Made by a program: the position numbers and the translations under genes. Under the pieces are notes generated by a model. It worked only from the letters and a program-made list of their open reading frames with translations. It was not told where the DNA came from and did no database searches. 64,000 nt of DNA. Source: Methanosarcina sp. DH2 (GTDB lineage Archaea; Halobacteriota; Methanosarcinia; Methanosarcinales; Methanosarcinaceae). The stretch lies in the NCBI RefSeq assembly GCF_020804225.1, contig NZ_WJBI01000014.1, positions 62,252 through 126,251 of the forward strand. The letters run 5' to 3'. Positions 1 to 64,000 of this stretch are shown here, in pieces (position 1 is the first letter of the stretch; the number at the start of each line of letters is the position of its first letter).

Positions 1-183
1 TTTCACCCTGAAGCTGACAGGCAGTGGATAGGGAACCTTATAGAGGATTCGGGGCACGAGCTTGTTGAAGGAAAATTCATCCAGTCTAAAGAGGAAATAC
101 TCAGGCATGAACATTTTCTTGGAGGCTCCCGAAATATTGCTTTTTCCCTGATGGACTGGTTTGAGAAAAAGTGTGAAAATTGA
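1..183 (+). CDS. C-terminal end of a class I glutamine amidotransferase-like protein (partial)
   Basis: The reading frame is open from the first base and stops with TGA at 181-183, giving the last 60 residues. It begins with Phe-His-Pro-Glu, the pattern that carries the catalytic His and Glu in class I glutamine amidotransferase domains, followed by a helical tail as in stand-alone GATase1 proteins. The catalytic Cys would lie upstream of the window. The gene converges with the Cgi121 gene on the other strand. Family assignment rests on one short motif; substrate is unknown. Confidence 0.5.
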   Translation, partial: FHPEADRQWIGNLIEDSGHELVEGKFIQSKEEILRHEHFLGGSRNIAFSLMDWFEKKCEN

Positions 184-313
184 GGTAGAGGCGAAAAGGT
201 CATAATATGAAATAGGAGCTTAAAAAGATAATCCTGTGTTTAAAAATCAGGTAAGCCTGGGCATTAATTTAAATCCAGGCATTAATTTAAGTTCTGTTCA
301 AGTTAATTTCTGC

Positions 314-844
314 TTATTTTAAGAAGTCTGCGAGAGCTACTCTTTCGATCACGAGTTCCGGGATATGTTCTTCTCCTGAGGCTTCTATTTCTGCATCTGT
401 AATTTTGAAGAGAGAAAGGATCCCTTTCCTTTTCGCACTGGAATAAGCAAGCAGTTCAGAACACGGTTTTTCTTCGATAAGATTCTGAAGTTCGGAGAAA
501 GCAGGAAGCAAATTATCCATTTTTCCAAGCAGCACGAAAACCGCATTATTTTCTCCTTCATGCAGGCCTATAGAAAAACTCCTTTCAATCTGCCTCTCTC
601 CGGCTGCATAACGCATGATCTCGATGCCCGGGTCTTTTGCAACGTTCCTACCTGCTGCGACAGCTCTGAGAGCCTTCCCTACTGCAAAATGAAGGTGTCT
701 TTCGCCCGCGACAAGGTCGGCATTCAGACCCTGGATTGTTACTCTGTTTTCGGAAGCTGTTGTATTTATTGTCTTTAGAAAACCGGGAAGGTTCGGGATT
801 CCCACCGCTCCGCAAATAACCTGGATTTCCCTTTGCATTTCCAT
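314..844 (-). CDS. cgi121: KEOPS complex subunit Cgi121
   Basis: A 176-residue protein matching the Cgi121 family in length and in its central block (EIMRYAAGERQIE, about residue 76) and hydrophobic C-terminal half. Cgi121 binds the kinase Bud32 and delivers tRNA to the KEOPS complex, which makes the universal t6A37 modification in the cytoplasm. A GGAG Shine-Dalgarno sequence ends one base before the ATG at 844, so the second ATG at 838 has the better spacing and may be the true start. No other KEOPS gene is visible here. A divergent promoter region separates it from the histidine kinase. Confidence 0.8.
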   Translation of the reverse strand: MEMQREIQVICGAVGIPNLPGFLKTINTTASENRVTIQGLNADLVAGERHLHFAVGKALRAVAAGRNVAKDPGIEIMRYAAGERQIERSFSIGLHEGENNAVFVLLGKMDNLLPAFSELQNLIEEKPCSELLAYSSAKRKGILSLFKITDAEIEASGEEHIPELVIERVALADFLK

Positions 845-984
845 ACTCCTGCCATATCCCGGACTCTACAATAAGGGTTTCGGTTGAGGAAAATGTGTGA
901 TAAAGCAAGCAGGCAATCTGGACCTGATATAAAGGTTTTTATTCTTCCAATGTATAAACTTAATGACTAATAAAATTAATGGAG

Positions 985-1003
985 TAGTTATATATATATT
1001 ATA
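985..1003 (+). promoter_or_regulatory. Probable TATA-box region for the histidine kinase gene
   Basis: An uninterrupted alternating T/A run (TTATATATATATT, from about 989) lies about 70 bases before the kinase start and would place transcription initiation near 1020-1030. Archaeal TATA boxes look like this, but the whole interval 900-1030 is AT-rich, so this is an inference from position and composition. Confidence 0.35.
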
Positions 1004-1067
1004 AAAGTCCCTAATATATTTTGCACTTAAACAGTTCGGAGAGCTAAGTCCATATGTCTCCGGGAAG

Positions 1068-3683
1068 GTGTTAAACATAAAAAATAATAGGATCAAGTCA
1101 GAGTTATGTTTCTGTTCAGTTATTCCGTCCAATGGCCTTACTGCGATCTATAAGGAAGCGGAAGAAAGGACAGAGCTTACAGCAGCTTATATTAAGGCAG
1201 GGCTGCAACAAAACGAGCGCTGCATCTGGCTTGTCCCGAACCCTGAAAGTGCAGAGTTAGCAAAAGATTTGCTTGCAAACTCGGAGCTGGATATCGAAAA
1301 CTGCATAAAAACAGCAAGGCTCAAGATAATCCCCCTGCAGGAAGCGGCAGCCGTTTCTGTCAAGCAGCCTGAGGTTTCAGAGATATATTTTGATTGGAAA
1401 GCAGGAGCTCCGCAAAAAGAGATTATTAAGTTTATCCATACAGGAAACTGGCGGTACCTGCGCATCAACCTGGAAGTTAAAACGTTTGGAAAATCAATTA
1501 CCGGCTCCCTTAAAGAATTAAGACGTATCCTTGCTGAAAATATACCTGAAAAGAAAATCAGGTCACTCTTTATGATTAAAGAGGAAGATCTTTCCCCAGG
1601 GGAGGTTTTCGACCTTATAGAAGCCGGGGAAAAATTGCTGACAAGAAGAAACGGAAAATGGAAATTTCTCAGAATAAAGCAAGAAAGTCCGGACAAAAAG
1701 TTTAAGACATTACTTGAGAGTTCAGGGGACTCCATTCTCATACATGACATGAAAGGCAGGGTTCTGGAAGCAAACCATGTAGCCTGTGAAATCTTCGGAT
1801 ATACACGTAGCAAAATGCTCGGAAAGCACATTAAAGATTTACGGACCAATATCCACCTTACCGAGTTCGGACAGCAGATAGAGAAGCTAAAACAAACCGG
1901 ATATTTTATTTTTGAAATGGACTCCCTGAGGAGAGACGGCACGGTTATTCCTCAAGAAATCAACAACAGGCTAATTGAATACGAAGGAGAGGCAGCCGTA
2001 ATATCCATCGGAAGGGACATAAGTGAAAGGAAGCATACCGAAGAAGCCCTGAGGGATTCGGAAAGAAAATACCGGATGCTTTTTGAAGAGTTTCCCGGAG
2101 GAATAGCCCAGTTCGATACAGAGGGAGTAATTACTCTATGCAATGAAAGCTTTGTGAATCTTGTTGGAAACCATGAAAAGGAAAAAATCAGCTTAAATTT
2201 ACTTAATCTTTTAGAAGAAAAAAATCCTGAAGAAAAAAATCCTGAAGAAAAAAATCCTGAAGAAAAAAATCCTGAAGAAAAAAGTGCCACACACCTCCCA
2301 GAAGTTCCTGTACACTATGATATGAAGTACATATCTGGCAATAAAAATGGAGGGAATGGAAGGATACCTGTTGCGATAACATACAAGCCTCTAATGTCTG
2401 AAAACTCAGGACTTGCCGGAGGCATCGTACTTGTAGAGGACCTCACTGAGGTAAAGAGGCTGGAAATTGTAAGGCTTCAGCAGATCGAGTCTCTTCGAAA
2501 ACTAGTGGATTCAATACCTGTACCCGCCTTTTGTAAAGACAGGAATGGAATATATATTGCCTGCAACAGGGCTTTTGAAACTCTTATGAGGATGCAAAAA
2601 AAGGAAATCCTGGGGAACTCTCTTCGTAGTTTTACCTCTCCTAAATTTGCTGAAAAGTACCATATAATGGATATAGAACTGGTAAAACATAAAACAACCC
2701 GGGTCTATGAAACCTCTTTAAAGTTTGCTGATGGTTCTGTACACCAGGTAATGCTCAACAAGTTCGTATTTAGCGGCGTGACAGAAGAAGACTCGGTGCT
2801 TCTCGGTATTATAATTGACATAACCGAACGCAAGCAGGCTGAAGAGAAAATGCTTCAGGCAAAAATGGCTGCTGAAGCTGCAAACAAAGCAAAAACCACT
2901 TTTATTGTCAACATGAGCCACGAACTGAGAACTCCCCTGAACGCGGTTATAGGTTTCTCAGACCTCCTCTTAAGTGAAACTTTTGGTCCTCTTAACGAGA
3001 AACAAAAGAGGTATACTGAAAATATTTCAAAAAGCGGTAACCATCTTCTTGACGTAATCAATGATGTACTGGATATCTCAAGGCTTGAGCTGGGAAATAT
3101 TGAGCTTTATTATGAAACAGTGGACGTACCCGGAATAATTGAAGAAGTTCAGAGAGTACTCTCTCCCCTCTCAGTTGAGAAGAATATCAGTATAGAAACT
3201 AATATTGGACAGGGATTGAAAACCATAATTGCTGATAGGGTAAAGCTCAAACAGATCCTTTACAATATTTTGAACAATGCAATTAAGTTCTCTTCCGAAG
3301 GCGGGAAAGTAAATATCGCTGCAGAGCTTCGGGAAGATATGGTTGAGATCAGTGTAAAGGACGAAGGTCTCGGCATACACGAGGTTGACTACGAAAAGGT
3401 TTTCCAGCCATTCGTACAGATCGATGAGTCCATATCCAGAAAACACGGAGGGGTGGGGCTTGGACTCGCACTCGTCAAAAGGTTTGTCGAACTCCATGGA
3501 GGGAAGGTATGGGTAAAAGCAAGTCCCGGAAAAGGCAGTACCTTCATCTTCAGAATTCCGAAAAGACCTGAAAACAAAATCCAGGAAAAAAATGCTACGA
3601 ATTACTTACAGGTCTTGTATAACCCTGAAATTGAAAAGGAAGAGGAAAGAGTTAAAGAAGAAATAAAATTAAAGGTAACCTGA
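1068..3683 (+). CDS. MEDS/multi-PAS hybrid-type sensor histidine kinase
   Basis: An 871-residue soluble kinase with no evident membrane segment. In order: an N-terminal MEDS-type domain (about 1-170, a module of methanogen and methylotroph sensors), PAS domains at about 213-325, 330-465 and 475-595, a HisKA domain with the phospho-acceptor in the NMSHELRTPLN motif (His near 617), and an HATPase_c domain with N box (ILNNAIKFS, near 731), G1 (DEGLGI) and G2 (GGVGLGLALVKR). All catalytic boxes are present. The second PAS domain contains a run of EEKNP repeats. It would sense an unknown cytoplasmic signal; no response regulator is adjacent. The GTG at 1068 is the first start candidate, but it has no well-spaced Shine-Dalgarno, so the start is uncertain. 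Confidence 0.85.
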   Translation: MLNIKNNRIKSELCFCSVIPSNGLTAIYKEAEERTELTAAYIKAGLQQNERCIWLVPNPESAELAKDLLANSELDIENCIKTARLKIIPLQEAAAVSVKQPEVSEIYFDWKAGAPQKEIIKFIHTGNWRYLRINLEVKTFGKSITGSLKELRRILAENIPEKKIRSLFMIKEEDLSPGEVFDLIEAGEKLLTRRNGKWKFLRIKQESPDKKFKTLLESSGDSILIHDMKGRVLEANHVACEIFGYTRSKMLGKHIKDLRTNIHLTEFGQQIEKLKQTGYFIFEMDSLRRDGTVIPQEINNRLIEYEGEAAVISIGRDISERKHTEEALRDSERKYRMLFEEFPGGIAQFDTEGVITLCNESFVNLVGNHEKEKISLNLLNLLEEKNPEEKNPEEKNPEEKNPEEKSATHLPEVPVHYDMKYISGNKNGGNGRIPVAITYKPLMSENSGLAGGIVLVEDLTEVKRLEIVRLQQIESLRKLVDSIPVPAFCKDRNGIYIACNRAFETLMRMQKKEILGNSLRSFTSPKFAEKYHIMDIELVKHKTTRVYETSLKFADGSVHQVMLNKFVFSGVTEEDSVLLGIIIDITERKQAEEKMLQAKMAAEAANKAKTTFIVNMSHELRTPLNAVIGFSDLLLSETFGPLNEKQKRYTENISKSGNHLLDVINDVLDISRLELGNIELYYETVDVPGIIEEVQRVLSPLSVEKNISIETNIGQGLKTIIADRVKLKQILYNILNNAIKFSSEGGKVNIAAELREDMVEISVKDEGLGIHEVDYEKVFQPFVQIDESISRKHGGVGLGLALVKRFVELHGGKVWVKASPGKGSTFIFRIPKRPENKIQEKNATNYLQVLYNPEIEKEEERVKEEIKLKVT
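2214..2283 (+). repeat. In-frame 15-bp tandem repeat inside the histidine kinase gene
   Basis: The 15-bp unit GAAGAAAAAAATCCT is repeated four times exactly plus a partial fifth, encoding EEKNP units in the second PAS region. The unit length is a multiple of three, so copy-number change would keep the frame. Confidence 0.95.
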
Positions 3684-3746
3684 GAGTTAAAGAAGAAATA
3701 AAATTAAGGGTAACCTGAGAGTTAAAGAAGAAAAAATTAAGGTTAG
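3648..3746 (+). repeat. 35-bp tandem repeat spanning the kinase stop codon
   Basis: Two nearly identical 35-bp units (3648-3682 and 3683-3717) and a truncated third run across the end of the kinase gene. The kinase TGA at 3681-3683 sits at the first unit boundary, so the last 11 or so codons are the repeat itself. Because 35 is not a multiple of three, unit loss or gain would alter only sequence after the stop. Confidence 0.9.
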
Positions 3747-3824
3747 TTTGAGGAAAATAATATTATGGGATAAGAATTAAAGTTAGGAAAAAATAAAAAA
3801 GAAAATAAAAGAAAAGCCGAAGTT

Positions 3825-3974
3825 TCAGTATGGGCCCTGAATTATCAAACATTTGAGAACAAACTCAACCACAAGTAACCCAAGCACCACCATTAAAAAA
3901 AGAATAAAAAGGTTGAGGATGATCTGGCCGACTTTTGTCCTGACCGACGCCAGTTCATACATCTGGATTCCCAT
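3825..3974 (-). CDS. Candidate 49-residue single-pass membrane protein
   Basis: An ATG at 3974 opens a 49-codon frame ending in TGA. A charged N-terminal stretch (residues 1-17) is followed by about 23 hydrophobic residues (roughly 18-40: IILNLFILFLMVVLGLLVVE) and a short tail, the layout of a small inner-membrane protein. No Shine-Dalgarno is visible; an AT-rich stretch with TATATAA and TTATAT lies immediately upstream, so it might be read as a leaderless message. The frame could also be chance in AT-rich DNA. I do not recognise a family. Confidence 0.45.
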   Translation of the reverse strand: MGIQMYELASVRTKVGQIILNLFILFLMVVLGLLVVEFVLKCLIIQGPY

Positions 3975-4145
3975 ATATAAATATGAAATGGACGATATAT
4001 AACCATTTGGAAATCCCCATACTTACCTGAATAGTTGAGCTTGAAAATTCAGGTTAACAAAGAAGTTTCAGGCAATTGCTTTTTTAGCGACCTGCTCTTC
4101 GCTGCAATTATCTTCTGCTGATCAGCCTTTTGTTACATTTTATTA

Positions 4146-4937
4146 TTAATGCTCTTCCATTACTCCTTTTTGATCCTTTTCTTCAATTACCTTGACAAAA
4201 TGTCTGTCTGATAAATCTTCTTTTCCGGACCAGAAAATTGCTTTATGGTATTTCCATACATCAGGGTCAAACTCAAGAATGCCTACATGGACAACAAGTT
4301 CAAAGACAAACCAGTAACCTGCAAGCAGATGCCCTAAACGGATCAGTCCCAGAGCATCAATGTTAAGCAAAGGCGCAATATACCAGGCTGCAGAGAGAAT
4401 CCAGCCGGAGATAGGGATCCCTAAAGGAGCCCAGGCAATATTGTAAAGCACTATTCCCGTTATGGCAATAACAGCAATTGCAGTGCTTTCTAAAATAATA
4501 AGCAGCTTGAGCAGGGGATGAAGTTTCGTGACATAATGTCCCTTGCGTTCATCATAAACCGTAAAAGCAGGGTACTTGCCTTTCCCGAAAAAATTCCTGA
4601 CAATACCGAACAGGCGTTCTGCATCATCCTCTCCGAACATGTAGGATTCCCTGAAATGCCTTATTCTATCCCTAAAACACAACCTCTGCCCTTCGCAGGA
4701 AAAGACATTATAGGGGACCAGAAGCCAGTTTGCGACCAGGAAAAAAGGAACTGCAATCATGTGTAGAGTCCGAGCTGTATGAAACTCCATGAAATCCCAG
4801 CCAAAATAAATCTTGAACCCTGTGATAAGAAGGGTAAACATAGCAAGTAAATGAACCAGATGAGTAACCCTCTCAAGCCAGGTGTACCGTTCAACGACCA
4901 TCCTTCTGGAAGCAGGTTTCTCAGCAGACCGTACCAT
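4146..4937 (-). CDS. vhxC: Cytochrome b subunit of the second (Vhx-type) methanophenazine-linked [NiFe]-hydrogenase
   Basis: A 263-residue membrane protein of the hydrogenase cytochrome b family. About five hydrophobic segments are visible, with conserved His residues in the first (VTHLVHLLAMF) and second (TLHMIAVPF) and near the C-terminus ([10 protein letters not shown]), candidates for the two haem b ligands. It anchors the hydrogenase and passes electrons to methanophenazine. It is the last gene of vhxGAC, 11 bases after vhxA, and is clearly paralogous to VhtC at 10.8-11.6 kb. Unlike the vht operon, no protease gene follows. Confidence 0.85.
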   Translation of the reverse strand: MVRSAEKPASRRMVVERYTWLERVTHLVHLLAMFTLLITGFKIYFGWDFMEFHTARTLHMIAVPFFLVANWLLVPYNVFSCEGQRLCFRDRIRHFRESYMFGEDDAERLFGIVRNFFGKGKYPAFTVYDERKGHYVTKLHPLLKLLIILESTAIAVIAITGIVLYNIAWAPLGIPISGWILSAAWYIAPLLNIDALGLIRLGHLLAGYWFVFELVVHVGILEFDPDVWKYHKAIFWSGKEDLSDRHFVKVIEEKDQKGVMEEH

Positions 4938-4948
4938 ATCAAGCCTCC

Positions 4949-6739
4949 TTAAAGCACCCTGATTATCTGATCCGGATGTTTTCCGGTTCGATCAATTGTA
5001 TGGACCGCACATGCGAGACAGGGGTCATAGGAGCGGGCGGTATGCAGGATACCAAGAGGGTTTGCATAGTCTACCCCGAGGGCATTTTCAGCAGCTGAGA
5101 TTTTAGTTCCTATGAGAGCCTGCTCAACAGGGCTCGGAATTCCCTGCGCGTTCCTTGGAGCAAGGTTCCAGGTACTCGGAACCACAGCCTGGTACAGAGT
5201 GGTCATGGAGTCCGGACCTGTAGCAATCCAGTGCCCGAGAGCTCCACGCGGAGCTTCCCATAAGCCCATCCCTTCCGAGTCCTTTGCCATGGAAAGGTCG
5301 GTATGCACTGCAACCTTTGCATCTGGCTCCAGATCCTGTAAAATCCATTTCATAAGTTCCGGGATAACTACAAGGATCTCCTGCATTCTTGCAATCATTC
5401 GGGTATAGTTATTTGCAGGAGAGTAGCCGTTTTCCTCAAAGGCCCTCACCAGTCCTGTAGTGAGAGGTTCCCCCATAATCAGAAGACGGGCAAGAGGTCC
5501 AACCTCACAGGGAATACCATCGTAATGGGGAGCTTTTGCCCAGGAGTAACGGCTTTCCGACCCTCCCGTGTAATTGATTTTATCGGGATCTCCTTCGGGG
5601 ACTGTAATCCCATTCCAGGGGGCTCGATCTTCTTCCTCATCAACATAAAATGAATGGGTAATATTCTCCGAAATCTTCCTGTAATCGAATTCTTCAAGTT
5701 CCAGATGCCCGTTCATATGACCTGAAGGAATGACCCTGTCATCCGCAGGGCTTCCAGGGTCATACCCATCCCCTTTCTCAGGCTTGAAGAAGAGTCCATA
5801 AGAGAGAAAACCGATTTTATCAGGGTCACTGTAACCTCCTGCCCGATCCATTTTCATACTGATAGGCAGGTCAAGAAGCTGTTCCCCTATCAGTTCCGAG
5901 CCGAAAGCCGCAAAAAGAGGGACGTCTCCCCAGCCGGAGGAGTGTGAAAAATCATTGCTGGCAAGGGAATTCCCCAGAAGTTCCTGCAGGCGTTCCAGGA
6001 GGAAATCGACAGCGTTTTGCGGAGAAGAAGCCCTGTAAGTATTTTCAATCCAGGTATCGGGAGAAACTCCGAGAGTAAATGTTTCAACAAACTCTGCAGT
6101 CTTCGAGACATAAGCTGCAAGTTCTCCGATATCTCCTATGTGTGGAGAGTAAACCACTCCTCCTACATGCTGCAGGACAGAATGAGGCATCTTGCCGCCG
6201 AAAAGGGAAATTGCTTCATGCAGGCGGCGAAGTTCGCCTATAGCACCAAGGTAAGAAGAGCCAGCAGGATGACGGATACCATTGTACTGATTAACCAGAG
6301 GCGCAAAACGCCCGGATAATTCCCCCCATACTGCGCTCCCCATATCTCCGTGCTGTATCAGGATATCATGATAAGCAGGGTTTGCAAGGTCCGGACCCCA
6401 GAGCACATAGATATGGGCAGCATGGCTTGCAATCAGATTCATTCCCTGGTGAATATTCCGCATAACAAGGGCATCTTTGGGGACCTGGTCAGCAACCCCG
6501 AAAAGGTCATCCAGAGCATTTGCTGCAGCTATGCTGTGGCATACAGGACAGACCCCGCAAATCCTTTCGGTCATAAGTGCTGCATCCCTGGGGTCATGCT
6601 TCTGAAGAAGCCTCTCAAAACCTCTAAAGAGCAAAGCATTGCTCTGGGCATCGGTAATCACGCCGTCTCCGTCAACCTCGGTGTTGATTCTGTAATGCCC
6701 TTCAATTCTTGAAACCGGGTCTACGGTTACCTGAACCAT
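4949..6739 (-). CDS. vhxA: Large (catalytic) subunit of the second Vhx-type [NiFe]-hydrogenase
   Basis: A 596-residue group 1 [NiFe]-hydrogenase large subunit. The N-terminal L1 motif RICGVCPVCH (Cys61, Cys64) and the C-terminal L2 motif DPCLACAVH (Cys574, Cys577, His580) supply all four nickel-binding cysteines; a 16-residue tail after His580 would be removed by an endopeptidase. The gene starts one base into the vhxG stop region (overlap at 6739), indicating translational coupling. It should oxidise H2 outside the membrane and feed methanophenazine. Its operon has no protease, so VhtD from the neighbouring operon may process it. By sequence it is well diverged from VhtA. Confidence 0.88.
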   Translation of the reverse strand: MVQVTVDPVSRIEGHYRINTEVDGDGVITDAQSNALLFRGFERLLQKHDPRDAALMTERICGVCPVCHSIAAANALDDLFGVADQVPKDALVMRNIHQGMNLIASHAAHIYVLWGPDLANPAYHDILIQHGDMGSAVWGELSGRFAPLVNQYNGIRHPAGSSYLGAIGELRRLHEAISLFGGKMPHSVLQHVGGVVYSPHIGDIGELAAYVSKTAEFVETFTLGVSPDTWIENTYRASSPQNAVDFLLERLQELLGNSLASNDFSHSSGWGDVPLFAAFGSELIGEQLLDLPISMKMDRAGGYSDPDKIGFLSYGLFFKPEKGDGYDPGSPADDRVIPSGHMNGHLELEEFDYRKISENITHSFYVDEEEDRAPWNGITVPEGDPDKINYTGGSESRYSWAKAPHYDGIPCEVGPLARLLIMGEPLTTGLVRAFEENGYSPANNYTRMIARMQEILVVIPELMKWILQDLEPDAKVAVHTDLSMAKDSEGMGLWEAPRGALGHWIATGPDSMTTLYQAVVPSTWNLAPRNAQGIPSPVEQALIGTKISAAENALGVDYANPLGILHTARSYDPCLACAVHTIDRTGKHPDQIIRVL

Positions 6740-7905
6740 TATTTTTCATCTCCTGTTTTTTCTGGAGCATGTTCTTCAGAAATATCCTTTTTTTCCTCAG
6801 GCTTTTTCAAAACAGTCCTCCTTATGGCGTGAGCACCTGCAGCAAGAAGCGCCCCTCCTATTGCCACGCCTGCTATAGTATCGAGATCGGTACCGACAAT
6901 TCCGGTATCTTCAATCTCCACGTAAAAAGGTCTGGTGCTGTCAGGAAAACCTGCCTGCACGCAGCCGATACAGGGAGAGCCTGCCTGCGGACAGAAATTG
7001 CGGTGTCCGTTCCAGTGGCGAGTGGCACAGTCGGCATGGGAATAGGGGCCCTTGCACCCCAGTTTCCAGAGACATTTTTCTCCCCCAACAGTAAGGTCAA
7101 ACTCTCCACGGTCATAGAATCCGCGGCGTGGGCAGTTATCGTGCACTGTATGGTCAGGAGGGTAGAAAACTTTAGGACGTTTCCATCTATCCAGCACCTC
7201 AGGTAAATCTTCAGGCACCCTGATCTTCCTCAGGGCAAGTGCCCCTATCGTCAGAAAAACCCAGTCCGGATGAGCAGGACAACCATTGATATTAATTACC
7301 GGAGTATTGATACTAAGTAGATCGACAATACCCTTTGACGAGTCTTCAAGAGTAAAAGCAATCCCGCGGTGATCCAGAAGCTCACTCACGTCGCTCTCAG
7401 CAGCATTTACTCCACTATGGGTCGCACACTGCCCTATTGCAACAATTACCGAGGCATTTTTTGCAGCTCTCTCGTAAACCTCTTTATAGGGCCTGCCTCC
7501 AAGGATCAGATATTTCCCTGAGCCGTCAGGCCCATTCGGGACTCCACCCTCAGAAATAAGAATATAGCCTCTTTCGTGTTCAAGAATCTCATCCAGCAGG
7601 ATTTCAGAATTCAGTTCACTGTTATTTGCTGGCTTTCCATCCACGAAAATTCCCTGCTGCATCATGAGAACTTCCTGATAAAGCAGATTTAGATTAAAAA
7701 TCTGGAGTAATTCTACAATATCAGGGGATTCTCCGTCCAACATTGATATGCTGCAACCAGTACATTCTACCCCATGGAGCCATACTATTTTAGTTTCAGG
7801 GAGTTCATTAAGGGCTTTTGCCATATCGCTTTTATATGTTTGTAAAAACAGCGAGGCCCCCAGTACCCCAACCGCCTTTATAAAGGTTCGGCGGTCCATC
7901 ATCAT
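6739..7905 (-). CDS. vhxG: Small (FeS) subunit of the second Vhx-type [NiFe]-hydrogenase, Tat-exported
   Basis: A 388-residue small subunit opening with a twin-arginine signal (DRRTFIKAVG, residues 4-13). Conserved cysteines for the proximal cluster (ECTGCS; GQCATH; GCPAHPDW), the distal His/Cys set (NCPRRGFYDRGEF; CLWKLGCKGPYSHADC) and the medial set (CPQAGSPCIGC) are all present, so the electron path looks intact. A C-terminal hydrophobic segment may anchor it. First gene of vhxGAC. The two homologous operons here differ much more than M. mazei vho and vht are reported to, which favours the M. barkeri name vhx. I recall that vhx was reported as poorly or not expressed; that is knowledge, not seen here. 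Confidence 0.87.
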   Translation of the reverse strand: MMMDRRTFIKAVGVLGASLFLQTYKSDMAKALNELPETKIVWLHGVECTGCSISMLDGESPDIVELLQIFNLNLLYQEVLMMQQGIFVDGKPANNSELNSEILLDEILEHERGYILISEGGVPNGPDGSGKYLILGGRPYKEVYERAAKNASVIVAIGQCATHSGVNAAESDVSELLDHRGIAFTLEDSSKGIVDLLSINTPVININGCPAHPDWVFLTIGALALRKIRVPEDLPEVLDRWKRPKVFYPPDHTVHDNCPRRGFYDRGEFDLTVGGEKCLWKLGCKGPYSHADCATRHWNGHRNFCPQAGSPCIGCVQAGFPDSTRPFYVEIEDTGIVGTDLDTIAGVAIGGALLAAGAHAIRRTVLKKPEEKKDISEEHAPEKTGDEK

Positions 7906-7975
7906 GAAATCAAGATTTTTAAACTTTTCAAGTAAAGATTCTCCACTCGTTCTACTTCCCCCGAAGAAAATAAAT

Positions 7976-7996
7976 AATTTTTATATAGAAATATAA
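7976..7996 (-). promoter_or_regulatory. Possible TATA box of the vhxGAC operon
   Basis: On the minus strand the sequence CTATATAAAAAT occurs about 75 bases before the vhxG start, which would give a leader of about 50 bases. No sequence matches the longer AT block before vhtG, so the two operons appear to have different promoters. Inferred from position only. Confidence 0.35.
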
Positions 7997-8270
7997 TAAA
8001 ACATAAACCCTATTGTATTAAAAGACTATTACGCCCTTGAACACGGTCATCCAAACTGTATAACCACCACCTGTCATGGCTATTCTTCAATTTATTAAAG
8101 CAGTCTAATTACATTTAAAAAAAATATGGTTTTTTCTAAAGATTTATATATTTTAATGACCAGTTTATATATTGAAATTTTAAATCTAGTATCTGCAGTG
8201 TAATATGGAAAAAACAATATGCGCTGCATACTATAGGGAGTAGAATTATGGATAATGTGGGGAATAGAAT

Positions 8271-9248
8271 ATGACTATTGGGGACGGTCACGATTTAAAA
8301 TCGTCGAGGTTTGCAGGCGACGAGGTTTTAGAGGCTTGCTATGACAAAGAAAAGGTTCTTCGCAGAGGCGATAGCGGCTCAGCAGTAAAAAAAGTTCAGG
8401 AAGCTCTGATAATTCTGGGCATTCCTGTGCCCAAAGTTGGAGCCAATGGTATCTTTGGCGACGAAACTGAGCTGGCTGTCAGGAGCTACCAGGAGGCACG
8501 CGGCTTGAAGGTTGATGGGGTAATAGGGCAGGATACTATAGAAAGTCTGGACGCGGAATTCCCCAGGGTAGTACAAGAACCTTCAGTTTCACCAGCAACA
8601 GAACCATATGTTTCTGAGGTTCCAACTCCATTGGAACCGGAGCCTCCGGTTAAACCACCCAGGGCATCTACGGTTAGACTATCCGGGGACTATCCGGAAC
8701 CTGTAAGAGCGCCTCCGGTCCCGATAGTAGAGGAGCCTCAGGTTCCGCCAGTACAGGCTCCTGTTGTAGAGCGAGTAAGTGCGCCTGTGATCGAACCGGT
8801 AAAGGCACCACCTGTTCCGCCTGTACCGGAGGTATCAGCTCAACCAGAGAGTGCAGCCAGGCGTTTAAAAACAACACCGCCTTCAACTGCACCTGTAACT
8901 CCACCTGTAACTCCGTTGCCCCCGCAGGCTGACAGCCAGGGCAGAAAATTCCATTCGTCAGGGATATGGAGTGGGGATAGTTACTTTGAAGTCCAGGGTG
9001 GCCAATCAATGCACTTTGAGGTGAAAAATATCCATGCTCTTGCATCAACTATCCGGATAAAAGCCAATACTGGAGAAGCTCAAGAAGCTATGATTTTGTC
9101 TCAAACAACTGCCACTTTCGAATTCTCCATGGTTGGCAAAGAGCCTTTTAACTGGAGATTTGAGATTGAAACGGATAGTGATGATACAGCTTTACTTGAG
9201 TGGTATCTCTACAGTACCTGGGTACCAGGAGATCCAGATAATTTTTGA
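8271..9248 (+). CDS. Peptidoglycan-binding-type domain protein with proline-rich linker
   Basis: A 325-residue protein in three parts. Residues about 28-98 form a PG_binding_1-like three-helix module (LRRGDSGSAVKKVQEALIILG ... GIFGDETELAVRSYQE ... GVIGQDTI). Residues about 100-225 are a Pro/Val/Glu-rich linker with PV/PP repeats. Residues about 228-325 are a beta-rich domain with many aromatic residues ending WYLYSTWVPGD. No signal peptide or membrane segment is visible, odd for a wall-binding module, and Methanosarcina has no murein. The gene stands alone between the two hydrogenase operons and ends at a hairpin terminator. The domain fold is secure; its ligand is unknown. Confidence 0.75.
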   Translation: MTIGDGHDLKSSRFAGDEVLEACYDKEKVLRRGDSGSAVKKVQEALIILGIPVPKVGANGIFGDETELAVRSYQEARGLKVDGVIGQDTIESLDAEFPRVVQEPSVSPATEPYVSEVPTPLEPEPPVKPPRASTVRLSGDYPEPVRAPPVPIVEEPQVPPVQAPVVERVSAPVIEPVKAPPVPPVPEVSAQPESAARRLKTTPPSTAPVTPPVTPLPPQADSQGRKFHSSGIWSGDSYFEVQGGQSMHFEVKNIHALASTIRIKANTGEAQEAMILSQTTATFEFSMVGKEPFNWRFEIETDSDDTALLEWYLYSTWVPGDPDNF

Positions 9249-9250
9249 GC

Positions 9251-9277
9251 GGAAAGAAAAAATCTTTCCTTTTTTTA
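9251..9277 (+). terminator. Hairpin plus T-tract terminator after the PG-binding-type gene
   Basis: GGAAAG (9251-9256) pairs with CTTTCC (9264-9269), followed directly by eight T residues. It starts three bases after the stop codon. The T-tract overlaps the last codons of the convergent SRPBCC gene. Confidence 0.7.
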
Positions 9278-9802
9278 ATTTGCCTGCTCAGCACGTTCTT
9301 TAAGCGCCCGGTTCATCTCGTTAAAGCTACTTTTCGTATCTTTAAGCAATTTAGTAGAAAATGGGATCAGTATCCCGTTAAATTCCTCATGTTGAATGAA
9401 ACGCACCTGATTCTCATTCAGTGGTTCGATGATAAAGCTGTGCTCGCCGTCAAATATCCAGGGGATAAAAAGACGTCCCAACCAGCATAATTGTCTTTCA
9501 GGCCTCGCGATAAGAACGGTTGGATGCAATGTCATAATGAGATTTCCCGCACGCATCTTAGCTGTCAGCTTTTCACCTGGACTTGGAGTTCCGGTCATAT
9601 TCTGAATAGAGGGATTCCACTGAGGATATGCCTTGAAATCGAGTAACACCTGCCACACCCTGGAAGCAGATGCGTTAATGACTGCTTCAGCCTGAATATC
9701 TTTATGAGTAACAGATGTATTTACAGAGACAAGCCTTACTACATGGAGAACTAATAGGAAAAAAAGCATTCTTATTATTAATTTGATAGTAGATTTTGAC
9801 AT
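9275..9802 (-). CDS. Membrane-anchored SRPBCC (START/polyketide cyclase-like) protein
   Basis: A 175-residue protein with an N-terminal hydrophobic anchor (about 7-27, LIIRMLFFLLVLHVVRLVSV) and then an SRPBCC fold: INASASRVWQVLLDFKAYPQWNP is the classic opening strand-helix, followed by alternating beta strands (LTAKMRAG, MTLHPTVLI, HSFIIEPL, VRFIQHEEFNGIL) and the long C-terminal helix (FNEMNRALKERAEQ). Such proteins bind hydrophobic ligands in a deep cavity; the ligand is unknown. Transcribed alone, convergent with the PG-binding-type gene. Confidence 0.8.
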   Translation of the reverse strand: MSKSTIKLIIRMLFFLLVLHVVRLVSVNTSVTHKDIQAEAVINASASRVWQVLLDFKAYPQWNPSIQNMTGTPSPGEKLTAKMRAGNLIMTLHPTVLIARPERQLCWLGRLFIPWIFDGEHSFIIEPLNENQVRFIQHEEFNGILIPFSTKLLKDTKSSFNEMNRALKERAEQAN

Positions 9803-9827
9803 TGTTTTCCCCCTCGTTTATAAAATT

Positions 9828-9906
9828 ATCAAATAAATATATTAGATTAAAAAGAATCTGTTAATTTATCAAATAAGTATATTAAATTAAAAAGAATCTG
9901 TCAATA
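9828..9906. repeat. 40-bp direct repeat, two copies
   Basis: Two adjacent copies (from 9828 and from 9868) share ATCAAATAAxTATATTA and AAAAAGAATCTGT with a few substitutions. They lie just upstream of the SRPBCC gene and could hold its promoter or an operator. Confidence 0.8.
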
Positions 9907-9986
9907 TATGATTTGTATCTTTATATTGATCTTTCATTGATTTTTGTATAGTTTATCAAAAATAAAGAAATTCTGCCAATAAATCA

Positions 9987-10165
9987 ATGAGAAAGGGTTT
10001 TGAGATAAAACAGAAAAAAGCCAAAGCAAAAATCAAAGCAAAAATTAAAGCAAAAGTCAAAACAAAAGTCAAAAAGAAAAACCAAAAAGAAAAACCAAAA
10101 CAAAAGTCAAAACAAAAGTCGAAAAGAAAAACCAAAAAGAAAAACCAAAAGTTACAAAAAATAGA
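9987..10165. repeat. AAAxC-rich low-complexity tandem tract downstream of vhtD
   Basis: A purine-biased tract of short units such as CAAAAGTCAAAA and AAAAAGAAAAACC fills the space after the vhtD stop codon. On the plus strand it can be read as a 60-residue Lys-rich frame, which looks like an artefact of the repeat. On the vht transcript it would be a long U-rich tail, suiting archaeal transcription termination. Confidence 0.7.
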
Positions 10166-10651
10166 TTAAAGAGTGTAAGAAAGCTCGTCCCTGATAAGCA
10201 CTATAGTTTCATCCACAGCCTCGAGGACTTCAGGACTGATATCACAGGAAATTTCAGTAGCTAATTCTCCGATTTCTATCCCTATTACTACAATTTCCGG
10301 AAGCGACTGTACCTGCTCTCCAATTCTCAAAACATCGGTAATTGTAAGGTCGTGCACAGAGACAAGGGTGTGCGGTTCAGCACCTTTTATCAGGTCCCTG
10401 CCTTCGATACGATGTATCGAACCTGTCCGACTGCCTGTCAGAACTGCATCGACTATTATGACTTTTTTCGCACCGTCAAGCAAGTTAAGGAGATCAAGCC
10501 CACAGACACCTGCATCCGCTATATCAAGGCCTTCGAGTCCTTCAAGTTCCGTTTTTTTAAGGGCTTCGATAACTTTCAGGCCGACGCCATCATTGCCCAT
10601 TAGAGGGCTTCCGCAGCCCAGGATTCGGACAGGAGCATGTAATATAGACAT
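10166..10651 (-). CDS. vhtD: Hydrogenase maturation endopeptidase VhtD
   Basis: A 161-residue HybD/HycI-family protease that removes the C-terminal tail of the hydrogenase large subunit after nickel insertion, in the cytoplasm. The nickel-sensing residues are visible: the acidic residue in GNDGVG (about 16-21), the Asp in VIIVDAV (about 63) and the His in LVSVHDL (about 94). Last gene of vhtGACD, 175 bases after vhtC with a 17-bp repeat between. As vhxGAC lacks a protease, VhtD may serve both enzymes. Confidence 0.9.
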   Translation of the reverse strand: MSILHAPVRILGCGSPLMGNDGVGLKVIEALKKTELEGLEGLDIADAGVCGLDLLNLLDGAKKVIIVDAVLTGSRTGSIHRIEGRDLIKGAEPHTLVSVHDLTITDVLRIGEQVQSLPEIVVIGIEIGELATEISCDISPEVLEAVDETIVLIRDELSYTL

Positions 10652-10695
10652 ATTATCACTTTAAAGAGTTGATTATGTGTTTATTATTCTTTTTT

Positions 10696-10752
10696 AGCTA
10701 TTGTATTTTTCTAGCTATCGTATTTTTCTAGATATGGTACTTTTCTAGCAAC
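10696..10752. repeat. 17-bp tandem repeat between vhtC and vhtD
   Basis: Three 17-bp units (TAGCTATTGTATTTTTC and variants) run from 10696 to 10746, with a fourth begun. On the vht transcript it lies in the vhtC-vhtD intergenic leader. Confidence 0.85.
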
Positions 10753-10826
10753 TTTAGATCCATGCAAATCTATATGCCTATATTACATTCCTTGCATTCT
10801 TCCCGGGCTCTGGAATTCCCTGAACG

Positions 10827-11639
10827 TTAATCTTTTACGACTTCAGAAGGCGTATCGGACGAATCGTGCCAGAGTTCCCTGTCAGGAAGGTGTTTTGGAT
10901 TGGGCTTAACAATTTCCACATAGTGAGCATCTGACAGGTCCTCTTTTCCGGACCAGAAGATTGCTTTGTGATACTTCCAGACGTGCGGGTCAAACTCAAG
11001 GATACCCACGTGGACAACCAGTTCAAAGATAAACCAGTACGTCAAGAGCAGATGAGAGGCCCTGAGGAACTGCAGGGAACTCATCCCGAATGAAGGTGCA
11101 ATCAGGTCTCCTGCAGACAGGACCCATGAACCTATAGGGAGCCCGAAAAGTGCCCAGTCAAGCCTGTAAAGTACAACGCCTGAAACGGCAATTGCAAAGA
11201 TGGCGGTGCCCTCAAGCACAATAAGGATCTTCATTACGGGATGAAGTTTGGTTTTGTAGTGTCCCGACACTTCATCATAAATGGTGAATGCGGGATACTC
11301 ACCCTTTCCGAAGAAATTGAGGATTATTGCTTTCAGGCGTTTTGCATCTTCAGGACCGAAGACATAATGGTCCATGAAATGTGCCAGTTTCTCCTGAACT
11401 CCACCTTCGCTTGAAGAGAAGATGTTGTACGGAATAAGGATCCAGTTCACTGCAAGCAAAGCAGGAACCATGATCATGTGAAGGGCGCGGGCGTTGTGGA
11501 AACTCATAAAGTCCCAGCCTGCGTAGATTTTTAACCCGGTAATGATGAGCACCAGCATTGCCACAGCATGGATGGTGTGGGCCGTCCTGTCAAGGACGGT
11601 ATAGCGCTCAACAACCATCGGGTTGTCTTTGGATTTCAT
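10827..11639 (-). CDS. vhtC: Cytochrome b subunit VhtC of the methanophenazine-reducing hydrogenase
   Basis: A 270-residue integral membrane cytochrome b with about five hydrophobic segments. Candidate haem ligands are the His residues of [11 protein letters not shown] (first helix), [11 protein letters not shown] (second) and [20 protein letters not shown] (C-terminal part). It carries electrons from the small subunit to methanophenazine during H2 oxidation, or the reverse in hydrogen cycling. Third gene of vhtGACD, starting 16 bases after vhtA. Confidence 0.9.
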
Positions 11640-11654
11640 CTATAGGTCGCCTCC

Positions 11655-13442
11655 TTATACTATTCTTAAAGTACGTGGAGCGTTTTTCCCGGTAAGGTCA
11701 ATGGTGTGGACTGCGCATGAAACGCAGGGATCATAGGACCTGCCGATATGAAGGATGTTAACCGGATTGGTGTAATCGACGCCAAGAGCATTGTCTACGG
11801 CATTGATCTTTGCCCCTATAAGGGACTGCTCAAGAGGACCGGGCACACCTGCACCATCTCTCGGGGAGAGGTTCCAGGTGCTCGGGACCACGGGCTGATA
11901 GGTAATAACCTTAGAGTTGCTGTCGGTAGAGACCCAGTGCCCGAGAGCACCGCGCGGAGCTTCCCAGAGACCCATGCCTTCGGAATTCTTTGCCATTGAA
12001 AGGTCGGTGTCAACAGCGATCTTGCCGTTAGGGTCATAATCGACAGTTACCCACTTAAGGAGCTCATTTGCGATAATGGCTGTTTCCTGGATGCGGGCCA
12101 TCATTCTTGTGTAAACGTTAGCCGCAGAGTAACCGTTCTCGTTAAAGGCCAGAGCAAGTCCGGTCACAAGAGGCTCTTTAGCTGCAAGCATACGTGCAAG
12201 AGGTCCGACTTCACAGGGAACTCCGTCATATCTCGGAGCCTTATTCCAGGTGTACCTGCTCTCGGAACCCTGATCGAAGCGGATTGCTTCAGGATCGGTA
12301 AACGGATTGGTCTCACCTTTTGAAGGATGGACATCAGTTGTGTCTTCATAGAAGGCGTGAGCAACACTCTCGGTAATCTTGCTTGCATCAAAATTCTGAT
12401 ATTCGAGGCTTCCGGTTACCACGCCTGAAGTCAGGAAGCGGTCTCCTGCAGGGCTGTTCGGGTCATATCCGTCCCCATTATCAGGGTTGTAGAACCCACC
12501 ATATGAAAGGAAGGCGATCTTGGAAGGGTCGCTGTATCCGCCGATTTTGTCATGTTTGAGGCTTGCAGGAAGGTCAAGAAGGGTCTCTCCAACAAGTTCG
12601 GAACCGAAGGCAGCATAGAATTCCGCATCTCCCCAGCCGGCTTCTCTACTGAAGTCGTTTGAGTCTACGGATTTGTCAACAAGGCCTTTGAGGTGTTCAA
12701 CCACAAAATTTACAGCTTTCTGAGGGGAGCTTGCCTTATAGGTGTTTTCAATCCAGGTATCGAATGGAACTTTCAGAGTGTAATTCGAAACAAAGTCCAT
12801 GACCTGAAGGTAGTAAGAAGAAAGCTTGCCAATATCTGCCACATTCGGCTTGTAAGTATACCCGCCCGGATAGGAAGTTACCTGATGAGGCATTTTTCCG
12901 CCGATGACTGCAATGGCTTCCTGAAGACGTTTCTTTTCAGGAATTGCTGCAAGGTAGGAAGAGCCTGCAGGTATAGCTTCCCCATCGATCTTGTAGCTGA
13001 TAGGGGCAAACCTGCCAACCATTTCTTTCCAGACTGCGTTTCCGGTCTCTCCGAGGGGGGTGAGGACATCCCGGTATGCAGGGTTTGCAAGGTCAGGACC
13101 CCAGAGAATATAGATATGGGTAGCATGGCTTGCAATAAAGTTCAGAGCCTGATTGATGTTTCTTGCTACAAGTGCATCTTTCGGAACGGTGTCAGCCACG
13201 CCGAAGAGCTGGTCAAGGGCGTTGGCAGCTGTGAGGGAATGGGAAGTCGGACAGACACCGCAGATCCTCTGGACAAGAAGGGCTGCGTCTCTCGGGTCCT
13301 GGTTCTGCAGCATTCGTTCAAAGCCTCTAAACATGAGGCAGGAGCTCTGGGCATCGGTTATAATGCCCTCAGCATTTACTTCAGTGGACAGGCGAAGGTG
13401 ACCTTCAATCCTGGTTAAGGGGTCGACTGTAACGTTTACCAT
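11655..13442 (-). CDS. vhtA: Catalytic large subunit VhtA of the methanophenazine-reducing [NiFe]-hydrogenase
   Basis: A 595-residue large subunit with the four nickel cysteines in [10 protein letters not shown] (Cys61, Cys64) and DPCVSCAVH (Cys573, Cys576; His579). The 16 residues after His579 should be cut off by VhtD. The protein oxidises H2 at the outer face of the membrane together with VhtG. It follows vhtG by 7 bases. Length and motifs match the canonical Vho/Vht large subunit closely, and codon choice is that of a highly expressed gene. Confidence 0.93.
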
Positions 13443-13449
13443 TTTTTAT

Positions 13450-14601
13450 TCACTCTCCTTTCATTCTCCGAACAGCATGTACCCCTGCAACTACGGTAGC
13501 AGCACCGACTGCAGCTTTGGATAATGTGTCAATATTTGCCCCAAGAAGCACGCCCTTGTCTTCAGCTTCAACATAGAAAGGTCTTGCCGAGTCCGGGAAG
13601 CCGGGTTCAACACAGGCAATACAGGGAGAGCCTGCCTGAGTACACATGCTTACGGAACCATTCCAGCGGCGAATGGCACAGTCTGCGTGAGAGTAAGGAG
13701 CTTTACAGCCTAATTTCCAGAGGCATTTTTCTCCGCCAATCTGCTCGTCGAACTCTCCACGGTCATAGTAACCGCGGCGGGGGCAGTTTTCATGCACTGT
13801 GTGGTCAGTAGGGAAAAAAACAGTGGGTCTTCCATACTTATCAAGGACGGTATCCAGGTCGTCAGGAATCTTAATCTTGTTAAGGATTACCGCACCCAGG
13901 GTAAGGAGAATCCAGTCAGGGTGTGCAGGACATCCAGGGATGTTAATTACAGGTTTGTGAATGCCAAGCTCTGTGAGCATGCCTTTTGAACTGTCTTCCT
14001 TTGTAAAAGCTACTCCCCTGTAATCCAGAACATCGGAAACAGCGCTGCTTGCACAGGTAATTCCTCCATAAGTGGCACAGGTTCCAACTGCAAGGATAGC
14101 ATTTGCACGTGTTGCAGCTTTTTCAAAGAGTTCTTTAAAAGTCCTGTTCCCGATAACGCAGTAACGCCCCGAGCCGTCCGGACCGTTTGCAATTGCACCT
14201 TCCACAACAAGGATATAGTTGCCTTCTTCGATAAGTTCGTCAACTAAAAGCTCGGAGTTCAGTTCAGAGGTGTTTACAGGCTTGCCGTCGACAAATAGCC
14301 CCTGCTGGGCGAGGAGAGTCTCATGGTAAGCAATGTTAACATTGAGCTTGCTGATTGCCTGGACAATATCAGGATTGCCCCCGTTTAAAATGGATTCGGA
14401 ACAGCCGGTGCACTCAGCACCATGAAGCCAGATAATCTTTGTCTCTGCAAACTCAAGCGCACTTACAATCTCTGTTTTATAGGTGCCGAGAAATGTAGTT
14501 GCACCAAGCACGCCTACAGCCTTCATGAAAGTACGCCGGTCTAGTTTTAAAAAGTCTAAACTATCCAGTGTACGGATAAGATTCTTCATTCCAGTACTCA
14601 T
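13450..14601 (-). CDS. vhtG: FeS small subunit VhtG, Tat-exported
   Basis: The start was chosen at ATG 14601 (MSTGMKNL), giving 383 residues. The longer frame to 14667 would begin in the probable TATA box, and Vho/Vht small subunits characteristically begin MSTG. A twin-arginine signal (DRRTFMKAVG) lies at about residues 21-30. Proximal (ECTGCS, GTCATYG, GCPAHPDW), distal (NCPRRGYYDRGEF, CLWKLGCKAPYSHADC) and medial (CTQAGSPCIAC) cluster residues are all conserved, and a C-terminal hydrophobic helix precedes a basic end. First gene of vhtGACD; it exports the pre-folded heterodimer by the Tat route. Confidence 0.92.
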   Translation of the reverse strand: MSTGMKNLIRTLDSLDFLKLDRRTFMKAVGVLGATTFLGTYKTEIVSALEFAETKIIWLHGAECTGCSESILNGGNPDIVQAISKLNVNIAYHETLLAQQGLFVDGKPVNTSELNSELLVDELIEEGNYILVVEGAIANGPDGSGRYCVIGNRTFKELFEKAATRANAILAVGTCATYGGITCASSAVSDVLDYRGVAFTKEDSSKGMLTELGIHKPVINIPGCPAHPDWILLTLGAVILNKIKIPDDLDTVLDKYGRPTVFFPTDHTVHENCPRRGYYDRGEFDEQIGGEKCLWKLGCKAPYSHADCAIRRWNGSVSMCTQAGSPCIACVEPGFPDSARPFYVEAEDKGVLLGANIDTLSKAAVGAATVVAGVHAVRRMKGE

Positions 14602-14670
14602 CTCTACCACATCTTGTTTTTTACCCAAATTATATGTACGAAAGAAAATCTTAATTTTAATTTCCACTGA

Positions 14671-14682
14671 AATTATATAAAT
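14671..14682 (-). promoter_or_regulatory. Probable TATA box of the vhtGACD operon
   Basis: Minus strand TTTATATAAT lies about 75 bases before the chosen vhtG start; initiation about 25 bases downstream, near 14650, would give a leader of about 50 bases. A second TATA-like string (TATTTATATAC) lies another 12 bases upstream. Confidence 0.45.
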
Positions 14683-15848
14683 GAGTATATAAATATACCG
14701 ATAATGTTTTCAATGAGGGAATAGTATTTAAGGTTTTTTACACGATGTGATAAATATATTAATACGGTAGATGGAATTTTTTTAATAAACATAAAAATAT
14801 AATAGTTTGTTTAAATAAATAATCCATCTTAACATACATGATAAACCGGTAAAAGACACTTTAGCAGGACCAGCTAACCTTAAAGAAAAAAAATAATTCC
14901 CTCTTTAGAGGAATTCTCTATCCAGAAATTCAAGATGAAATGTAAAAATAGGACTTGAAATCAGAGATTTGTATGACAAAATATGAAGAATCAATACAAA
15001 ATTAATAAGCCTCCAGAGAAAACAAAAACCATTTACAATACGGGAAGGGAATTTAATAACAGGAGTAAACTCACGACAAGCATAATGTATGACTTATCCC
15101 CTGTCAGGTTCCACAAAAAACTGAACCTCTTATTTTCACAGTTATTCCCTGAGGAATCCCTCTATTTATTGTTAACCTACATATTAATAACTCATCAACC
15201 CGTAACTATACTCTCAGCCTCTAGATGTACCAAGCCTTGAACCCGTACTTTAAGCCTCATGTACTTGATAATGAGCGGCTTATACTTGTGTTCTTATCTA
15301 TTTTCAGATGCAGTATCAAGATACCTGTATCCTCAGTTGATTAACCTCTACTTTCGTACTGATTAATGTTTCCCGATTGATCGTTTTTTGAATTATGTAA
15401 ATCCACACATGGAGCCTTAATCAGCCGTGTACGCAGAACCGTGCTCATTTCTGCATTATTGTCAACCATGCCAATGACAATTTATTAGCACCCTCATTTT
15501 TGAAAAAAGTGCATAAGGAAGTTTTTAAAGTAAAGAAACGTTTTAAAAAAAATAGCTTTTTTTATATGAAAACGTTAAGAAAGGGCTTAAAATATTAATA
15601 ATTTGATACAAATATTGGATAAAAACGCCCATAAATAGTCAGAACAGATTTTAGAGTATTATTATCAGAGTTTCCTGGCCTGCTCTAAAATAAGAGCAAA
15701 AAACATGTATAAATTTTGAAGGTGAAATTAAAAAACAAAAAGGATATAAAAGAGAACTATACAATTGTGCAAAATAAAATTACTAATATACTTATTTTTA
15801 TAAAATCCAGTGATTTAGTTCCCGTATATCCCCGTATACCACATTAGT

Positions 15849-15912
15849 ATACTATATTTTCATACTATATTTTCATACTATATTTTCATACTATATTTTC
15901 ATACTATATTTT
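15849..15912. repeat. 13-bp tandem repeat, five units
   Basis: ATACTATATTTTC is repeated four times exactly from 15849, with a fifth copy altered in its last bases. Each unit resembles a TATA element. Confidence 0.95.
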
Positions 15913-16182
15913 TAGTATGCCATAATAAACCCTGTATATTAGCTGCATTCGTTTAGTCATAAGAAGTAAGGGCAGACGAAAAATAGGAGCGGTTAGGGAA
16001 GGTAAGTTCCTCATCAATCATTAACCTCAGAATTATAGCCTTGATAAAAGTCTTCTCAAAAGAGCTCATTAAACTGAACCAAATACTAATTCTCAAAATA
16101 TTAATTCAGATATCAGTTAAATATCAATTCAAGCATCATTCAAATAGAATTCGAGCATAACTTCAAGTATCAATTCAAGTGT

Positions 16183-16245
16183 TAATTAAAGCACTATTCA
16201 AAATCAATTAAAGCATTATTCAAAATCAATTAAAGCGTCGTTCAA
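16183..16245. repeat. About 22-bp imperfect tandem repeat upstream of hypC
   Basis: Three imperfect units of AATTAAAGCATTATTCAAAATC follow each other; related AAxTCAAxTATCAATTCAA words continue on both sides from about 16080 to 16290. Confidence 0.75.
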
Positions 16246-16437
16246 GTATTATTCAAATAGAATTTTTAAGTATCAATTCAAATGAAGAGTAATTGCATTA
16301 AAACCAGTCCTCTTAAAAAACAGTCCTCTTAAAAGATTGTTCTTATTGGACTGTTTTAACTGAAAATAGATTTCGTATTACCAGATTTTGAAAAGAAAAA
16401 GAAGAGAAAAGCAGGAAAGAAAAACAGTAGAGGTAAT

Positions 16438-16716
16438 ATGTGTATAGCTATTCCTGGAAAAATTAAGGGCATCGTCAACGAAAACACTGCCACGATTGAT
16501 ATGGGCGGGATATGCAGAGATGTAAATATGGACCTGCTCGGAGGTGCCAGTGAATCTCTGCTCGGGAAATATGTCCTTGTCCACGTTGGGTACGCAATAT
16601 CTGAAATCTCGAAAGAAGAGAGTGAAGAAACCATGCGCCTGCTCAGGCAGATATCAGGCCTTGAAGATTCAGATATCTTTGAAACGAGGTTCTCCGAAGA
16701 AACGGACGCTGAATGA
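16438..16716 (+). CDS. hypC: Hydrogenase assembly chaperone HypC
   Basis: A 92-residue protein starting MCIAIPGKI; the essential N-terminal Cys2 and the PGK motif define the HypC/HybG family. HypC binds HypD to build the Fe(CN)2CO group and hands it to the hydrogenase large subunit in the cytoplasm. A Shine-Dalgarno AGAGGTAAT precedes the ATG. It opens the hypCDA operon, and hypD follows one base after its stop. Confidence 0.95.
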   Translation: MCIAIPGKIKGIVNENTATIDMGGICRDVNMDLLGGASESLLGKYVLVHVGYAISEISKEESEETMRLLRQISGLEDSDIFETRFSEETDAE

Positions 16717-16717
16717 A

Positions 16718-17836
16718 ATGGAAAACAAGGACTCTTCTTTAAAGCCCGCTCTACCTGATCTTGAAAAAAAGCTTCTGGAAAGGATTTACGCTTCTGAAAC
16801 TTCACTCCGCATAATGCATGTCTGCGGCACTCACGAAAGGACCATATCAAAATACGGGCTCAGAAGTGTGCTTCCGCAGAATATGGAAGTCATAAGCGGT
16901 CCCGGATGCCCGGTATGCGTCACCCCCGAAAAAGACATTGACATTGCAATTGCCCTTGCAAAGAGTGGAGCAGCTGTAGTCACTTTTGGGGATATGATGA
17001 GGGTCCCGGGCTCGGTAGAAAGCTTGCTGGATGCAAAGTCTGAAGGAGCAGACGTAAGGATGGTCTACAGCATTGATGATGCTGTATCCCTTGCAAATAA
17101 AAAGCCTGAGCTTGATATTGTTTTTTTTGGAATAGGCTTTGAGACCACAGTTCCTGCAAATGCAGCTGCCCTCCTAAGGAATACACCTGAAAACTTCAGC
17201 CTACTTGCCTCCCAGAAGCAAACTCCTCCTGCAGTAGAGCTTCTTGCCAGAGATGCCGAAGTTGATGCTTTTATCGCTCCCGGGCATGTAGCAACCATTA
17301 TAGGGACAAAGCCCTTCGAACCTCTTGCAGAAAAAGGCTTTCCTGTTGTTGTAAGCGGGTTTGAGGCAAGAGACATCCTGCTAGGAATAAATCTGCTCCT
17401 GGAGCAGGCAGAGAAAGGAGTCTCAAGAGTTGACAATGGATATCCGAGGGTTGTAAAGGCAGAGGGGAACAAAATAGCCCTGAAACTGATGAATGAAGTA
17501 TTCGAAACCTCGGAGTCCGAATGGAGAGGCATTGGCAACATAGAGGGTTCGGGGCTTGTTCTCAGGAGAGAGTATGAGGAGAAAGACGCCTCAAAAAAGC
17601 ACGAAGACCTTTATGCCGCTTCCCTTTCAGAGATTAGAGCTAAATCGGACAGAAAAGATAAGAAGCGCTGTATCTGTGCAGCTATCCTCACAGGGAAAGC
17701 AAAACCCTCCCAGTGCCCGAGCTTTGGGAAAGACTGCACCCCTAAAAATCCGACAGGCCCCTGTATGGTCAGCCAGGAAGGTATGTGCTATAACTGGTTT
17801 AGATACTCGCGGGAAGGGGGAAGCAGGTTTGCATGA
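16718..17836 (+). CDS. hypD: Hydrogenase maturation protein HypD
   Basis: A 372-residue HypD. The ATG at 16718 was chosen because it follows the hypC stop directly and gives the family length; an in-frame upstream extension inside hypC is artefactual. Signature motifs are MHVCGTHERTI (active Cys), GPGCPVCVTP and the C-terminal [4Fe-4S] cysteine set (CICAAIL, CPSFGKDCTP, GPCMVS, GMCYNW). With HypC it assembles the Fe(CN)2CO moiety. Its last bases overlap the hypA start. Confidence 0.95.
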   Translation: MENKDSSLKPALPDLEKKLLERIYASETSLRIMHVCGTHERTISKYGLRSVLPQNMEVISGPGCPVCVTPEKDIDIAIALAKSGAAVVTFGDMMRVPGSVESLLDAKSEGADVRMVYSIDDAVSLANKKPELDIVFFGIGFETTVPANAAALLRNTPENFSLLASQKQTPPAVELLARDAEVDAFIAPGHVATIIGTKPFEPLAEKGFPVVVSGFEARDILLGINLLLEQAEKGVSRVDNGYPRVVKAEGNKIALKLMNEVFETSESEWRGIGNIEGSGLVLRREYEEKDASKKHEDLYAASLSEIRAKSDRKDKKRCICAAILTGKAKPSQCPSFGKDCTPKNPTGPCMVSQEGMCYNWFRYSREGGSRFA

Positions 17837-18230
17837 GTATTCTATAGCCTGTGAGATCTTTGAGCAGGTAATAGCAACTGCAGAAGCTCACGAAGCCCTG
17901 GAAGTCAGGCATATAATCCTGGAAATGGGGAGACTTGCTCATACAAATCCGGATCAGTTGAGCTTCTGTTTTAAGGCAATTGCAGAGGGGAGCATTGCCG
18001 AAAATGCGGAGTTTGTCGTAGAGATGATACCACCCTCCCTGGAATGTGAGTGCGGATACACAGGCACTGTGGACGAAACACAGATCGGAAAAGATGGGGA
18101 ACTCCGAAGCGAACTTCTGGAATACATAGCAGCGCTTGAATGCCCGGTATGCGGAAGAAATGCTCGCATCACAGGTGGCAGAGAGCTGATTATAAAAAGC
18201 ATTGATATTGAGACAGAAGTAGAAAAATAA
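17829..18230 (+). CDS. hypA: Hydrogenase nickel insertion protein HypA, TTG start inside hypD
   Basis: A 133-residue HypA when started at TTG 17829, eight bases before the hypD stop. This start is required because HypA proteins begin Met-His-Glu with His2 binding nickel, and the codons after TTG read HEYSIACEIF. A purine-rich GGGAAGGGGGAAGC Shine-Dalgarno lies just upstream. The zinc site is present as Cys73/Cys75 (CEC) and Cys105/Cys108 (CPVC), the first pair spaced by one residue, not two. HypA works with HypB to deliver Ni2+ to the large subunit. Confidence 0.92.
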   Translation: MHEYSIACEIFEQVIATAEAHEALEVRHIILEMGRLAHTNPDQLSFCFKAIAEGSIAENAEFVVEMIPPSLECECGYTGTVDETQIGKDGELRSELLEYIAALECPVCGRNARITGGRELIIKSIDIETEVEK

Positions 18231-18336
18231 ACTTCAAAGCAGGCAAATATATAAATGTGGTAAAAGGTAGCAGGTTTATAAAATATACTTATAAAAAATC
18301 CACTTAAATACCCGCTAAAATTCACAATAGATTCAC

Positions 18337-18391
18337 TAAAAATTCAACTCGAAATTCAACTAAAAATTCAACTAAAAATTCAACTAAAAAA
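18337..18391. repeat. 13-bp tandem repeat between hypA and hypB
   Basis: AAAAATTCAACT is repeated about four times at 12-13-bp steps. It lies in the 260-bp gap that separates hypA from hypB and may mark a separate hypB promoter region. Confidence 0.85.
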
Positions 18392-18504
18392 CTTCATTCA
18401 AACATACATACCTGGACATACATCCTGCTCCACAAAGTTGAATTCAATACCAATGAGTGATTTTCCATCAAGATAACCAGTAACCCCGAGTGATGTTTAT
18501 GTTA

Positions 18505-19176
18505 ATGCATGTAATCCACATGGGACACGATGTGTTCAAGGCAAATGACAAAATCGCCGAAAAAAACAGGAAGGCTCTTGACAAACATGGAGTCTTCTCA
18601 GTCAACGTTATGGGAGCCATCGGGTCAGGAAAGACCACTCTGATCGAAGAGGCTGTCAGGCACCTCAAAGAAAAGTACAGAACAGCGGTAATCGCAGGTG
18701 ATGTTATCGCAGAGATGGATGCTTCACGCTTTAGAAAACTCGGGGTGCCGACAATCCCTGTAAATACGGGAAAGGAATGCCACCTGGATGCAAAGCTGGT
18801 GGAAAAAGCCCTCGATGAGATCGATCTTGAAAATACGGACCTTCTTATCATTGAAAATGTAGGCAATCTGATCTGCCCTGTGGACTTCAAGCTTGGAGAA
18901 CATCTCAGGGCAGTTGTGGTGAGCGTCACTGAAGGAGACGACATCATCCTGAAGCACCCCATGATTTTCAAAACTGCAGAACTTGCAGTCATAAACAAGG
19001 TTGACATTGCCCATGCAGTTGATGTTGACGCCGAAAAAATGAGGGACGACATCCTCTCCTTAAACCCTGACGTGCCGGTTATCCTAACATCAAAACACGA
19101 CTGGGATAGCCTTGAGACCTGGATAAGCTTTATTGAACTCGGGCTCAGAAGAGCACAGGAAGCTCAGAGAAATTAA
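18505..19176 (+). CDS. hypB: Hydrogenase nickel incorporation GTPase HypB
   Basis: Four start codons lie in frame (GTG 18490, ATG 18493, 18499, 18505); the last gives MHVIHMGHD, like archaeal HypB N-termini, and 223 residues. The P-loop GAIGSGKT is at 37-44, the metal-binding Cys92-His93 pair follows in GKECHLD, and ENVGNLICP and NKVD complete the GTPase signature. HypB hydrolyses GTP as it passes nickel with HypA. Its C-terminal end is followed by a 22-bp duplicated sequence before hypE. Confidence 0.92.
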   Translation: MHVIHMGHDVFKANDKIAEKNRKALDKHGVFSVNVMGAIGSGKTTLIEEAVRHLKEKYRTAVIAGDVIAEMDASRFRKLGVPTIPVNTGKECHLDAKLVEKALDEIDLENTDLLIIENVGNLICPVDFKLGEHLRAVVVSVTEGDDIILKHPMIFKTAELAVINKVDIAHAVDVDAEKMRDDILSLNPDVPVILTSKHDWDSLETWISFIELGLRRAQEAQRN

Positions 19177-19246
19177 GCCGATTCAAAGCGATTCAAACGC
19201 TGATAAAAGCAATTCAAACGCTGATAAAAGGAAAAGGAGACCGGAC

Positions 19247-20293
19247 ATGAAAGCCAATACTATTTCCCTGGAGCACGGGGCAGGCGGAGAAGTAATGCAG
19301 GCGCTGATAGGGGAGATTATCCTTAAGAACTTCCATAACAAAAGCGCAGGCTCGATAGGGCTTGACAGCCTTGATGACGGGTCTACGGTCAGACTTGAAA
19401 ACTTTAACCCTGCCTCCGAACTTGTGCTGACAACAGACAGCCATGTGATAACTCCTGCTTTCTTCCCGGACACAAATATAGGACGCTTGGCGGTTTCAGG
19501 CACCATTAATGACCTCACTGTAATGGGAGCAAAGCCCCTTGCCCTTACCTGCTCAGTCATAATCCCTGAGGGCTTTCCAATCCATGAGTTTGAAGAGATA
19601 ATCAAAACAATGGATAAAACCGCTGCTGAGGCTGGAGTGCCCATAATTACAGGCGATACCAAGACCATGGAAAAAACCGCCCTTGACTCAATCATCCTGA
19701 ATACAGCTGGCCTCGGCATAACGGACAGCCCTGTAAGGGACTCAGGCCTGAAGCCAGGAGACCGGCTCCTTGTCACTGGCACTATAGGCGACCACGGGAT
19801 CTCTCTTATGGCTCACAGGGAAGGCTTTGACTTCGATACCGATCTTGTCTCGGACTCCGCACCCCTCTGGAAACTTATAGAGCCAGTCCTGAAAATAAAA
19901 ACACCGGAAGGAAAACCGGTAGTTACAGCTATGAAAGACCCGACTCGGGGCGGGCTTGCAAACGCCCTCAACGAGATGGCATCAAAATCCGGGGTTGGAG
20001 TCATGCTTGAAGAAGACCTGATCCCCTTCAAGCCCGCAGTCACTGCAGCCTGTGAAATGCTGGGCCTTGATCCCCTTGAAGTGGCAAATGAAGGAAAAGC
20101 CGTCATCGGAGTCAAAGCCGGCTTTGAAGAAGAGGTTCTTTCGATCTTGAAGCAACATCCCTACGGCAGGGACGCAGCTCTTATCGGAGAGGTTACTGCA
20201 GAAAACAAAGGAGAAGTAATCCTCAGGAACCGCTTCGGCGGCATGCGTTATGTGGACGTCCCGGCTGGAGATCCGATTCCCAGAGTATGTTAA
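19247..20293 (+). CDS. hypE: Carbamoyl-dehydratase HypE (cyanide ligand synthesis)
   Basis: A 348-residue PurM/AIR-synthase-fold protein. The ATG at 19247 was chosen because AAAAGGAGA lies 6 bases upstream and the protein then begins MKANTISLEHGAGG, the family's normal opening. The C-terminus PRVC carries the Cys that accepts the carbamoyl group from HypF and is dehydrated to thiocyanate with ATP. KDPTRGGLANALNE is the expected nucleotide-binding block. Ends the hyp cluster; hypF is not in the window. Confidence 0.94.
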   Translation: MKANTISLEHGAGGEVMQALIGEIILKNFHNKSAGSIGLDSLDDGSTVRLENFNPASELVLTTDSHVITPAFFPDTNIGRLAVSGTINDLTVMGAKPLALTCSVIIPEGFPIHEFEEIIKTMDKTAAEAGVPIITGDTKTMEKTALDSIILNTAGLGITDSPVRDSGLKPGDRLLVTGTIGDHGISLMAHREGFDFDTDLVSDSAPLWKLIEPVLKIKTPEGKPVVTAMKDPTRGGLANALNEMASKSGVGVMLEEDLIPFKPAVTAACEMLGLDPLEVANEGKAVIGVKAGFEEEVLSILKQHPYGRDAALIGEVTAENKGEVILRNRFGGMRYVDVPAGDPIPRVC

Positions 20294-20429
20294 GAGGGAA
20301 GGCTGCCGTTAGATCAGACAGCCGCCTAGTTATCTCAAAAAGGTGCAATTAGGATTCCTCCTTCGCCCTTCTGGAGAAATACTTACCTTAACCCCGGAAA
20401 CCATTTTTCAATTCACAGGCGATACGTGT

Positions 20430-20812
20430 CTCCGCCAGCTTGTCTGGCGGCCCTTCAAAAAAAGAAAGAGAAAGAGACCTAAATAGAGCATTTTTTCAGG
20501 CATCTAATTCTTTTTTATTTACTATCATACTGGGTTTTTCGGTTGTTTTTATTTGCGGGTTTTTATTGGTTCCCTCTTGGTTTCTTACAGGCTCCCTCGA
20601 TCGCTTTTACTTAGGGCTTTTCTCTTTTTTTATGTCCTCTATCTCTTCTTTTTCTCTTCTTTATTATATTTTTAGGAAAGCCACTCTCCTTTGTCGAACG
20701 TGACAGAAACAACCCGGTATGGTGAATAAGGTTGTACTGATCATAAATATTTGAATAAGTCGTCCGAGCAAAGTTCACTACTAAAACTTATAAATTAGTC
20801 CTCTTGAGCGAA
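20430..20812. repeat. Dispersed element, copy A
   Basis: The block opens with a perfect 7-bp hairpin (CCGCCAG/CTGGCGG, 20433-20451) followed by CCTTCAAAAAAAGAAAG, and ends with a CTCCTTTGTCGAACGTGAC block, GGTTGTACTGATCA and a GAGCGAAACGAAGTGAAGCG hairpin region flanked by GTCC/GGAC. The same words in the same order recur at 34978-35020 and 36812-36945, there split by an IS element. It looks like a repeated genetic element of a few hundred bases. Confidence 0.6.
20440..20703 (+). CDS. Candidate 87-residue two-helix membrane protein inside repeat copy A
   Basis: The frame encodes a charged N-terminus (residues 1-16) and two hydrophobic segments (about 24-52 and 57-78), ending KATLLCRT. No good Shine-Dalgarno is visible and the start lies inside the hairpin of the dispersed element. 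The corresponding region of the second copy is badly decayed, so conservation cannot be judged. It may be a real small membrane protein carried by the element or chance in T-rich DNA. Confidence 0.3.
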   Translation: MSGGPSKKERERDLNRAFFQASNSFLFTIILGFSVVFICGFLLVPSWFLTGSLDRFYLGLFSFFMSSISSFSLLYYIFRKATLLCRT

Positions 20813-20843
20813 ACGAAGTGAAGCGAAAAGGACCGCGTACTCC

Positions 20844-20951
20844 GAGGCGCAATTCGGGCGAGGCGCAATTCGGGCGAGGCGCAATTCGGGCGAGGCGCAA
20901 TTCGGGGCGAAGAGGACGCGGACTCCCGGGGCGCAATTCGGGCGAGGCGCT
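20844..20951. repeat. GC-rich 16-bp minisatellite
   Basis: The unit GAGGCGCAATTCGGGC is repeated four times head to tail from 20844 (the fourth with an extra G). After a short GAAGAGGACGCGGACTCCC spacer come one more copy and a partial one. The array is strikingly GC-rich compared with the AT-rich DNA on both sides. Confidence 0.95.
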
Positions 20952-21138
20952 TTTGGCGATAGCGGTCATTACATACCTCGTTTATAATTATGCGATCTGA
21001 AGTGAGAACTATTTTTAAGGCTGTAGAAAGAAGATTCCATGCATGGAGCTAAAATCGAGAAACGATATAAATAATGCCAGGCGAGAAAGAGAGTAGATAA
21101 AGAGAAAAAATAAAACCTGGAAAAGTAGAGTGATAAAG

Positions 21139-21684
21139 ATGATAATACATTTTAAAGGGAAGAGCCCGAAGATTGCTGAAACGGCTTTTGTTGCGGATTC
21201 TGCAAACTTAATCGGAGATGTTGAGGTAGGGAGTTTTTCAAGCATATGGTTTAATGCCGTGCTCCGGGGAGATCAGAACAAAATAAAGATTGGAAACACG
21301 ACAAGCATCCAGGACGGCGTGGTGATTCATGCAGACCCTGAAAACGGAGTTCAGGTCGGCAATAATGTGTCAGTAGGGCATGGGGCTGTGCTGCACGGGT
21401 GCAGAATAGAGAATAATGTGCTTATCGGCATGAATTCGACTGTGCTGAACGGAGCAGAGATAGGGGAAAACTCAATTGTCGGAGCAAATGCGCTTGTACC
21501 TCAGGGGAAGAAGTTTCCGGCTAACAGCCTCATTATCGGAGTCCCAGGCACGGTAAGAAGGGAAACAAATGAGGCAGAGGTTGAAGCCATAAAAGAAAAT
21601 GCTGAGGAGTACGTAGAGATGGCAAAAGAGTATAGAGAAGAGATGAAGAAATACGCCTTCGCAGCATCAAACTCAAAGACCTGA
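21139..21684 (+). CDS. Gamma-class carbonic anhydrase-like protein (CamH/YrdA type)
   Basis: A 181-residue left-handed beta-helix protein. Zinc ligands His64 (VVIHA), His81 (SVGHG) and His86 (VLHG) and the supporting Arg43 (AVLRGD) and Gln58 (SIQDG) are conserved, followed by the C-terminal helix. It lacks the acidic loop of the archetypal Cam, as CamH proteins do. It may hydrate CO2, or be a ferripyochelin-binding-like homologue. A GTG nine bases upstream is an alternative start. A second gamma-class gene lies at 32.9 kb. Soluble, no signal peptide. Confidence 0.8.
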   Translation: MIIHFKGKSPKIAETAFVADSANLIGDVEVGSFSSIWFNAVLRGDQNKIKIGNTTSIQDGVVIHADPENGVQVGNNVSVGHGAVLHGCRIENNVLIGMNSTVLNGAEIGENSIVGANALVPQGKKFPANSLIIGVPGTVRRETNEAEVEAIKENAEEYVEMAKEYREEMKKYAFAASNSKT

Positions 21685-21733
21685 ACAGGAGGAAACCAGA
21701 GAAGAAATAGCAGGATTAAAAAGGGGAAGAGAA

Positions 21734-22371
21734 ATGCCAAAAATAGACTTTAAAAAAGAAAATAAGGAACTTTACAACCCATCTGCAAAAGAAGTTTCAA
21801 TTTTAGATATTCCTGAAATGAATTATCTAATGATAGACGGGAAGGGAGACCCTAATACATCAAAGGAATATCAGGAAGCAATAGAAGCATTATTTTCAGC
21901 GTCATTTAAGATAAAGTTCATTTCTGCAAAAGAGACATCTCAGGACTATGTGGTAATGCCTCTTGAAGGGCTCTGGTGGGTTGAAAATACGGAGGACTTC
22001 AGCATTAGGATAAAAGCAACTGGAAATGGATAGCAATGATAAGGCAGCCCGACTTTATCACGAAAAATATGATGGAAAAAGCCATAGAAGAAGTGGAGAA
22101 AAAGAAAAATCTTCCTGCACTTTCCAGGATAAGGTTTGAAAGCCTGCATGAAGGCTTATCAGCCCAGATAATGCACCTTGGCCCGTACTCCGAAGAAGAA
22201 CCAATAATAAAGAGACTACACGGTTTCATTGAAGCGAATGGCTACGAATTTGACGGGATCATGCCCGGTGAAAAGCACCACGAAATATACCTGAGCGATG
22301 TATGCAGGACAAAACCGGAAAAGCTTAAAACCATTATAAGGCAGCCCATAAAACAGAAGAAAAAGAAATAA
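21734..22371 (+). pseudogene. GyrI-like small-molecule-binding protein, interrupted by a frameshift
   Basis: Two frames join into one recognisable GyrI-like protein of about 210 residues. The first (21734-22033) gives MPKIDFKKENKELYNP to FSIRIKA; the second, shifted by one base, continues WKWIAMIRQPDF, then ALSRIRFESLHEGLSAQIMHLGPYSEE and ends IYLSDVCRTKPEKLKTIIRQPIK. The shift is best explained by loss of one A in the AAAA at about 22012-22015. Everything else looks intact, so the mutation is recent, is a sequencing error, or is a slippage site. A strong purine-rich Shine-Dalgarno (AAGGGGAAGAG) precedes the start. Confidence 0.8.
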
Positions 22372-22596
22372 TAATGTCCAGATACTTTAAAAGCGGCAGA
22401 CACTTGAAGCATCCTTAAATTGAAAAATAATAAGTAAAAACTTATCCATTCTGTAGAAACTGACTATGGAAGCTAACTTTTTACGGTTTAAACTGCATTC
22501 GAAAGAACTCAAAAAGGATTCCGGGAAGTAAGTCAGTGAGCAGGATTCAGAAACAAACCTGTTAAAGGACATGATTATCTAAAGGGAGTAAAAACG

Positions 22597-22944
22597 ATGG
22601 AAAAAACGCATTCCGAACAGTCCGATACAACCGCAAATGTTCACTCGGTAGCTGATATAACTCCCGGATACGGAGTGGAAGAAACCAGGCACAAAAGAAA
22701 AAACCCGGCTATTGCAGCATTATTATCTCTAATAATTCCAGGGCTCGGTCAGGTCTATGCAGGAGACCTGTATAGAGGATTTGCACTGTTCGCCGCACTG
22801 GTAGTCAGCCTCTGTTTGATAGCTCTCATTATCGGGTTTTTCTCATTCTTCGCTACATGGATATTTGCAATATCAGATGCATATAAGATGGTTAAAAAGC
22901 AGAATAGTGGAATTGAAAAGAGAAGAAATGGGATTTCTGCGTGA
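22597..22944 (+). CDS. TM2-like small membrane protein
   Basis: A 115-residue protein with a soluble N-terminus (1-43), then KNPAIAALLSLIIPGLGQVYAGD, the signature of TM2/DUF5683-like proteins, and two hydrophobic helices (about 45-58 and 66-98), ending in a basic tail. AAAGGGAG lies 8 bases before the ATG. Function of the family is unknown. It stands alone. Confidence 0.7.
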   Translation: MEKTHSEQSDTTANVHSVADITPGYGVEETRHKRKNPAIAALLSLIIPGLGQVYAGDLYRGFALFAALVVSLCLIALIIGFFSFFATWIFAISDAYKMVKKQNSGIEKRRNGISA

Positions 22945-23138
22945 TCTGATACGCATATTTTATAATACCCATATTTGACAGGTTCGAAATCAGCTTCTCT
23001 TTTTCTATTTGATGATGAAACATGGCCAATATACCTGTTTTTTCAGATCTGGTCAGCAATATACTAACGGACTCTGACCGGGTCCTTAAATATTTTATCT
23101 TCATTATTCTTCATTATTTGATATTTCATCATTGTTTA

Positions 23139-23207
23139 TTACTCTTCACCGATCTCTTTTCTGAATTCTATGTAATCTCGTTCGACTTCTTCAAGTTCGT
23201 ATTCCAT
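23139..23207 (-). CDS. Candidate 22-residue charged small protein
   Basis: ATG at 23207 is preceded, with 5-base spacing, by a perfect GGAGGT Shine-Dalgarno, the strongest in this neighbourhood. The frame encodes 22 residues, MEYELEEVERDYIEFRKEIG plus EE, an amphipathic, strongly charged helix, and stops with TAA. It may be an unannotated small protein or the surviving start of a decayed gene. No family is recognised. Confidence 0.4.
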   Translation of the reverse strand: MEYELEEVERDYIEFRKEIGEE

Positions 23208-23605
23208 TTTAGACCTCCGTTTTAAAGTTATAGCAATTGAAGTTTCTTAAATAAAGCTTACATTTATCTTCTATTATAGGAATAAGGTAACCTATTTCCT
23301 ATTTTATATTATAAATAATTTTCCATCAATGGAGATTATCTTTACAGGAGCTATCATATTATATGAAAAATCATGGCTTGCAGATCCTCAAAAATAGCCA
23401 CCGGAATGTGAATGAGAGCTGAAATATCGAGTCTCACTCAACTAATTGACATTGTTGAAAAATAATTAAATCTTATTGTCGGCAGGTTTTCATTTGTGCC
23501 ACAGTAGAAGTTGTTTGTAACATAAACAACAGGAGCAGGAATGGTATTAGCGTATCGATAAGCGGAAATTATGGCACAGCTGTTATTTCCCTGCTTGATG
23601 CTTAT

Positions 23606-23806
23606 TTACACTTCTTCTACTTTTTCGATTTCATCCGGCAAAAGCACCAGCTGTTTAGAATTATTATTTTTATTCACAAATTCAACTTCATAGGTTTCAT
23701 CTGGCTCACGAAATGCAACCACTATGGAACCGACATCTCCTTTTTTAATACATTCCTCAGGAATGTCCTTCTTTACTCTTACAACATCCATTTCTGAAAA
23801 CTTCAC
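23606..23806 (-). CDS. DUF4926-like small protein, possible immunity factor
   Basis: A 66-residue protein when started at GTG 23806, which is preceded by GGGGGGTGATTAAC; an ATG at 23791 is the alternative. The sequence MDVVRVKKDIPEECIKKGDVGSIV...YEVEFVNKNN matches the small beta-barrel pattern of DUF4926. Immediately upstream on the same strand lies the decayed core of an RHS protein, whose C-terminal toxins are usually followed by an immunity gene. The gene itself is intact. Its immunity role is inferred from position only. Confidence 0.55.
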   Translation of the reverse strand: MKFSEMDVVRVKKDIPEECIKKGDVGSIVVAFREPDETYEVEFVNKNNNSKQLVLLPDEIEKVEEV

Positions 23807-23849
23807 GTTAATCACCCCCCTTAACCCACAAAGTTGTTGGTATTGAACT

Positions 23850-24179
23850 ATCAGGTTCCACTTATATAGGGATATGGTGCAGGGCTGGACAAAAATCCTG
23901 TACCCAGGGCGAAAATACCTTGCACCGTAGTACATCAGCGACAGTAGTACATCCTGCACCGTAGTATATTATCCCTGTATCATCATCATTTTCCTGACCT
24001 GTGAAACTGTATTTCTCCAGACCGCCTGACCTGAACTGGCCGTATGGGAAGTAATCGGTGCATTCGACCTCAAGAACATTCTCACCAACCATCAGGGAAG
24101 TGCTGCCGAGGTGGTCGGAAAGGTAACTTTCGATACCTTCAGATGTTTCCTTAATAACCTTGATTATAAAAATAATCAA
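23850..24179 (-). pseudogene. Remnant of an RHS-repeat core domain
   Basis: The frame from 24179 reads YLSDHLGSTSLMVGENVLEVECTDYFPYGQF and FTGQENDDDTGIIYYGA, the hallmark end of the RHS-repeat core (DHLGST...PYG...FTGxExDxxTGxxYYGARYxxP). The YYGA motif is then duplicated: one frame runs on to nonsense, while another frame continues YYGARYFRPGYRIF. So the core is broken by a short duplication, and no long upstream RHS region or C-terminal toxin remains. Confidence 0.7.
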
Positions 24180-24284
24180 AGGGGATTATAAGCAATAAAA
24201 AACTCCGTAAAGGGTAGATTAAAAGTGTTCCAATAGATCCAGGATCAAGAAGAAAGTTTTAACAATAGTTTATAAAAAGAGAGT

Positions 24285-24355
24285 ATGAGGGTGCGGTTCG
24301 AACGCACGAATTCCTACGAAACCAGGTACTCAACTTTGTCGTATTAATGACGTAA
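24285..24355 (-). pseudogene. Decayed tRNA-Leu copy (T-arm to anticodon half)
   Basis: GGTTCGAACGCACGAATTCCTAC and then AxxCAGGTACTCAAC align with the T-arm, variable arm and anticodon stem-loop of the intact tRNA-Leu genes at 25.3 and 25.5 kb. The 5' half of the tRNA is missing or too diverged. It cannot fold into a cloverleaf. Confidence 0.6.
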
Positions 24356-24493
24356 GGTTTTTCAAAAAATATCCGAACGAATATTACAAAAAGATAGGGG
24401 TAAATTCAGGAAGGTAATAATAAAAAACAAGGTATTTAATGAAGATATTGGACTATTATTCGGGTTGATAGTCTTTGTCCGGGAAGAATCTCT

Positions 24494-24954
24494 TCATGGA
24501 ATTTCATTAAACTGATTTACTCTTTCTACCAGTTCCAGCCAGTTAGCACAATCCTCCCTATCTTTGAGTAACCGGGACTGTCGGCTTTTTCCCGGTTCAC
24601 CAATGATATCGACAGCATAAACGCGATAGGCGCTGCTTAAAGCGCCGATGTTTGGGAACCACATCGTGGAGCCTGTGACAGTAGCATGCAGCACAAGCAG
24701 TGGTGCGACCCTTTCGATCCGCTCGTGATGACATGGGTAGTTCCGAATCCGGTCATTACATCATTTTCTTCAAAAGGTACTGGCCAAAGTTTCAGGATCG
24801 CATCATAAGCTGATACATACTCAGCTTCACCTTTTGAGCTTTTGAAAGAGGCTAGTTGGCTGAACATTGTAAAATCTTCATTCCTGGTAGAATCGCTTGA
24901 GAAGGCAAACAGAATCGGGTCTTGATATTTCTCCGAGGTATTGGACATGGACAA
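24494..24954 (-). pseudogene. Broken alpha/beta hydrolase
   Basis: The frame from 24954 encodes YDAILKLWPVPFEENDVMTGFGTTHVITSG, typical of the start of an alpha/beta hydrolase. A frameshift near 24690-24720 moves the continuation (LHATVTGSTMWFPN, then YRVYAVDIIGEPGKSRQS) to another frame. The C-terminal half, with the nucleophile Ser and catalytic His, is absent. Truncated and non-functional. Confidence 0.7.
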
Positions 24955-25141
24955 AGTTATTACAAACCTGGATCCATGCGTCGCCCGTCGAACCCTTGAG
25001 ACGATCTGATATTATGAAAGAATAAATTATGAAAAAATATGCAAGAAATAGCGACTCGCCAATGCGCTGCTTCTCTTATTCTCAACGAGTTCATCATTGC
25101 CGGGAACAAAATAAAAAACCGGACTAAGCCGTAATTATACA

Positions 25142-25232
25142 GGGGATGGAATTTGAACCCAGGAACTCCTAAGAGAATAGGCCATCAACCTGGCGTTTTG
25201 ACTTGGCTTGTGAAGCCCATCTCGAGATAGCA
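25142..25232 (-). pseudogene. Decayed tRNA-Leu copy (full length)
   Basis: The segment AGGGGATGGAATTTGAACCC, AGGAACTCCTAAGA and AGGCCATCAACCTGGCG lines up along its whole length with the intact tRNA-Leu genes 200-400 bp away but carries many changes, including in the acceptor stem and T loop, and altered anticodon context. It would not be charged. Confidence 0.65.
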
Positions 25233-25339
25233 AATGAATAGACATTAAGATCTTAGTATAAACTTTATTATAAATTTATTCTGAAAAAAGTATTTCTGTA
25301 AAAAAGCATTAAATTTGAAGCTAATATATTAGAATTTAG

Positions 25340-25424
25340 TGCGAGGGATGGGATTCGAACCCACGAACTCCTACAAGACTAGGCCCTCAACCTAGCGCCT
25401 TTGACCTGGCTGGGCAACCCTCGC
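25340..25424 (-). tRNA. tRNA-Leu(GAG)
   Basis: 85 bases: acceptor stem GCGAGGG/CCCUCGC, anticodon stem CUAGG/CCUAG with loop UUGAGGG (anticodon GAG), a long class II variable arm and T-loop GGUUCGAAUCC; discriminator A. It decodes CUC and CUU. CCA is not encoded. Identical to the copy 203 bp away. Confidence 0.95.
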
Positions 25425-25542
25425 ATTTCGATGTAATTTTCGATGTAATAAATGAATTGGTTTTAAGGACTTATTATAAAATTTTACATAAAAACATATT
25501 GAATTTAAAGTACCAATATTAATTCAATGTTAAGAAATCTGG

Positions 25543-25627
25543 TGCGAGGGATGGGATTCGAACCCACGAACTCCTACAAGACTAGGCCCTCAACCTAGCG
25601 CCTTTGACCTGGCTGGGCAACCCTCGC
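25543..25627 (-). tRNA. tRNA-Leu(GAG), second identical copy
   Basis: Same 85-base sequence as the gene at 25340-25424 with the same anticodon GAG and class II variable arm. The flanks differ, so only the tRNA is conserved. It lies downstream of rpoD on the same strand. Confidence 0.95.
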
Positions 25628-25876
25628 ATCCTGTTTTCCTTTTAAATTCCGGCGCGCCTTGCGCCTTGCACTTCCTCACAATATCATGGATAATATATAA
25701 ACGTTTCGAGTCATGAGGAACGCTGGTAATAATTGATAGAATAACCCGCAGTAAACGGAGTAATTCCCAAGGTGTGCGGGTAGAGGAAACTCCCCGGACA
25801 GAGAGCTTTCCGGGGCCAGAAAGGAATAAATTTTTGGCTCCGGAAAAATTGGTTTGAACCACAGATGAAGCTGGGT

Positions 25877-26677
25877 TCAGAGCTGGTTCAGAATTGCCAG
25901 AAGACCTTCGGCTTTGCCCTTAACCACGTTTGTGGCGTTAAGAACAAGATCTTTAGCTGTATATGAACCATCGGACTCCATGGTAAAAACAAAAGCGTTT
26001 TCGTAGAAGTCCACTTTTATAGCGTTAATGTCGCATACCTGCTCACAGAGCCTGCAGAGGGAACACCTTATGACGTCATCCTCAGCAACCCTTGCTCCGG
26101 CCTCTTCAACCCTGATAATGCTCTTAGGACACTCTGCTGCACAGTGCCCGCAGGCATCGCAGTTTTCAATGGTTATAATAGGCACGTTTTTGTAGCCGCA
26201 AGCAACGCCTGCCTGCCATTTTACGCTGTCTCTGCCGTAACCCATATGGGCGATAGCCTCGAGTACAAGCTTCTGTCCTTTCTTCAGCTCAACAATCGGT
26301 ACATTAGGATCTGCTGGCTGGATTTTAGGGTCAGAAGAGATGAGGTCCCGTGAATGAACAATCCCGGGTCCTTCTGCACTGAGGGTCAGGGAGACCTCGC
26401 AGGCAGGGCAGCCTTCTCCTCCGCAGATTTCGCACTCAGCCTGAGGCATATACGTCTCTATATCCGTTACAAGCGGGATTAAGGAGAGACGGAGAGCCAG
26501 CTGTTCATCATAGAGCACGGAGGTGTTGTCATAAAGGTTTACATACTCAATTGCAAGAGTGGGTACATCGGCGATCATGGCACGCCGGATGCCGTTAGCA
26601 AAAGCCGTGGTTGCCTTTGACAGCACAAACTTTGCGGATCTATCCGATAACTCCAGAATGTCTACTTCCATCGTCAT
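25877..26677 (-). CDS. rpoD: RNA polymerase subunit D (Rpo3) with two [4Fe-4S] cluster motifs
   Basis: A 266-residue archaeal Rpo3, the alpha-like assembly platform of RNA polymerase. FANGIRRAMIADVPTLAIE is the conserved dimerisation block. Residues 168-220 form a ferredoxin-like insert with CDACGHCAAECP (Cys173, 176, 179, 183) and CSLCRLCEQVC (Cys205, 208, 211, 215), both complete. An additional CEICGGEGCPAC zinc-type set lies at 82-93. Such FeS clusters, known from Methanosarcina RpoD, could make assembly redox-sensitive. Last gene of the uS13-uS4-uS11-rpoD operon. Confidence 0.95.
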   Translation of the reverse strand: MTMEVDILELSDRSAKFVLSKATTAFANGIRRAMIADVPTLAIEYVNLYDNTSVLYDEQLALRLSLIPLVTDIETYMPQAECEICGGEGCPACEVSLTLSAEGPGIVHSRDLISSDPKIQPADPNVPIVELKKGQKLVLEAIAHMGYGRDSVKWQAGVACGYKNVPIITIENCDACGHCAAECPKSIIRVEEAGARVAEDDVIRCSLCRLCEQVCDINAIKVDFYENAFVFTMESDGSYTAKDLVLNATNVVKGKAEGLLAILNQL

Positions 26678-26749
26678 ATACCTTAATTCCCCTTAATTTT
26701 GAATACATTAAAAAAAGAGAATTTTGAAGAATTCTCTGAATAATTCTCT

Positions 26750-27795
<1,046 letters not shown>

Positions 27796-27812
27796 TCACC
27801 TTAACCGAAAAA

Positions 27813-28358
<546 letters not shown>

Positions 28359-28412
28359 TCAAAAGGAGCTTCTTTACAGCATATACTGATGAGTTCTTTT
28401 ACATGCAGCTGC

Positions 28413-28426
28413 CAGTATATAAGGAT
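28413..28426 (-). promoter_or_regulatory. Probable TATA box of the rps13-rps4-rps11-rpoD operon
   Basis: Minus strand CCTTATATACTGG is about 145 bases before the rps13 start; initiation about 25 bases downstream would give a leader of roughly 120 bases. Inferred from sequence and position. Confidence 0.4.
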
Positions 28427-28720
28427 ATCTGCGCTCGCCCCCCGCTGAAAGTGAATGTTCGGAAGGACTGATAGATGTTAACTGGAGATTTTTGAATAAG
28501 GAGAAAATGTGAAGAAAAAGGATATGTAATTAAAATTAAGCTAAAATTGTCATGATATGATTTCTCTATTGTGAACTTAGGAGAAAAAACTATGTTTCAG
28601 AGGGGAAATTGATTATCACAATTTAAGAAGGCAGCTGTAGTTTAACCTTTTTTCCTTTTTGTGTACGCATACCCGCGAAAAGATATAATTTATCCTCTTG
28701 AAAATCGCTTTTTCTGGCGA

Positions 28721-29209
28721 TTAAAAGTAACCAGTGTCCGGATCAGACATAAACTTATTTAACCTGGCCATTGCAGTACGCATTTTTTTAAACCCGCACT
28801 TCATGTAAAATCCTTCCCGCCCGGGAACAGAATACAATATTATATTCTCAACGGGCAATTTATCGCATAACCTGTCAAGCATTCCTTTTCCAATACCTTT
28901 TCCCTGATACTCGGGCAATACTACCATATCATAAATGGCTGCCTGATATTCACCATCGCAGAGAGCACGACACATACCGATTAGTCTGTCAGAATCACAG
29001 ACAATTACAGCTGCATAACTTGCCTCGAATGCCCTCCTCAGTTGTTCAGGATCACGTTTTTGCTTACCAAGCGGGGCTCGCTTAAATAGTACAGAAGCTT
29101 CTTCCCAGTCCACTGCTTTCAAAGAGTTACTAAAAGTAATACTTGAGGTATGTGAAATATCCGCAGGAGAATCACTATTCACCATTGCTAGCTCCGAAAT
29201 TACAAGCAT
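28721..29209 (-). CDS. GNAT-family N-acetyltransferase
   Basis: A 162-residue protein with the GNAT acetyl-CoA site YDMVVLPEYQGKGIGKGMLDRLCDKL (about 93-118, Q-x-x-G-x-G) and IILYSVPGREGFYMKCGFKKM at the C-terminal strand. Substrate unknown. It sits between tRNA-Ser and the uS13 operon on the same strand but with about 500 bases to rps13, so is probably a separate unit. The N-terminal 30 residues are less conserved in style and the true start may be downstream. Confidence 0.8.
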   Translation of the reverse strand: MLVISELAMVNSDSPADISHTSSITFSNSLKAVDWEEASVLFKRAPLGKQKRDPEQLRRAFEASYAAVIVCDSDRLIGMCRALCDGEYQAAIYDMVVLPEYQGKGIGKGMLDRLCDKLPVENIILYSVPGREGFYMKCGFKKMRTAMARLNKFMSDPDTGYF

Positions 29210-29280
29210 CTCAGTTTAAAGCTATTTCACATTTAAAAAACAGAATTTGGACAAAGTCAACAGATTAAAGAAAAAACTGA

Positions 29281-29363
29281 CGCCGAGGGGGAGATTCGAA
29301 CTCCCGAGGGGCTAAGCCCCACAAGCTTTCCAGGCTTGCGCCCTACCACTAGACTACCTCGGC
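29281..29363 (-). tRNA. tRNA-Ser(GGA)
   Basis: 83 bases with acceptor stem GCCGAGG/CCUCGGC, anticodon stem CAAGC/GCUUG and loop CUGGAAA (anticodon GGA), a class II long variable arm (GGGGCUUAGCCCC hairpin), T-loop GUUCGAAUC and discriminator G. It decodes UCC/UCU. It lies between cbf5 and the uS13 operon; as I recall, archaeal genomes often have a Ser tRNA here. Confidence 0.94.
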
Positions 29364-29453
29364 ACAGAACTTATGGCACGACTTATACCATAACGGAATA
29401 GTGATATATAAATCTTATTCTAGGAATGCATAAAGAAGGAAGAATTGTAAAGG

Positions 29454-30470
29454 TTAGAGCTGAACACTCTCCTCTTTTTTAGTCCAACCTTTTGGATAAG
29501 TTCCTGCTTCCATAAGTACCCGAATAGGAGAGGCTGCAATACCTGCAGAAGCCTTGAGGATCTCCTGGGTGTTCATTTCAGACTTTGCAAGAGCCACAAG
29601 CTCACCTTTTAAGGTAAAGAGACCTGTAAGTTCCCCTTTAGTCAGATTGGCGTCCAGGCTTGTAATGCCAGGGACTGCCAGGGAAGCGCCCGAACAAACT
29701 GCATCTACTGCACTGTCCCTGAGGATAATTTTGGGGAGGTGGGATACAGCCGATTCCATTGGTCTTATCACCCTTCTCAGTTCGGACTCATCTCCCTCTT
29801 CCTTCCAGAACACATATGCGTCTTTAAGTTCATGAAGAGTGACAAGGGTTCTTTCCGTAAACGGCCCTGCTTTAGTCCTGCGAAGCCCCTGCATATGCCC
29901 GCCGCAGCCCAGAGCAAGCCCGATGTCATGACAGAGTTTCCTGATATAAGTTCCTGCCTCACACCCAACGCGGATAAGAACGGACGTGCCCTCAATTTCA
30001 AGCACCTCAATATAATAGATTGTCCTTACCCTTATGACACGTTTAACAGCTGATTTGATAGGAGGCATCTGGTAGATAGGACCTGTAAACTCCTCGCATA
30101 TCTGGCGGACCATCTTCGGAGGCATAGCCCTGTGAAGCTTCAGATGGCAGATATACTCTTTTCCCGAAAGGCGCAGAGCAGGTACGGCTTTTGTAGCTTT
30201 TCCCAGCAGCGTGGGCAGAAGCCCTGTGACCTTGGGATCAAGAGAGCCAGCATGCCCTGCCGTATTCACGCCAAGTATAGCTTTTACCCAGGCTGCAACT
30301 TCGTGGCTTGTAGGTCCGCTAGGCTTGTCAACATTCACCACTCCTTTTTCGATATATTCAAGAATGGGGCGCTTTTCCGGAGGACAGCCGTACGATGGAT
30401 TTGTCCAGGCGCCGGACTTCCGGACAAGGGTTCTTTCAACTTCGGCAGGCAGTTTGCCGGCGGATGACAT
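29454..30470 (-). CDS. cbf5: H/ACA RNP pseudouridine synthase Cbf5 (TruB family)
   Basis: A 338-residue Cbf5. VNVDKPSGPTSHEVAAWVK and the catalytic motif HAGSLDPKVTGLLP with Asp form the TruB core; RVGCEAGTYIRKLCHDIG and GGHMQGLRRTKAGPF follow, and a PUA domain occupies about residues 245-325. It makes pseudouridine in rRNA, guided by H/ACA RNAs with Nop10, Gar1 and L7Ae, and at tRNA U55. Transcribed with cmk and the DUF106 gene upstream, though a 450-base repeat-bearing gap separates it from cmk. Confidence 0.95.
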   Translation of the reverse strand: MSSAGKLPAEVERTLVRKSGAWTNPSYGCPPEKRPILEYIEKGVVNVDKPSGPTSHEVAAWVKAILGVNTAGHAGSLDPKVTGLLPTLLGKATKAVPALRLSGKEYICHLKLHRAMPPKMVRQICEEFTGPIYQMPPIKSAVKRVIRVRTIYYIEVLEIEGTSVLIRVGCEAGTYIRKLCHDIGLALGCGGHMQGLRRTKAGPFTERTLVTLHELKDAYVFWKEEGDESELRRVIRPMESAVSHLPKIILRDSAVDAVCSGASLAVPGITSLDANLTKGELTGLFTLKGELVALAKSEMNTQEILKASAGIAASPIRVLMEAGTYPKGWTKKEESVQL

Positions 30471-30644
30471 GGTTTTTCAAAACTCCTGGGTTATGTTTAT
30501 TGATTCAAATGGGTAATGCGTACAGATATAAATACTCTTTAGATCTGAATTTCTTTAGATCTGAAACAATCATATTTAAAGTATTCAAATAAATCAAAAA
30601 TACCTGTAATAAACCTGAAGTCTCAGAAAAGTCAGGCAATTTAA

Positions 30645-30727
30645 AGTAAATAATTTACAGTAAATAATTTACAGTAAACAATTTTCAGTAAACAACTTCC
30701 GGTAAATAATTTCCAGCAAAGATAATT
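30645..30727. repeat. About 15-bp tandem repeat between cmk and cbf5
   Basis: Five to six imperfect units of TAAATAATTTACAG run from 30645 to 30727 (AGTAAATAATTT, AGTAAACAATTT, GGTAAATAATTT). They occupy the cbf5 leader region; no gene lies in the interval 30471-30926. Confidence 0.85.
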
Positions 30728-30926
30728 ACGCCCTGTTCAAGTAATCACTGCAGGGAATGTGTCGTAACGGTTGCAGAGAGTTAACAGCACATGAATCGAG
30801 CAAATATCCGGCAAGAATCATAAATTGGTATAGATACATCATATCAGGGCACGGCAAATAAAACCCTGCGCTGATTTAAAGCCCTGCTCGGAAAATCCCC
30901 TGGAGAAATCGGCGGGCTGACGAGAA

Positions 30927-31469
30927 TCACTCAGGCCCGATAAGAGAGTCAATAGCGACCCTGAGGATATCAAGAGTCTGGTACTGGTTCCATTTTTCAG
31001 AATCGATAACAATATCGTAAATTGATAAATCTGTAATATCAATCCCGTAATAGTTCTTATAACGGAGGGCTTCTGACTTTTCCCTTTCAACCGTTTTTTC
31101 CAGTTCTCCATCAAAGGAGATTGATTTTTCGCGCCTCTGGATACGCCTGACCCTTGTCAGCAATGGGGCTTTAATCCAGATTTTAAGCACATGCGGTACC
31201 CCTTGAGCCATATGGCCTGCAAGCCGGCTTTCGAGAATGATATTGTCCTGGGTATGGATAATGGATTTCTGGTTCTTATCGATGTCAAGGTCAATAGAGG
31301 GATTCCTTTCAGCCAGGGCTCCGAATTCAGCCAGGCTCATTCCTCTCTCCTTCGCCATCTTTCTGAAGATTTCACCCGAAGAGACCAGCTCAAGCTCATA
31401 ATATTCGGCCAGGAGCCTTGAGAGGGTTGTTGTCCCGCTTCCGGGGAGCCCGCTCACTGTGATCTGCAT
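30927..31469 (-). CDS. cmk: Cytidylate kinase
   Basis: A 180-residue archaeal-type CMP kinase: P-loop GLPGSGTTTLSRLLA at 7-21, SSGEIFRKMAKERGMSL for CMP binding, and the lid RVRRIQRREK. It phosphorylates CMP/dCMP with ATP. It overlaps the DUF106 stop by one base, showing translational coupling. Confidence 0.93.
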   Translation of the reverse strand: MQITVSGLPGSGTTTLSRLLAEYYELELVSSGEIFRKMAKERGMSLAEFGALAERNPSIDLDIDKNQKSIIHTQDNIILESRLAGHMAQGVPHVLKIWIKAPLLTRVRRIQRREKSISFDGELEKTVEREKSEALRYKNYYGIDITDLSIYDIVIDSEKWNQYQTLDILRVAIDSLIGPE

Positions 31470-32089
31470 TAGACCCCACCGATATTAAGTGCCTTCCTGA
31501 TAAGCTGGCTGACCCCGAGAGAGGAGATAAAGTACCAGTAGATCCAGTGCTGGAAGGGACCAAAAGCTTTCGAAGTAAGCAGCTGCTCGCCCCAGAAGGG
31601 AAAGACCATGGTTGCAGCTCCGTGCCCGCTAATGTAATAATAAGCCCACATGAAGAGAGGAAGGGAGATGATACTGATATAAGCCATGGGCTTAAACTGC
31701 TGCTTGGACATCTTCATCTGGTCTTCCATCATCTCCTTACGCTGGTCTTCAAGCTTTTTCAGCATATAGGTATTCTGGGAAAGCTGTGCCTCCCGGAACT
31801 CCTTCTGAAAAACCTTCATGCGCTCCTGAGTATTTCTCATGAGATCCCAGTCAATAGTGTACTTCTGGATAAGAGATGCGTATAGGGCAGTGATGGCAGC
31901 CATAACTAAAAGGACCAGGTGGAAGTTGTTCTGTCCGACCAGCATGAGCACAGGGTCCATTAAAACGCCTACTGCTTCACCTACTGCCTGCCTGAAGTCC
32001 TGTCCAAGGATCATTATCCCGAACATAAGGGAAAAACCGAAAGCCAGCAGGAACCGGTCTATTTGCTTTTTTAATACCTCTGAAACCAA
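31469..32089 (-). CDS. DUF106 / EMC3-like membrane protein (YidC-superfamily insertase homologue)
   Basis: A 206-residue membrane protein with hydrophobic segments at about 12-32, 45-68, 127-150 and 165-195 and a central charged coiled coil (about 75-120, QERMKVFQKEFREAQLS...RKEMMEDQMKMSKQQFKP). This is the archaeal DUF106 pattern, related to Oxa1/YidC/Get1/EMC3 membrane insertases. It normally follows secY-adk; here about 5 kb of other DNA intervenes. Confidence 0.88.
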   Translation of the reverse strand: MVSEVLKKQIDRFLLAFGFSLMFGIMILGQDFRQAVGEAVGVLMDPVLMLVGQNNFHLVLLVMAAITALYASLIQKYTIDWDLMRNTQERMKVFQKEFREAQLSQNTYMLKKLEDQRKEMMEDQMKMSKQQFKPMAYISIISLPLFMWAYYYISGHGAATMVFPFWGEQLLTSKAFGPFQHWIYWYFISSLGVSQLIRKALNIGGV

Positions 32090-32294
32090 GTTGTCCTCAC
32101 CATTTAAGGTTCAATAAATATAATTCTGAAATTTTGGATATGATCTTATGATTCCTTCAAACGAAGAATGAATCAGAGAGAATGAAGCCTGATAAAACAT
32201 AAAGCACAAATAAACAAACTCTAAGGAGAGCCGTATTAAAATTGTTTACACAGGGTTTTCAGGATAATAAGTTTCGATGTATATATAAGTTCTA

Positions 32295-32501
32295 CTATTC
32301 ACTCGAAGTTTGATAGCGGCATTTTTCAATCTGGAAACAGAAAGATGCAGTATGGAAGAAGTCTATCTCAATACTCAATAACTTCAATCCCCGAAATCCG
32401 TCTAAATTCGAATCCTTCGTAATAATTTGCCTGCCCTGATAAAATATAATTATAGCCATCAATTTATCAAAAGTTCCTGCTGGTTTTCCATCGGAAAGCA
32501 A
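32295..32501 (-). pseudogene. C-terminal remnant of a PIN-domain (VapC-like) toxin
   Basis: The frame DGKPAGTFDKLMAIIIFYQGRQIITKDSNLDGFRGLKLLSIE follows the end of VapC-type PIN domains (GxPxGxxDxLIAAxAL...LVTxNxxxFxxIxGLxxxxW). The acidic Asp of TFDKL is kept, but the N-terminal half with the other catalytic acids is missing and the frame is closed by a stop about 30 bases upstream. No antitoxin gene is seen. Confidence 0.5.
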
Positions 32502-32934
32502 CTGGCAGAGAATGAAGCAAAGATATCATTTTCCAGCCGGATTGCACTTCGTTAGCACGATCCTTTTTGGCAGTTTCGGTGGCTGTAAAGATTTCGAGGA
32601 ATCATATTTCCGAAAATTAAGAGGCTTACTTTAAAGTTTTGGTTCACTGGGATGGAGAAGAATAAACGGAGAGGCTCTTAGAGATCACTTCCGGCAGGAC
32701 CCATACCTCAAAGGTAAGCAATTTATTGTTTTCGCTTGTCCGGTGTGAACGAGTCGTTGAGGAAAAGTGTTGAAGCATCTTTTTTGAAAGTGCTGAATCA
32801 AAACATAGTTTTAAATAATTTCTCATAAATTATCATAAAAAAGCTTCGAAGCCTGAAAAGAGAGAGCCAGGTTCGGGATAGAAACTTCGAAAGAAGGTCC
32901 GGTAAAGTACCTGCAGGCATGAAAGAGGTTAAAA

Positions 32935-33480
32935 ATGAATCTTCCAAACCCCCATAAACAGCACCCGAGAGTCAGCAAAAAGGCATGGATATCCGAAACT
33001 GCAGTAATAATCGGAAATGTAAGCATTGCAGATGACGTATTCGTAGGGCCCAATGCAGTCCTCAGGGCAGACGAGCCAGGGTCATCCATAACAGTTCACA
33101 GAGGCTGCAACGTGCAGGACAATGTTGTTGTCCATTCCCTCTCACACTCAGAAGTTCTGATCGGCAAGAATACTTCGCTTGCTCACGGCTGCATTGTACA
33201 CGGCCCGTGCAGGATCGAAGAAGGCTGTTTCATAGGGTTTGGAGCAGTTGTATTTGACTGCAATATCGGGAAAGATACACTTGTCCTCCACAAATCCATT
33301 GTCCGTGGAGTAAATATTTCCTCAGGCAGGATGGTACCTGATGGTACCGTGATCACCAGCCAGAATTGTGCTGATGCTCTTGAAGAGATCACAAAAGACC
33401 TTACCGAGTTTAAAAAATCAGTGGTCAGAGCCAATATTGACCTTGTTGAAGGATATATAAGGCTTGGAGAAGAGGGTTGA
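32935..33480 (+). CDS. Gamma-class carbonic anhydrase (Cam-related)
   Basis: A 181-residue left-handed beta-helix protein closer to the M. thermophila Cam enzyme than the gene at 21.1 kb. Arg44 and Glu47 (VLRADEPG), Gln61 (NVQDN), His67 (VVVHS), His84 (SLAHG) and His89 (IVHGP) match the Cam active site; C-terminal SSGRMVPDGTVITSQ...VDLVEGYIRLGEE-type sequence also resembles Cam. The acidic loop after the first His is shortened, as in CamH. No signal peptide is present, so cytoplasmic. It lies alone in the block inserted between adk and DUF106. Confidence 0.85.
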   Translation: MNLPNPHKQHPRVSKKAWISETAVIIGNVSIADDVFVGPNAVLRADEPGSSITVHRGCNVQDNVVVHSLSHSEVLIGKNTSLAHGCIVHGPCRIEEGCFIGFGAVVFDCNIGKDTLVLHKSIVRGVNISSGRMVPDGTVITSQNCADALEEITKDLTEFKKSVVRANIDLVEGYIRLGEEG

Positions 33481-33514
33481 AGGTAAAGATGCTTTACCTG
33501 TCCGGAAATATTCA

Positions 33515-33600
33515 AAAATAACCAGAGAGATCCTAAAATATCTAGAGATATTCACAGATATTCAAAAATATCCAGAGATATTCGGAAATATCATGGAGAA
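33515..33600. repeat. Short AGATATTCAxAAATATC-type repeats
   Basis: Four to five imperfect copies of AGATATTCAAAAATAT occur in tandem in the convergent gap between the carbonic anhydrase and MarR-like genes. They also form weak inverted pairs (GATATT/AATATC), so hairpins are possible. Confidence 0.7.
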
Positions 33601-33638
33601 AGGAAAAAGTGATTCCGATCGAAAAACTCTGACCGAAA

Positions 33639-33917
33639 TTAAAGGTATTTTCCCTCCAGCTTTTCCAGAACCTCTTTTCCTTTATCCGTAAGCATGTATT
33701 TTTTCCAGGTCGTTTTCTCAGGAGTCAGGCATTCGATTAAACCCCTATCTTCAAGCTCTTTTAAAGCGCGGCTGATATTTTGCGTAGACCTGCTTGCTTC
33801 ATGGGCAATATCCGAAGCCCTCACTGCAGTATGCTTTTTCATAGACTCCATAAGTATTAGGCGACGGTCAACGCTGATGACCCATTTCATCAGTTCATCT
33901 ATTGAGTTTTCAGTCAT
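33639..33917 (-). CDS. Winged-helix (MarR-like) transcription regulator
   Basis: A 92-residue protein with a winged helix-turn-helix: TAVRASDIAHEASRSTQNISRALKELEDRGLIECLTPEKTTWKKYMLTDKG (about 31-82), the recognition helix being STQNISRALKELEDRG. Targets are unknown. Convergent with the carbonic anhydrase gene; possibly autoregulated. Confidence 0.8.
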   Translation of the reverse strand: MTENSIDELMKWVISVDRRLILMESMKKHTAVRASDIAHEASRSTQNISRALKELEDRGLIECLTPEKTTWKKYMLTDKGKEVLEKLEGKYL

Positions 33918-34243
33918 GTTAAGCAGGTTCTCCAGTAAAAGCTTCCTACTGAGATAAGCAGTCGCATAATATTTAAAATTTAATCACTCTGTCGTGTAAG
34001 AAATTTCTGGTACGCCCATTCAAGCGCTTAAAGAAGCCAAATTTGAAGAGATTCCAGAGAACGGCAGTCAAAGAGAGGCAGATGGCAGTCAAAGAGAGGA
34101 AGTAATATATGGATTACACCCAACCTGAAAGAGTTGGCCCCAGGTTCAAAAGTTGAAGAGTTGGAAAAGTTAGAGGCTGGAAAAATAAAACTCCAAGGGC
34201 TGCTGAAAGAAAACAAAAAGCAGCCCGGACTTAGTTCAACTTA

Positions 34244-34777
34244 TTAATTCAACCTCTGCAACAAATTATTGCTTGCTGCTCTGCGGGCCGTGACAAGCTC
34301 GTCCAGCAAACTTTCTGCATCTTTTTCAATCATCTCAATAAGTTCTTTCCTATGATTTGTAAGCTTTTCTGCAAGCTCCATATTTTCCACTGCCATCAGC
34401 TGGACAGCCAGAATTGCGGCGTTGTCCCCTCTTCCGATTCCCACGCAGGCAACCGGGATCCCGGTAGGCATCTGTGCAATCGACAGGAGGGCATCGATCC
34501 CATCAAGGGCTGAGTTAACAGGAACCCCGATAACAGGTTTTATGGTGCTCGAAGCCACAACTCCGGGCAGATGAGCAGAGAGCCCGGCAATAGCAATAAA
34601 GGCTTTAACATTGTTTTTATGAGCACTTTCGATTATTTCGGCAAGCCTTGCCGGAGTCCTGTGAGCAGATGCAACTGTAATTGTATATTCAATGCCAAAC
34701 CGATCAAAGATTTCGGTTGCTTTTCTTGCGATTTCTTTGTCCGATTTGCTGCCAAGTATTATTACGACGTCAGTCAT
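34244..34777 (-). CDS. purE: N5-carboxyaminoimidazole ribonucleotide mutase PurE
   Basis: A 177-residue Pur[13 protein letters not shown] is the phosphate loop, SAHRTP (about 38-43) contains the catalytic His, and [15 protein letters not shown] is the second active-site block. It converts N5-CAIR to CAIR (class I reading) in purine synthesis, or AIR plus CO2 directly if class II. It lies two genes from a carbonic anhydrase that could supply bicarbonate, which may be coincidence. No purK is present here. Confidence 0.9.
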
Positions 34778-34977
34778 GGATTACTCCGTATTCATAGATA
34801 TGAGAATGTATGATAATATATGATAAATTATTTAAATTTTTACCTCCCGAAGATTCACTAGAAATAAAAAAGAAAAAATCCCCTGAATCACACAGCTGCA
34901 TAGCCGGACTACCATCCAGAGAGTTAACTCTCTTTACTTCGGAGCGATGTTCCAATTCTGAAATCCTAAAATTCCCT

Positions 34978-35020
34978 CGCCAGCTTATCTAACGGCTCTT
35001 CGAAAGAAAGACTAAGGAAA
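34978..35020. repeat. Dispersed element, copy B (left part), interrupted by the IS701-type element
   Basis: CGCCAGCTTATCTAACGGCTCTTCGAAAG matches the hairpin start of copy A at 20433 with several changes. The matching right part lies beyond the IS at 36812-36945. Confidence 0.5.
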
Positions 35021-35060
35021 AAGAAGATCAAATATAAAGAAAAAGAAAAACAATAGGTAA

Positions 35061-36702
35061 CTTGACATTGTCAAATTAACTCATTTTTGTAGGTATCACA
35101 ATTTATTTCTACCCAAATTTACACCATTTTGAGAATTTTTACCTTACTATTTTTGTTTCTTATATTTTCGTCTTAATCAACGCTTCCATTATTTTCACTG
35201 TCACGAATTATTCCTGTCAAAATTGCATACTTACCAGTAACCAGAGCAAGAATCCATTTATTCTGATCCGAAATTTATTATGAACCTCTTAACCTGCTAA
35301 TTCTTGCCTTCCTTCTCAGTTCATTATCTTGATTTAATATTCTTGCAATTTCCCAAGCATCGATTCTTTTCAAAGGATTATGGTATTTCAGTATCCATAT
35401 GACCCCAGGAATTGAAATCTTATACATTTTGTTGAATTTTTTCTGATAGGAGATTAAAATAAGCATCGCAAGCATTACCAAGGCCATATGATGATGCCAT
35501 GCATTCCAATTTCTCACCATATATTCTGCCATTCCACAGTTTCCTTTTGCATCCTGAAATGCTCTCTCAATCCAATACCTTGAACTCTGCATTTTTGCAA
35601 GTTCGTCTAATGGAGTATCTTCAGAGGCATTACATAGTGAATATTTAATTTCACTTGTTTCTGAATCTTTACTTATGAGAAGCCATAATGGCTTCTCACA
35701 AGGTAATTTATTCTGACGTCTCCAAACTTTTATAGCCTTAAAACAGACTTTTTTGTACCCTCTTTCCGTTTTTCTAACTTTGATAAGTTTCCATCCCTCA
35801 ATTGAACTGGAAAGAGAATCAACTCTTGCTGATAATGTATTCAAAACCTTAAGGATAGTGGGTTTTCTTCCTCTTATTCCCTTTTTCACAGGTACCTCAG
35901 CTACTGGTTTCTCTACATAAACAAGAGTATCGATAGCTATGTCTGCAACAAAAGTTAAGCCTCTATTTTCAAGTTCTGTCAGTAACTCCGGGTTTTCACC
36001 GTAGAATCCGTCCATTGTGACATATGAAAAAGGAATACCTTCTTGTATTGCATTATCAATCATTTCAAGTCCAAGCTCATGCTTGGTTCGGAATTTTAGC
36101 TCATCATGAGGAATTTTAGCCTTTAAGCAACGTGCCTTGTCATCAATCCATTTTTGGGGGAGATATAACCTCCCATCAATCAACATTCTCTTCTTTTTCT
36201 TAAAATAAGCAAGGAAGACACCAACCTGGCAATTGTCTTTTTTTCCAAGGTTGCCACAGTACTGATGAGAAACTCCAACAGAACTATTTCCAGATTTTTT
36301 TATGCTTGATTCGTCAAGTATAAGAACACCATTTTTACCTATAGTTTGAATGGCTTTTGTTCGAACAGATTTGAGGAGATCTGCAGAACGCCAAGGAGAA
36401 GTTGAGAGGAAATGGCTTAGTGATTGGTTGTTAGAGCGTTTACAGCAATAAATTGCCATTTTTCTCATATTTTTCCTATATGGAAGAAGCATCAAACCAT
36501 TAAGGTAATCAATACAGGTTGAAACCATACAACGAGTTTTAGTTTGAAAATAGAATTCAAGATTCGTTTCAGAAATGTATTTTTCTACAGAGATAGTGTT
36601 TGACTTGATAAAGTCTCTTGTTATTTGTTTCACCATCTCAAATTTATATGGGAAAAATTATACTTCATGGTAGACACGAAAAGGAAATGTGACAAAGTCA
36701 AG
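35061..36702 (-). mobile_element. IS701-type insertion sequence
   Basis: Imperfect terminal inverted repeats flank the transposase gene: CTTGACATTGTCAAATT at 35061 against CTTGACTTTGTCACATT (reverse of 36702 downwards). The inferred length is about 1.64 kb. No clean target duplication is visible (GTAA on the left, ATAA on the right), so ends may be off by a few bases or the copy old. It lies in a gene-free stretch between purE and adk. Confidence 0.7.
35278..36636 (-). CDS. IS701/IS4-like DDE transposase
   Basis: A 452-residue transposase with the DDE triad visible as Asp108 (VLILDESSIKKSG), Asp209 (YVTMDGFYG) and Glu357 (YWIERAFQDAKG). The motif VGVSHQYCGNLGKKDNCQVGVF is characteristic of IS701-type enzymes. 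The frame is complete and all catalytic residues are kept, so it may be active. It cuts and moves the element as double-stranded DNA. Confidence 0.9.
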   Translation of the reverse strand: MVKQITRDFIKSNTISVEKYISETNLEFYFQTKTRCMVSTCIDYLNGLMLLPYRKNMRKMAIYCCKRSNNQSLSHFLSTSPWRSADLLKSVRTKAIQTIGKNGVLILDESSIKKSGNSSVGVSHQYCGNLGKKDNCQVGVFLAYFKKKKRMLIDGRLYLPQKWIDDKARCLKAKIPHDELKFRTKHELGLEMIDNAIQEGIPFSYVTMDGFYGENPELLTELENRGLTFVADIAIDTLVYVEKPVAEVPVKKGIRGRKPTILKVLNTLSARVDSLSSSIEGWKLIKVRKTERGYKKVCFKAIKVWRRQNKLPCEKPLWLLISKDSETSEIKYSLCNASEDTPLDELAKMQSSRYWIERAFQDAKGNCGMAEYMVRNWNAWHHHMALVMLAMLILISYQKKFNKMYKISIPGVIWILKYHNPLKRIDAWEIARILNQDNELRRKARISRLRGS

Positions 36703-37253
36703 ATAAAAACCACTGAAAAAAGCTCCATGACTTAGCGCCTTTAATGATTCAGATAAAAAGAACAAAACAGTATTCAAAAATAGTTTTCTCTAAATTTTGT
36801 TATCAGTTCGTTCTATCTTTTTTTTGAGAAAGACCGCCCTCCTTCGTCGAGCGTGACGAAAACGGTCCTGTAAAGGGAATATAGTTGTACGGATCAGAGA
36901 TACCTGTGTTAGTTCTCTTGAGCTTGGCGAAAAGGACCTCCTGCTGTTGCACTTGCAGTGCAACTTCCCGAAAATCTCCGATTTCCTGTGATCCCGAAGC
37001 GAAACTCAGGAAGCAAAACTCATGCGAGACGCGATTAGTATTGCCTGATTATACTCTACCGCTCTGCACCTCTTTTTAGCCCGCCCGCATAAAACAGATT
37101 AAAAACCAAAACAATTGCCGCTCTTAAAAATTTCAATCTGGAAAATCAACCGTTTAGCAGGCAATCAAAAAAACAGAAAAATAACAAAAACAGGATACAG
37201 AAAAATAGAGAAAGTAAAGAAAAGTGAAAACAAAATAAAGAAAAAAAGAGAAT
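36703..37253. other. Gene-free interval with right part of dispersed element copy B
   Basis: No gene is supported. From 36812 to 36945 the words CCGCCCTCCTTCGTCGAGCGTGAC, TAGTTGTACGGATCAGAGAT and CTCTTGAGCTTGGCGAAAAGGAC match copy A at 20680-20850 in the same order. The remainder up to adk is A-rich and lies 3' of adk. Confidence 0.55.
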
Positions 37254-37901
37254 TCAGGCAAACTTTGCCAGAATTGCCTTAATATCCTCAAAAACCACTT
37301 CTATATCCTTTGTGCCGTCAAGGGTGACAAGGATGCCTTTTTCTTTATAGTAGTTGATAAGCGGCTGGGTCTGCTTTTTGTAGACATCCAGGCGGTTCTG
37401 GACAGCATCTGCAGTATCGTCAACGCGCTGGAAGACCTCGCCGCCGCAGATATCACAGATGTTGTCTTTCTTTGGCGGATTGGAGATAGTGTGGTAGCTT
37501 GCCCCGCATTTGCACATAAGGCGACCGCTTATTCTTCCTACAAGAACTTCGTCAGGCACCTCGAGGTTGAGGACGATATCGATGGGTTTGTCAATTTCGT
37601 CAAGGATTGCTTCGAGGGCATCAGCCTGGGGGACAGTCCTTGGGTATCCGTCAAGAATGAAGCCTTTTTTGCAGTCATCCTCTTTCAGGCGATTTTTAAT
37701 TATGCCGATAAGCACCTGATCAGGGACAAGTTCTCCCTTGTCCATATATGACTTGGCTGCAAGTCCCAGTTCTGTTCCTTCTCTAACATTTGCCCGCAGG
37801 ATATCCCCTGTGGAAATCTGCGGAATTCCATAGAAATCAACCAGTTTTTTGGCCTGGGTACCTTTGCCGGCACCCGGGGGCCCGAAGAGTATTATGTTCA
37901 T
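37254..37901 (-). CDS. adk: Adenylate kinase, bacterial long type with zinc lid
   Basis: A 215-residue adenylate kinase: P-loop GPPGAGKGTQA at 7-17, STGDILRANVREGT, DGYPRTVPQAD, and a LID with CKCGASYH...CDICGG, a four-Cys zinc site at about 127-153. This is the long bacterial form, not the short archaeal AdkA, though it occupies the usual archaeal place after secY. It equilibrates ATP, ADP and AMP. About 100 bases separate it from secY. Confidence 0.93.
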   Translation of the reverse strand: MNIILFGPPGAGKGTQAKKLVDFYGIPQISTGDILRANVREGTELGLAAKSYMDKGELVPDQVLIGIIKNRLKEDDCKKGFILDGYPRTVPQADALEAILDEIDKPIDIVLNLEVPDEVLVGRISGRLMCKCGASYHTISNPPKKDNICDICGGEVFQRVDDTADAVQNRLDVYKKQTQPLINYYKEKGILVTLDGTKDIEVVFEDIKAILAKFA

Positions 37902-38002
37902 TCGAAGATCCCCTTTTTGTGTCCTTTTATTTGATTGTTTTCCTTTCCGATCTTTTCTGATCTATCTTTTCCAGTTATCTCTGCAATCAGAGGTTTCCGG
38001 CC

Positions 38003-39478
38003 TTACTGCTCCCCGAAGAAGGAACGGATCATCGGGTGCATCTCCATCATCTGCTCGGAAGCGATATCCTCGTACAGACGGTACACAATGCTTACAGTCA
38101 GCAGCAGCCCTGTACCTCCGGCAGATCCAATAGTACCGAGCAGGCTTGCAACCAGGGTAAGAACCCCAATGAAAGCTCCACCTATTACAGTTACCTTTGG
38201 AATATAGCGCTGCATAACTTTTTCAATACTACCGATGTTTCGCCTGAAACCAGGGATCTGCATTCCTGAATTGAATATCTTCTGAGCTGTGGGCTTTGCT
38301 CCCATGCCTGTGGTTTCTATCCAGAAGAGGGCGAAAATAATCCCGCCTCCGATAAGCATCACAGCATCTGCAAAGACGTGAAGCACTATCTGCCAGGTAG
38401 CCGGAGCCGCTGCCCCATAAGCTGCAAAGGACTCCCGCACAAGGGATGGAATCCAGTCATAAGGGCTGTTTATGGGAGCCAGGTAATACATAATTCCGTT
38501 CAGTGGCGTTGAGCCGCTGAATTCTCCGAGGAATGTAATTCCACGGCCCGAAAGGATGATCCCGACCATCTGGATGTTAGCCTGAAGAGCCCTGACAAGG
38601 ATCATTGGCAGGACTGATGCATATATGAGCTTGACAGGGAAACGGCCCCTTGCTCCTCTAACCGCACTGTGGGCGAGAGGGATCTCGATTCTCGTACTTT
38701 CCACATATACTACGAGCAGGAAGATAATAACCGTGCTCAGGAGAGCCAGAATTCCTCCTCTGATCAGCAGGAACATCAGGCCTTCACCGGATAAAAGGAA
38801 GTCTGCACCGGTATTCTGGGCGATGTAGATCCATTTGGGAATGAGTCCAACAGGAAGCCCGTTCTCGAGTTGCCAGTTAAATATCCCTGTAACGATCTGC
38901 TGGGAAATTCCCGCAACTATGAAAAGCCCGACTCCTGACCCGATACCCCATTTGGAAACCACTTCATCCATGAAAAGGATCAGCGTGCCTCCGATAAAGA
39001 TCTGGACAAGAAGCAGTAAAGTGATCACTCCCAGGCCCACACCAAGAGCAGAAGCAAGCCCCGGATCCGGCTGGATATATCCACCAAGAAGCTGCGGTAG
39101 AGCCTCCAGAATGATCATGACAAAAACAAGGAACTTCTGGGCTCCCTGAAAGAATGCCTGATCTTTGGGGTTCGAAAGGTCCATTTTGATAATGTCTGCC
39201 CCAACAAGAAGCTGCAGGACAATAGAAGCCGTGACAATTGGCCCTATACCAAGAAGGACTAAAGATCCCGAAGCCCCGGCAAAGAAGGCACGGTAAGATT
39301 CAAAAAGGTCAACAGAATCCTGAGACATCCCGAAGAGCGGTACATTTGCAAGAGCAAAGTACAACACCAGAACTCCCAGAGTCCACCAGAGTTTATCCTT
39401 AAAGTGGACGTGTTTTTCCGGACTTGCTACTGCGGGTAACTTGTTAAAAAACGGTTCTAAGGTATCCCTGAGAGTCAT
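38003..39478 (-). CDS. secY: Preprotein translocase channel SecY (Sec61 alpha)
   Basis: A 491-residue integral membrane protein with about ten hydrophobic helices, the archaeal SecY size. GIGPIVTASIVLQLLVG (helix 2 and plug area) and IVYRLYEDIASEQMMEMHPMIRSFFG at the C-terminus are typical. It forms the protein-conducting channel with SecE and Sec beta. It follows rpl15 after 140 bases, which hold a possible promoter (TATAAATAAAG on the minus strand), so it may have its own transcript besides read-through. Confidence 0.95.
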   Translation of the reverse strand: MTLRDTLEPFFNKLPAVASPEKHVHFKDKLWWTLGVLVLYFALANVPLFGMSQDSVDLFESYRAFFAGASGSLVLLGIGPIVTASIVLQLLVGADIIKMDLSNPKDQAFFQGAQKFLVFVMIILEALPQLLGGYIQPDPGLASALGVGLGVITLLLLVQIFIGGTLILFMDEVVSKWGIGSGVGLFIVAGISQQIVTGIFNWQLENGLPVGLIPKWIYIAQNTGADFLLSGEGLMFLLIRGGILALLSTVIIFLLVVYVESTRIEIPLAHSAVRGARGRFPVKLIYASVLPMILVRALQANIQMVGIILSGRGITFLGEFSGSTPLNGIMYYLAPINSPYDWIPSLVRESFAAYGAAAPATWQIVLHVFADAVMLIGGGIIFALFWIETTGMGAKPTAQKIFNSGMQIPGFRRNIGSIEKVMQRYIPKVTVIGGAFIGVLTLVASLLGTIGSAGGTGLLLTVSIVYRLYEDIASEQMMEMHPMIRSFFGEQ

Positions 39479-39618
39479 CGATTACACCATTCAAAATATA
39501 CTTTATTTATACTGATTTAAATATTAGATTATGTTTTACCTTAAGATAATGGTATATATCACATCTAATATAAAAAGGTACTAAAAGAATGAAATAAGTA
39601 GTGTCAGAATGACACCAC

Positions 39619-40041
<423 letters not shown>

Positions 40042-40051
40042 TTAAACCACC

Positions 40052-41144
<1,093 letters not shown>

Positions 41145-41153
41145 TTAATCACC

Positions 41154-43134
<1,981 letters not shown>

Positions 43135-43148
43135 TTCCTGTTCCCTCC

Positions 43149-43541
<393 letters not shown>

Positions 43542-43551
43542 TTAAATCACC

Positions 43552-47952
<4,401 letters not shown>

Positions 47953-47957
47953 TCACC

Positions 47958-48380
<423 letters not shown>

Positions 48381-48383
48381 TCA

Positions 48384-51154
<2,771 letters not shown>

Positions 51155-51184
51155 TCAATTGAAATACCAGCCCCTCCGGTCGGA

Positions 51185-51447
51185 GCAATATGGGTGACAA
51201 AAGAGAAATGCGCTGGATTCCCCGAACGCTACCAGGTGGGGGAGGGATGTCGTTCAGACCTGCCGGCGGAAAGCCTCGAGCAGACCGGAGCTTTATGCTC
51301 CTGGTACCCTACATTCCTTCAGGCATCTGCAGATATTCGGTTCCCTTATGTTCCTGCTTCGGCAGGAAACATAGATTAAAGGACCGACCTTACGATCCTG
51401 GCAGACCCAAATCCAGGCACTCGGCCCTGATTTGAAACATATAGCAA
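51185..51447. ncRNA. Candidate structured RNA or leader upstream of rpl3
   Basis: The stretch is markedly richer in G and C than the flanking intergenic DNA and full of pairing sequence: CTACCAG/CTGGTA (51229 with 51301), GAGC-TTTAT-GCTC, a strong hairpin TTCCTGC-TTCG-GCAGGAA (about 51351-51368) and CAAATCCAGG/CCTGATTTG (51409 with 51425). The C(UUCG)G loop is canonical on the plus strand, which argues for a plus-strand RNA; yet a structured 5' leader of the rpl3 operon on the minus strand is equally possible. I see neither SRP RNA nor RNase P RNA signature motifs. The 81-codon plus-strand frame here has no recognisable family. Confidence 0.45.
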
Positions 51448-51464
51448 TCTGATTTTGAAACTTC

Positions 51465-51527
51465 AGTATTCAGTAACCTGATTTCTAACTCAGTTAACCT
51501 GATTTGAAACTTCAGTATTCAGCAACT
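51465..51527. repeat. Direct repeat upstream of rpl3
   Basis: GAAACTTCAGTATTCAG occurs twice (from about 51466 and 51509), and AACCTGATTT occurs twice between and before them. Possible operator or remnant. Confidence 0.75.
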
Positions 51528-51818
51528 GCAACCGCAATTCATCGAAAACCTGAAACAGTTTCGTGCGATTTTAGACGCCTCGAAGGCGTCAAAAGCGGGC
51601 GTTTCAAAGCATTGGCCCTTTGACACTCATGTTAATCCGACTTTTCTCACTGGTTTATATTCAATGCAGGAATTCTACCGCAACGGCAGAAAGCCCTTAC
51701 TTCCGGAGATTTCCGGGAGTTTAGCATTAAGCATCACATTGATCTGATTAAATGTTTCAAGTACGAAAATACCTGAAACTTCACATCTCTGATGTACTTT
51801 GCCTTTAAATAGCACATC

Positions 51819-51832
51819 TAATATATAAAGCC
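51819..51832 (-). promoter_or_regulatory. Possible distal TATA box for the rpl3 operon
   Basis: Minus strand CTTTATATATTAG is the best TATA-like string in the interval upstream of rpl3; it would give a leader of about 660 bases. Weaker candidates nearer the gene are GAATATAAACC (about 51660) and CTATATG (about 51440). Which is used cannot be told from sequence. Confidence 0.3.
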
Positions 51833-52077
51833 TTTGCAGATGGAGGGGAAAAATAAGAAAGAGGAATCAATGGCAGGGGAGAAAAAAGATGAGAAATTAA
51901 AGAGTTAAAAGCTGCAGGAATTACACAGACATATGGAACATTATATAGAACACTATATAATACATTGAGGCTGACAGATCTTCACTATTTACCAGCACCC
52001 TGGATGGACCTTGAAGCAAAATTCCTGAAAAAAAGGTATCCGAAGACTTCCGGATGGGTACAGAGTCCGGCTAAATC

Positions 52078-52341
52078 TCAGGAACCTGCCTGTTTTTCAT
52101 CAGAAACATTTTTTACAATTTTAGGGATCTTCCTGCCCCTGAAGTTGATTCCGCCTGCAAGTGCCACACCCTGTGTTTTCCGGACTAATTCGGCAGAGCT
52201 GCTGTCAAGGCTGGCAATAATTGTTCTTCCTGCCACCATTTCGATTCTCCCTCCTGACCCGAGGACTACTTTAAGGATTCCCTGGACCTGAAGGGCAGTA
52301 GCATTTTCTGCAACCTTTATAAGATATGTTTCAATTGGCAT
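52078..52341 (-). CDS. Small alpha/beta protein of the PASTA cluster, inhibitor I9-like pattern
   Basis: An 87-residue protein. The pattern TYLIKVAENATALQVQGILKVVLGSGGRIEMVAGRTIIASLDSSSAELVRKT is a beta-alpha-beta-beta-alpha arrangement like subtilisin-propeptide (inhibitor I9) ferredoxin folds, but this is a guess from the strand/helix pattern. No signal peptide. Its ATG lies 15 bases after the stop of the PASTA gene, so the two are co-transcribed. Confidence 0.6.
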   Translation of the reverse strand: MPIETYLIKVAENATALQVQGILKVVLGSGGRIEMVAGRTIIASLDSSSAELVRKTQGVALAGGINFRGRKIPKIVKNVSDEKQAGS

Positions 52342-52356
52342 CGAAAAACCTGCAGA

Positions 52357-54195
52357 TCAAAGTTTAAGCCTGGAAAAGGTACTGGAGCGCAATTGAGTTA
52401 CAGGCGCCGGTATTGAGACTGCAAGGCTGACCGGGACCGACAGGTTAACCGCAGAGCCTGCCCCCGGGTTCTGGCTTATAACCGTACCGGCAGCAACAGT
52501 CGAGATGGCTTCCGAAACCGTTCCGACCTTTATCCCCTGAGCTCCGAGTAAAGAAACCGCCTTTTCAAGAGGCATGCCGATGATGTCCGGAACCAATTCA
52601 GGCTTCGGTTCAGGAGGTACTGCAGTTTGTACTTTCAGGGAGGCGGCAGTATTTAGGGAGGCAGTATTTGGAATAGCAGTATCCAAGGCAGCAGTATTTT
52701 GAGCAGCAGTATTGAGAGTAGTTCCCGCTGGAGTGGTTTCTCCGGAAAGGGCTCCCTTATTGAGAGGTTTTACTGAACTCTCTACCGAATTCTCAACCTG
52801 GGCCGGAAATTTAACTGAGGTTTCGGCCCGGGTCTGCACTTGAGTTTCTGAGGAGGTCTTTACCGGAGTTTCTGCTGAGATCTTTATCGGAGCTTCCGCA
52901 TGCAGATTGACTAAAGGTACACCGGCAGAATTGTCCCCGGATACCTTAGATATGATTTCGGGCTGCGGCTTCGGGAGTGGCTCGGCAGGGACTATATTCG
53001 CCGGTTCTTTTACAACGGTTCCGGGAAAAGACTGAACTGGTTTTTCAAGTACTACTTCCTTTTCTCCTGCTGAGACGATAAGGTCAACTTTTGAGTTTGC
53101 TTCAACTTCAAGTCCTGGTTTGGGGTTCTGCGCAAGCACAATTCCCGGGTTCCCGCGCGAGAGCTGCTCTCTTACTCCACCCAGCTGGAGCCCGGACTTT
53201 TCTATGACCTGCTTTGCGCTTTCAAGCTCAAGCCCGAGCAGGTTTGGAACTTTGAAGACCTTTACAGAAACCGTAAGGACAATTGCAGAATTAACTTCGG
53301 TTTCCGAACCCGGAGTGAGGCTCTGGGCAAGGACTGTACCGGGTGTGCTGTTCGAAGGCTTTTCTTTGACCCCTTCAAGTCGGAGCCGCGATTTTTCAAT
53401 GAGGGTTTTTGCAGCATCAAGCCCGAGCCCTGCAAGGTCCGGGACTTTTACAGACGAAATTTTTGATACTGTAAGGTCTACATATGCCCCAGGTTCTGCA
53501 AGGGAGCTTTCCGAAGGGAGCTGGGTTATAACCGTACCCTGAGGCATGCTGCTCTCCTTCTCAAGGATATCTCCTGCCTTAAAGCCTGCTTCAAATAGTT
53601 TGTTTTCAGCTTCTTCTTTTGAGAGCCCCACAAGAGCAGGAACCTCTTTATAAGAACCAATACCCGATTTTTCGGGAACCGCCTTTAGAGAAAACTCTAT
53701 TGTGCTGAGGTTTTCAGGGCTGATGATGTCATCGGCTTTTGGCATCTGGAACCTCAGTTCCTCCCCTTCGAGAGCAATATTGGTTTTCAGGGTCACATTC
53801 ATGCTGCTGACAAGGTACTTTGGGCCGGACTGCACTTTCTTGAGCCCTCTGTCCATTTCTGCAAGTGAGGAGGCAAAAGAACTGACAAGGTTTGAAGAAG
53901 AGATTACAGGCCTGCTTTTCTGCAAAATAGAAATCCGGGACTCAAGTTCTGCTTTCTCATTTGAGAGCCTTGTCACCTGCGCTGCAAGGCTGCTTTTTTC
54001 CTGTTCAAGGAAGAGTTTTTCCAGAAGCAGCTTTTCCGAACTTTCTTTATAGGCGAGGGCTTCCTTTTGAATGGATTGAAACTCGACTTCCGTGTTATTC
54101 AGTTTAGCCACAAGGCTTGAATAACTGCTCGAATCTATTGTCCCTGCTTTCCTGAATACTTCCAGGCTGCTCCTGAGATCACTTATATTTGTCAT
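52357..54195 (-). CDS. Cytoplasmic four-PASTA-domain protein with coiled coil
   Basis: A 612-residue protein. Residues about 1-95 are a coiled coil (LLLEKLFLEQEKSSLAAQVTRLSNEKAELESRISILQ), 125-178 a beta-rich segment, then three PASTA domains in tandem (about 182-247, 250-315, 318-383), a Thr/Ser/Val/Pro/Ala-rich linker (about 385-525), and a fourth PASTA (about 530-595). Each has the VPxLxGLxxxxAxxxLxxxGLxxG...PGxVxxQxPxPGxxVxxxxxVxLxVS pattern. There is no signal peptide, membrane helix or kinase domain, unlike bacterial PASTA proteins, and Methanosarcina lacks murein. Centre of a co-directional cluster of unrecognised genes. Confidence 0.85.
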   Translation of the reverse strand: MTNISDLRSSLEVFRKAGTIDSSSYSSLVAKLNNTEVEFQSIQKEALAYKESSEKLLLEKLFLEQEKSSLAAQVTRLSNEKAELESRISILQKSRPVISSSNLVSSFASSLAEMDRGLKKVQSGPKYLVSSMNVTLKTNIALEGEELRFQMPKADDIISPENLSTIEFSLKAVPEKSGIGSYKEVPALVGLSKEEAENKLFEAGFKAGDILEKESSMPQGTVITQLPSESSLAEPGAYVDLTVSKISSVKVPDLAGLGLDAAKTLIEKSRLRLEGVKEKPSNSTPGTVLAQSLTPGSETEVNSAIVLTVSVKVFKVPNLLGLELESAKQVIEKSGLQLGGVREQLSRGNPGIVLAQNPKPGLEVEANSKVDLIVSAGEKEVVLEKPVQSFPGTVVKEPANIVPAEPLPKPQPEIISKVSGDNSAGVPLVNLHAEAPIKISAETPVKTSSETQVQTRAETSVKFPAQVENSVESSVKPLNKGALSGETTPAGTTLNTAAQNTAALDTAIPNTASLNTAASLKVQTAVPPEPKPELVPDIIGMPLEKAVSLLGAQGIKVGTVSEAISTVAAGTVISQNPGAGSAVNLSVPVSLAVSIPAPVTQLRSSTFSRLKL

Positions 54196-54232
54196 TCCGT
54201 TCCTCCAGAAAGAAAATTTCCTGACAGGGGCA

Positions 54233-54637
54233 TTATTCCTCCCTCACCCTTGAAGATGCCGGAATGGACACTATTTTCGCTTTGATACAGCTTGAGCCCT
54301 GCACATCATAACTGTAAAGGGAGTTGTACGAGGCATTAAGGGGAGAAGCATTGAGGACAGGCCTGTAGCCCCTTATCCGGTTTTTAGAGTCTCTTTCTTC
54401 TTCAAGCTTCACAGTAAGCGACATCTTGAGCTCAAGGTCTACCTCGGGAATGTGATACCATGCAGCTTGAATGTCATACCCGCTTAGGGCTTTTTCTTCA
54501 TCAATTACTATCTGGGTCTTTATGGAATTTCGGTCAAGAGCCTGCTGAGTCTCAGCAACGGAACGCCCGACTTCCCCCAGAAGCCTGGAAAGAGGGGTAA
54601 TAAGCACTTCTCCGATTTCTTCCCCGTCATTAACCAC
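54233..54637 (-). CDS. Conserved-looking hypothetical protein of the PASTA cluster
   Basis: A 134-residue protein: a helical N-terminus (EVLITPLSRLLGEVGRSVAETQQALDRNS) and then alternating strands (YDIQAAWYHIPEVDLELKMSLTVKLEEE; SSCIKAKIVSIPAS). The strand region resembles residues 125-178 of the PASTA protein in style (LKMSLTVK/ VTLKTNIALEGEELRFQMP). It lies 37 bases upstream of the PASTA gene on the same strand. I do not recognise the family. Confidence 0.65.
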   Translation of the reverse strand: MVNDGEEIGEVLITPLSRLLGEVGRSVAETQQALDRNSIKTQIVIDEEKALSGYDIQAAWYHIPEVDLELKMSLTVKLEEERDSKNRIRGYRPVLNASPLNASYNSLYSYDVQGSSCIKAKIVSIPASSRVREE

Positions 54638-54662
54638 AATAACAACTCCTTGAAGTAGTCCT

Positions 54663-54765
54663 GGAAATAAGTTATGGAAATAAGTTATGGAAATAAGTTC
54701 TTGAATAAATCTTTGAATAAATCCTTGAATAAATCCTTGAATAAATCCTTGAAATAAGTCCTGAA
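54663..54765. repeat. Tandem AT-rich repeats upstream of the 134-residue gene
   Basis: AAATAAGTTATGG occurs in three successive units, followed by four units of TTGAATAAATCC. They fill the gap between the IS-truncated gene and the 134-residue gene and would lie in the transcript leader. Confidence 0.85.
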
Positions 54766-54901
54766 AAGGATATAAAAAAACACGGCAGTACAGCCAGCCT
54801 GTAAAAAGGGTATTTCAGAGCCATACCTGCCGCAACTACAGTCAGGTTCCCCATTATTTCAAAGGAGCCTTTCAGTAGTAAGAAATATTTTATCGGAGGC
54901 T

Positions 54902-55168
54902 TTAGTTAGGGCTGGCTGCCGCAGCAACCTTAACCGTTACCTTGGGAATTGTCCTCTCAGGGGCAGGGACAGGCCTGAGGGTTGTCCTCAGCAGGCTTGT
55001 GCCTTCTTCCTTAAAGGAATATTTAGAGCTGTATTTTGCATTAAACGTGGAGGTATAGGCAACGGTAGTTGTATTTTCAAAGCTCCCCTTGCTTTTTCCG
55101 AAGAGGAGTTTTGCAAGCCCGCCGGACTCCATACTGCCGCTGATCTTTGATTGGTTATTTAACGTCAA
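54902..55168 (-). pseudogene. 5'-truncated gene of the PASTA cluster, cut by the TnpB element
   Basis: An 88-codon frame from the IS edge: SKISGSMESGGLAKLLFGKSKGSFENTTTVAYTSTFNAKYSSKYSFKEEGTSLLRTTLRPVPAPERTIPKVTVKVAAAASPN. The frame is closed by TAG at the insertion junction, and the nearest codons (TTG) have no Shine-Dalgarno. So the insertion removed the start; the missing part is not recognisable on the other side of the element. A downstream ATG (MESGGLAK) could still be used. The Ser/Thr-rich, strand-forming sequence resembles none that I know for sure. Confidence 0.6.
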
Positions 55169-55330
55169 CTACTCGTCACTAAAGTGACAAGCATGGATAT
55201 CCCTGATTTCTCAGATCATATTATCCGTATGGGTGGGTGACTTACACCCCTGTGACTCTAAGATATACCTATAGTCACGTGTTCTGTGTTCGATATTCTG
55301 AGCACCATTCAAATCAGCATTAAGATCGAA
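55165..55330 (-). ncRNA. Candidate omega RNA (reRNA) of the TnpB element
   Basis: TnpB proteins are RNA-guided nucleases whose guide RNA overlaps the 3' end of tnpB and the right end of the element, with the guide read from the flank. Here that RNA would end with the CACTTTAGTGACGAG hairpin and take its guide from about 55165 downwards (TTGACGTTAAATAACC...). Inferred from family knowledge and position; nothing in the sequence proves transcription. Confidence 0.4.
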
Positions 55331-56487
55331 ACCACATGCTTTACATCGAAACGTTAATCCGTTTCTATTATTTTTAGAGATGTGGTTACATCTACAACAA
55401 GTCTGAGATGTATATTCTGGATTTACATACTCGGTTATGATTCCAGCATTTTTGGCTTTATATTCAATGAATTGCTGTAACTGATAGAAAGCCCAACTAT
55501 TATGGAGATATTTTTGTTTCTTTCTCAACTTGTTATTAGTATGATCTCTGATACCTGTCAAGTCCTCTAAACCGATTACAGAAACACTATTTTCAATTGC
55601 GAATTTTACAATTGCTTTAGAGATACAATGATTAACATCTGTCATTAGACGTTTCTCTTTGCCTGCTAGCCGTTTCAGTACACGTTTAGCTGACAAAGTT
55701 CCCTTAGATTGTAATCTTGCTCTCATTTCTTTGTAGATATTTCTCTTGTTTTTGATTTCTCCTCCTGCAAAAAATTTACATTTCTTATCAGTAGTAGAAG
55801 CAACAGCGAGATAATTAATACCTACATCAACTCCCATAAAAGTAGAAGCGTTCTCTATTTTCTGGTCCGGAAGCTCTTGAGATACAGTGAGATGGAAATA
55901 GTAATCTCCATCTTTGTGTTTCACAACTTTAGACGCTTCAAATTTCCACGGAGATTTAAAAAATTGTAATGCATATTCATAGTTCTGGATTTGGTATGTG
56001 TTTCTTCCGTGACTGAAAGTAGTAATACTTACCGAATTTTCAGTTATCGTATAATCTCTCTTGTATGATAATGTCATAGAAGTAGGAGAATAAACTACTT
56101 TCTGCCAATAACTCATACCTATTTTTGCCAGTTTTACTATTGTTTTGTATGTTCCTGCTACTTGTCTTGGTATAGTACAGCTTACCTGAGATTTCAAGCC
56201 TATATTTTCTCGAAGATAAGGATATACCATTTTTTGTAATTTCATAGCAGGTATTATTTTTCCATGTTCAAAAACAACATTAGATGTATAATTCATACCT
56301 TTACTGTATTTTTGCATGGTTTCCACTAAATTAAAATCTGGATTAAGTATTTTCAATTGTATTGTTTTTGTGGATTCCATAATATCTCTGATTCACACAA
56401 ATGTATTTAGAGATTTCGTGTGAAAATTATACTTATGCAGGAGTTGTTAAGATGACGCATTCCTCCCGCCACTAAAGTAACGGGAAT
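55169..56487 (-). mobile_element. IS200/IS605-family TnpB-only element
   Basis: The tnpB gene is flanked by related subterminal hairpins instead of inverted repeats: GTCACTAAAGTGAC at 55175-55188 and CCGCCACTAAAGTAACGGG at 56466-56484; both contain CACTAAAGT. No TnpA is present, so it moves, if at all, with a TnpA supplied elsewhere. Its insertion truncates the gene at 54902-55168. Exact ends are estimated to within about 15 bases. Confidence 0.7.
55211..56380 (-). CDS. tnpB: TnpB RNA-guided nuclease
   Basis: A 389-residue TnpB. RuvC residues are Asp185 (GVDVGIN), Glu272 (IGLEDLTGI) and Asp356 (NADLNGAQN); a four-Cys zinc ribbon is at Cys328/Cys331 and Cys346/Cys349. The N-terminal wedge-like domain is full length, so the enzyme looks intact. 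It would cut DNA at a transposon-adjacent motif under guidance of the omega RNA, helping the element persist. The start codon gives MESTKTIQLK. Confidence 0.92.
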   Translation of the reverse strand: MESTKTIQLKILNPDFNLVETMQKYSKGMNYTSNVVFEHGKIIPAMKLQKMVYPYLRENIGLKSQVSCTIPRQVAGTYKTIVKLAKIGMSYWQKVVYSPTSMTLSYKRDYTITENSVSITTFSHGRNTYQIQNYEYALQFFKSPWKFEASKVVKHKDGDYYFHLTVSQELPDQKIENASTFMGVDVGINYLAVASTTDKKCKFFAGGEIKNKRNIYKEMRARLQSKGTLSAKRVLKRLAGKEKRLMTDVNHCISKAIVKFAIENSVSVIGLEDLTGIRDHTNNKLRKKQKYLHNSWAFYQLQQFIEYKAKNAGIITEYVNPEYTSQTCCRCNHISKNNRNGLTFRCKACGFDLNADLNGAQNIEHRTRDYRYILESQGCKSPTHTDNMI

Positions 56488-56709
56488 CCTGCTTATTTAT
56501 CATAAAACACTTTGTTAAAAAGATAACAAATTTACTTAAAAAATATTTGCAAAGTATTAACCTTTACACCCTCTGAACTTTTACGAAGAAAACACGCTAT
56601 AGAATCCAAAGGAGAAAACTTTATTAATAAAAAAAGAAGAAAGTTAATTAAAAAATATGAAGAGTTGAAAGAGAATAAATTCTACTGTTTACAATGATAC
56701 AGTATAAAT

Positions 56710-56865
56710 TTAGAGATACACTAAAGAGGAAGCTTTCTCTTTCTTCATCTTCCCCTGAGATGCTGAAAGGCACTCAAGTTTACAGTAGATTGCCTTTTCC
56801 TCAACCTTTTTCAGGACTACAAACTCATTCCCACAAATCGGACAGATTTTTTTTACGTACTCCAC
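56710..56865 (-). CDS. Small zinc-ribbon protein (51 residues)
   Basis: Read directly from the sequence: GTG at 56865, TAA at 56710-56712. The 51 residues contain CPIC (Cys8, Cys11) and YCKLEC (Cys28, Cys32), with a CxxC...CxxxC spacing that would hold one zinc ion, then a Lys-rich tail. GGGTGAT lies about 5 bases before the start. Such short zinc proteins are common in Methanosarcina; function unknown. Confidence 0.6.
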   Translation of the reverse strand: MEYVKKICPICGNEFVVLKKVEEKAIYCKLECLSASQGKMKKEKASSLVYL

Positions 56866-57232
56866 TAAATATCACCCACTCGTTTTAACTTCAGTTTTCA
56901 ATTAGGTTTTTTAACAGGCGGTAACTACGTATTTTATTCCCATATAATGAATTAGAGGCATAGGCGAATATTATTACCTAATTGCATTTATCGAATCTGA
57001 ATATATGCCACCTTATTTATTCTTTCCCTGAATTATACTCCGACCCACTATTTAATCGTAAGATACGATTGTACATAGCTAGACGTTAGATGAGTAAATA
57101 ACTTTAGGAAACATAGTTTCTGAAAATTGGTACTTAATAAGTGGCTGCTTTTGGAGAAACTGTAGAGTTTTCAAAAATGAGCTCAAGAAAAAATTACTGA
57201 AAAAAATCAAATTGCGTGCGGCCACCCTAAGG

Positions 57233-57346
57233 AGGCTGTCCGACAATTACTATCAGTAATAAAAGAATTCCTTCTTTTTCGATTTAAAGGTTTTAGACAC
57301 CTTTATTTACATGATTTGGACTTGAAAATGAATTGTCGGACAGCCT
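57233..57346. mobile_element. MITE-like element with perfect 16-bp terminal inverted repeats
   Basis: AGGCTGTCCGACAATT (57233-57248) is exactly inverted at 57331-57346. The 114-bp element contains no gene and an AT-rich centre. It looks like a non-autonomous derivative of an IS whose transposase is not in this window. Single-stranded, it would fold into one long hairpin. Confidence 0.85.
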
Positions 57347-57484
57347 GGGCATTATCAGAGTCTGAGTTTTACTGATTATGAGATGAGGGATATACAAAAA
57401 AGACTTGCTGAATGGGGGATCATTAGAGTATGATTGACTGTCCCTCCCATGGCTTGACGACCTGCCGGAGGGGAATACCTTTTT

Positions 57485-57643
57485 CATGTGGTATGTAAAA
57501 TAAACGTCGTAGATCGCCTTACAGTCGCTCGGGTATCAGGGCATAAAAAATGCCTCATGGATTCTGGAAAAGCAAAGAATGATGATAATCTCCCTCAAAT
57601 TATTATTGACCGCTTATATAAATCGTTTAAATATATGGTTTGA
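57485..57643 (+). pseudogene. Possible tyrosine-recombinase C-terminal remnant
   Basis: The frame closing at TGA 57641-57643 contains DRLTVARVSGHKKCLMD, like the VAxxxGHxxxxxT stretch around the second catalytic Arg/His of tyrosine recombinases, but the motif is short and the Tyr is not identifiable. No start is visible. It adjoins the plasmid-like gene block, so an integrase remnant is plausible, not more. Confidence 0.25.
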
Positions 57644-57914
57644 TAATTTTTAATTTGGACCGGGCGCGCGTTAAAGTCTAGGCTCCAAATCAATCCATAT
57701 ATGAATATATATAGCCTCATTTTTAACCTGTTTTTATTTTTAACTATTGAAATCTATTTTACTGATTTTACTCTATTTATTTGAATCTATTGGACATTAT
57801 CCTATATACCTAAAGTGTCTATTTGCTGTTATTCGACTTTAATATGTGTTTATTTCAAACTATACCTGGCTATTTGCAAAAATATATATGTATTAGTAAC
57901 GTATATTCAAGTAT

Positions 57915-58388
57915 ATGAGTCAAAGATACGGATCAGCCCCGAAGCAGGCGAACCTTTGTGCTAAACGACCGGTTTTTTGTTTTCATTGCAAGAGAGTTTA
58001 TTTATCTAGAGCTAAACGACCGGTTTGCTCGAAATGTGGATCATCCAGAGTCATTAATTATTCTGTAGTTTCAGAGAACATCGACGCGCTTCAGAATAAA
58101 GGGCATGTAGAAGAAATTACAAAGATCCTTCAAAACCAAGAGGTTCGGCAGCTAAAATTGGAACGTGCATTGGAGCTCCAAAAATCAAGTGTGGAAGAGT
58201 TGTCTAATAAATTAAAAAGTTCTTTCACTGTAGCACCTAAAAAGGTTAAGCCTGGGGATTACCCAGGGCCCCTTGTTCTTTCTAGGGATGAATTCGACAA
58301 ACAGATGAGTGAATCTGGGCAAAAAAGACAAAGCCATTTGAAGGGATTTCAATCGTATAAGGAAAAATACCCCACAAGCAACGGCTGA
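57915..58388 (+). CDS. Zinc-ribbon plus coiled-coil protein
   Basis: A 157-residue protein beginning MSQRYGSAPK. Cys22, Cys25, Cys38 and Cys41 (FCFHCKRVYL ... PVCSKCGSS) form a zinc ribbon; KRP is repeated around it (AKRPVF, AKRPVC). Residues about 60-105 form a helix with heptads (ITKILQNQEVRQLKLERALELQKSSVEELSNKLKS), and the tail is Lys/Gln-rich. No family is recognised; zinc ribbon and basic nature suggest nucleic acid binding. AT-rich upstream region with TATATAT at 57888. First gene of the orphan block. Confidence 0.7.
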   Translation: MSQRYGSAPKQANLCAKRPVFCFHCKRVYLSRAKRPVCSKCGSSRVINYSVVSENIDALQNKGHVEEITKILQNQEVRQLKLERALELQKSSVEELSNKLKSSFTVAPKKVKPGDYPGPLVLSRDEFDKQMSESGQKRQSHLKGFQSYKEKYPTSNG

Positions 58389-58400
58389 TAACTTATGATT

Positions 58401-59051
58401 TCATTCCCTCCTTTTTTCTTTTTTTCTCCAAGTGCCTGATAGGTAGTGTAGGGGTTCATCAGCCTCTGATTCTTTAGTAAAATGAAGGCTTAGTTTATTG
58501 ATCTCCTTTTTTCGAATCTCTTTTGGAGGATTCATAAGGTCCAGAATCTTCTGGGATCTTTCGATTTCTGTAAGTACATCAATCTTGTATTTGGCTTCTA
58601 TCAAATTCTCGTATTGTTTCTTTGCCTTTTCTTGATCTTTCAGGCTTGCTACTGAAAGGAATTCTTCTAACAGACTTTTAACCTGTTGATATTCGTCTTT
58701 AATTTCATCTAAACTCTTCCCTTCAAGATCTATGGGAACTACCCCGTTTTTCTTCAGAATTCCTTTATAGTCCCAGAGATTTTGTTGACTTCCTTTTTGG
58801 ATTGGTCTCAGGCACAAATGACACATTAGCATCTGAAGTAAGTAATATTTTGAAACCGTTATTTTGATATTTTCATCGTTTGTTGATCCCACAACGCTAA
58901 ATATAATCTTTCCGGCTTTATTAAACCCGAGATAAGCTTTAGCTTTACACGTCAAAGAACTTTGATACTTTTTTCCTCCTTTCTTCTTGAAAGAAATTGA
59001 AGCAGGAGCCGCCAACAAATAACCCCTTTGTGGAAACTCAGACGAATTCAT
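58401..59051 (-). CDS. Hypothetical protein, plasmid/virus-like orphan block
   Basis: A 216-residue soluble protein. An N-terminal basic region (SISFKKKGGKKYQSSLTCKAKAYLG) precedes NIKITVSKYYLLQMLMCHLCLRPIQKGSQQN with CHLC, and a charged helical C-terminal half (KSLLEEFLSVASLKDQEKAKKQYENLIEAKYKIDVLTEIERS). The start ATG overlaps the stop of the ribbon-helix-helix gene (ATGA), so both are translationally coupled. I do not recognise it. A replication or segregation role would fit but is a guess. Confidence 0.65.
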   Translation of the reverse strand: MNSSEFPQRGYLLAAPASISFKKKGGKKYQSSLTCKAKAYLGFNKAGKIIFSVVGSTNDENIKITVSKYYLLQMLMCHLCLRPIQKGSQQNLWDYKGILKKNGVVPIDLEGKSLDEIKDEYQQVKSLLEEFLSVASLKDQEKAKKQYENLIEAKYKIDVLTEIERSQKILDLMNPPKEIRKKEINKLSLHFTKESEADEPLHYLSGTWRKKEKRRE

Positions 59052-59245
59052 TTATTGACCTCATTTTCATTCTTTTCTTCTTGTTCAATTCTGAACAGCA
59101 TCTCAATTAGCGCCGTGTTCGCCGCATCACTTATTGAAGAAAACATCGCGTTTTCCTTTCCCTTTCCCACATACTTTGCCAATTTCTTTTTAATATAAGG
59201 GCTCACTGTGATAGTGATTCTTTCTTTCCCCGAGTTGTTTACCAT
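59048..59245 (-). CDS. Ribbon-helix-helix-like DNA-binding protein
   Basis: A 65-residue protein when started at ATG 59245 (MVNNSGKERITITVSPYIKKKLAKYV), since upstream codons look non-coding. RITITVSPYIKKKL is the beta strand plus helix of CopG/RHH proteins, followed by SISDAANTALIEMLFRIEQEE as the second helix. Likely a repressor of its own operon, as in plasmid copy-control or antitoxin genes. It reads divergently from the 86-residue gene at 59345. Confidence 0.7.
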   Translation of the reverse strand: MVNNSGKERITITVSPYIKKKLAKYVGKGKENAMFSSISDAANTALIEMLFRIEQEEKNENEVNK

Positions 59246-59344
59246 ATACATATCATAGTAAACAAAAGTATAAATACATTTGAGTAGTATATAATCTTTG
59301 CATACTATAGTATGCTTATAATATGCAAAATGGAGTGGCATGTC

Positions 59345-59605
59345 ATGACAAATGTAAATTATGATACAATTCAAATGCGTTTTTTCAGCACCTGTTTAAC
59401 GTCATTCAAAACAGTTGAAAAAACATCAGTTCAGGTCAGTTTAGTTCCAGACACATCTGTGAATCTAGGGGAAAATTGTATAAAGGTCCCTGGTCCGGTC
59501 TTTGAGTTTTTCTGTTCCATTATCGAAAATGGCAAAGTAGCTTCGGTTAATGCTATCTCAGCGACTCTCAAAGACGATTCTGTTATTTTCTCGGGGGATA
59601 TTTAA
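59345..59605 (+). CDS. Hypothetical protein with C-terminal DDSVIFSGD motif
   Basis: An 86-residue protein when started at ATG 59345 (MTNVNYDTIQMRFF); two earlier in-frame codons exist but lack a ribosome site. Beta-strand-rich (FKTVEKTSVQVSLVPDTSVNLGENCIKVPGPVFEFF). It ends KDDSVIFSGDI; the next gene ends with the same DDSVIFSGD motif. Transcribed with the next two genes. Unknown family. Confidence 0.65.
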   Translation: MTNVNYDTIQMRFFSTCLTSFKTVEKTSVQVSLVPDTSVNLGENCIKVPGPVFEFFCSIIENGKVASVNAISATLKDDSVIFSGDI

Positions 59606-59614
59606 GATAGGGGG

Positions 59615-60145
59615 ATGAAAATGCAAACTGAAAACCAAATATATCATGAAGAAGACCACGAAAATCTTGAAAGTCTTAGATTGAAACAAGAAGTCACAAA
59701 AAAATTGCTGTATTCGATTTTAATTCAGCCTGAAACGATTGATTCATGGAAAATTCGTCATGGAATCGAAATCAAACAAGAGTTAGTGACAATTCTTCAT
59801 ATTGATTTGGAAGAAAATTTCGAAATAGAAACCGAGCTTGAAGATGATCCTGAATCAGAAGATGGTTTTGAGATCGAAGAGGGCACTGAATTAGGAGAAG
59901 GGGTTGAGATAGAAGGTGAGTTCGATCTGGACGATGATTTTGATTTTAATTCAATTGCTATAATCCGCAAGCGAGTCCTATTCGTTGCGAAATTGAACGA
60001 GAATGCACCATATCAAATTGATTATACATGTGAGATCATGGATGGGCACATGTCAATCGAGATTGATCCTACTGAATATATAATCGATTATGGGACGCAT
60101 GATGACGATTCCGTTATTTTTTCTGGAGACGTTTCAGGGGTTTGA
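59615..60145 (+). CDS. Strongly acidic protein with C-terminal DDSVIFSGD motif
   Basis: A 176-residue protein with a very acidic middle (about 68-115: LEENFEIETELEDDPESEDG ... EGEFDLDDDFDFN) between a helical N-terminus and a strand-rich end (IIRKRVLFVAKLNENAPYQIDYTCEIMDGHMSIEIDP). The C-terminus DDDSVIFSGDVSGV repeats the motif of the gene before it. GATAGGGGGATG holds the ribosome site. Such acidity recalls DNA-mimic proteins of phages, though nothing proves this. Unknown family. Confidence 0.65.
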   Translation: MKMQTENQIYHEEDHENLESLRLKQEVTKKLLYSILIQPETIDSWKIRHGIEIKQELVTILHIDLEENFEIETELEDDPESEDGFEIEEGTELGEGVEIEGEFDLDDDFDFNSIAIIRKRVLFVAKLNENAPYQIDYTCEIMDGHMSIEIDPTEYIIDYGTHDDDSVIFSGDVSGV

Positions 60146-60148
60146 ACC

Positions 60149-60361
60149 ATGTCTGGCGACAACCTTAATGCAACCATCGAATCAATTTTTTTGGAATCTT
60201 ACCAAACTCGTAAGGTTCCGCCTCAACTTTTAAAAACATTTAAAAATATCAAATTCGTAACCACAACACATGACTCCCGTCGGGTAGTACGCATCCGCCA
60301 GGATCAATACAAAAATTTGATAGATTTTATGGTCAGAAGAAATGCACGGAGAATTGGTTAA
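60149..60361 (+). CDS. Small basic hypothetical protein
   Basis: A 70-residue protein starting three bases after the acidic gene's stop; its own second codon context again reads SGD (MSGDNLNATIESIF). The basic C-terminal half (TTHDSRRVVRIRQDQYKNLIDFMVRRNARRIG) contrasts with the acidic neighbour, so the two could pair. Unknown family. Confidence 0.6.
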   Translation: MSGDNLNATIESIFLESYQTRKVPPQLLKTFKNIKFVTTTHDSRRVVRIRQDQYKNLIDFMVRRNARRIG

Positions 60362-61012
60362 TCCGTGAGCAAAATACTTAGCAATGTGCGGAAACCAATT
60401 ATTCTCAAGCCCTAGGAGGCATATTTTCTTTAAGGTAGAATGGAATCACCCAATACGCTTATGAAAATTGATTGTGGGGCGTCTAAATCATTTACATTTT
60501 TTTGATTATTTTCAATCTGAAAATTATCTATGATTAAATGTTCAATTAGTGGGTACTAATCAAACAAAAAAATTACAATTAAAGCAATATAAAAACAAGA
60601 TATAATACAAGACAAAAAACAAGACAAATTCAAAGTCAAAATTTGGTGAAAATAAAGTGAAAATAAGGTGGCAATTCAGCCAGTACTATTCCCAGTAATA
60701 CCGACTGATCCTCAACCTTAGTTATCTAGGGTGGTATTTTTTTTATAACTTTCTGTATACAGTTCCATTCAAAATTGAAAAACCATTATATTAATATACC
60801 ATTGTTGGAAGCGCTTTCCAGCGCATAAGGCTGTTTTAGATTTTTGCTATTATATACTTGCTTAAAGAAAAACGAAAAAGAGAAATCACATTAGAGCTAA
60901 CTGCTTTTAATGAAATTCTGTAAATTTCGACAGAAAGATAATTTTACTAAATTACTATGGTTTTGTATCTGCTAGATATTGGCATCAAATTCCTATTAAG
61001 AGGCACACTCTA
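60362..61012. other. Gene-free AT-rich interval
   Basis: No frame with a ribosome site or recognisable family is seen. It contains a possible terminator at 60697-60746 and an AATACAAGACAAAAAACAAGACAAATTC direct repeat near 60602-60632. It separates the orphan block from the next gene. Confidence 0.5.
60697..60746 (+). terminator. Possible hairpin/T-tract terminator after the orphan block
   Basis: AATACC (60697-60702) can pair with GGTATT (60733-60738), followed by eight T residues counting the last stem base. The loop is long (30 bases) with inner pairing CTCAACCTTAG/CTAGGG. It lies 340 bases past the last gene. Confidence 0.4.
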
Positions 61013-61744
61013 TTGTCAGCTTTAACCATTATATTGTCCACTTTAATCGTTATATCCTCAAGTTTGATTGAGATCACAAAGTGGATTAGTAATCCAGATA
61101 ATTCCTCATTAAATCTATTATTTTCAGGAATTGTAGCTATATCAACGGTTGTATATGCTGTACTTACATGGAAATTAGTTTCAGAAACTAGTAAAATGAG
61201 AGAGGTGCAGACAGAGCCAAATGTATATGCATTTATCGAACCTAGAGATGAACACAATGAAATAACAGATATGTTCATACAAAACATTGGGTTGGGACTT
61301 GCTCGTGATATAAAGTTCGCGGTATTGTCAGACTTTATCTATTATAAAAGTGAACGCTTATCAAAGATTTATCAGTTATCAGAGATATACCTCATTAAAA
61401 CAGGAATCGAGTACATTGCACCTAATCAAAAAATGAGAATTTTTTCAACCTCACTTAATGACGTTCGTGAGCTTAATTCAAAAAACTATCTGAAAATGAA
61501 AATTGAATATACAAATAGCGTGGGTAAAGAATACGATTCAGTATATCTGATCGATTTCTCCTCGTTACCAGCAAATGGAATGAGTACAGGAGGCGCATAT
61601 AAACGCGATGTTCTAAATTCGATTAAGAAGATACAAGGAGATATGCACGAAATTTCGTCAAATATTGAAGAATTAATAAATTTTTCAAAAAAAGAAGTGG
61701 TCGATTCGAAAGATCAATCATTTGAACCCGACAAAGTTCATTGA
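61013..61744 (+). CDS. Membrane-anchored hypothetical protein
   Basis: A 243-residue protein starting at TTG 61013, with two N-terminal hydrophobic segments (about 4-22 and 34-54, LLFSGIVAISTVVYAVLTWKLV) and a large soluble domain: EVQTEPNVYAFIEPRDEHNEITDMFIQNIGLGLARDIKFAV is an immunoglobulin-like strand pattern seen in many bacterial and archaeal two-TM proteins of unknown role, often in defence or accessory islands. The C-terminus is charged and helical. Adjacent to an IS5-type element. Start codon uncertain. Confidence 0.65.
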   Translation: MSALTIILSTLIVISSSLIEITKWISNPDNSSLNLLFSGIVAISTVVYAVLTWKLVSETSKMREVQTEPNVYAFIEPRDEHNEITDMFIQNIGLGLARDIKFAVLSDFIYYKSERLSKIYQLSEIYLIKTGIEYIAPNQKMRIFSTSLNDVRELNSKNYLKMKIEYTNSVGKEYDSVYLIDFSSLPANGMSTGGAYKRDVLNSIKKIQGDMHEISSNIEELINFSKKEVVDSKDQSFEPDKVH

Positions 61745-61842
61745 TGTCTTTTGTTCTTTCGTTTACTTTGAAATTATACAAGCCTTTATTTCCCTTTGGT
61801 TAAATCGAAACTCTTCGCTAAGGATAGTTCCCACACATCTTA

Positions 61843-62728
61843 GAGCGTGTCTTAAAATTATATAATGCTTGGTAGACAGTTTGTTCGTTAATGATGGAAC
61901 AACGTCAACGAATTCCTTATCAAAGTGACTTATCAAATGAACAATGGGAAATAATTAAGCCCCATCTCCCTACTACTCAAACTAATAGTGGTAGAAAACG
62001 CATTCATCCTTATCGAGAGATATTAAATGCGATCTTCTATTTGCTGTGTTCTGGTTGTGCCTGGCGACTGTTACCCCACGACTTTCCACCCTGGAAAACT
62101 GTCTACCATTATTTCCGTGTTTGGAGGAATGACGGAGTTTGGGAATGCATAAATGCTGCATTGAGAACTGATCAGAGAGTTGCATGTGGCAGGAAATCAG
62201 AACCTAGTGCCGCTATTTTAGATAGCCAGTCAGTCAAAACAACAGAAACTCCAGGAACGCGTGGCTATGATGCAGCTAAGAAGGTTAAAGGGAGAAAGCG
62301 TCACATTCTAGTGGACACGATAGGGCTATTGTTAATTGTTGTAGTTCATGCGGCAAATATTCAGGATAGAGATGGAGCTAAACTTGTTCTGGAGCAAGTT
62401 AAGGGTAAATTTTCTCGATTGGAGCTTATATGGGCTGATGCTGGTTATTCAGGGCAACTCATTGATTGGGTCAATTATGTTTGCGGTTGGATATTGCAAA
62501 TAGTAAAGCGTAGTGATGATATCAAAGGTTTTCAGATACTTCCTAGAAGATGGGTGGTCGAACGTACATTTGGATGGTTAGGGAGATATCGACGTTTAAG
62601 TAAAGATTACGAAGGATTGACAGAATCAAGTCAAGCATTCATTTATGCTGCTATGATTCATATTATGTGAAAAGACTGGCTAAGATAAAATCATAAAAAA
62701 TGAGAAAATGTAATTTCAAGACAGCCTC
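61843..62728 (+). mobile_element. IS5-family insertion sequence, copy 1
   Basis: Imperfect terminal inverted repeats GAGCGTGTCTTAAAATTA (61843) and GAGGCTGTCTTGAAATTA (reverse of 62728 downwards) bound 886 bp, with a 3-bp target duplication TTA on both sides (61840-61842, 62729-62731). The transposase is complete. A second copy begins at 63901 in the same orientation. Confidence 0.85.
61891..62670 (+). CDS. IS5-family DDE transposase
   Basis: A 259-residue transposase: N-terminal domain QSDLSNEQWEIIKPHLP, DUF4096-type LCSGCAWRLLPHDFPPW, and the DDE residues Asp111 (AILDSQSVKTT), Asp183 (IWADAGYSG) and Glu224 (WVVERTFGWLGRYRR). All are present. Start may be either of the two Met codons at 61891/61894. 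Cut-and-paste transposition of its own element. Confidence 0.93.
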   Translation: MMEQRQRIPYQSDLSNEQWEIIKPHLPTTQTNSGRKRIHPYREILNAIFYLLCSGCAWRLLPHDFPPWKTVYHYFRVWRNDGVWECINAALRTDQRVACGRKSEPSAAILDSQSVKTTETPGTRGYDAAKKVKGRKRHILVDTIGLLLIVVVHAANIQDRDGAKLVLEQVKGKFSRLELIWADAGYSGQLIDWVNYVCGWILQIVKRSDDIKGFQILPRRWVVERTFGWLGRYRRLSKDYEGLTESSQAFIYAAMIHIM

Positions 62729-62774
62729 TTAGATTCAGGCGTTTCAAAACATCAACCTGATAAAACGGGACGAC

Positions 62775-63260
62775 CTATTTTAAGACCCTAATGATAAAAT
62801 TTTCACCTTCCCTAATAGCTCCTTTGCCTTCCTTGAGTGCTTGAGCCCGAAGTTCTCGTAACCCGGCCCCACCAACGTCATGCAACCAAACAAGAACCTC
62901 TGCTGGATTATTTGGGGTATTGCTAATTTGACGGGCATTCACAATCAACATCTCACTGTATACATTGGTGTCATAGTATGCCTTCCGATACTGTCTCTCT
63001 TGAGAATTATGATCTTCATCAGATGTCTTTAACGCATCTGTTGAAGCATGTTCGCCTACAATCAAGGTAGATACGACATTGTCTCCTTCACCAAACATGA
63101 TAAACGTAGCAGTTCCATTGCCTGTCTCAAGACGCCCACTCACCTTGGTCCAAATATGGACCGTAAATATATAATGAGTGTCAGTTTCCTCCATATCTAC
63201 TCTGCCTCTTGCACGAGTATTGCCAGAACTTTGTTCTTTCAGCTTAAGATACCCTTCCAT
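62775..63260 (-). CDS. Hypothetical protein between two IS5 copies
   Basis: A 161-residue soluble protein beginning MEGYLKLKEQSSGNTRARGRVDMEETDTHYIFTVHIWTKV, a beta-rich N-terminal half, and ending with NARQISNTPNNPAEVLVWLHDVGGAGLRELRAQALKEG. A near-perfect AAGGAGGATTTT ribosome site lies 5 bases before the ATG, so it is probably translated. No family is recognised. Flanked by directly repeated IS5 elements, hence perhaps mobile cargo. Confidence 0.65.
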   Translation of the reverse strand: MEGYLKLKEQSSGNTRARGRVDMEETDTHYIFTVHIWTKVSGRLETGNGTATFIMFGEGDNVVSTLIVGEHASTDALKTSDEDHNSQERQYRKAYYDTNVYSEMLIVNARQISNTPNNPAEVLVWLHDVGGAGLRELRAQALKEGKGAIREGENFIIRVLK

Positions 63261-63299
63261 AAAATCCTCCTTGTTTTAATTCCCCTTTCTTTATATTAT

Positions 63300-63900
63300 T
63301 ATGCCTATATTTAAGATTTTTCACCACAACCCCTGTAAGTAAGCTAAATTTATTCCTGTCCAGAATGGAGAGTGATTTTAATGAAATAGAGTAAATTTAA
63401 AAGAAATCGCTAGGTATTATAAAGGGAAACATTCGGGACTCTACACCACACCCCATCTCGACCTGGAGCATTCCTTTCAAAGTCTCAAATGTGGCTCTAT
63501 GGTCTGGTGGCGATTGCAGATACTTCTCGATCTTCTCAGCCCTGGATTCCTCAGTCTTTCCAGGTTCCTTCTTAGCTTCTCATAGCTTGTGGATAAGCTG
63601 GAACTGGATAAGCTGAGCAAGCTGCGAAGTATTCATCTAAAAATAATTCATCCCATCATCTAGGATGGTGTTCATATCCAAGCCGTGCTCTTATAGCGAA
63701 TCAAAATACCTGGGAGCGATGGCTTTCGGGCGGCGCTATCCAATATCGACAGCTACCTTAACCAAGCCTTGCCCGAGCTGGGCCACCAGGGCCAACCTTC
63801 CCGAATTGAGCACCGAGTCGCGAGCAGGAAGACAATGCTTTCAATTTATACATTGCTTTAGTTGCCTCTTAGAATGATGGTAAATAGGAATCCTCACTTA
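63300..63900. other. Degenerate interval, possible decayed gene on the minus strand
   Basis: On the minus strand from 63635 a frame reads MNTSQLAQLIQFQLIHKL, stop, then AKKEPGKTEESRAEKIEKYLQSPPDHRATFETLKGMLQVEMG to a TAA near 63400; one in-frame stop interrupts it, suggesting a pseudogene. The remaining sequence to 63900 is GC-richer (about 63710-63830) without a convincing gene. Confidence 0.4.
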
Positions 63901-64000
63901 GAGCGTGTCTTAAAATTATATAATTCTTTGTAGACAGTTTGTTCATTAATGTTGGAACAACGTAAAAGAATTCCTTATCAAAGTGATTTATCTGATGAAC
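63901..64000 (+). mobile_element. IS5-family insertion sequence, copy 2 (partial, cut by window end)
   Basis: From 63901 the sequence repeats copy 1 (GAGCGTGTCTTAAAATTATATAAT...) with few changes, again preceded by TTA. Same orientation as copy 1. Confidence 0.9.
63949..64000 (+). CDS. IS5-family transposase, N-terminal part (partial)
   Basis: ATG at 63949 gives MLEQRKRIPYQSDLSDE before the window ends, matching the first copy (MMEQRQRIPYQSDLSNE) with three or four substitutions. The copies are therefore related but not identical. Confidence 0.85.
   Translation, partial: MLEQRKRIPYQSDLSDE

Follow-up and report, generated by a model that had tools for sequence, protein, structure and literature searches.

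We propose, with a probability of roughly 0.5, that a minus-strand locus in the window (the whole 64,000-nucleotide stretch of Methanosarcina sp. DH2 DNA that was analysed) is a strain-damaged copy of a conserved A-B-C-D operon for a cytosolic heteromeric assembly, in which PASTA arms would bind an internal partner. PASTA domains are textbook modules for sensing murein or beta-lactams, and Methanosarcina is an archaeal genus without murein. The proposal is based on the order, strand and spacing of the four genes, which are kept in every complete family locus examined; on multiple PASTA matches that track gene B across family genomes; on the recurrence of A, B and C, and mostly of D, in other families with unrelated flanks; on profile links (A to B, A to DUF2589, and B and the middle domain of C to the third gene of DUF2589 loci) that beat decoys; on the two-genes-plus-third layout of those loci; on the fusion of PASTA to a B paralog and of an HHH_5/DUF4332 tail to C; and on purifying selection together with the lack of a signal or membrane segment.

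The four-gene locus and its TnpB insertion

The four minus-strand open reading frames of the original prediction, which had described a four-PASTA protein behind a coiled coil in a co-directional run with three small genes, are all present (Table 1). Gene C carries four PASTA stretches (whole-protein E 1.1e-51, Pfam), each scoring 48-54 bits against the PF03793 gathering score of 23.2, and is also matched by NF033483 (PASTA part) in NCBIfam; the PASTA coordinates were converted to window positions from a whole-genome domain scan. The N-terminus of C is charged and coiled-coil-like, with weak coiled-coil-type matches in Pfam and NCBIfam, and its linker is long, of low complexity and rich in Thr, Ala, Glu and Pro. 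No kinase or transpeptidase domain was found in C with Pfam or NCBIfam, and no 19-residue hydrophobic stretch occurs within the first 40 residues of the window's B, C or D. Orthologs of A-D likewise have no signal- or membrane-like N-terminal segment, and the most hydrophobic segment of C (KD 1.61) sits within a PASTA strand. By Pfam, NCBIfam and hydrophobicity, the account of a PASTA protein with no signal peptide, membrane helix or kinase therefore holds, and a search for an export signal on C found none. Gene C shares its PASTA units (PF03793 and part of NF033483) with PASTA Ser/Thr kinases and penicillin-binding proteins but falls outside both groups, having no kinase or transpeptidase domain, no transmembrane segment or other membrane anchor and no extracellular placement. 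Where calculable against six relatives, dN/dS of B, C and D lay within 0.06-0.32, indicating genuine coding genes under purifying selection.

Table 1 Features of the locus, in window positions.
Feature	Position	Strand	Description
Gene D, 87 aa	52078..52341	-	predicted beta-alpha-beta-beta-alpha-beta fold; dN/dS 0.13-0.19
Gene C, 612 aa	52357..54195	-	coiled-coil-like N-terminus, middle domain, 3+1 PASTA units with low-complexity linker; dN/dS 0.16-0.32
PASTA unit 4 of C, beyond linker	52414..52593	-	PF03793, 54.5 bits
PASTA unit 3 of C	53071..53253	-	PF03793, 53.8 bits
PASTA unit 2 of C	53266..53451	-	PF03793, 48.5 bits
PASTA unit 1 of C	53461..53646	-	PF03793, 48.2 bits
C middle domain, about residues 95-179	53660..53913	-	profile match to third gene of DUF2589 clusters, E 1.7e-5
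Gene B, 134 aa, A paralog	54233..54637	-	orthologs in 38/112 family genomes; dN/dS 0.06-0.14
Gene A remnant, 88 aa	54902..55168	-	3' part, residues ~121-206 of the ~205-aa A family; first ~120 codons absent
TnpB-bearing insertion	55163..56565	-	takes the place of ~480 bp (5' part of A plus DNA upstream of it); limits inferred from homology break
tnpB ORF, 389 aa	55211..56380	-	Pfam and NCBIfam matches; guided_TnpB E 4e-61

Over residues 121-206, the intact A of a related locus (L036) is 88% identical to the window (tblastn), and a genome-wide search recovered the 5' part of A nowhere in this genome. Homology to L036 stops at about 55163 and restarts at 56566 (blastn), which indicates that the TnpB element has replaced about 480 bp, including DNA upstream of A. 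The earlier claim that a TnpB element disrupts one of the small genes is thus right in substance, but A is not cleanly interrupted: it is 5'-truncated. Without the 5' part of A, the proposed assembly is probably crippled or altered in this strain. Another Methanosarcina genome (G076, L048:8332-10853) bears a second cassette insertion, independent of this one, in which about 1.3 kb of other sequence splits gene C after about 30 codons. The gap between A and B varies from 44 to 264 bp across genomes, and in the window this spacer contains short tandem repeats (aaataagt and ttgaataaatcc units) at 54672-54760.

Conservation and distribution of the cassette

Gene B was present in 38 of the 112 family genomes, and about 40 family loci were read for cassette layout. 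Within the family, A measures about 205 aa, B about 134 aa, C 355-612 aa and D 80-90 aa. All 32 complete loci, this genome being one of them, have the A-B-C-D order on the same strand, the median gaps between successive genes being about 100, 16 and 15 bp. At least two PASTA matches were found in 35 of the 38 B-positive genomes versus none of the other 74 (Fisher p 6e-26). In most loci of the Methanosarcinaceae the cassette adjoins the ribosomal L3 operon. Loci of other families in the phylum hold A, B and a C-like gene together, with D in most, whereas L3 is not nearby and the flanking genes are unrelated; that A-B-C stay together there argues against chance adjacency. The suspicion that the neighbours of the PASTA gene are not accidental is borne out by these contexts and by the tight, ordered spacing. 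Within the genus the cassette occurs in 10 of 31 genomes, one copy being degraded, and this patchiness marks it as dispensable.

Across the phylum, the A profile matches 39 of the 393 genomes sampled, a few of the matches being fragments, and C carries one to five PASTA units. A C-terminal HHH_5/DUF4332 tail is present on C at four loci (L066, L116, L124 and L128) and absent from the C of Methanosarcina; the tail is a feature of C in older lineages. Some high-GC genomes with acidic proteomes, haloarchaeal in appearance, have an additional A/B paralog, and one locus (L074) has a B paralog with a PASTA unit fused to it. Bacterial sampling, which covered plasmid and phage collections, yielded a PASTA-less version on a Sphaerotilus sulfidivorans plasmid (NZ_CP035710.1, L115:9048-11827). 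This cluster comprises five genes, of which two are A-like, two contain a stretch like C-middle, in one case together with a long coiled coil, and the small first gene resembles D by eye; no PASTA unit is found in it. A viral origin was considered and rejected, no relative being found in phage records or IMG/VR. Literature searches on PASTA in archaea or Methanosarcina, and on Haloferax, turned up nothing about the cassette.

Family relations, predicted structures and a proposed assembly

None of A, B and D has a Pfam or NCBIfam match above cut-off or a PADLOC or PHROG match better than E 0.1; among the PADLOC defence models none matches these three proteins, and C is matched only through shared PASTA or coiled-coil regions. 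Sequence searches found no relative of solved structure for A/B, D or DUF2589. Profiles were compared with hhalign against reversed and column-shuffled decoys, the resulting E-values being pairwise and not database E-values. On this scale A and B are paralogs (E 9e-23); A matches DUF2589 at E 2.6e-6 (decoys at least 0.17) and B does so only at E 0.0037; and the third gene of DUF2589 loci is matched by B (E 5.7e-5), by the C middle domain (E 1.7e-5, decoys at least 0.06) and by DUF2589 itself (E 5e-4). All decoys in these comparisons stayed above 0.02, so that profile-profile similarity beyond decoys places A in a DUF2589-like superfamily, whereas D shows no sequence relationship to any of A, B, C-middle and DUF2589. 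Assignment to PF11655 by HMMER was tried and dropped, with no match in 18 cassette-related genomes or for 31 A members.

DUF2589 (PF11655) clusters, such as AF0414-AF0417 of Archaeoglobus fulgidus, consist of a side-by-side pair of helix-plus-beta paralogs and, after it, a third gene that at its end resembles the middle domain of C, an architecture that parallels A-B-C. Unlike C, the third gene of the DUF2589 loci examined has no coiled coil, PASTA or HhH. The A. fulgidus run of four short DUF2589-related genes is of unknown function and is induced on lactate (PMC3949148).

The model of A has a long helix (residues 13-44), a small hairpin and a very long hairpin (89-121/154-185), at moderate confidence (mean pLDDT 64; 76-89 in the core, below 50, at 30-45, at the hairpin tip). 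A PDB fold search with this model gave nothing significant (best E 0.4). Its only significant fold match is an unnamed 178-aa viral protein in BFVD (A0A516MP19, E 3.9e-4, TM 0.32). Gene D is modelled with higher confidence (AlphaFold2, mean pLDDT 83), and the PDB folds that match it best are those of subtilisin propeptides (3whi, E 5e-4; 1scj, TM 0.6-0.7). The predicted fold of D superposes on that of these Inhibitor I9-type propeptides, but D is a stand-alone protein, has no Pfam I9 match and lies in a cassette without a subtilase.

In the assembly that we propose, A and B, which both consist of a helix and then beta hairpins, would co-assemble with the middle domain of C into an oligomer. 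The coiled coil of C would oligomerise, set the stoichiometry and project the PASTA (and HhH) modules as arms, and these arms may recruit an internal client or polymer; D, a small protein, could cap or chaperone the assembly. On this view the PASTA modules would not sense murein but would have been re-used to bind proteins or ligands. Against this reading stand the moderate model of A with no significant PDB match, the patchy occurrence of the cassette in the genus and the truncation of A in this genome. A wider proposal, which we hold tentatively, is that the cassette represents an undescribed, widely distributed cytosolic assembly of the DUF2589-like superfamily, which recruited PASTA as intracellular arms, PASTA being a general recognition module and not a sensor specific to murein. 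The presence of such a PASTA system, conserved and apparently cytosolic, in archaea that lack murein would make PASTA binding beyond peptidoglycan directly testable, and the orphan families A, B, C middle domain and DUF2589 would be united in one superfamily with a testable operon.

Two of the alternatives concern where the proteins act and whether they still act at all. PASTA is classically an extracellular wall-binding module (PMC1262709), and the long Thr/Ala/Glu/Pro-rich linker of C is of a kind seen in surface proteins, so A-D might be exported non-classically and, at the cell surface, the PASTA units might bind an envelope polymer (S-layer glycan or methanochondroitin) much as bacterial PASTA binds murein. 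We consider this unlikely, as A-D and their orthologs have no signal peptide or membrane helix, the C of other archaea ends in HHH_5/DUF4332, a nucleic-acid- or protein-binding tail expected inside cells, and the bacterial relative is wholly without PASTA. That the window locus is instead a decaying relic with no function left in this genome would fit the loss of the 5' half of A and the absence or degradation of the cassette in most genus members; it is rather improbable given that B, C and D are intact and under strong purifying selection relative to their relatives, although most of that selection predates the insertion.

On a further reading, the cassette could supply adaptors to a conflict or stress system that is linked to a peptidase. 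A, B and C-middle would then be distant relatives of Trypco2, and D would hold a subtilisin-like partner through its propeptide-like fold. Trypco1/2 have been described beside trypsin-like peptidases in conflict systems (PMC7159879), and the Trypco2 adaptors resemble the cassette proteins by eye in layout (a helix, then a strand and a hairpin, with 'L.LTP' closing the final strand). Trypco2 (PF19631) is matched by one A-family member at a sub-threshold E of 0.011, C-middle matches two archaeal Trypco2 sequences at E 0.001 (decoys at least 0.2), and the top fold matches of D point the same way. One archaeal Trypco2 gene, in a Methanosarcina genome (G075, L161:1213-3184, minus strand), adjoins an open reading frame for what looks like a subtilase carrying TPR repeats, a pair that recalls the Trypco-peptidase pairing of bacterial conflict systems. 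These matches are suggestive but lie under the Pfam cut-off; A (E 0.11), B and DUF2589 are not clearly better than decoys against Trypco2; no PADLOC model fits A, B or D; and the propeptide fold is a generic ferredoxin-like one. With the loci read by eye, no conserved peptidase adjoins the cassette, and neither trypsin-like peptidase nor MoxR/vWA genes were seen near it, unlike in bacterial Trypco2 systems; we regard the adaptor reading as doubtful. The model of A, a long helix with a hairpin of about 30-residue strands, might alternatively place A and B in a beta-hairpin ring, tube or pore, with C as its regulator or tether. Along the first long strand, hydrophobic and polar residues alternate (mean z 2.7 over 33 homologs), and the weak PDB matches are mostly long-hairpin pores, tubes and fibres. 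Set against this are the insignificance of those matches, the low confidence of the model precisely in the hairpin and short A homologs that lack the long insert, which leave a pore or tube very improbable. The cytosolic assembly with PASTA arms is our preferred reading.

Other PASTA and PG-binding-type proteins

The PASTA cluster had also been tied to a PG-binding-type protein at 8.3 kb, a connection that did not survive comparison. The PG_binding_1 gene (window 8271-9248, plus strand) encodes 325 aa with no signal peptide and a C-terminal part without a Pfam match. It is confined to the genus within the family, where it occurs in 23 of 31 genomes: 6 of the 10 cassette-bearing and 17 of the 21 cassette-free ones (Fisher p 0.38). 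Its absence from the remaining 4 cassette-bearing genomes and the lack of association rule out the link by co-occurrence.

In a related genus (g5), very long PASTA open reading frames (1351-1541 aa frames; L040:1874-6283, L042:1477-6284 and L052:9601-13524) with a C-like N-terminus lie directly upstream of A, an arrangement that looks like a duplication and expansion of C. The DH2 genome itself encodes a second PASTA protein on another contig (C26, L078:7447-7974, minus strand), which has 175 aa, no signal, a coiled-coil-like N-terminus and one PASTA unit. Apart from the genomes with two or more PASTA matches, Methanosarcina genomes with PASTA contain just one unit, which apparently belongs to a separate protein of about 175 aa, and single-PASTA open reading frames of similar size occur in nearly all Methanosarcina genomes; of the cytosolic PASTA proteins in the genus, this may be the more universal one.
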